From Ilumatobacteraceae bacterium (lineage in GTDB: Bacteria > Actinomycetota > Acidimicrobiia > Acidimicrobiales > Ilumatobacteraceae): DNA of 32,805 nucleotides. The stretch lies in contig JANYKU010000123.1 in the NCBI GenBank assembly GCA_025358075.1, positions 1-32,805 of the forward strand, written 5' to 3'. Positions 1 to 32,805 of the stretch are shown in pieces (position 1 is the first letter of the stretch; every line of letters starts with the position of its first letter). The notes under the pieces are model-generated. The model did not search any database and was not told the origin of the DNA. It was given only the letters and a program-made list of their open reading frames with translations. Made by a program: the position numbers and the translations under genes.

Positions 1-909
1 TTGCTGGAATGCGGGCTGTTGCGTGGCAGCTTCGTGCCACCGGCCGAGATCCGCCAACTACGTGAGATCACCCGCTATCGACGACAGCTCACCGAAGAAC
101 GCGCCCGCGAGACGCAACGGCTGCAGAAACTGTTGGAAGACGCCAACGTCAAACTGACCTCGGTCGCCACGCACGTGTTGGGAGTGACCGGTCGGATGAT
201 CCTCGACGCCTTGTGCGCTGGCGAACGCGACCCGGATGTGCTGGCCGAGATGGCACAGAGCAGACTGCGCTCCAAGATCGGTGATCTCCGCCAATGCGTG
301 CCTGGCCGGTTCAACAGCCATCACGCCGGAATGGTCACCGAGATCGTCGCTCACGTCGACTACCTGAGCGCGGCGATCTCCCGGCTCGACGCACGAATCG
401 AGGAGATGATGATCCCTTTCCAGCCAGCCCGGGTGCTGTTGCAGACGATCCCGGGGATCGCCCAACGCAACGCTGAGATCATTCTCGCCGAGATCGGCGT
501 CGACATGACCCGCTTCCCAACACCGGCACATCTGGCCTCATGGGCCGGAGTCTGTCCCGGGAACAACGAGTCGGCCGGCAAACATCGCTCGACCCATACC
601 CGCTCAGGAAGCCCGTGGCTGCAATCAGCGCTCGTCGAGGCGGCCTGGTCGGCCGTCCGCTCGAAGAACTGCTACCTGGCGGTCAGGTTCTGGCGGATCG
701 CCATGCGACGCGGACAACAACGAGCCCTGATCGCCATCGCCCACACCCTGCTCGTGATCATCTGGCACATGCTCAACGAAGGCACCGTCTACACCGATCT
801 GGGCGTCGACTACCTGGCCCGCAACGACAACCCAGACAGACGCCGCCGCCAACTCGTCAACCAGCTCCAACACCTCGGCTACAACGTCGAACTCACCCCC
901 GCAGCCTGA
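1..909 (+). CDS. IS110-family transposase, 5' end cut by the window
   Basis: This is the C-terminal 302 residues of a transposase of the IS110 (DEDD plus Transposase_20) family, which inserts a circular element by a site-specific-recombinase-like mechanism. A coiled-coil-like stretch (residues about 20-50) leads to the Transposase_20 domain at about 145-235. That domain shows the LQTIPGI helix-hairpin-helix, the SWAGVCPG segment, and the ESAGKHRSTHTRSG segment whose Ser (residue 191) is the conserved serine of the family. Family members are about 350-420 residues, so most of the N-terminal DEDD nuclease domain lies before base 1, and the in-frame TTG at base 1 is probably not the true start. 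The frame is intact to the TGA at 907-909. IS110 elements often lack terminal inverted repeats and I see no clear right end before the next gene at 962. Confidence 0.9.
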   Translation: MLECGLLRGSFVPPAEIRQLREITRYRRQLTEERARETQRLQKLLEDANVKLTSVATHVLGVTGRMILDALCAGERDPDVLAEMAQSRLRSKIGDLRQCVPGRFNSHHAGMVTEIVAHVDYLSAAISRLDARIEEMMIPFQPARVLLQTIPGIAQRNAEIILAEIGVDMTRFPTPAHLASWAGVCPGNNESAGKHRSTHTRSGSPWLQSALVEAAWSAVRSKNCYLAVRFWRIAMRRGQQRALIAIAHTLLVIIWHMLNEGTVYTDLGVDYLARNDNPDRRRRQLVNQLQHLGYNVELTPAA

Positions 910-961
910 CCCCCACCCTGGTCCAAAGAACTACGTAACACCCCGGTGCCATGCTTCGTAC

Positions 962-2238
962 ATGCGTTCTGTCGGGGTTCCGGAGCTTGCTGACCTGGAG
1001 GGGTTGGGGGCCGACAAGCTCGAGTTGATGTTGGTCGAGTGCGAAGCGGTCCGGCGGCGGGCCGAGGCGATGATCGCCGAGATCGTCGGGCTCGCCGAAC
1101 GCACCACGGCCTATGTCGACGATGGTCACGCGTCAGTGTCGGGGTGGGCCAAAGCAGCGTGCAACTGGTCCGCCGGCGAAATCAAAGCGATCGCGCAAAC
1201 CGCACGACTGTTGCATGCCGTTCCCGAAGCCCGGACGGCGGCACATTCCGGTTCGCTCGGGATCGGCCAGACCCGGCTGTTGGCACGGCTGTTCGCCAAC
1301 CCGCGCTGCACCGATCAGCTGCCCGACTCGGCGGAGCTGCTGGTCGGGCACGCCCAAAGCTTGTGGTTCGATGAGTTCGCGGTGGTGGTCCGTCGCTGGG
1401 AAGCCCTCGCCGATACCGACGGCGCCCATGACGCTCACCAGCGCGCTCATTCGGGTCGTGATGCCCATGTCAGCATCGCCGGTCAACGTGTCTATCTCGA
1501 CGCCCGCGGTGGTGTCGTCGCCGGAGCAGCGATGACCGAGATCTTCGACCGGTTCTGCGACACCGAGTTCCACGCCGACTGGGACCACGGAGTCGCCCAA
1601 TGGGGCGAGCAGATGAACCCGACCCTGCTCGAACGCACCAGCGCCCAACGACGCTTCGACGCCCTCCTGGCGATCTTCACCGCCGCCGCCGCATCATGCG
1701 CAACCGGTACCTCCGACCCGCTTGTCAACGTGCTCATCGACCAATCACCTTCGAACACCACCTCACCAAGATGTCCGGCGCCGACGTCGAGCCGCTCGAC
1801 CCGACCACCGTCAATCAGCGGCGCTGCGAAACCTCCACCGGCCACCAACTCGACCCCACCGACGTCATCGCCGCCGCCCTGGTCGGCCACGTCCGCCGAG
1901 TCGTGCTCGACTCGACCGGGGTGGTCATCGACCTCGGCCGGCGCTCACGGCTGTTCACCGGCAGCGCCCGCGACGCCGTCCTCCTCGCTGACCGATGGTG
2001 TATCTGGCCCGGATGCGACCTCCGCTCCGGGCGCTGCCAAACCGACCACACCACACCCTGGACACACGACGGACCAACACGACCCGACAACGCAGCACCC
2101 CTCTGCGCCCGCCACAACCGCTGGAAACAACACGGCTACCAAACCCGACGCGACCCCAACGGACACTGGCACACCCACCGACCCGACGGCACCGAAATCG
2201 GACAACTCAACGCACCCGAACGCGACCCCGTGACCTAG
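962..2238 (+). pseudogene. DUF222 / HNH endonuclease (13E12 family), frameshifted
   Basis: The first reading frame (from ATG 962) gives a DUF222-type N-terminal domain: an alpha-helical region with SGWAKAACNWS, RTAAHSGSLGIGQTRLLARL and RFDALLAIF. Around base 1745 the family sequence leaves frame 2 and resumes in frame 1 as TFEHHL..., through RRVVLDSTGVVIDLGRRSRLF and an HNH nuclease module with CIWPGC, a DH pair and the CARHNRWKQHG end, to the TGA at about 2236-2238. The join (LIDQ followed by TFEHH) is what one missing base near 1745-1747 would produce. Both halves are otherwise well preserved, so the inactivation looks recent, or it is a sequencing error. The unshifted first frame runs on as low-complexity Pro/Thr-rich sequence, which is not real protein. 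REP13E12 genes of this family are multicopy and mobile in actinobacteria, which fits the adjacent IS110 gene. Confidence 0.85.
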
Positions 2239-2355
2239 CCACGGCTAGGCATCCGCCCTGTTCTGCCACTTCGTCGATAGCATCTCCGACGGCGGTAGAT
2301 GAGTTTCGTCTCCGCGGTCGAGTGCAGCGCTTCCAGCGCAGAGTGATTCCAGCGA

Positions 2356-2386
2356 GTTGTTGGTCTTTGCATCCACGGCCAACAAC
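2356..2386 (+). promoter_or_regulatory. Leader hairpin just upstream of the DEAD-box helicase RBS
   Basis: The arms GTTGTTGGTC (2356-2365) and GGCCAACAAC (2377-2386) pair over 10 bp with one G-U, leaving an 11-nt loop. The hairpin ends about 8 nt before the AAGGAA ribosome binding site (2394-2399). A second small hairpin, GCGCT-TCC-AGCGC, lies at 2327-2339. There is no U-tract, so it does not look like a terminator. RNA helicase genes are often regulated through structured 5' UTRs; a role in autoregulation or cold response here is inference. Confidence 0.4.
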
Positions 2387-2408
2387 CACAAAAAAGGAAT
2401 CCCCCACA

Positions 2409-3932
2409 ATGACCACATCCACCCCGAGTTCACGCGGCGCGCGCCGCCGCGACAACGGCCGGCGTTCAGCTCCTGGACACCGCCCGCGCGTCGCAGAGCC
2501 TGTCGCCGCCCCCCTCGGCTCGGCCATCCCCGCGCCGCAGCCAATGCCCGCGACCGACTACGTCACCGACTTCGCCGCCCTCGGCGTGCCGGCCCCACTG
2601 ATCAGCGTGCTCGCTGCACGCGACGTCACCACTGCCTTCCCGATCCAATCGGCAACGCTCCCCGACTCGTTTGCCGGCCACGACGTGTTGGGCCGTGGCA
2701 AGACCGGTAGTGGCAAGACCATCGCCTTCGCTCTGCCGCTCGTCGTGCGACTGGCCGCAAGCGGTCGTCGTCGCCAGTCAGGCCAGCCGCGTGCACTGAT
2801 CCTCGTACCGACGCGTGAATTGGCCAATCAGGTCATGACGTCGTTGCAGCCGCTGGCTGCGGCAATGTCGCTGCGAGTCTGCAGCGTCTATGGCGGTGTC
2901 GGTCAAGGCCCGCAGGTGTCCGCGTTGCGTCAGGGAGTCGACATCGTCGTCGCCTGCCCAGGCCGGCTCGAAGACCTGATCGGTCAGCGTCACTGTCGGC
3001 TCGACGCAGTGGAGATCACTGTGCTCGACGAGGCCGACCACATGGCCGACCTCGGCTTCCTGCCCGGTGTGAAGAGGCTCCTCGATGCGACACCGTCGGG
3101 CGGGCAGCGGTTGCTGTTCTCGGCCACGCTCGACAAGGCCATTGATGGTCTCGTTCGTACGTACCTCAACAACCCTGTCGTCCATTCCGTCGACCCCGAG
3201 GTGTCGTCGGTCGAGACGGTGACCCATCACGTGCTTGCCGTTACGTCGACCGACAAGGCTGCCGTGGTCAGCGCGCTGGCGTCTGGTCTCGACCGCTCGC
3301 TGCTGTTCATGCGCACGAAGCACGGAGCCAAGAAGCTCGCCAAGCAGCTGTGCGCCGCTGGCATTCCCGCAGTCGAGCTGCACGGCAACCTGTCGCAGAG
3401 TGCCCGCGAACGCAACCTGGCCGAGTTCAGCGCCGGACGGGTTCGGGTTCTCGTGGCCACCGACGTGGCCGCCCGCGGCATCCACGTCGACGACATCGCT
3501 CTTGTCGTACACGTCGATCCTCCGGCCGAGCACAAGGCCTTTCTCCACCGCTCCGGCCGTACAGCCAGGGCTGGCGCAGAGGGCACCGTCGTCACCGTCA
3601 TGACGCCCGATCAGGCTGGCGACGTTCGTTCGCTGGCCCGCGCGGCCGGCATCACCCCGATCGTCACCAACGTCAACGCCGCGCACCCGTTGCTCGGCGA
3701 GTTGGCGGGCCCGACCGCACCGAAGGTCGCATCGCGGCCGCAAACAGCCGACGATGTTGCCAGCCAACCACGCCAGCGGCCCGGCCAGCCCGGCCGTCGC
3801 CGAGCGCAGAGTGGTGGCGGACAGCGCACCGGCGGCCCACGCGCCGGTGGACGCCCCGGGGCACCGGCAAGTCATTCACGCGGCGGCGCACGAAGCTCCG
3901 GCGGACGTCGCTCAGCCCCTTCGGGCCGCTGA
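2409..3932 (+). CDS. DEAD-box ATP-dependent RNA helicase
   Basis: This 507-residue cytoplasmic RNA helicase would unwind RNA duplexes using ATP, in ribosome assembly or mRNA turnover. The start at ATG 2409 is chosen because it follows AAAAAAGGAAT at good spacing; the longer open frame upstream reads through the HNH pseudogene. Motifs in order: Q-motif region FPIQSATLP; Walker A GRGKTGSGKT with K103 (the usual ARAQTG is GRGKTG here); Ia PTREL; motif II DEAD at 207-210; SAT at 238-240; and in the C-terminal RecA domain RVLVATDVAARGIHVDD and HRSGRTARAG. A tail of about 75 residues rich in Arg, Gly, Gln and Ser follows, as in RhlE/DeaD-type helicases that use basic tails to hold RNA. It appears monocistronic. 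The stop is 20 bp from the stop of the convergent collagen-like gene. Confidence 0.95.
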   Translation: MTTSTPSSRGARRRDNGRRSAPGHRPRVAEPVAAPLGSAIPAPQPMPATDYVTDFAALGVPAPLISVLAARDVTTAFPIQSATLPDSFAGHDVLGRGKTGSGKTIAFALPLVVRLAASGRRRQSGQPRALILVPTRELANQVMTSLQPLAAAMSLRVCSVYGGVGQGPQVSALRQGVDIVVACPGRLEDLIGQRHCRLDAVEITVLDEADHMADLGFLPGVKRLLDATPSGGQRLLFSATLDKAIDGLVRTYLNNPVVHSVDPEVSSVETVTHHVLAVTSTDKAAVVSALASGLDRSLLFMRTKHGAKKLAKQLCAAGIPAVELHGNLSQSARERNLAEFSAGRVRVLVATDVAARGIHVDDIALVVHVDPPAEHKAFLHRSGRTARAGAEGTVVTVMTPDQAGDVRSLARAAGITPIVTNVNAAHPLLGELAGPTAPKVASRPQTADDVASQPRQRPGQPGRRRAQSGGGQRTGGPRAGGRPGAPASHSRGGARSSGGRRSAPSGR

Positions 3933-3952
3933 ACGACGACACGCTCTTCTGC

Positions 3953-5092
3953 CTACCCGTTCAACTGCTCGATCACGATCCAAGCGTTGATCGCCGCAGC
4001 CGTTGGCTGGCCGCCGATCGTGCCGTCCAAGGTCACAGCTCCGCCGCCGGACAAGCCCGACGACAGGCTCGCGATCGTCACAACGTCTCCACCGACTAGT
4101 GCGAGCAGCCCACTGCCTACGTTCGGCGTTCTGCCGTGGCCACCGAACACAAGAACATCGCCAGTCGGGACTGAGCCATTCCTGAGGATCGAAATCTGAT
4201 TCTCCTCGACGCCGATCACGCCGAAGGTCACGCGGTACACGCCACCCGTTGGCACCGCGAACGACGATCCGCCAGCCACGAAGGCGATTCCGCCGTTCGA
4301 AATGCCAGCGGTGCTGAAGGTGATTGCCTGACCGGTCAGCACCGACTCATCCGCCGTGTTATAGGCGTAGAGGTACACGAATCCGGCGGGTCCGGCGCTC
4401 GTGCCGTCAGCTCCTCGAAGACCACGCTCACCGGCGTCACCCTTGGCACCGGCGTCACCCTCTACACCAGGATCACCCTTGACACCAGCATCACCCTGTA
4501 CACCAGCATCACCCTTGACGCCAGCATCACCCGGAGCGCCATCGGTTCCGTCGAGCCCCTGAGAGCCGGCCGGTCCTTGCTGTCCGAACGGGCCAGCGGG
4601 GCCAGTCGCTCCGCCAACAGGAGCCGGTGCGTAGTACCCGATCAGGTCCAGCACCACGTGCACGGTTCCTTTGAGGTTGTACAGGCGCACCGAATGATCG
4701 TTGTGGACGGGCACCGTGGCGCTGTTGGCGACCGCACCTGCTGACGACCAGTTGATGGTGGAGGTGGTCGGGCGGTTGTCGCCTGTCGGGTACATCGTCA
4801 GGAATGAGGCCTCCGTGCCATCGACGACCGTGACATTTACGGCGACAGCCGTTGCATCGTCGGGGAGACCAGGTACGACCACATCGAGGGTGCCGGCCAG
4901 ATCGAGTGGTGTGCCCGTCCCCTCTCTGGTGTCGAGCACTCGTCGCGTCGTCACGCCATGAAATGCCGTCACCGAGGCAGGATCCGATGGTTCAGCCAGC
5001 AGAGCGCCGCCACCCGCCAAAGCTGCAGCACCGACCACGGCAGCGATAAAACGCCACTGCCGGAGCACTGGGGGTAGTACGGATCGGTTCAT
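3953..5092 (-). CDS. Secreted collagen-like protein with C1q/BclA-like C-terminal domain
   Basis: This 379-residue predicted extracellular protein starts at ATG 5092-5090 after an AAGGAG-type RBS; an upstream extension is open but has no RBS. Order: a signal peptide or membrane anchor (FIAAVVGAAALAGG, about 14-32); an actinobacterial beta-sandwich domain, about 45-165, with the signature RRVLDTREGTG ... AVAVNVTVVDGTEASFLTMYP ... NLKGTVHVVLDLIGYYAP; about 25 Gly-X-Y triplets including a six-residue GDAGVK-like repeat; then a C-terminal domain of about 140 residues. That domain matches the C1q/TNF-like fold of the Bacillus exosporium protein BclA (start FVYLYAYNT, middle GGVYRVTFGVIG, end AWIVIEQLNG). 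Such heads trimerise and collagen-like stalks follow. A likely role is a surface fibre or adhesin (inference). It has a paralogue at 13041-14048 with the head domain permuted. It is divergent from the multicopper oxidase gene. Confidence 0.85.
   Translation of the reverse strand: MNRSVLPPVLRQWRFIAAVVGAAALAGGGALLAEPSDPASVTAFHGVTTRRVLDTREGTGTPLDLAGTLDVVVPGLPDDATAVAVNVTVVDGTEASFLTMYPTGDNRPTTSTINWSSAGAVANSATVPVHNDHSVRLYNLKGTVHVVLDLIGYYAPAPVGGATGPAGPFGQQGPAGSQGLDGTDGAPGDAGVKGDAGVQGDAGVKGDPGVEGDAGAKGDAGERGLRGADGTSAGPAGFVYLYAYNTADESVLTGQAITFSTAGISNGGIAFVAGGSSFAVPTGGVYRVTFGVIGVEENQISILRNGSVPTGDVLVFGGHGRTPNVGSGLLALVGGDVVTIASLSSGLSGGGAVTLDGTIGGQPTAAAINAWIVIEQLNG
4428..4532 (-). repeat. 18-bp tandem repeats encoding GDAGVK-type collagen triplets
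   Basis: About six imperfect 18-bp units, of the form CACCAGCATCACCCTTGA on the plus strand, encode GDAGVK, GDAGVQ, GDAGVK, GDPGVE, GDAGAK and GDAGER on the minus strand. The units keep frame, so slippage would lengthen or shorten the collagen-like stalk without breaking the gene. Confidence 0.8.
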
Positions 5093-5371
5093 TGGGGGGC
5101 TCCTTGCCGTGAAGGGATTTCTGCGAACGCGTTCAACGTCGCTGCTTGGAACCCGTAACAAGCAGGCCGAACGTCTGGCGTCAACGTTCATTTGCGCATG
5201 TCGGTTAGCACCAATCCGCGCCCCGCTCGAGTAGTTCTTCCGGCACGGACCATCGGCGAACAACTTGACGTCGACGGAGGACAAAAGCCCCTGGAGTCGT
5301 GGACTTCCGCGGACTTTGACTGGAACCGTTGCGCGCGAAGCGTCACAGGACGATCACTGGGAGGAACGGAA
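5093..5371. promoter_or_regulatory. Divergent intergenic region between collagen-like gene and multicopper oxidase
   Basis: This 279-bp region should hold promoters for both genes. It contains the RBS of each: AAGGAGC-type on the minus strand near 5098-5105, and GGAGGAA at 5360-5366 on the plus strand. It also has a perfect 10-bp palindrome GAACGCGTTC (5125-5134) and a 7-bp inverted repeat CTGCTTG/CAAGCAG (5142-5148 and 5159-5165), which are candidate regulator sites. Both frames remain open through much of it, but without start signals or recognisable domains. I could not place -35/-10 boxes with confidence. Confidence 0.4.
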
Positions 5372-8300
5372 ATGAGCGGAAAAGTTTCTAGGAAGGTGTG
5401 GGCATTGCTCGGCGCCTTCGGGATGGTTCTGACGACTGGGGTCTTAGCGATACCGTCGGCAAGCACTGCGAAGGTCGCGGCGGCTGCGCCGACGTTCCTT
5501 CCAAACGACCCGACAAAGGTGCCACACTATTTTGGTCCATATTCGAACTGGGCCAACAGTCCTCAGGTGCTCGCCGACGCGATCGTCACGATCACGCCGC
5601 AACCACTTGACCCCGGCACGGGCGCGACAGCGACGGCCACGGTGGCTCCCAAGACGGGCGCCATCACTGCGATCACTGTCACCAGCCCGGGCTCCGGCTA
5701 CTTGGCGCCCCCGGCCGTCACGATCGCCGCCCCAGGCGTGACAATCACGTCAGCAGCCGCAGCGACGGCTGTGATCTCCAGCGGTGCCATCTCGAGCATC
5801 GCAGTCGACCAGGCAGGCTTCGGCTTCACGGCCCCGTCGGTCGCGATCACGCGTCAGTTGCTTGATACCACCGGCGCCGGCGCTACGGCGACTGCGAGTG
5901 GTGGCGTCGATAGTGCCACCTTGGTGAGCGGCGGGGTCTACGAGATCCAGCCGATTGTCCAGTTCGGCCTGCCAATCGACCCCCTCGGGACGCGGGCAAC
6001 CGGGACGGCGACGATGGTGTCGCTCGACCCCCTGGCCACAATTCCCACATTCACCATCAGCGAAATCACCGTTGTAGATCCGGGCTCCGGGTACGCCACC
6101 GCTCCGGTCGTCAACATCTTTGACGGCAGTCTCACGGTAAACGCCCCGACTCCCGCCGTCGTTACGACCACGATCGACATCGGCAAGATCAACATCACGG
6201 CCGGCGGCTCTCTGTACACCCTCGCGCCTGACGTAACGATCACTGATGCCGCCATCCTCGGCGTCGGCGGCACCGGTGACGGTGCCCTCGCCACGGCGAC
6301 GGTTGCCCTCGCAGGCGCAGTCACCCAGATCAACGTCACGACTCAAGGCGCCGGCTACCTGACGCCGGGCCTCAAGAAGTTCGTCGACACGCTCCCCGGC
6401 CTTGGAGCACCGACGGGGACCCCACAAACTTCGAGCAACTACATCCCGGTCGCGGTTGCCGATCAAGCCACGTATCCCGGTTCTGACTACTACATGATCG
6501 GGCTGGTCCAGTATCGCCACAAGTTCGCCGCACAACTTCCGGCGACCCTACTGCGCGGATATGTTCAGCTCTCCGCCACTCCGACGGCATTCCCGCTGAT
6601 CAACGCCAACCTCGACCCAAGCCTTTCAGGGCTTCCTTACGTCCAGTCCCACCTGCCGGACGGCACTGTGGTCTGGGGCACGCCTGTATTTCTTCCGGAC
6701 GGCACCCGGGCGTACGGCATGGACTTGCCGCGTTACCTCGGCCCGACGATCGTCGCCAACAAAGACGTTCCGGTGCGAGTCCTGTTCCGTAACCTGCTCC
6801 CCAATGGTGCGGCGGGCGATCTGTTCCTGCCAACAGACACCACGCTGATGGGTTCCGGTACCGGTCCAGACGCGTTCCCCATGGATGGAAACGGCGTCAA
6901 TCTGCCGACGCAACTGGATGCCAACGGCGTGCCGTTCCCTATGGCGGTCGACAAGGGCCTCGTCACAGACGGCGTGCGCAACCCGATGTGCAACAACACC
7001 CCCAAGGACCCGACCTGTTACTCAGAGAACCGGGCCACCTTGCATCTGCACGGTGGTGTCACTCCATGGATCAGCGACGGTACACCTCACCAATGGACCA
7101 CCCCTGCCGGTGACGCCAGCAACTATCCCAAGGGCGTCAGCGTCAGCAACGTGCCCGACATGCCGGCTCCCGGTCCAGGTGCGGAAACCTTCTTCTACAC
7201 CAACCAGCAGAGCGCCCGATTGATGTTCTACCACGATCATGCATGGGGTATCACCCGCTTGAACGTGTATGCGGGTGAGGCGGCCGGTTATGTGGTCACC
7301 GACCCGATGGAGCAGAGCCTGATCGGCACTGGCGGCGCGCTCGCCGGCCTCGGCACTGGCACCCCGCTAATCATCCAGGACAAGACCTTCGTTCCTGACA
7401 ACATCGCTCAGACCGATCCGACGTGGAATGCCGCCGCGTGGGGTGGCACCGGCAGTTTGTGGACCCCCCACGTTTACATGCCGGCCCAAAACCCGGGGAG
7501 TCCCACGGGCATGAGCGCCTTTGGACGCTGGATGTACGGCCCATGGTTCTGGCCACCGGCCAGGGACGTCGTGCACCCGCCAATCGCCAACCCCTACTAC
7601 GACGCTTTCTGTGACCCGGCCACAGGGCAGACCGCTCCAATTGCCCCTGCTGTTGTCGGCGACCCCTGCGAGCCGCAGTTGATCCCGGCGACACCGAATA
7701 TCTCAGTCGGTATGGAAGCCTTCAATGACACACCCATCGTCAATGGCACGGCCTACCCGACCACCACGGTGAACCCGACGGCCTACCGCTACCGCATCCT
7801 CAACGCAGCCAACGACCGCTTCTGGAACCTTTCGTGGTACGTGGCCGACCCGAGGACAGGGACGCTCAGCGAAGTCGCCCTCAAGCCGGCGGAAGTCGCC
7901 GCAGCCCAGACCGACCCGGTCGTCTTCCCGACGCCCGACACCACCTGGAGCCCGAAGGGCCCGAGCTGGGTTCAGATCGGCACCGAGGGCGGGTTCCTAC
8001 CGGCCCCCGTCATCGTGCCGGCTCACGAGACCACGTGGATCATGGACCCGACCCGCTTCGACGTCGGTAACGTCGATCAGCACTCACTGTTGCTGGCCCC
8101 TGCCGAGCGAGCCGACGTGATCGTCGACTTCTCCCAGTTCCGCGGCAAGACCCTGATCCTGTACAACGACGCCCCCGCCGCATTCCCGGCACGCGTCCCC
8201 GGCTACGACTACTACACCGGCGGCCCTGACCTGACCCCATCAGGCGCGCCGACCACCTTGCCCGGCTACGGCCCCAACACCCGCACCATCATGCAGGTCA

Positions 8301-10582
8301 AGGTTGCAGTTGGAACAGGCGCTCCGGTCGCATTCGACAAGCCCAACACGACCGCTGACCGCATGGGCGCTCTAGTTGCAGCGTTCACCCATCACACCGC
8401 GTTGGCCGGCAACACACTCGGCCTACCCGTCGGCGCACCCGCCGGCGTGTTCGAGGCGTCGCAGGATCCGATCATCGTCGGCCAGGCCGCTTACAACACG
8501 GCCTACGGTTCGAACTTCGCAGCCAGCGGCTGGTGCAACAGCCCGACCACCCCCAGCGCCCAGTGCGACGGGTTTGCCCGGGTCCAGGAGCAGAGTTTCG
8601 CTCCTACCCCTCCCGATACGACCCCGATGTTCAAGTTCAAGTTCGACGGCCTCGGGACGGCTCCGGCCGACCCCGCCGTGGCAAAACCACGGTTGGCAAT
8701 CCCGTTCGAGCCCAAGGGCATGCATGACGAGATGAACTCGGCCAACTTCGACGAGTATGGGCGTATGACCGCCAACATGGGTCTTGAAGCGCCCGGTGCC
8801 ACACCGCTACTGCAGAACATCATCCTGTTCCCCTACGTGAACCCGCCAACCGAGCGGCCACTCGACTCGACAGGGATGCCAAGCAGCCTCAAGGTGACAC
8901 CAATCTCCGTCGAGACGGACGGAACGCAGATCTGGAAGATAACTCACAACGGGGTCGACACGCACCCGATCCACTTCCACCTCTACGACGTCCAGATCCT
9001 CAACAGGGTCACGTGGGACAACATCATCATCCCGCCGGAACCGACTGAGCTCGGTTGGAAGGACACCGTGCGAGTCAGCCCGCTGGAGGACACAATCGTC
9101 GCACTTCGCCCGATCGTGCCAACCCTTCCGTTCGCCGTGCCCGACAGCGTTCGCCCGCTGAACCCGTCGTTGCCGCTTGGCGCGAGGGGCGACGTGGCCG
9201 GCCCGCTCGGGACCGAAGCCGGTTTCAACAACACCGACAACCTGGGCGACCCAATCGCGGCAATCGTCAACGTGGACTACAACTTCCGTTGGGAGTACGT
9301 CTTCCACTGCCACATCCTCAGCCATGAGGAAATGGACATGATGCGCCCCGTCGTAGTGGAAGTGAACTGGTCACTGCCAGCCGCACCAACTCTGGCGGCT
9401 CCTCCCCGACCAGGACCTGTCGTCCTGACGTGGACCGATGGAACACCCGTCAACTACCTCCAGCCGAGTACCTGGGCAAACCCCACCGTCGGCGCTGGGG
9501 GCAGCAACCCACAGGCTGAAATCGGCTTCCATGTCTGGCGGGCCCCGGTCGTCGCCGGTGTCACCGGTACGTTCGTGGACATCGGCAACACTCTGGCCAA
9601 CGTCGGCCTGACTTTCACCGACACCACTCTCACATTCGTCCCGACCACGACCTACGACTACAAGGTCAGTGCCCGGAACGTCGCCGGTGATACGTACTCG
9701 AGCACGACGCGGGTTGCAGGAATACCTACGACCACGACCGCCGTGACCAGCAGCGTCAACCCGTCGGGCGTCGGACAGAACGTGACATTCACTGCCACGG
9801 TCACTTCGACGACAGCCGGTGTGATAGCCGGAACGGTCCAGTTCCAGGACGGCGGCGTCAATCTCGGCGCACCAGTCGCACTCGCAGGTACCCCGGCGAC
9901 CGCCAGCTTCTCCACAACTAGCCTGGTGGGCGGCTCTCACTCGATCACCGCTGTCTACGCCGGCACCTCCTCCTTCTTCACCAGCACGAGCGCACCGCTC
10001 ACACAGGTGGTGAAGTTGGGGTCCACGACGGCCGTGACAAGCAACCGGCTTCCTTCGGGGAGTCCAGGACAGTTGGTGACGTTCACCGCAACGGTGACCA
10101 GCACGGTCGGCATTCCAGGCGGCACTGTCCGGTTCAACGTCGACGGCGTAAACGTCGGCAGTGCTCTGACGCTCAGCGCGCTGGGTACGGCAACGTACAC
10201 GACCAACACGCTGGTCGCAGGAAACCACAACGTCATTGCGGTGTACAACGGCAACCTCGTCTACATCGGCAGCACAAGCACGACGTTCATCCAGCCAATC
10301 AGGCTGGCGACGACGACTGCTGTGACGAGTAGTGGTAGCCCGTCTACCTTTGGCAACTCCGTGACCTTCACCGCAAGGGTGACTCCCACGGCGGCCACAG
10401 GAACGGTTCAGTTCACGGTCGACGGTGCCAACGTCGGCGGTCCCGTGGCGCTCGACCTAACCGGCCGGGCAACGCTGACAACCACCACCCTGGCAAGGGG
10501 GACTCGCACCATCGTGGGCATCTATAGCGGCTCTGCCAGCTACGGCACCAGCACTGGTACCCGCATCCAGATAGTGGTCTAA
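5372..10582 (+). CDS. Giant secreted CotA-like multicopper oxidase with GSGY repeats and Ig-like tail
   Basis: This 1,736-residue protein starts at ATG 5372 after GGAGGAA. Its signal peptide (about 8-32) implies export. Residues about 95-335 carry five copies of a motif like ITVTSPGSGYLAPPAVTI (101, 143, 232, 272, 320). The oxidase core (about 336-1340) follows CotA/bilirubin oxidase: KKFVDTLPG, HLHGGVTP (H558, H560), FYHDHAWGITRLNVYAG (H621, H623), GWKDTV, THPIHFHL (H1198, H1201, H1203) and FHCHILSHEEMDMMRP (H1312, C1313, H1314, H1318, axial M1323). All four copper sites are therefore present. The core is about twice the length of CotA (about 510 residues), with large insertions. A fibronectin-III-like domain (about 1345-1450) and three Ig-like repeats (about 1452, 1550 and 1646 to the end, each with VTFTATVT-type strands) complete it. 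It should oxidise phenols, bilirubin-like compounds or metals such as Mn(II) with reduction of O2; the substrate is not evident. No sortase or C-terminal anchor is seen. Confidence 0.93.
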   Translation: MSGKVSRKVWALLGAFGMVLTTGVLAIPSASTAKVAAAAPTFLPNDPTKVPHYFGPYSNWANSPQVLADAIVTITPQPLDPGTGATATATVAPKTGAITAITVTSPGSGYLAPPAVTIAAPGVTITSAAAATAVISSGAISSIAVDQAGFGFTAPSVAITRQLLDTTGAGATATASGGVDSATLVSGGVYEIQPIVQFGLPIDPLGTRATGTATMVSLDPLATIPTFTISEITVVDPGSGYATAPVVNIFDGSLTVNAPTPAVVTTTIDIGKINITAGGSLYTLAPDVTITDAAILGVGGTGDGALATATVALAGAVTQINVTTQGAGYLTPGLKKFVDTLPGLGAPTGTPQTSSNYIPVAVADQATYPGSDYYMIGLVQYRHKFAAQLPATLLRGYVQLSATPTAFPLINANLDPSLSGLPYVQSHLPDGTVVWGTPVFLPDGTRAYGMDLPRYLGPTIVANKDVPVRVLFRNLLPNGAAGDLFLPTDTTLMGSGTGPDAFPMDGNGVNLPTQLDANGVPFPMAVDKGLVTDGVRNPMCNNTPKDPTCYSENRATLHLHGGVTPWISDGTPHQWTTPAGDASNYPKGVSVSNVPDMPAPGPGAETFFYTNQQSARLMFYHDHAWGITRLNVYAGEAAGYVVTDPMEQSLIGTGGALAGLGTGTPLIIQDKTFVPDNIAQTDPTWNAAAWGGTGSLWTPHVYMPAQNPGSPTGMSAFGRWMYGPWFWPPARDVVHPPIANPYYDAFCDPATGQTAPIAPAVVGDPCEPQLIPATPNISVGMEAFNDTPIVNGTAYPTTTVNPTAYRYRILNAANDRFWNLSWYVADPRTGTLSEVALKPAEVAAAQTDPVVFPTPDTTWSPKGPSWVQIGTEGGFLPAPVIVPAHETTWIMDPTRFDVGNVDQHSLLLAPAERADVIVDFSQFRGKTLILYNDAPAAFPARVPGYDYYTGGPDLTPSGAPTTLPGYGPNTRTIMQVKVAVGTGAPVAFDKPNTTADRMGALVAAFTHHTALAGNTLGLPVGAPAGVFEASQDPIIVGQAAYNTAYGSNFAASGWCNSPTTPSAQCDGFARVQEQSFAPTPPDTTPMFKFKFDGLGTAPADPAVAKPRLAIPFEPKGMHDEMNSANFDEYGRMTANMGLEAPGATPLLQNIILFPYVNPPTERPLDSTGMPSSLKVTPISVETDGTQIWKITHNGVDTHPIHFHLYDVQILNRVTWDNIIIPPEPTELGWKDTVRVSPLEDTIVALRPIVPTLPFAVPDSVRPLNPSLPLGARGDVAGPLGTEAGFNNTDNLGDPIAAIVNVDYNFRWEYVFHCHILSHEEMDMMRPVVVEVNWSLPAAPTLAAPPRPGPVVLTWTDGTPVNYLQPSTWANPTVGAGGSNPQAEIGFHVWRAPVVAGVTGTFVDIGNTLANVGLTFTDTTLTFVPTTTYDYKVSARNVAGDTYSSTTRVAGIPTTTTAVTSSVNPSGVGQNVTFTATVTSTTAGVIAGTVQFQDGGVNLGAPVALAGTPATASFSTTSLVGGSHSITAVYAGTSSFFTSTSAPLTQVVKLGSTTAVTSNRLPSGSPGQLVTFTATVTSTVGIPGGTVRFNVDGVNVGSALTLSALGTATYTTNTLVAGNHNVIAVYNGNLVYIGSTSTTFIQPIRLATTTAVTSSGSPSTFGNSVTFTARVTPTAATGTVQFTVDGANVGGPVALDLTGRATLTTTTLARGTRTIVGIYSGSASYGTSTGTRIQIVV

Positions 10583-10624
10583 CCGATTGGTGCCCCGGCA
10601 CACGGGGCGCCGACGGCGGGTATA

Positions 10625-10657
10625 GGACGGGGAGGAGAGCTCAGCTCCTCCCCGTCC
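10625..10657 (+). terminator. Strong intrinsic terminator after the multicopper oxidase
   Basis: GGACGGGGAGGAG (10625-10637) and CTCCTCCCCGTCC (10645-10657) form a perfect 13-bp stem with a 7-nt loop, followed by TTCGTCGTT. It lies 43 bp after the oxidase stop and separates that gene from the insertion-sequence remnants. Confidence 0.85.
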
Positions 10658-10864
10658 TTCGTCGTTATCGATTCCGGGAATGAGTCTGTTGAGAGCTGGA
10701 TTCGGTCGAGCCCGATGAGGAAGCTGACGTCGAGGGTCTGTCAGGAGTTCTATGTAAAGCGGCGTGATCTGGACGTCCTGGATCTGTGGATAGGGGCGAG
10801 AAAAGATCATGTCCGTGTCGAGCAGCAACGAACGAGGTTCTCTGCTGCCGGCGGTGTCGGCGGG
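10658..10864. other. Non-coding stretch before the transposase remnants
   Basis: An open frame runs through on the plus strand from 10715, but only its part from about 10865 resembles a known protein. This stretch is either the decayed 5' part of that IS256-type transposase or unrelated sequence; I see no other feature. Confidence 0.4.
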
Positions 10865-10996
10865 GTTGAGGCTTTGATGAACCGGCCACTGGATCAGATC
10901 TATGGGGTGTTGTTGATCGATACGATCGTCATCAAAGTCCGCGATGTCCGACGGTCCATCCGACAAGACCATGTCGCCATCGGGGTCAACTTGGAC
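10865..10996 (+). pseudogene. IS256-family transposase remnant
   Basis: About 44 codons match the start of the IS256 (Mutator-type) catalytic domain: NRPLDQIYGVLLIDTIVIK, with the first catalytic Asp in LLID, then KVRD and HVAIGVNLD. The family continues with a GERDVLG-type segment and two more catalytic residues; none of that follows here. Intact transposases are about 400 residues, so this is a fragment. Confidence 0.7.
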
Positions 10997-11160
10997 TTCA
11001 GTCGAGCGACCAAGCAGCGACTTCTGGAGGGACCGCTTCTCATGATCACTCAGGAGGCGTTCATCGATGCGCTCGCGATAAGTCGTGCCGGGAGGGTGGG
11101 CCGCCGGCAATCCGAACTGTCGACGACGACCGCGTTGTTGACCCGAGGTGGGCGGACCGG

Positions 11161-12012
11161 TTGAACGTGTTGTTGATCGGCAACACGACGTCGTTGTTCG
11201 TCCGGTTCTTCGAAGCTGCGGGTGGTGTCCCGCAACTGTGTCGAACGGACCGGATAGGAGCTATTGAGCAGTCGCAAGGCCGCCGGTTCAAGTTGCATCC
11301 GCCGACGCTCGAGTTCGTCCGTCATCACGGCACCGGGATCAAGTCCTGTCAGGCTGGCGACGCGAAACGCGAAGGCAAGATCGAGCGCCCGTTCCGCGAC
11401 TTGTCCGAGTCGCCTTGGAGGAGCTCATCGCGTTCCCGGTGTCCCCCGCGACCTCAACGCATTGAACCATCGCGCACGACTCTGGGTCGACGAACGCGTC
11501 CACGACCGCCGGCATCGAACGACCGATGTTGCGCCAATCGAACGGTTTGCGTCAGAGCGCGGATTCCTGTGTCGGTTGCCGGCGCGTTGGTTCGACACCG
11601 ACTACGTCGAGGCCCGGCGAGTGCATCGAGCGTTGCCGTTCATCGAGTGGGAACGAGTCCCCTACTCAGTCCCGGCGGACTGCCTCGGCCAACTCGTCGA
11701 GGTCAGTAAACCCGTTGACAGCAACGCTGTGGAGCGTGTTGTGGGCCGGTCGTGTGGCCCCCCCCATCGCATCGCCTGCGATGGCCCTAGTGAAGTGTGG
11801 GTGGGGGACCCGACGCATCGAGTCGCGGCGGAGCTGTCCGCGCTGGTGCGCACGCGGCGCCGACACCTCCAACTCATCCGCGAGAATGAACCAACACCAC
11901 CCGCACCGGACGCGCGGATCGAGCTACCTGGCGGCGACTCGATGTCACCGCAACCGACCTCGCGGCGCGCTATGACAGCAGCGATCTCCGCGTCGAGGGT
12001 GATCTCGGGTGA
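11161..12012 (+). pseudogene. istA: IS21-family transposase IstA, multiply frameshifted, N-terminus missing
   Basis: The sequence follows the second half of IstA but switches frame several times. Frame 1 gives FFEAAGGVPQLCRTDR and CQAGDAKREGKIERPFRDL, which hold the catalytic Asp and Glu of the DDE domain. Near 11412 it moves through frame 3 (LEELIAFP) to frame 2 (GVPRDLNALNHRARLWVDER, RRHRTTDVAP, FDTDYVEARRVHRALPFIEW, VPYSVP). It leaves and re-enters frame near 11740-11800, and ends in frame 1 as RYDSSDLRVEGDLG and TGA at 12010-12012. The helix-turn-helix N-terminal part is absent. At least four indels are needed, so it is dead. The 4-bp overlap with the istB remnant preserves the usual istA-istB arrangement. 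Confidence 0.85.
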
Positions 12013-12480
12013 GCGCCGGTGTCTACGAACAGATCAAAGACGACCTCGGCTACCTGCAACTCGACCGAGCCGCCGAGGTGTTCGCAATCCTCGCCGAGCG
12101 AGGACCGCGGCCGACACCCTTGTCGCACGTCGAGTATCTGGCTTCGCCTGCTCGGCGAGCATGCCGACGCGACACGCAGTCGGCGACTCACCGCCACGCC
12201 TGCGTTTCGCCAGGTTCCCGTTCCGCACGACCATCGACAAGTTCGACTTCGCGTTCCAACCAACCGTCGACCGTCCATTCGTCGACGACCTCGCCACGTT
12301 GTGGTTCATGGAAGCCGGACGGCCGATCCTCTTCCTCGCCAGCCCGGCTGCGGCAAACCGCACCTCGCTGTCGCGCTCGCCACGCTCGCGGGCGAGGCCG
12401 GGTTCCGCGGCTACTCACCAACGCCGAAGAGAGGTCGGAGGCGAAGCTCAACCTCCCGAGTTGGGAAGCCACGACCGCGA
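12009..12480 (+). pseudogene. istB: IS21-family helper ATPase IstB, frameshifted and truncated
   Basis: A GTG at 12009 overlaps the end of istA and starts MSAGVYEQIKDDLGYLQLDR, the usual IstB beginning. Family sequence then moves between frames: GEHADATRSRRLTA in frame 1; FARFPFRTTIDKFDF, QPTVDRPFVDDLATL and GRPILFLA in frame 2; QPGCGKPHLAVALATLAGEA (Walker A, with Thr after Lys changed to Pro) in frame 1; NAEERSEAKLNL in frame 3. Similarity ends near 12480, so the Walker B half of the roughly 260-residue AAA+ protein is missing. Confidence 0.82.
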
Positions 12481-12622
12481 ATCTCGTTGATCACAGATCG
12501 CAACTTTTCGTTGATCGCCGACAACCCGTACGAATGAACGTAACGGTCACCGTCCAGACGTTGGCCACTCAGCTCGGCGACATCGACTTGAGGGATTCCG
12601 ACGCCGTCTCCTCGGCCGTGCC

Positions 12623-12766
12623 GTAGGCGAATCGGATGAAGCGTTCTGAACCGAATTCCTCCGTCGTCAACGGCCTCGCGGAGTCGACGGCGTCCGGCTG
12701 GTGATCTTCGAAGCTCACGAAGGACCGAAGAGCGCAGCACGCAAGACCTTGTGAGGGTCGAGCTGG
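12623..12766 (+). pseudogene. Second IS256/Mutator-family transposase remnant, different subgroup
   Basis: Frame 2 reads VGESDEAF, a stop where the family has Trp (TGA at 12647), then TEFLRRQRPRGVDGVRLVIF and EAHEGPKSAARKTL, another stop at 12752, then GSSW. This matches the family segment of the form DEAFWxEFLRSLxxRGLxGVRLVISDAHxGLKAAI. Similarity may start about 40 bases earlier (GFRRRLLGRA). It aligns with the IS1081-like subgroup rather than the subgroup of the 10865 remnant, so it comes from another element. The second catalytic Asp is changed (FEAH in place of SDAH). Confidence 0.7.
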
Positions 12767-12977
12767 CGACGCTCGCCGCAGACTCTTTGTCAAGGCCACG
12801 CGGCTGAAGGCGGAGACGGCGACCAGGCGATCGATCTGGTTGACGACCAGGTCGGCGTGCCCAGGCTGTCGATGAACTGCGACGAGAAAGCTCTCTCAAG
12901 GGAACTTGCTTACGCGAGGCAGCGTCGATGGCCACATCGTCGACATCTCCGATCGAGCTCAGGACTCCCGATGCGCG
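12767..12977. other. Stretch with no recognisable gene between IS remnant and terminator
   Basis: Open frames exist on both strands but none resembles a protein I can name, and none has a convincing RBS. It may be the decayed 3' end of the preceding IS256-type transposase. Confidence 0.4.
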
Positions 12978-13014
12978 GCGAAGGGGCCCATCGTGATGAG
13001 ACGGGCCCCTTCGC
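12978..13014 (-). terminator. Strong hairpin terminator after the second collagen-like gene
   Basis: GCGAAGGGGCCC (12978-12989) and GGGCCCCTTCGC (13003-13014) form a perfect 12-bp stem with a 13-nt loop. On the minus strand it begins 27 bp after the TGA of the collagen-like gene. There is no U-tract, as is common in actinobacteria. The symmetry would allow it to act in both directions. Confidence 0.8.
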
Positions 13015-13040
13015 TCGGCGGTTCGGGGTGCGAGAGGCGC

Positions 13041-14048
13041 TCAGCCCCGGGCGCCGTAAACCAAAGCGCCGGAAGCCGGGTCGACTCCGTTCACCAGGAT
13101 TTCCAACTGGCTGGGCCCGTTGGCGATCACGGCGAAGGCGATCTTGTATACGCCGGTGGTAGCTATCTGGATCTCGGATCCTCCGGGGTCGGCGACGATG
13201 CCGGTCGCCTGGCCGACGGTGTCGAACGTAACTGCAGTGCCGGTAGCGAGAGTCTCGGGAACCGTGTTGTTTGCATATGCGAAGGCGCCGGGAGCGTCCA
13301 TCCGCTCGACCACGATCCACGCATTGAGCTCGACATCCGTGCCACCTCGCGACACGGTGCTCAACACCACCGAATCGGTACCGGTTGGGCCGGACGCTTC
13401 GTTCGCCAGAGTAACGCTGTCTCCGGCGACCAAGCTGAGCATCGCCGTTCCATCGTTCGTTTCTGGACCGGGGGTTGTGCCGTTGGTGCCGTTGGTGCCG
13501 TCAGTGCCGTTGGTGCCGTTGGTGCCGTTGGTGCCAGGTGCTCCAGGTGCGCCGCCGGCGGGACTCGGTGCGTAGTAGCCCATCAGGTCAACAACGACAT
13601 TGACGGTGCCCTTCAAGTTGAAGATCCGCATCGAGTGATCGGCGAGGATGTTGACTGTCGCGCTGTTCGCCACCGCTCCCGCGTCAGTCCAGTTGATGGT
13701 CGAGGCCAGCGGGCGGGTGTCGGTGGAGGGGTACAGCGTCAGGAACGAGCCCTCGGTGCCATCGACAGCCGTGACGTTGATCGAGACGGCCGTGGCATCA
13801 GTCGGGAGGCCGGGGATCACCACGTCAAACGTGTCGCCGACGCCGAGTGGCGTGCTCCTTGTCCCGACCTGACTGGCTGGTCGGGTATCGAGCAATCGGG
13901 TCGTCGTCATGGGGTGAAAGGCCATCGCAGTCGCCGAGTCGGAAGAGGCCGCCAGCAGCACGCCGCTACCCGCCAGTGCCGTCACGCCCACTACTGCGGC
14001 GAGAAAGCGCCACCGTCGAAGAACAGGGGGTAGTTGAATCGTGGTCAT
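13041..14048 (-). CDS. Secreted collagen-like paralogue with circularly permuted C1q/BclA-like domain
   Basis: This 335-residue protein starts at ATG 14048-14046 after AAGGAG. It shares with the 3953-5092 protein the N-terminus (PPVLRRWRFLAAVVG... signal or anchor), the beta-sandwich domain (TRLLDTRPAS, FDVVIPGLPTDATAVSINVT, EGSFLTLYPS, LKGTVNVVVDLMGYYAPSP) and a collagen-like segment, here only about nine triplets, mostly GTN. The C-terminal domain has the two halves of its paralogue in reverse order. First comes the half with AMLSLVAGDSVTLANEASG and ELNAWIVVERMD, which ends the other protein. Then comes the half with FAYANNTVPETL, TGVYKIAFAVIANG and LEILVNGV, which begins the domain in the other protein. 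It ends GALVYGARG. In a jelly-roll fold the two ends are adjacent, so the order change need not abolish folding. A strong terminator follows. Function: surface or fibre protein (inference). Confidence 0.85.
   Translation of the reverse strand: MTTIQLPPVLRRWRFLAAVVGVTALAGSGVLLAASSDSATAMAFHPMTTTRLLDTRPASQVGTRSTPLGVGDTFDVVIPGLPTDATAVSINVTAVDGTEGSFLTLYPSTDTRPLASTINWTDAGAVANSATVNILADHSMRIFNLKGTVNVVVDLMGYYAPSPAGGAPGAPGTNGTNGTNGTDGTNGTNGTTPGPETNDGTAMLSLVAGDSVTLANEASGPTGTDSVVLSTVSRGGTDVELNAWIVVERMDAPGAFAYANNTVPETLATGTAVTFDTVGQATGIVADPGGSEIQIATTGVYKIAFAVIANGPSQLEILVNGVDPASGALVYGARG
13482..13535 (-). repeat. 9-bp tandem repeats encoding GTN triplets
   Basis: Six contiguous 9-bp units, five GTTGGTGCC and one variant GTCAGTGCC at 13500-13508, encode GTN/GTD collagen-type triplets of the minus-strand gene. 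Copy-number change would stay in frame. Confidence 0.9.
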
Positions 14049-14104
14049 TGGTGTCTCCTTGCGCGGCTTGGATCCGTCGCTCCTTACAACCTTCGACCGC
14101 GGCC

Positions 14105-14117
14105 CTGGTATAACCAG
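14105..14117 (-). promoter_or_regulatory. 13-bp palindrome upstream of the second collagen-like gene
   Basis: CTGGTATAACCAG has perfect 5-bp arms about a 3-base centre and lies 57 bp upstream of the start codon at 14048, in the 113-bp gap after the patatin-like gene. Read on the minus strand it contains TATACC, so it could be a -10-like box or an operator. A related GGTATACC palindrome lies upstream of otsA (32169-32176). No matching -35 was found at standard spacing. Confidence 0.25.
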
Positions 14118-14161
14118 TGCCGAAGGTCCTCGCCGAGCACGGCCAATGGGCACACGGCCAC

Positions 14162-17100
14162 TCAACGCGTCGAAGCTGGTACCCGTGCCGCCGTTTGCTT
14201 TGACTTGGTTGTGTCATCGAGCACCGACGCATCGACATCGTTCCCAACACCAGCCGCCGCTTGTTCTTCGTCGAGACAGGCCCGAATCGCCCCGATCACC
14301 GCTGGATCGACAAGCGCGTGAGTCGTTGCTGCTTCGCCGAACTGCACGAGGCAACGGAACTGCTTCTCGTTGAGAAACTGATCGCCGGTCGAGTAGTGCG
14401 GGAACTGTGGATCTTGCAGACTGAACGCGACGAGGTCGTCCGGGAACCCGTCGCAGTCGTACAACACTGCGGCAATGTGGATGATCTTGCCGACGCCCTC
14501 GAGCTCGCCGTTCGGACCCTTGTACGTCACATCCAGCACGGTGTGGGCCGACGGTGGGCGCTCGGTGCCAGGGGCGGTCATGCGCGGCGAGCCGACGCGC
14601 ACGGAACCCGTTGTCGTCGCTGTCTGCCACGTCGACAGGGTGCCCGAGGTATCGGCGTCGCTGGAGAACGTCGTCCGCCACGATCGCAGTGGCCCGAGGT
14701 CGATCGTCGCCCCGACCTCCACTCGCGCCAGGTCGGCGGCCTGACGAAGGGTGGCATAACTACCGGGCGAATCGCCCGACGAGTCGACGCAGATGATCGT
14801 GCTACACCGGCGGCGGAGCAGTTCGACCAGCCCGAGGTTCTCGCGATGTCCGCCATCGGTGACGTAGAGGTGGTGGTCTTGCAGGTCGTACATCCCCAGG
14901 AGCTCTTTCAACATGTAGCTCAGCCGCACCCATGGGTAACGCACGGGGCCGTCCTCCTCGGTAGAGAGGTATCGCGGATTCGGATACCAGGTACCCAAGC
15001 GGAGGTTGAGCGCTGCCAGCAACGCCATCGTGCTGCCCTTGTCCATGCGGCCCATTGCCGGCGCGATGGCGGCACCCGACACGCTCATGCCGGCGGAGAC
15101 GGTTCCCTCGGCTCGCTTGGCTCGACGCGAGCCGAGCGCTTGCACCCACGTGCGCGTCGAGGCGCTGTACGACTGAACGGGCACCTGCTGGCCGAGCTTC
15201 CTGCGTTGGTCGGAGCGCCCGCTGGAAGTCGGTGCGACGTCATAGAGCACCACTTCGTCCGGACTCATCACGAAGCTGAGCGCCTTGACGCCCGAATTGG
15301 TGCGATGTTGCCGGGCAGCCGAGCAGCAGATCAGATGAGTGGGGCCGGGAGCACCGATGTATTCATCGAGCATCGGTTCGTCGCGTTGCTTGATCGGCCA
15401 CAACGGTCCGTCGACGTTCTTCGGGCCGCGCAGGCGCTTCGGCGCCCACTTCCGCCGCCGCGTCGTCGCGAACGCGCCGCGCAGACGGTTGCGGTACAGC
15501 GTGTGCAACGACCACCAGCGCGGGCACAGCAAGAAGTAGCCGACGCACAGCAAGCCGAGGAGCAACCCCCAGCCCAACCAGCCGTGGGCGACACGACCGA
15601 GCAAGAACACATTGCTCCCCATCGCCGACTCGGCAGCGATCTCGATGGCCAGCAGTCCGGCGCCGATCGCCAGCAACACGCCACCGAGCAGGGCCACACG
15701 GGGACCGAGCATCTTTCTGACCATACCGACCATGCTCACGACCGCGCCACCGCCGGAGACCACCGCCAACAACTTGCCGAACGTGGCGTGATCGACCAAC
15801 CAAGGATGAACCACGTCGAGCAACACCGGTATCACGACGAGCACGCCACCGGTCAGGAGCCCGGCCGCGGCGAGGCCCTTCGCGGCGGCCCGCACACGAG
15901 CTCGCCGGGTGGTGTTCCACTGAGCGAGGCTGAACGCGAAGAACACCGTTGCCAGACCGCCGAAGACGGCAGCCGGTCCGTAGAGCCGCCAGCTGATCGG
16001 GAACTGCCGGCCGGGAACGCTGACGAACACCCGGGCGCGTGTCGGTGAGTGCCGCATCAGTTCGTCTCCGACCGTGATGGCGACGTTCTTCGTGCACAGC
16101 GACGCCGGGAGATCGCCGTACTTCGACAGGTCGAGCACCGTGTGATCCGTCGCCCGCACGGTCTCCCCCGAAGCAGCAATGACCGCGTTGACCCGACATC
16201 CGATACCGCCGTACACGTACGAGGTGCTCGACAGCCTTCCGATCGGCCAAGCGATCACCAGCAACAATCCGAGCAGCAGGCACAGATGGATGGCCAGCAA
16301 CCCGACGGCGGTCAGCAACGATCCGGACAAGCCGCCGCGGCCCGTCTTCAGGAACTCGCGGCGCTGCTGCAGGTGGCGGAACAGCGAAGGCCGATCTGGC
16401 GCCGTCGACGCGTCGTCGAACGCGTCAGGCGGCACATCGTCGTAGTCCTCGGGCGAACCGATCACGCCCGACGGCCACAGCGCCGCGAATTCCTCGGTCG
16501 TCGGAGCCTCGAGCGCCGTCCCGCGGGCGATCCGCCATGCGCCGGCGGTGTACCCGCCCCCGGAGACCGATGCCAGGAACTTGGCACGGTCGAGGATTCC
16601 GTCGGTGCCGGTACAGGTCTCCAGAGGGCTTCCGTCCCCAGCGGTGCGCTCGAGCACTCCGAGTGCACCCAGGCTGATGCTCGCCGCCCGAATCCCTCCG
16701 CCGGAGCAACAAATGCCAAGGCCGCCCGGTACTTCTGCCCCACGCTCCACTCCATCCGACAACTGTCCGTGGAGACGACGGCGCGAGAACGCGGCGATCA
16801 ACGTGAACAGCAACAGCAGCCAGACGGTGGCGAACGACAAGACCTTGACCCAGGCGATCACCGGCAACACTCGAGTGGCGAACCAGCCGATGTTCGGAGT
16901 TCTCGCGTGCCCGGCGATTCCGGGTAACCCGATCGATGCGTGCTGGATGATGTTCTCGACGATGTCGGCCACTGCACCGATCAACGCGACCCACACCAAT
17001 CGACGCGTCGCGACCGACCGCGTCGTCAACCATGCCCGCTTCCACCACATTGCCCACAGCACGGTGAACACCACCAGGTTCGCCAGGGCGACGCCGTAGC

Positions 17101-17443
17101 CGATGGCGAGGTTGCGATGCAGATCGCCGAGGCCGGTCAGCTGGCAACCCAACGTTCGGGCCGCGCCGTGGCTGGTGATGTAGTCGACGAATCGAATCGG
17201 ATCGCTCGAAAAGGCGCTCGCCGTCTCGATGTTCGGGCAGTTCTGCACGCGCCGGAACACCAGCCACAGCCATGTGATCGGTACGAGGAACAACGAGAAC
17301 AGCGAGGCCAGCCACATCCACCAGTTCCAGTTCGAGCCCGCCCCGAAAGCGGCCAGACGGCGCCGCGCGCCGACCAGCGAAAACTTCGATCGGTTCCACT
17401 TGACGGGTGTGGAAACCTCGATTGGTTCGTCAACATCAGACAT
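14162..17443 (-). CDS. Membrane-embedded patatin-like phospholipase (PNPLA domain split by transmembrane segments)
   Basis: This 1,093-residue protein is predicted to hydrolyse acyl esters of phospholipids or other lipids with a Ser-Asp dyad. Start ATG 17443 follows AAGGGGGAT. About four hydrophobic segments (near 38-62, 110-133, 146-165, 190-218) precede the first catalytic part: SGGGIRA (247-253, oxyanion loop) and SVSGGGY with nucleophile S294. A further five or six hydrophobic segments (about 375-400, 495-515, 535-560, 570-585, 590-615, 620-645) separate this from the second catalytic part, VTDGGHRENLGL, with the catalytic Asp at D863 in a DGG motif, and CSTIICVDSSGD. The elements appear in the patatin order but nearly 570 residues apart, against 100-200 in compact patatins. 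It lies downstream of phosphofructokinase on the same strand (90 bp gap). Substrate unknown; membrane lipid remodelling is inferred. Confidence 0.85.
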   Translation of the reverse strand: MSDVDEPIEVSTPVKWNRSKFSLVGARRRLAAFGAGSNWNWWMWLASLFSLFLVPITWLWLVFRRVQNCPNIETASAFSSDPIRFVDYITSHGAARTLGCQLTGLGDLHRNLAIGYGVALANLVVFTVLWAMWWKRAWLTTRSVATRRLVWVALIGAVADIVENIIQHASIGLPGIAGHARTPNIGWFATRVLPVIAWVKVLSFATVWLLLLFTLIAAFSRRRLHGQLSDGVERGAEVPGGLGICCSGGGIRAASISLGALGVLERTAGDGSPLETCTGTDGILDRAKFLASVSGGGYTAGAWRIARGTALEAPTTEEFAALWPSGVIGSPEDYDDVPPDAFDDASTAPDRPSLFRHLQQRREFLKTGRGGLSGSLLTAVGLLAIHLCLLLGLLLVIAWPIGRLSSTSYVYGGIGCRVNAVIAASGETVRATDHTVLDLSKYGDLPASLCTKNVAITVGDELMRHSPTRARVFVSVPGRQFPISWRLYGPAAVFGGLATVFFAFSLAQWNTTRRARVRAAAKGLAAAGLLTGGVLVVIPVLLDVVHPWLVDHATFGKLLAVVSGGGAVVSMVGMVRKMLGPRVALLGGVLLAIGAGLLAIEIAAESAMGSNVFLLGRVAHGWLGWGLLLGLLCVGYFLLCPRWWSLHTLYRNRLRGAFATTRRRKWAPKRLRGPKNVDGPLWPIKQRDEPMLDEYIGAPGPTHLICCSAARQHRTNSGVKALSFVMSPDEVVLYDVAPTSSGRSDQRRKLGQQVPVQSYSASTRTWVQALGSRRAKRAEGTVSAGMSVSGAAIAPAMGRMDKGSTMALLAALNLRLGTWYPNPRYLSTEEDGPVRYPWVRLSYMLKELLGMYDLQDHHLYVTDGGHRENLGLVELLRRRCSTIICVDSSGDSPGSYATLRQAADLARVEVGATIDLGPLRSWRTTFSSDADTSGTLSTWQTATTTGSVRVGSPRMTAPGTERPPSAHTVLDVTYKGPNGELEGVGKIIHIAAVLYDCDGFPDDLVAFSLQDPQFPHYSTGDQFLNEKQFRCLVQFGEAATTHALVDPAVIGAIRACLDEEQAAAGVGNDVDASVLDDTTKSKQTAARVPASTR

Positions 17444-17533
17444 ACATCCCCCTTGGCAAGGGTGCGGTTATGTCAACACAGAGCGCGCGAACTGTACTTC
17501 AGATACGCCAGTCTGGATAGATGATCGACTGCT

Positions 17534-18634
17534 TCAGACGTCGTCGCCGAAGCAGATTCCGACATCGCGCGCCGCGATCATCGTGTCGCAGTCGAGCGGT
17601 ACCGAGCGCATCCTGCCGATGGCATCGGCGAGCGGCACGTACTCCATGCTCAGCTCGTGCACGGCAACCATCACGCCGTTGAGGCCTTGCTCGAGGGCTC
17701 GTACCGCTGCCGCGCCGAATCGAGTGCCGAGCAACCGATCCTGAGCGGTCGGCACACCACCTCGCAAGAGGTGCCCGAGCACCGCGGTTCGGGCCTCCTT
17801 GCCGGTGAGGTGGGTGAGTTGTCGAGCCACCTGTTCGCCGATCCCGCCGAGACGCTCGGCCTGACCCCGTGGCCGACCGAGCACCGACCGGCCACCACCT
17901 TCGGGGATCGCACCTTCGGCCACCACGACGATGGCGAAGCCGGCGCCGCGCGCTTGGCGGCGATTGATCATCTCGGCCACGGGCTCGAGCCGGAACGGGA
18001 TCTCCGGGATCAAGATCGCATGAGCACCAGCCGCGACACCGGAGTTGAGCGCGATCCACCCGGCATACCGGCCCATCACCTCGACCACGAACACCCTGCT
18101 GTGCGATGTTGCCGTGGTGAACAGGCGATCGATCGACTCGGTGGCGATGAACACGGCGGTATCGAAGCCGAAGGTGACCTCCGTCTTGTCGAGGTCGTTG
18201 TCGATGGTCTTCGGAACACCGATCACACGCAGACCGGCTTGGCACAGCCGCTGACCGATGCTCAGCGAGCCGTCGCCGCCAATGGTGATGAGGGCGTCGA
18301 TGCCCGCCTCGTGAAACAGCGAGACGAGGTGTTCCGTGCGATCCTCGTAGTCGACGCTGCCGTCGGGCTGCTCCACCGGGAAGTGGCATGGATTGCCCCG
18401 GTTGGTGCTGCCCAGCACTGTGCCACCGAGGTAGCCGATGCCACGGACCGAACTGGCGTCGAACACGACGGTCCCGTTGCCCTGCGGGTACTGATCCGGA
18501 AACATGAGGCCGTTGAACCCGTCGCGGATGCCGACGACTTCCCATCCGCGTCGCGTCGCGCCCAGCGTCGCGGCACGGATGACAGCGTTGATGCCGGGAG
18601 CGTCGCCGCCACCGGTGCTCAGGGCGACTCGCAT
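17534..18634 (-). CDS. pfkA: 6-phosphofructokinase (group III type, probably ATP-dependent)
   Basis: This 366-residue cytoplasmic enzyme phosphorylates fructose 6-phosphate to fructose 1,6-bisphosphate in glycolysis. Start ATG 18634-18632 begins MRVALSTGGGDAPGINAVIR; the frame is open further upstream but overlaps the next gene. Key motifs: GGDGS with D121 and G122, PKTIDND with K142 and catalytic D145, TFGFDTA, VEVMGRYAGW, and LGHLLRGGVPTAQDR. In this superfamily the residue after GGD (E. coli G104) and the residue before TIDND (E. coli G124) track the phosphoryl donor: Gly/Gly in classical ATP enzymes, Asp/Lys in PPi enzymes. Here they are Gly/Lys, as in streptomycete-type long group III enzymes that use ATP. 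The RBS is weak. It lies 62 bp downstream of the zinc-ribbon gene. Confidence 0.93.
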   Translation of the reverse strand: MRVALSTGGGDAPGINAVIRAATLGATRRGWEVVGIRDGFNGLMFPDQYPQGNGTVVFDASSVRGIGYLGGTVLGSTNRGNPCHFPVEQPDGSVDYEDRTEHLVSLFHEAGIDALITIGGDGSLSIGQRLCQAGLRVIGVPKTIDNDLDKTEVTFGFDTAVFIATESIDRLFTTATSHSRVFVVEVMGRYAGWIALNSGVAAGAHAILIPEIPFRLEPVAEMINRRQARGAGFAIVVVAEGAIPEGGGRSVLGRPRGQAERLGGIGEQVARQLTHLTGKEARTAVLGHLLRGGVPTAQDRLLGTRFGAAAVRALEQGLNGVMVAVHELSMEYVPLADAIGRMRSVPLDCDTMIAARDVGICFGDDV

Positions 18635-18696
18635 GAACGGTTGTCTAGCACGCCACAGAACCGACCGCGGCGAGCGCCGCCGGCCTGCCGCCACGC

Positions 18697-19119
18697 TTAC
18701 CTCGCGTGGTCGCCCGTTGTCTCGCCTGGCGCGGAGTTGCCCGGTGCGGTCGAGTCGTCGCGGTCGTCGCGCAACTCTTTCAACACGTCGGAATCCTGCT
18801 CGGTGGCACTGGGCCCGAAGCCAAGGACTGCGGTGCCTTGCGAGCCGCACACCGGGCAGATGATCGCTACGACCGCGACCATGTCGGCCGGATCGGAGGC
18901 GCCTTCCAAGCGACGCAACGAGCTCATCGAGAACTTCGCCGCGGGCGTGACGTTACCGCATTCGACACACTCGAGCTCGGACTCGTCGGTGACGGTGAAC
19001 GACGAATCGAAGCCACCCTTCGCGTATCCCTCCAGCACTTCGATGATGGTCGACTCCCCGCCCATCGGGTCCTGCCCCGTCGCTTCGAGGAGATCATCCA
19101 GTTTCCGTTCGCGGGTCAT
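18697..19119 (-). CDS. Small zinc-ribbon protein of unknown function
   Basis: This 140-residue predicted cytoplasmic protein has two Cys-X2-Cys knuckles, CVECG and CPVCG, about 40 residues apart, which should bind one zinc. A helical acidic N-terminus (MTRERKLDDLLEATGQ) and a charged, Glu/Asp-rich tail flank them. The layout recalls small actinobacterial proteins of the DUF6510 kind, but I do not recognise the family with certainty. ATG 19119-19117 is preferred; a TTG 18 bp upstream (19137) is also in frame and neither has a clear RBS. The gene is divergent from the Nfu-like gene, with a 59-bp gap, and is followed by pfkA on the same strand. Confidence 0.7.
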   Translation of the reverse strand: MTRERKLDDLLEATGQDPMGGESTIIEVLEGYAKGGFDSSFTVTDESELECVECGNVTPAAKFSMSSLRRLEGASDPADMVAVVAIICPVCGSQGTAVLGFGPSATEQDSDVLKELRDDRDDSTAPGNSAPGETTGDHAR

Positions 19120-19178
19120 GACGTCGTCTGTACCCAAACCGGGCCGTCACAAACCACGGACCCAACGCGTACGATCGC

Positions 19179-19439
19179 ATGATGGCCTCCGCGACTCCGT
19201 CCTCGACACCGAACCCCGATGCGATGAAGTTCACCCTCGATACCCGGCTGGAGGCGATGTTCAACGCAGCCAACAGTGACGACGCCGCGAAGATCCCGTT
19301 CGCGGCTGCAGTCTTCGCCGTTGAGGGCGTGGTCTCGGTGTTCGGGGTCAACGACTTCGTCACCGTCACCAGGCGACCGGGAGCCAATTGGGAGCCGATC
19401 ATCGCCGCAGTGCACGCTGCAGCCGCCACCCACCTGTAG
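19179..19439 (+). CDS. Stand-alone Nfu N-terminal domain protein
   Basis: This 86-residue protein consists almost only of the Nfu_N domain: STPNPDAMKFTLDTRL near the start, VFAVEGVVSVFGVNDFVTVTRRPG in the middle, and a short helix at the end. In Nfu-type iron-sulfur scaffold proteins this domain precedes a NifU C-terminal domain with a CxxC cluster ligand. That domain is absent here, and the protein has no cysteine. It may act as a partner or adaptor in iron-sulfur delivery (inference). Two ATGs lie in tandem at 19179 and 19182; either may serve. It lies 54 bp before the acyltransferase operon. Confidence 0.85.
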   Translation: MMASATPSSTPNPDAMKFTLDTRLEAMFNAANSDDAAKIPFAAAVFAVEGVVSVFGVNDFVTVTRRPGANWEPIIAAVHAAAATHL

Positions 19440-19493
19440 GGGTCGGGCCTTAGGGCTCTAACGCTCCGTCGCTCTCCGTACGACGATGACGGG

Positions 19494-20957
19494 GTGAACC
19501 GCCTCGCCGCGCCGTGCCCCGACGCCGAGAGCGCAGAGCACCAGCAGGCGGCTCACAAGACATCAGCCGATCAGTTCGCCACTCACATGAACGCGGCCGA
19601 CGCGCTGCTGTGGACCATCGAGCGCGATCCATGCCTGCGAAGCACCATCGTCGCCATCGCGTTTCTCGATCGCAGCCCCGACTGGGACCGGTTGAGCGCT
19701 CGCATCACCGAGGCCTGTGACTACATTCCCCGACTGCGCCAGCGAGTGGTCGCCGCGCCCTTGGGATTTGGTCCGCCGCGATGGGAGATGGACGACTACT
19801 TCGACATCAACTATCACCTCGGGCGCACACTTGCTCCGGAGCCTTGCGACCAACGGTCGGTGTTGGACATCGCCGGCCACATGGCGATGTCCGCCTTCGA
19901 CAAGGATCGCCCCCTGTGGGAGTTCGTGCTCGTCGAGGGGCTGAAGGGTGGCCACGCCGCGTTGATCCAGAAGGTGCACCACTCGATCACCGACGGCGTC
20001 GGCGGAATGAAGCTGGCCCGATTGCTGCTCGACGAGAAGCGCAACCCGGCGGCGACGAAGTCGCACGCCAAGGTGGTCGATTCGCAACACGTCGGCGGAC
20101 TGACTTCGGTTGCCGACTGGTTCGCCGGTGATCTGAGAACGGTTGCTTCGGCGTCACTGCGTGGCGCTCAGGCATTGCCCGGCGTTGCCGCCAAGATGGC
20201 CACAACGCCCGGCGAGCCGGTCATCACGATCGCTCGACACCTCCGCTCGATCGGCAAGCTCTTGGCTCCGGTGAGCACGCCACTCTCACCGATCATGACG
20301 CAGCGCGGGATGTCTCGCCGACTCGACACCATCGACATCCCAATCGATCAGCTGCTCGCGGCAGCCCACGCCGCTGACAGCTCGTTGAACGACGCATTCT
20401 TGGCCGGTATCGCCGGCGGCATGCGGGTATATCACGAGCGGCATGGTGCACCGGTCAGCCAGTTGCGGGTGACGATGCCGATCAACACGCGGCGATCCAG
20501 CGACCCGGCCGGGAGCAACCGCTTCGCCCCGGCACGATTCACCCTGCCCATCGCGACGGCTGACGTAGGTGATCGCATGCGCCAGCTGGGAGCACTGGCC
20601 CGCGGTTGGCGCTCCGAGCCCTCGCTGCCCCTCACCGATGTCATCGCCGGAGTCCTCAACACCTTGCCGGCGCCCGCCACTACGGCTCTCTTCGGCTCGA
20701 TGCTCAAAGCCATCGACTTCGTCGCCACCAACGTGCCGGGTCTGAAGCATCGCGCCTACTTGGCCGGCGCAGAGGTCGAGATGCAGTACGCCTTCGCCCC
20801 GGCCTCAGGGTCGGCGTTCAGCGTGGCCCTCATGTCGCACGTCGGTCTGTGTTGCATCGGCATCAACGCCGACACGTCTGCAGTACCGGACCCAGAGGTG
20901 TTGACGGCGTGCCTACGCGAAGGTTTTGACGAGGTCTTGTCAGTCGGGAGGAAATGA
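19494..20957 (+). CDS. WS/DGAT-type O-acyltransferase 1
   Basis: Predicted wax ester synthase/diacylglycerol acyltransferase family enzyme, which transfers an acyl group from acyl-CoA to an alcohol such as diacylglycerol or a long-chain alcohol. The active-site HHxxxDG appears as HHSITDG (H162, H163, D167, G168, counted from 19494). Other family marks are DRPLWEFVLVEGL, SLNDAFLAGIAGGMRVYH, VTMPINTRRSSD and FVATNVPG. The GTG at 19494 gives 487 residues. Family members usually begin a few residues before the DALLW-like helix, so ATG 19587 (456 residues) is equally or more likely; neither has a clear RBS. Its stop overlaps the next start by 4 bp (ATGA), so the two acyltransferases are translationally coupled. 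Confidence 0.92.
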   Translation: MNRLAAPCPDAESAEHQQAAHKTSADQFATHMNAADALLWTIERDPCLRSTIVAIAFLDRSPDWDRLSARITEACDYIPRLRQRVVAAPLGFGPPRWEMDDYFDINYHLGRTLAPEPCDQRSVLDIAGHMAMSAFDKDRPLWEFVLVEGLKGGHAALIQKVHHSITDGVGGMKLARLLLDEKRNPAATKSHAKVVDSQHVGGLTSVADWFAGDLRTVASASLRGAQALPGVAAKMATTPGEPVITIARHLRSIGKLLAPVSTPLSPIMTQRGMSRRLDTIDIPIDQLLAAAHAADSSLNDAFLAGIAGGMRVYHERHGAPVSQLRVTMPINTRRSSDPAGSNRFAPARFTLPIATADVGDRMRQLGALARGWRSEPSLPLTDVIAGVLNTLPAPATTALFGSMLKAIDFVATNVPGLKHRAYLAGAEVEMQYAFAPASGSAFSVALMSHVGLCCIGINADTSAVPDPEVLTACLREGFDEVLSVGRK

Positions 20958-22396
20958 TGTCCCAGCCAATGGGTCCGCTCGATGCGCTGTTCCTTCACGT
21001 GGAAGACGGCATCAGCCACATGCACATCGGCTCGTGCTCGATCTTCGAAGGACCGCCGCCGCCGATCGCCGACCTCACTGCGTTGATCGAGGGCAAGCTG
21101 CACCTGGTCGCCCGATATCGGCAGAAGGTGCGGTTCGTACCGGGCGGGCTCGGTCACCCGGTGTGGGTGGACGATCCACATTTCAACCTCGACTACCACG
21201 TTCGCCATTCGGCACTTCCGCCCCCCGGAACGGTGCAGGACCTCGAGAACCTGATGGGAAGGTTGATGTCGCACGAGCTCGACCGGCATCGCCCGCTGTG
21301 GGAGGTGTCGATGGTCGAAGGGTTGCCCGACGACCGTTGGGCGATGATCACCAAGGCCCACCACTGCATGGTCGACGGAGTGAGCGGCACCGACTTGATG
21401 GCGGTGCTTCTCGATCGCGATCCTGCCGCGGCCATGGTTGGCGTCGAGCCGTGGACTCCTGCTCCTGAACCGTCGGATTTCCAACTGACGGTTCAAGCAC
21501 TGAGCCGCCTCGGTGGCCGGCCTGCTCGTGAATTTCTGGCTCAGCCATTCGCTGGCCTGCATCCTCGAACCGCATGGAGCCGAGCGAAGTCCGTCGCAGC
21601 CGGGTTGCAGTCGTTCGGTGCCCGGCTCACCGCGCCGGGCAAGGTGGTCTCCGTCGAAGGCAGCATCGGACCGAACCGCCGGTGGGCGGCAGGTCGGTGC
21701 GCGTTCAGTGATGTGAAGGACATCCGCAGTGCCTTCGGCGGTTCGGTGAACGACGTCGTGTTGGCCGCGGTCACCGGCGCATTTCGCCGAGTGCTGATCG
21801 AACGCGGTGATCCGGTTGACGACGTGGTTCTCCGCTCCTTGGTTCCGGTCTCTGTTCGCCACGCAGACGACCACGCGTGGAACAACCAGGTGTCACTGAT
21901 CCTCGCGGACCTTCCGGTCGGGATCGCCGATCCGGTCGAACGTCTTCAGGCCGTCCAACATCAGATGCAAGAGCTGAAGGCGTCGCATCAAGTCACCGCC
22001 GGTGAGGCCGTGATCGCCACGGCCGAGTTCCTGCCCCCGATCTTGCTGTCGCTGGGTGCTCGTGCAGTGATGAGCGTCATGCGCAAGTCGCCGCAACGAA
22101 CCATCAACACCGTGACCACAAACGTCCCCGGTCCGCAGTTCCCGCTCTACGCACTGGGTCACGAGATGCTCGAGTATCTCCCCTTCGTTCCGCTGAGCGA
22201 GGGAATTCGCATCGGCGTGGCGATCTTGTCGTACAACGGTCGACTCACGTTCGGGGTCACGGGCGACTACGACACCGCCCCCGACGTGCACTTCATGGCC
22301 GAACAGATCGAAGCAGAGGTGAGGCGCCTTCGGGCCCGAGCCGGCAAGCCCAACACGACCAGGTCAGGTCGTCGTTCAAAGGAAATGGCGCGATGA
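20954..22396 (+). CDS. WS/DGAT-type O-acyltransferase 2
   Basis: A 480-residue paralogous acyltransferase of the WS/DGAT family. It starts at ATG 20954 after GGGAGGAA, with a second ATG directly after it. The beginning, MGPLDALFLHVEDGISHMHIG, is typical. The active site is HHCMVDG (H136, H137, D141, G142). Later family segments are HRPLWEVSMVEGLP, GSVNDVVLAAVTGAFR, RSLVPVSVR and TTNVPGPQFPLYALG, and LTFGVTGDYD near the C-terminus. Both tandem copies keep the catalytic residues, so they may act on different acceptors or successive positions. The stop overlaps the start of the transporter gene by ATGA. Confidence 0.95.
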   Translation: MMSQPMGPLDALFLHVEDGISHMHIGSCSIFEGPPPPIADLTALIEGKLHLVARYRQKVRFVPGGLGHPVWVDDPHFNLDYHVRHSALPPPGTVQDLENLMGRLMSHELDRHRPLWEVSMVEGLPDDRWAMITKAHHCMVDGVSGTDLMAVLLDRDPAAAMVGVEPWTPAPEPSDFQLTVQALSRLGGRPAREFLAQPFAGLHPRTAWSRAKSVAAGLQSFGARLTAPGKVVSVEGSIGPNRRWAAGRCAFSDVKDIRSAFGGSVNDVVLAAVTGAFRRVLIERGDPVDDVVLRSLVPVSVRHADDHAWNNQVSLILADLPVGIADPVERLQAVQHQMQELKASHQVTAGEAVIATAEFLPPILLSLGARAVMSVMRKSPQRTINTVTTNVPGPQFPLYALGHEMLEYLPFVPLSEGIRIGVAILSYNGRLTFGVTGDYDTAPDVHFMAEQIEAEVRRLRARAGKPNTTRSGRRSKEMAR

Positions 22397-25371
22397 GCGA
22401 ACTCTGGAACAAGACCGGACGGCTCCTCAGCCGCCGCACCGCAGCGACCCTCGTCGTCGTGTTGCTGGTGACCATCGGACTTGGGTTCGGCTTGAAACGG
22501 CTCGACTTCGCCACCGGTCAGAACAGTTACATCGACCCGTCCTCGCAAGTCGCCAAGGACAACGAGCGCTATCAGAACCTGTTCGGCGGCGAGAGCATGG
22601 TGGTGCTCTTCACCGTTCCCGAGGGCAGGACGATCGTCGATCTGTTCACGTCGGCGAACATCACACAGTTCGGCGAGATCGAAAAGCAGATGCTCACGAA
22701 CAAGGCGGTGCAGTCCGTCGTCTCGCCGCTCACCTTGCTGGTGTGGACGCAGGACCTCATCACCAAGGGCGTGGCGAGCGAGATCATCGCCCGCACGATC
22801 GCCCGCGATCCCGACCCCGCAGGGGCAGCGCTCCGCCAACAAGACGCGGTGATCACGACACTTCGACTCGGGGCTGCCGGCAAGCAGACGATGGACAATC
22901 CCGACTGGGTGAAGTTCCTCGCCTTCGGCAACGACGGCTACACGCTGAATGCTCAGAAGAAGCTCGTGGCTCCGGCCGATAGCGCGCTCGTCGTGCGCAA
23001 GGCTCTGCAAGCGTTCATTCCCGACGCTCGTCACGCCGTTCTCGCTGCCGTGCTCGTCGGCAACGCACCACTCGATCAGTTGTCGAAGGGTTCCGCCGCA
23101 GTACAAGACGCGCTTCGCAGCCGAACGTTCGAGAACGCGACCGTCACGATCACCGGCACCCCCACCTTCCTCACCGACATCAACAACTACCTGCAGGGCG
23201 GCATGCTGATCCTCGGCGGGATCGCCGTGCTCGTGATGATGGTCATCCTGCTCGTCGCCTTCAAGGTCCGTTGGCGTCTGCTGCCACTGCTGGGAATGGC
23301 AGTCGGGATCGCATGGGGCTTCGGTGCCTTCGGATTCACGGGCACCAAGCTCTCGCTCGTCACGATCGCCGGCCTCCCGATCCTGATCGGCCTCGGTATC
23401 GAATTCGCCATTCAGATCCAGAACCGCCTCGAGGAGGAGCGAAGTGTCGAACGTTCGGGCAGTCCCTCTGAAACGACATTGCGGCACATGGGCCCGCCAC
23501 TGGTCGCCGCGACCGTTGCGGCCGTCATCGCCTTCCTTACGGTGAAGATCTCCAAAGTGCCGATGGTTCAGGACTTCGGTGTCCTGCTGTCGATCGGCAT
23601 CGTCGCCCTACTGATCGCCGGCATCGTGATTCCGATCACCGTGATCGGGGCGCGCGAGCGGCGCTCGCCGACCACCAAGGAGCCTGTCGAGAGCTGGGTC
23701 GAGCGGACGGTCGACCGACTCGGGAGCCTGCCACGCCTCGCCGTGCTTCCGCTCGTGATCGTCGCGATCGGTTTGCCGGTGCTCGGCCTGTTCCTGGAGA
23801 GCGGGTCCAAGATCGAGAGCGATCCGATCAACTGGGCGAACCAGTCGAGCACCTCGATCAAGAACGCCCGCACCCTGGAGAAGGAAACAGGGTTCGCGAC
23901 GACGCTGGGCGTGTTCGTCGAGACGAACAGCGCGTCGTCGAACAGCATCTTCACCGATCAGATGGGTGCGTTCGTCGTCGATCTCGTCGCCCGGTCGTCG
24001 ACCGAGAACAAAGAGCTCGCCGGCGCTTCGAGCCTGGCGACCACCGTCGGTTGGCTGGCCGAGGTGCCGAAGACCACCCCATTGCCGCCGACAGGCCTCG
24101 ACATGCTGCAGGCATACAACGTCGCCCCGCCGGCGCTCAAGGGTCTACTCGTCGCCGACAACGGAAACGCCACGCAGGTGCTGTTCCAGGTTGGGCCGTC
24201 GTCGCTCAGTGAGCGTGCCGTCGTGCTCGACAAGGTTCACGCGGCCATCGTCGACCCGGGTCTCGGTGGCCTGTTGCCGGCAAAGGCCTCGGCGACCACC
24301 GGCGGGCTCGCCGTCGTGGGAGTCGGACTTCTCGGCAACATCACCGCCAATCGTGCGCAACTGACCATCGCCGCGTTGTTGCTCGTGGGCGCGTTCGTCG
24401 TCCTCCGCTACCGCGACCTCACGCGCGGGCTGCTGACCATGGTCCCCGTTCTCATCGCTGTCGGAACATCGGCGCTGCTCGTGAGACTGCTCGGCATCAC
24501 CCTCAGCCCGCTGTCGACGGTGAGTGGTCCGCTGGTCGTAGCGACCTGTGGCGAGTTCTCCGTGCTCTTGATAGCTCGATACGCGGAGGAACGTGAGCGC
24601 GGTCTCGATCCTGAGCTCAGCACCCACATGGCGGCGAAGCACACCGGGCGAGCCTTCTTCACGTCGGCCCTCACGACGCTGGGCGGGTTTGCGGTCTTGA
24701 TGTTCGCGTCGCTTCCGCTGCTCGCTGATTTCGGAACTGTCGTCACGATCAACATCGGTGTCGCGCTGTTGTCGGCACTCGTCGTCGTGCCACCGCTCGT
24801 CAAGGAGGCCGACCGCCGCGGTCTGCTGGCCATGGGTCCCGCAGGCACGCACGAGCATTCTCGCCGTCGCCGCGCCGTCACCGGCTGGGTCGGTGCCGCC
24901 GTCATCGCCGCGATCGGGCTCACCGTAACCGTCGTGTCGGTCAGGGATCACAAGACCGCCGCCGCAGCAGCGACCAGGGCCGAGGCGAGCATCGAGGCAC
25001 CGGCCACGATCCCGGCACCGACCACGACCATTCCGCGGCCGACGACGACGACACTTCCGCCAGGCCAGACCCTGCCGCCCGGTGAGACAGTTCCTGCCCC
25101 CGTCACGTTGCCGCCGGGACCGGCGGCACGACCGACCGGTCTTGTTGCCGGAATCTTCTATGACACCCTTGTGGGCGTGGGAGTCCAGCCGGGAGTCGCT
25201 CGCTGCGCGGCCGATGACCTGTTGGCGACCACGTCTGAACCCGACCTGATCGCCAACGGAATCGCCGCCGTCCCGCGGCCTGCCGAGATCAACACCTTGC
25301 TCGACACGTCGGCCAAACGATGTGGCGTGACTCAGGCCCAGCTCGACGCGGCCGCCGCCGCCGGCGGCTGA
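22393..25371 (+). CDS. RND-superfamily (MMPL/HpnN-like) lipid transporter
   Basis: A 992-residue inner-membrane protein built as two RND repeats: a first membrane helix (VVVLLVTIGLGFGL, about 20-36), a periplasmic domain, five helices (about 270-420), then a second helix (about 450-475), periplasmic domain and five more helices (about 655-840). Each fourth-helix region carries an acidic residue at the place of the proton-relay motif: GLGIEFAIQIQNRLEEE (E337), where MMPL proteins usually have Asp, and TCGEFSVLLIARYAEE in the second half. After the last helix come a Pro/Thr-rich linker (about 865-920) and a small domain with two cysteines (RCAADDLLA ... KRCGVTQAQL). MMPL/HpnN proteins move lipids outward using the proton gradient. 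Being coupled to two acyltransferases, it probably exports their product (inference). ATG 22393 follows AAAGGA. Confidence 0.92.
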   Translation: MSELWNKTGRLLSRRTAATLVVVLLVTIGLGFGLKRLDFATGQNSYIDPSSQVAKDNERYQNLFGGESMVVLFTVPEGRTIVDLFTSANITQFGEIEKQMLTNKAVQSVVSPLTLLVWTQDLITKGVASEIIARTIARDPDPAGAALRQQDAVITTLRLGAAGKQTMDNPDWVKFLAFGNDGYTLNAQKKLVAPADSALVVRKALQAFIPDARHAVLAAVLVGNAPLDQLSKGSAAVQDALRSRTFENATVTITGTPTFLTDINNYLQGGMLILGGIAVLVMMVILLVAFKVRWRLLPLLGMAVGIAWGFGAFGFTGTKLSLVTIAGLPILIGLGIEFAIQIQNRLEEERSVERSGSPSETTLRHMGPPLVAATVAAVIAFLTVKISKVPMVQDFGVLLSIGIVALLIAGIVIPITVIGARERRSPTTKEPVESWVERTVDRLGSLPRLAVLPLVIVAIGLPVLGLFLESGSKIESDPINWANQSSTSIKNARTLEKETGFATTLGVFVETNSASSNSIFTDQMGAFVVDLVARSSTENKELAGASSLATTVGWLAEVPKTTPLPPTGLDMLQAYNVAPPALKGLLVADNGNATQVLFQVGPSSLSERAVVLDKVHAAIVDPGLGGLLPAKASATTGGLAVVGVGLLGNITANRAQLTIAALLLVGAFVVLRYRDLTRGLLTMVPVLIAVGTSALLVRLLGITLSPLSTVSGPLVVATCGEFSVLLIARYAEERERGLDPELSTHMAAKHTGRAFFTSALTTLGGFAVLMFASLPLLADFGTVVTINIGVALLSALVVVPPLVKEADRRGLLAMGPAGTHEHSRRRRAVTGWVGAAVIAAIGLTVTVVSVRDHKTAAAAATRAEASIEAPATIPAPTTTIPRPTTTTLPPGQTLPPGETVPAPVTLPPGPAARPTGLVAGIFYDTLVGVGVQPGVARCAADDLLATTSEPDLIANGIAAVPRPAEINTLLDTSAKRCGVTQAQLDAAAAAGG

Positions 25372-25393
25372 TCACCTTGACCGGAGAGCAGTA

Positions 25394-26962
25394 GTGAAAG
25401 AACTTGTCTACCACCGTCACTTCTTCCCAGCACTAGAACGCTGGCCCGACAGAGTCGCGTTCCACGACGGCGCCTACCGAGCGACGTTCCAAGCGCACGG
25501 CGATCGTGTGTTGCGCCTATCGCACAGCATGCAACACCAACTCGGCTTGCGGGCGGATGATCGCTTCGCAGTCATGTCGTGCAACAGCCATCAATACCTC
25601 GAGCTGTTCCACGCCGGTTTCCTTGGTGCCGGTGTCATCAACCCGCTCAACCTCCGCCTTGCGGGTAAGGAGCTGCAGCACATCCTTCGTGATTCCGGCA
25701 CGACGGTCGCGTTCGTCGACCAGTTCTTCGCCGAGCACTTCGCACGAAACATCGCCGAGATCCGATCGGAGTTGCCGCTCCGCCACGTCGTGTTGATCGG
25801 CGATGGCGATCTGCCTCACGACGTGGACTACGAGGACTTGATCGCCACGGGTGAGCCAATCGCCCCTGACGAGCCGGACGAGACTGATCCAGCGCTGTTG
25901 ATGTACACGGGGGGCACCACCGGCGTGGCCAAAGGTGTGCTGCTCGATCAACGCGCCGAGATGCTGAACTTCTACCACATCGGGCTCGCCGTCGACTTCG
26001 GCGAGGAGCGCGTCTACCTGCATCAGACTCCGATGTTCCACGCCGCGTCGATGGGTGGAATCCTCGGGATCCCGGCGACCGGCGGCTCGTCGGTGTTCGT
26101 TCCACTGTTCGAACCCGAGCAGGTCATGAAGGCCATCGAGCAGAACCGCGTCGACTGGACCGTGATGGTACCGACCATGGTCGCATTGGTGATGAACCAC
26201 CCGGAGTTCCGCCCCGAGCGGCTGGCCTCGCTGCGCGATCTCGTCTACGGAGCGTCACCGATGCCCGCCGCCCTGCTCACCCGGCTGATGGAAACGCTGC
26301 CCGAGGTCAACCTCTCGCAGGGGTACGGCATGACCGAGTGCTCCTCTGTTCTCACGTTTCTCACCGCGGCCGACCACCGTCGCGGTGGTCCGATACTGCG
26401 GTCGGCCGGGCGACCGATGATCGGCGTCAACCTCAGCGTGCGCCGCCAGGACGACACCGTTGCCGCCGCCGGCGAGAACGGCGAGATCTGTGCACGAGGC
26501 GGCAACTTCATGCGCGAATACTGGAAGCAGCCGGAGATGACCGACAAGGCCTTCCGCGGCGGTTGGTATCGCACGGGCGATGCCGGTCACCTCGACACCA
26601 ACGGATACCTCTACCTCGTCGATCGGGTAAAAGACATGATCGTCACCGGAGGCGAGAACGTGTATTCCATCGAGGTCGAGAACGCCATCTCCACTCACCC
26701 GTCGGTCGAGCAGATCGTTGTGATCGGCATCCCGCACCCCGTGTGGGGCGAACAGGTGCATGCCATCGTCGTGCTTCGACCAGGGCACTCAGCGACCGAG
26801 GACGAGATCAAAGACCACGCCCGTGGTTCGATCGCCGGCTACAAAGTGCCCAAGTCGGTCGAGTTCCGCACCGATCCGATTCCCTTGAGCGGTGCGCTCA
26901 AACCGCTGAAGCTCGAGCTTCGCAGGCCCTACTGGGAAGGCCACGAGAGCTCGGTGAGCTGA
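25394..26962 (+). CDS. Acyl-CoA ligase (FadD-like, class I adenylate-forming)
   Basis: A 522-residue enzyme that should activate a fatty acid with ATP to acyl-AMP and then form acyl-CoA. GTG 25394 follows GGAG at 25383-25386. Motifs: LMYTGGTTGVAKGV (P-loop, A3), QGYGMTECSS (A5), YRTGDAGHLDTNGYLYLVDR (A7/A8), VKDMIVTGGENVYSIEVE, and the C-terminal PLSGALKPLKLEL. In this last motif the family form is SGxGKxLKxxLR: the lysine needed for adenylation is kept but the Gly before it is Leu. The gene starts 22 bp after the transporter and can supply acyl-CoA to the two acyltransferases upstream. Confidence 0.94.
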   Translation: MKELVYHRHFFPALERWPDRVAFHDGAYRATFQAHGDRVLRLSHSMQHQLGLRADDRFAVMSCNSHQYLELFHAGFLGAGVINPLNLRLAGKELQHILRDSGTTVAFVDQFFAEHFARNIAEIRSELPLRHVVLIGDGDLPHDVDYEDLIATGEPIAPDEPDETDPALLMYTGGTTGVAKGVLLDQRAEMLNFYHIGLAVDFGEERVYLHQTPMFHAASMGGILGIPATGGSSVFVPLFEPEQVMKAIEQNRVDWTVMVPTMVALVMNHPEFRPERLASLRDLVYGASPMPAALLTRLMETLPEVNLSQGYGMTECSSVLTFLTAADHRRGGPILRSAGRPMIGVNLSVRRQDDTVAAAGENGEICARGGNFMREYWKQPEMTDKAFRGGWYRTGDAGHLDTNGYLYLVDRVKDMIVTGGENVYSIEVENAISTHPSVEQIVVIGIPHPVWGEQVHAIVVLRPGHSATEDEIKDHARGSIAGYKVPKSVEFRTDPIPLSGALKPLKLELRRPYWEGHESSVS

Positions 26963-27004
26963 CAACGGCACCCGCCGGTACGCGCCGCCGTTTAGCATCG
27001 TCGT

Positions 27005-29605
27005 GTGGCCAGGCGGGTAGAGCGATCTGGCCGTTGGGGCAGTGGTGGTTGGGTCGCGGTCGCATCGATCGTCGCCCTCGGCTCGGCCTGCCTTGCCGGA
27101 TCTCCGCTCTACCTCTCCTCGGTGGCCACCGCGGCCGTGCACAGCGAACTCGCCCACACCTGTCTGGCGGATGTGGGACTGCAGATCTGGATGGACGGCA
27201 CCAAGCCCGACGCTGACGTGCGGCTCTCGGCCCTATCAGCGCCGCTCGCCGCCCACACCCAGCCCGGCGTGTTGACGCGAATCGACTACTTCGTGGGAAT
27301 CAAGACCGACGTACCCGGCGTCGCAACGGTTGGCGCCTACCTCATGTATCGCGACGGGCAGGAGCAGAACTTGTTGCGCGCGGTGAAACCACCCGGCATT
27401 GGTGAGGTGCTCGCGCCCGAATGGCTGTTTCCGCCCGGCGGTACCCGACCAGGTGACGTGTTGGCGCTGTCGACCACCGATGGCCAAGGAGTCGTGACGT
27501 GGAGCCGGACAGTGGGCGTGGTCGACACCTACCCGCTGGTGCCGACTCGTCCGGAGGCGGTCTACTGGTGCGGGCTTCGCTCGTTCTTCCGGTCACGCAC
27601 CAGTGACCCGGCGGACGCACCAGCGCCAGTGCTGTTCGGTACGTCCGATGAGGTGCGTACTTCCGGATTGCAGCGCATCGCGATGTGGGAGCTGCGGCCG
27701 AACCCCAAGGGTTTGAGCCGACACGACGCGGCCGTGCTGGCCGACCGTTTCGACCAGTTCGCGGCCAAAGTCGCCGGCTCTCCTGCCGTCGACGCGCGAG
27801 GGCGTGTGCTCCGGGTCGTCGCCGGCGGCGACCCGCTTCGAGTGGTGGTGCGCCACGCGGAGACTGCGACCGCAGTGGTCGCCGGCACAATGGCACCAGT
27901 GCGGCTCGTCGGCCTGCTCGCCTCGCTCACCTTGTTGATTGCCGCAACCACGCTGCTGGCCCGCGAGCAGCAGCGCGAGCTTCGTTTGCGACTGCTGAAA
28001 GGCCAGTCCCCTGCTTCGCTCGGTCTGAGTGTCGCTCGAAGTGCCGGTGGGGCGGTCGCCGTCGGAACACTTGCGGGTGGAGCGTGCGCGCTTGCCGCCG
28101 TTCGGTTCTTCGGCCCAGCCGCGGAGTTCGAGACCGCAGCCGTCAGATCGGCGATCGAGTACGCCATCATCGGCTCGGTCGTGGCCGTCGTGGTCATCGC
28201 CTGTGCGGCCGCGGCACGGGCACGAATGTTCGTCGATGCGTCGACCAGGACGAGGTCATGGGTGCGTCTCGTGCCGTGGGAGTTGGTTCCGGTCGCTGCC
28301 GCGATCGTTACCTTCACCCGCCTCGATCGCATCGGTGGCATCCAGCAGATCGGCGCCAAGGTCGCCCATGCCGACTTCCTGGCGCAGTGCTTCCCGCTGA
28401 TGGCGATCATCGCTCCGCTCGCTGTATTGGCGCGGCCCACACTGGCGTTGTTGCGACGGTGGCGTCTCGCCGGCCGACGGTTGCCCCCGGCGCTGATGAC
28501 CGGGCTTCGGCGTTCGCTTGCCGAGCCGACCGTCACCGCGGCAGTGCTGCTCGCCACTGCGCTAGCTGCCGGTTCGTTCACGCTTGCCCGGCTGCTCACC
28601 GACAGCAACGCCGTGTTGCTGCAGGATAAGGCCACGACCTTCCTCGGAAGCGATCTCTCGATCGTCAGTCGTGATGTCACCAGATTGCCCCCACCATTCG
28701 ATGCGACCGGCACCGTCGTTGCTCGTGCCCAGGGCCACAGTGGGGCGCAGGCGATCGACCTGATAGGGATCGACGGAGCCACGTTCGTGCGAGCGGTTCA
28801 CTGGCGCGCCGATGCGTCCACCGACTCGCTCGACGAACTCGTTGGCGCACTGAGGCCGGCAGGCGGAGCGACGCTCGGAGCCAGTGACCCAATGCCCGCC
28901 ATCGTCGTTGGCGGCACGCTTCCCGATACCCATTTGGAAAGCGTGATCCACAGGCCGTTCCAGGTCCGGCCGATCGCCACCGCCCGTTGGTTCCCTGGCC
29001 TGCGGAACGGGGCAATCCTCGTCGTTGTCGACGCGAGCGCGCTGCGCGCGCTGATACCGACGTCGACCGAGATCTGGCTCCGCGATCCCCCCGCTGAAGC
29101 AGTCTCCGAGTTGTCGGCGGCCGGCCTCGTGGTTCGAAGCCCGCGGGATCTGACGCAGGTGTTCGATGTCACCAGCTTCCTCACAGTCCGCTGGGCGTAC
29201 GCGACACTTTCGATGCTCGCCGCACTTGTCGGGATCGTCGTGCTCCTCACCCAACTACTCGTGCTCGACGCGCGGCGCCAGAACCGACAGGCCGCTCACG
29301 TGTTGACGACACGAATGGGTCTGACCGCTCGAGGTGAAGCCATCGGATTGGTGGCGGAGCTGGCGCCCGCGCTGGTCAGCGGAGCCGGCCTGGGTGTGTT
29401 GATCGGCTGGATCGTCAGCCGCGCCTCGGTGGCTCGACTCGATTCCCTTCGGCAACTAAGACCACCGGCGCGTCTGATCGCCGAACCGTCGACTGCCGTC
29501 CCACTGGTGGCGGGTGTCGCCGGCTGCCTGGTCGTGCTCGTGGTCGTCGGCGTCGTGATGGTCAGACGCACTCGAGTGATGGAGGTGATGCGTGGCACCG
29601 CGTGA
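27005..29605 (+). CDS. FtsX-like ABC-type permease, large
   Basis: An 866-residue inner-membrane protein. Order: one N-terminal helix (VAVASIVALGSACLAGSPLYL), an extracytoplasmic domain of about 270 residues, four helices between about 295 and 480, a second extracytoplasmic domain (about 530-700), and a final group of helices (YATLSMLAALVGIVVLLTQLL, LAPALVSGAGLGVLIGWIVS, VPLVAGVAGCLVVLVVVGVV) ending RRTRVMEVMRGTA. The layout is that of FtsX/MacB/LolCE-type permeases, which work with a separate ATPase; none is in the window. The start is GTG 27005, without a clear RBS. It lies 42 bp after the ligase. The 3' end overlaps the convergent glycosyltransferase gene by 44 bp. Confidence 0.8.
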   Translation: MARRVERSGRWGSGGWVAVASIVALGSACLAGSPLYLSSVATAAVHSELAHTCLADVGLQIWMDGTKPDADVRLSALSAPLAAHTQPGVLTRIDYFVGIKTDVPGVATVGAYLMYRDGQEQNLLRAVKPPGIGEVLAPEWLFPPGGTRPGDVLALSTTDGQGVVTWSRTVGVVDTYPLVPTRPEAVYWCGLRSFFRSRTSDPADAPAPVLFGTSDEVRTSGLQRIAMWELRPNPKGLSRHDAAVLADRFDQFAAKVAGSPAVDARGRVLRVVAGGDPLRVVVRHAETATAVVAGTMAPVRLVGLLASLTLLIAATTLLAREQQRELRLRLLKGQSPASLGLSVARSAGGAVAVGTLAGGACALAAVRFFGPAAEFETAAVRSAIEYAIIGSVVAVVVIACAAAARARMFVDASTRTRSWVRLVPWELVPVAAAIVTFTRLDRIGGIQQIGAKVAHADFLAQCFPLMAIIAPLAVLARPTLALLRRWRLAGRRLPPALMTGLRRSLAEPTVTAAVLLATALAAGSFTLARLLTDSNAVLLQDKATTFLGSDLSIVSRDVTRLPPPFDATGTVVARAQGHSGAQAIDLIGIDGATFVRAVHWRADASTDSLDELVGALRPAGGATLGASDPMPAIVVGGTLPDTHLESVIHRPFQVRPIATARWFPGLRNGAILVVVDASALRALIPTSTEIWLRDPPAEAVSELSAAGLVVRSPRDLTQVFDVTSFLTVRWAYATLSMLAALVGIVVLLTQLLVLDARRQNRQAAHVLTTRMGLTARGEAIGLVAELAPALVSGAGLGVLIGWIVSRASVARLDSLRQLRPPARLIAEPSTAVPLVAGVAGCLVVLVVVGVVMVRRTRVMEVMRGTA

Positions 29606-30608
29606 TGTGCTGTTCGTAGACGCGCAGATATCCCTCGACCATCCGCTCGACGGAGAATCGGCGGCGGGCATGTTCTCGACAGGTCGCGCGGTCGATCCGG
29701 TCGACTGACTGCAGGCCGGCGATGAGTTCTGCATCGGTCTCACCGAGGAAACCGGTCACTCCATGCTCGACGATCTCCGGGGCAGCGCCCTCAGGGCAGC
29801 CAACCACCGGCGTGCCGCACGCCAGCGATTCGAGCATGGCCATGCCGAATGGTTCACGCCAACTGATCGGATTCAACAAAGCGGCAGCGGAAGCCAGCAG
29901 CTGCCGTTTGCCGTCGGCGTCGACCTCGCCGAGGTAGACCACATCGTCACCGAGAAACGGTTCGACGAACTCCTCGAAGTAGGCCACCTCATGCGGCTCG
30001 CGCATCTTCGCTGCGATCTTCAGCGGAATGCCGGCCGCGCGGGCGACGCTGATCGCGCGGTGCACTCCCTTGTTGGCCGCCATGCGGCCGAGCAGGGCGA
30101 CGTATCCGCCATCACCGGTTCCAACGGGGAAGTCATTGACGTTCACCCCGTGATGAACCACGGCGGCGACCGGCAGGGGCGTCGAGTCGGCATGTGATTG
30201 CGAAATCGCCACCAGCGCGACTCGCGGGATCACTGCGCCATACAGGGCGCTGTAGGTCCGGGTGAAGGCATTGTGGTTGGTCGTAACCACGGGCAGGTTG
30301 GAAAAGCGCGCCGAGTAGATCGGGCCGGCAAGCGTGTGATCGTGGACGACGTCGCTGTACTTGGCCAATTCGTACGCGCCGATGGCGTGCTCGATCTCGA
30401 TGCTGGCGCGACCCATGCGCACCGTGTCTTCTTCCGGCACCACCGATCTCTTGGGTACTGGACACTCCGACTTCGGATGGCAGATCAGCAACACGTCGTG
30501 GCCGGCGTCGTGCAGGCCGCGGGCGAGTTGGTCGATGACGGCCTCCGTCCCCCCGTACGCGGGCGCAGGAACCGGCAGCCATGGCGGGGCGATGATCGCG
30601 ATGCGCAA
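29562..30608 (-). CDS. GT4-family glycosyltransferase
   Basis: A 348-residue GT-B enzyme that should transfer a sugar from a nucleotide donor with retention. The N-terminal half has the glycine-rich APAYGGTEAVIDQLARGL and VVHDHTLAG; the C-terminal half has GYVALLGRMAANKGVHRAI and the donor-binding EPFGMAMLESLACGTPVV (E-x7-E type). It starts with TTG at 30608-30606, supported by a GAGGAGA RBS six bases upstream and by the usual MRIAIIAPPW beginning; no ATG fits. It is 36 bp downstream of otsA on the same strand, so the two are probably co-transcribed. Acceptor and donor cannot be told from the sequence. Confidence 0.92.
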   Translation of the reverse strand: MRIAIIAPPWLPVPAPAYGGTEAVIDQLARGLHDAGHDVLLICHPKSECPVPKRSVVPEEDTVRMGRASIEIEHAIGAYELAKYSDVVHDHTLAGPIYSARFSNLPVVTTNHNAFTRTYSALYGAVIPRVALVAISQSHADSTPLPVAAVVHHGVNVNDFPVGTGDGGYVALLGRMAANKGVHRAISVARAAGIPLKIAAKMREPHEVAYFEEFVEPFLGDDVVYLGEVDADGKRQLLASAAALLNPISWREPFGMAMLESLACGTPVVGCPEGAAPEIVEHGVTGFLGETDAELIAGLQSVDRIDRATCREHARRRFSVERMVEGYLRVYEQHITRCHASPPSLECV

Positions 30609-30644
30609 GATGTCTCCTCGATGTCGATGTAGCCGATGTAGCGG

Positions 30645-32120
30645 CTAGGACGGAATGGTCTCGACCAGCTTCGGATCCAGACCCCTGCGGTTCGCCAGAT
30701 CGCGTCGCGTCGCCAGATCCCCTCCACCGGGCCGCAAGACCAGATCGTCGGTACGCGTCGACGCGCTCGATTGGAGCCGGGTGAGGAACGTGCGCGCCCA
30801 CCGATGCACATCGTTGTGCTGCACCGCAGCACGCATCGTCCTGAGCCGCGCTGCGCGTTCGGCGACCGGCATCTGGATGGCCTGCAGGACCGCCTGCTTG
30901 ATGTCTTCGATGTCGTAAGGATTGACGATGAGCGCCCCATCGAGATCCTGCGCAGCGCCCGCGAACTCGCTGAGGATCAACGCCCCATCGAGATCACCGC
31001 GGGCGGCGACGAACTCCTTGGCGACCAGGTTCATTCCGTCTGCGAGCGACGTGACGACCAGCGCGTCGGCCGCCCGGAACCACGCGGCCATCTGCACCTC
31101 GTCGAGCGAGTAGTCGATGTACCTCACGGGAACGGAGCCATTTCGACGTCGGTGCTTCACGTTGATCCGGTCGACCAACTGCTCGACCTCGTCACGTTCA
31201 TCTTCATAGGCGGCCACATCGGACCGACTCGGCACGGCAACCTGCACGAAGGCGCATTGCTCCGTGTCGAGCAAGCCCTGATCGAGCAGTTCGCCGAAGG
31301 CTCGCAGTCGTTGGGAGATGCCCTTGGTGTAGTCGAGGCGATCGATGCCCAGCAACACCGACTCGACGGCAAGCTCCTGTCGATTGGCAAGCGCCGCCGA
31401 TGCCGCGCCCTCGCCCAACTCGTCCCAGTGGGTGAAGTCGACCGAGATCGGAAAGGCGTCGACATCGACCGAGTGGGACCCGTCGAACAGGGTGCGCCCG
31501 ACCATTCGAGGATCCACGAGTCGCTTCGCTGCGGCCAGGAAGTTGGTGACGTCGTCGGGCACTTGAAAGCCAACTACGTCGGCACCGAGCATCCCCTTGA
31601 TGACCTCGCGTCGCCACGGCAGCATCGCGAACAGCTGCGCGTTGGGGAACGGGATGTGCAGGAACAAGCCAATGCGTAGGTCTGGGCGCTTCTCGCGGAT
31701 CATCGCCGGAGCCAGCAAGAGGTGGTAGTCGTGGACCCAGACCGTGCCCCCGAGCGGCGCGATCTGCGCCACGGCGCTGGCGAACCGCCGGTTGACCACA
31801 CGGTACGAGTTCCACCAGGCACGGTTCAGTTCCACTCGCCGCAGTCGGCCGTGGAACAACGGCCACAGCACGGCGTTGGAAAAGCCCCGGTAGTACCGGT
31901 CGACCTCATCCGGCGACAGAAAGACAGGGTGAAGCCGCAGGTCACCGTGGTCGAACGGCTTGGGGCGGGCAGCCTCGGGGCCGGCCCATCCGACCCATTG
32001 CGTACCCGCCGCGGTCACCGAAGACAAGGCCGAAGCCAACCCTCCTGGGCTGGGGTTGAGGCGGCCGTCGGCACTGAGTTCGACCGGCAGCCGGTTGGCT
32101 GCGACGACAAGTCCCTTCAT
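30645..32120 (-). CDS. otsA: Trehalose-6-phosphate synthase (GT20)
   Basis: A 491-residue enzyme that joins a nucleotide-glucose donor and glucose 6-phosphate to form trehalose 6-phosphate. It starts at ATG 32120-32118 ([15 protein letters not shown]) after GAAAGG. Family marks: NRLP and PGGLASAL at the N-terminus, [29 protein letters not shown], the catalytic [26 protein letters not shown], and ILSEFAGAA. Length and motifs are complete. Trehalose serves as a compatible solute and as a carrier of acyl chains in actinobacterial glycolipids. The open frame upstream of 32120 is not supported. A HAD phosphatase gene is divergent, 115 bp away. Confidence 0.96.
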
Positions 32121-32235
32121 CAGTACAGACCTTTCAATGCGTACATCGACCCGTCCGCTGTACCCGATGGTATACCGCTCGAAACCCACCCGATTCCGGA
32201 TGTTCGCCGATCGCCTACGCAGGGTAGGAATAGGT
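32121..32235. promoter_or_regulatory. Divergent promoter region otsA / HAD phosphatase
   Basis: A 115-bp gap between two divergent starts. It holds the otsA RBS (minus strand, GAAAGG), the phosphatase RBS (AGGAATAGG, about 32226-32234) and a perfect palindrome GGTATACC at 32169-32176. On the minus strand that palindrome gives TATACC, a possible -10 box for otsA, 49 bp from the start codon. Palindrome and promoter reading are not exclusive. Confidence 0.35.
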
Positions 32236-32805
32236 GTGCAGAAAATGGTGATCGCCGTCGACGTCGACGGAACGCTGTTCGACGGTTCCGGCGTCGCCGA
32301 CGAGGCAGTCACGGCGCTGAGCCAGGCACGGGCCGACGGACACACACTGGTCATCGTCACCGGTCGCCGTTGGGAAGGCCTCGAGTCGGTCGTGCCGTCG
32401 GTGATCGCATTGGCGAATCGAATCGTCTGCGAAGAAGGCGGTATCATCGTCGACGTCGACACTGGGCAGCCGAGGCTGCTCGCCGAGGCGATCGAGCCTG
32501 ACCTCATCGCAGGTCTTGTTGACGCGGGCGTGCCGGCTCTCGACATCGGCCACGTGGTCGTCGGCGCGCCGACCTCGTCGCTCGCCGTCGTGACCGCCGT
32601 GCGAGACCGCCTCGCCAGCCACCGAATCATCGTCACCAACAAGGGCTCGATCGCGTTGACGCCGAAAGGCTGTGACAAGGGCACGGGGTTGCGCGCTGCG
32701 ATCGCTGAGCTTCAGCTGCAGGACCTACCGATCCTGGCGATCGGCGACGCCGAGAACGACCTTCCGATGTTCGAGGTCGCGACCATCGCGGTCGGTGTCG
32801 CTAAT
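32236..32805 (+). CDS. HAD-superfamily (Cof-type, subclass IIB) phosphatase, 3' end cut by the window
   Basis: The frame is open from GTG 32236 to the last base (190 codons). It begins VQKMVIAVDVDGTLFDGSG: motif I DxDGT with D9 and D11. Motif II is the Thr of VIVTGRR, motif III the Lys in PKGCDKGTGL, motif IV GDAENDLPMF with D171 and D175. These are the marks of Cof-type HAD hydrolases acting on sugar phosphates or similar small substrates. The start is GTG 32236 (AGGAATAGG five bases before); ATG 32245 is also possible. Being divergent from otsA, it could be the trehalose-6-phosphate phosphatase, but its motifs are more Cof-like than OtsB-like, so that is only a guess. Confidence 0.88.
   Translation, partial: MQKMVIAVDVDGTLFDGSGVADEAVTALSQARADGHTLVIVTGRRWEGLESVVPSVIALANRIVCEEGGIIVDVDTGQPRLLAEAIEPDLIAGLVDAGVPALDIGHVVVGAPTSSLAVVTAVRDRLASHRIIVTNKGSIALTPKGCDKGTGLRAAIAELQLQDLPILAIGDAENDLPMFEVATIAVGVAN

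Follow-up and report, generated by a model that had tools for sequence, protein, structure and literature searches.

The minus-strand gene at 13041-14048 of the window (the whole stretch of 32,805 nucleotides that was analysed) most likely codes for a secreted collagen-like stalk protein with a naturally circularly permuted BclA/C1q-type head (rough probability 0.78). The protein has 335 residues counted from the ATG at 14048, and consists, from the N- to the C-terminus, of a signal peptide, an N-terminal domain (NTD), a short Gly-X-Y stretch, and the two halves of the head, half B and half A, followed by the stop codon. Both halves are homologous to those of BclA-type heads and each is complete, but their order is exchanged: the strands run F-G-H and then A-E instead of passing collinearly from A to H. 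Circular permutation was also the reading of the original prediction, and it is supported here by the homology and completeness of the halves, the agreement of the predicted strands, and the A-B order of the relatives.

Gene structure and genomic context

The features of the permuted gene and of its paralogue are collected in Table 1. The limits given for the halves in the original prediction were right to within a few codons.

Table 1. Coordinates of the permuted gene, its flanking signals and its paralogue in the window
Feature	Position	Strand	Basis and remarks
Shine-Dalgarno-like AAGGAG	14055-14060	-	Direct reading; the ATG at 14048-14046 lies 6 nt downstream
Start codon, signal peptide/N-terminal hydrophobic segment and beta-type NTD	13569-14048	-	Comparison of the NTD with that of the paralogue
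Collagen-like Gly-X-Y stretch (GAPGAPGTNGTNGTNGTDGTNGTNGT), about 9 triplets	13479-13568	-	Pfam Collagen below cut-off
Half B (BclA/C1q jelly-roll strands F, G, H), first in the head; TTPGPETNDG...ELNAWIVVERMD	13296-13478	-	Homologous to 3956-4132
Half A (strands A to E), last in the head, ends the protein; APGAFAYANNT...GALVYGARG	13044-13295	-	Homologous to 4133-4393; BclA_C 1-72; 9h38 match
Strong hairpin, GC-rich stem	12978-13014	-	26 nt after the stop; MFE -49.2 for 81 nt, z -6.0
Canonical-order paralogue: signal peptide, NTD, Gly-X-Y, half A (4133-4393), half B (3956-4132)	3953-5092	-	

The gene stops at TGA 13043-13041, and no half B lies downstream of this stop; the strong hairpin is found there instead. 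The hairpin, which has no T-run and is not called by the T-run terminator rule, probably marks the end of the transcript, possibly as a T-less terminator.

The permuted gene and its paralogue are 9 kb apart, and outside the head halves their proteins are collinear, as had been proposed. The NTDs are identical at 104 of 155 positions (67%), while the heads are only 42% identical, and among the 55 other matches in the genome the NTD of the 3953 protein is the closest to that of the 13041 protein. The Gly-X-Y region of the paralogue is longer and scores above the Pfam Collagen cut-off (49.2 bits), whereas that of the 13041 protein reaches 15.6 bits; a stable triple helix is doubtful for the latter because its Gly-X-Y stretch is so short.

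The NTD part of the 13041 protein matched no Pfam family. This type of domain (LLDTR...INVTAV...STINW...VVVDLMGYYA) is secreted and beta-type and has 56 matches in the genome, namely 13569-14048, about 4610-5092, and 54 more elsewhere, often in tandem within long open frames of 500-1400 aa. No curated family covers this expanded surface module. Other genes of the window include one at 5192-10582 (plus strand), between the two collagen-like paralogues, for a multicopper-oxidase-like protein of 1796 aa that has three Big_3_5 Ig-like domains at its C-terminus. Directly upstream of the permuted gene, 14162-17443 (minus strand) codes for a 1093-aa membrane protein whose GGGIRAA and SVSGGGY motifs are reminiscent of patatin-type lipases; it has no Pfam match at 1e-4. 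In addition, two adjoining wax ester synthase/DGAT genes and an MMPL transporter gene follow one another at 19494-25371 (plus strand), with overlaps of 4 bases each.

Evidence for exchanged halves

When the 13041 head was searched against its own genome, query residues 71-152 matched 4133-4381 (E 3.7e-11, 41%) and residues 12-69 matched 3956-4132 (E 7.2e-6, 40%), so that the two matches on the 3953 gene are in crossed order. Each half is 42-44% identical to its counterpart in the 3953 head. The BLOSUM62 local score of half A was 157, with shuffles averaging 36 (z 19), and that of half B was 107, with an average of 30 (z 14); none of 2000 shuffles reached either score. The score of a collinear alignment of the whole 13041 and 3953 heads rose from 157 in the natural order to 259 once the halves were swapped. 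Consistent with this, positions 1-72 of Pfam BclA_C match the very end of the 13041 protein, whereas the 3953 protein matches positions 2-118 in order. These crossed matches and Pfam positions bear out the earlier claim of an A-B head in the 3953 protein and a B-A head in the 13041 protein, and the shuffle scores do the same for the homology of the two halves, each of which is complete. Neither protein attains the gathering score of PF18573 (38 bits; 26.6 bits for 13041, 21.5 for 3953), and judged by their sequences both heads are distant relatives of that family.

The same exchange was seen with queries from outside the genome. An actinobacterial A-B head (L029), used as an independent query, matched the 13041 protein with its residues 34-132 at 197-302 and then with residues 3-75 at 310-380, and crossed segments with this query were found in the 13041 protein only. 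Half A of the 13041 protein matches residues 14-87 of the F-BclA structure 9h38. A profile in B-A order met the solved head 9h38 in two segments, profile 52-130 on chain 11-90 and profile 5-51 on chain 98-146; this is the same swap as against the paralogue.

The cut between the halves is clean. Half A of the 13041 protein ends with ALVYGARG and the stop, and half B starts with G-TTPGPETNDG, whereas the uncut paralogue reads VLVFGGHG-RTPNVGSG at the equivalent site. At the other junction, APG stands between half B and half A of the 13041 protein, and GPAG precedes half A in the paralogue. Family residues are retained in both halves, and half B, which is not Gly-X-Y, carries the family signatures LxxxxGDxVTL, S-x-VxL and LNAWIVxE.

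Predicted fold

The two heads were modelled with AlphaFold2 as single chains. The input alignment for the B-A head combined the natural B-A head with natural sequences of relatives entered as separate A rows and B rows, and a separate alignment was made for the A-B head of the paralogue. The models had almost the same confidence, with pLDDT 82.4 and pTM 0.78 for the B-A head and pLDDT 82.2 and pTM 0.79 for the A-B head. Within half B of the 13041 head, strands were predicted at 5-16, 21-26, 37-39, and 53-59. When the B-A head is renumbered to A-B order, its strands (5-10, 14-16, 26-29, 33-35, 42-44, 48-59, 64-68, 78-80, 89-100, 105-110, 121-123, and 137-143) pair one to one with those of the A-B head (7-12, 16-18, 28-33, 36, 44-45, 51-59, 67-71, 82, 91-99, 104-109, 120-122, and 137-144). 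At the level of strand maps, the two models thus agree strand by strand after un-permuting, and the view of the original prediction that a permuted jelly roll can fold is in line with the pLDDT of 82 for both heads. These models suggest that the B-A head should fold as one domain.

In a Foldseek search, the A-B model matched F-BclA (E 5e-10, TM 0.80), BclA 1wck, and C1q proteins, while the B-A model had no match in the PDB at E <= 0.001. The latter result is expected if the topology differs, since a sequential aligner needs the same strand order.

Head order in relatives

All of the more than 90 related heads are A-B, including those of same-family proteins that share the NTD-collagen-head plan (G062, G014, G857, and G885). 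In a search of 396 genomes of the host phylum and 222 genomes of the host family with the B-A profile, the 13041 head gave the only full-length match, and all other clear heads in these genomes matched as A then B. Single A-B heads were found at all of 80 genome-contig loci and 2 viral loci, mostly from Bacillota and also from Bacteroidota, Pseudomonadota, Ignavibacteriota, and others. Similarly, every head seen in 50 genomes of Bacillota and other phyla was A-B. Strand A is where the stalk enters in all relatives examined. In the tree of heads, the 13041 head restored to A-B order was sister to the 3953 head, with support of 97/96 and long branches. The A-B order of all relatives and this sister placement indicate that A-B is ancestral and B-A is derived. 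On sequence grounds, the permuted head descends from a non-permuted ancestor and arose after the two paralogues of the window had diverged.

No second permutant or orthologue was found, and the B-A order is known from a single draft genome (193 contigs). Searches of genome contigs, plasmids, and phages gave no close relative of the 13041 protein. Some candidates were rejected. A viral contig match (L188) proved to be a phage-type protein in which an A-like stretch is followed by further sequence in ordinary order, and the majority of the hits from the first search for relatives (L006-L008, L010-L012, and L014) were chance matches in unrelated proteins. The longer B-A matches in Paenibacillus and Clostridium (profile 3-137 or 8-137) were collagen repeats and not a duplicated half B.

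Alternative explanations

Permuted profiles do run into collagen repeats elsewhere, as at loci L182-L185, and half B of the 13041 head might likewise be a chance or collagen-derived match that is not homologous to the C-terminal half. However, this has almost no probability given the z of 14 over its own shuffles, the family signatures in a stretch that is not Gly-X-Y, the crossed matches in the own genome, and the independent L029 query; the alignment scores rule out both chance similarity and a missing half. A wrongly joined contig, built from pieces of a normal A-B gene or of two genes, has to be weighed for a draft genome in which no orthologue confirms the order. Against such an artefact, both breakpoints are in frame, and the reading frame is open from the NTD through Gly-X-Y, half B, and half A to the stop. 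Repeats of at least 11 nt inside the gene are confined to the Gly-X-Y array, and words of the head recur elsewhere in the window up to a length of 13 nt, so repeat-driven misassembly is unlikely because the shared words are too short to mislead an assembler. The only other copy of the halves in the genome is the divergent 3953 head. We consider an error of assembly quite improbable.

The remaining explanations accept the order of the halves and concern the state of the head. The rearrangement may have broken the head and left a decaying gene with no folded head, in keeping with its single copy, its shortened collagen stretch, and a head identity far below that of the NTD. Nevertheless, there is no stop or frameshift, both halves show a GC distribution over codon positions typical of coding sequence (GC3 0.72 and 0.76), and dN is 0.58 and 0.48 for the halves against a saturated dS of about 1.0. 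With family residues retained, a confident predicted fold, and a Shine-Dalgarno-like site and hairpin in place, decay is very improbable. Alternatively, the change of order could favour exchange between subunits, so that half B pairs with half A of the neighbouring subunit in a domain-swapped trimer of chains that are not self-closed. In TNF-type trimers the edge strands E and F already contact neighbouring monomers (PMC6684607). The single-chain model, on the other hand, closes all strands with good confidence, and the six-residue linker between strand H and strand A is enough for neighbours in one sheet. Domain swapping is therefore an unlikely alternative to a self-closed permuted head.

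Possible origin and consequences

The end of strand H and the start of strand A are adjacent in the normal head, on the side of the stalk. Because the strands of TNF-type heads alternate in direction, these two points are at one end of the head and the E-F loop is at the other. In the permuted head, the old termini would be joined by a short loop (ERMD-APG-AFAY) and the new termini would have opened in the E-F loop. TNF-type heads are built of two sheets, A'AHCF and B'BGDE, and strands C and F line their trimer axis (PMC6224509). Joining H to A and opening E-F would keep the fold, while the stalk would move to the far end, onto an axis-lining strand. The collagen stalk would then enter where the apex used to be, and the face once turned to the stalk would point outwards. 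Since the E-F loop is opposite to the old termini, the 13041 head probably sits upside-down on its stalk and would offer a different surface to ligands. The B-A head would be expected to trimerise like its relatives, and by analogy with other bacterial collagen-like proteins the protein presumably has an adhesin-like or matrix role.

Natural circular permutants have been described for many folds; of the two main models for their origin, one is permutation by duplication (PMC3320104). For the 13041 head, we infer that the most likely route is the one of the original prediction, in which the head was duplicated in tandem (A-B-A-B) and the outer halves were then lost. The APG between half B and half A, compared with GPAG in the paralogue, fits this route and may be what is left of a junction between collagen and head, which would point to a second copy of the head. 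No A-B-A-B, B-A-B, or A-B-A intermediate was found among the loci and genomes examined, and this absence does not exclude duplication.

Heads of the C1q/TNF type occur widely as trimeric modules for recognition and trimerisation. The existence of a natural E-F permutant would demonstrate that new termini at the far end are compatible with this fold and that a head on a stalk can be inverted in the course of evolution. The 3953 paralogue would be an ideal non-permuted control for the effects of strand order on folding, trimerisation, and collagen nucleation. In agreement with the original prediction, which named no described natural permutant of this head, none of the C1q/TNF/BclA fold was found in the open-access papers searched. 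Tentatively, and at somewhat less than even odds, this may be the first natural permutant of a C1q/BclA/TNF-type head, with a cut at E-F that inverts a trimeric head, so that one genome shows both faces, one per paralogue.

Comparison with known systems

The heads of the C1q/TNF group (gC1q, cerebellin, TNF ligands) are jelly-roll sandwiches of strands A to H; the known members are trimeric and many have a collagen stalk. The members found here run from A to H starting at the stalk, in contrast to the F-G-H then A-E order of the 13041 head. The relation of swaposin to saposin is similar, in that two complete halves of one domain have exchanged their order (PMC3320104). The 13041 protein differs from swaposin in its fold, and here the exchange would alter the attachment of a stalk to a presumably trimeric head; no intermediates were seen. 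Another comparison is with the BclA C-terminal family (PF18573; B. anthracis BclA 1wck; B. thuringiensis F-BclA CTD 9h38), which has the same halves and predicted strands as the 13041 head and is C-terminal to a Gly-X-Y region, in the 13041 protein a short stretch below the Pfam Collagen cut-off. However, the order is A-B in that family and B-A in the 13041 head, where the stalk would join in the E-F loop, and Pfam BclA_C recognises only its half A. In addition, the 13041 head follows a different N-terminal domain, and its genome is high in GC, with A-B heads in relatives from the same phylum.
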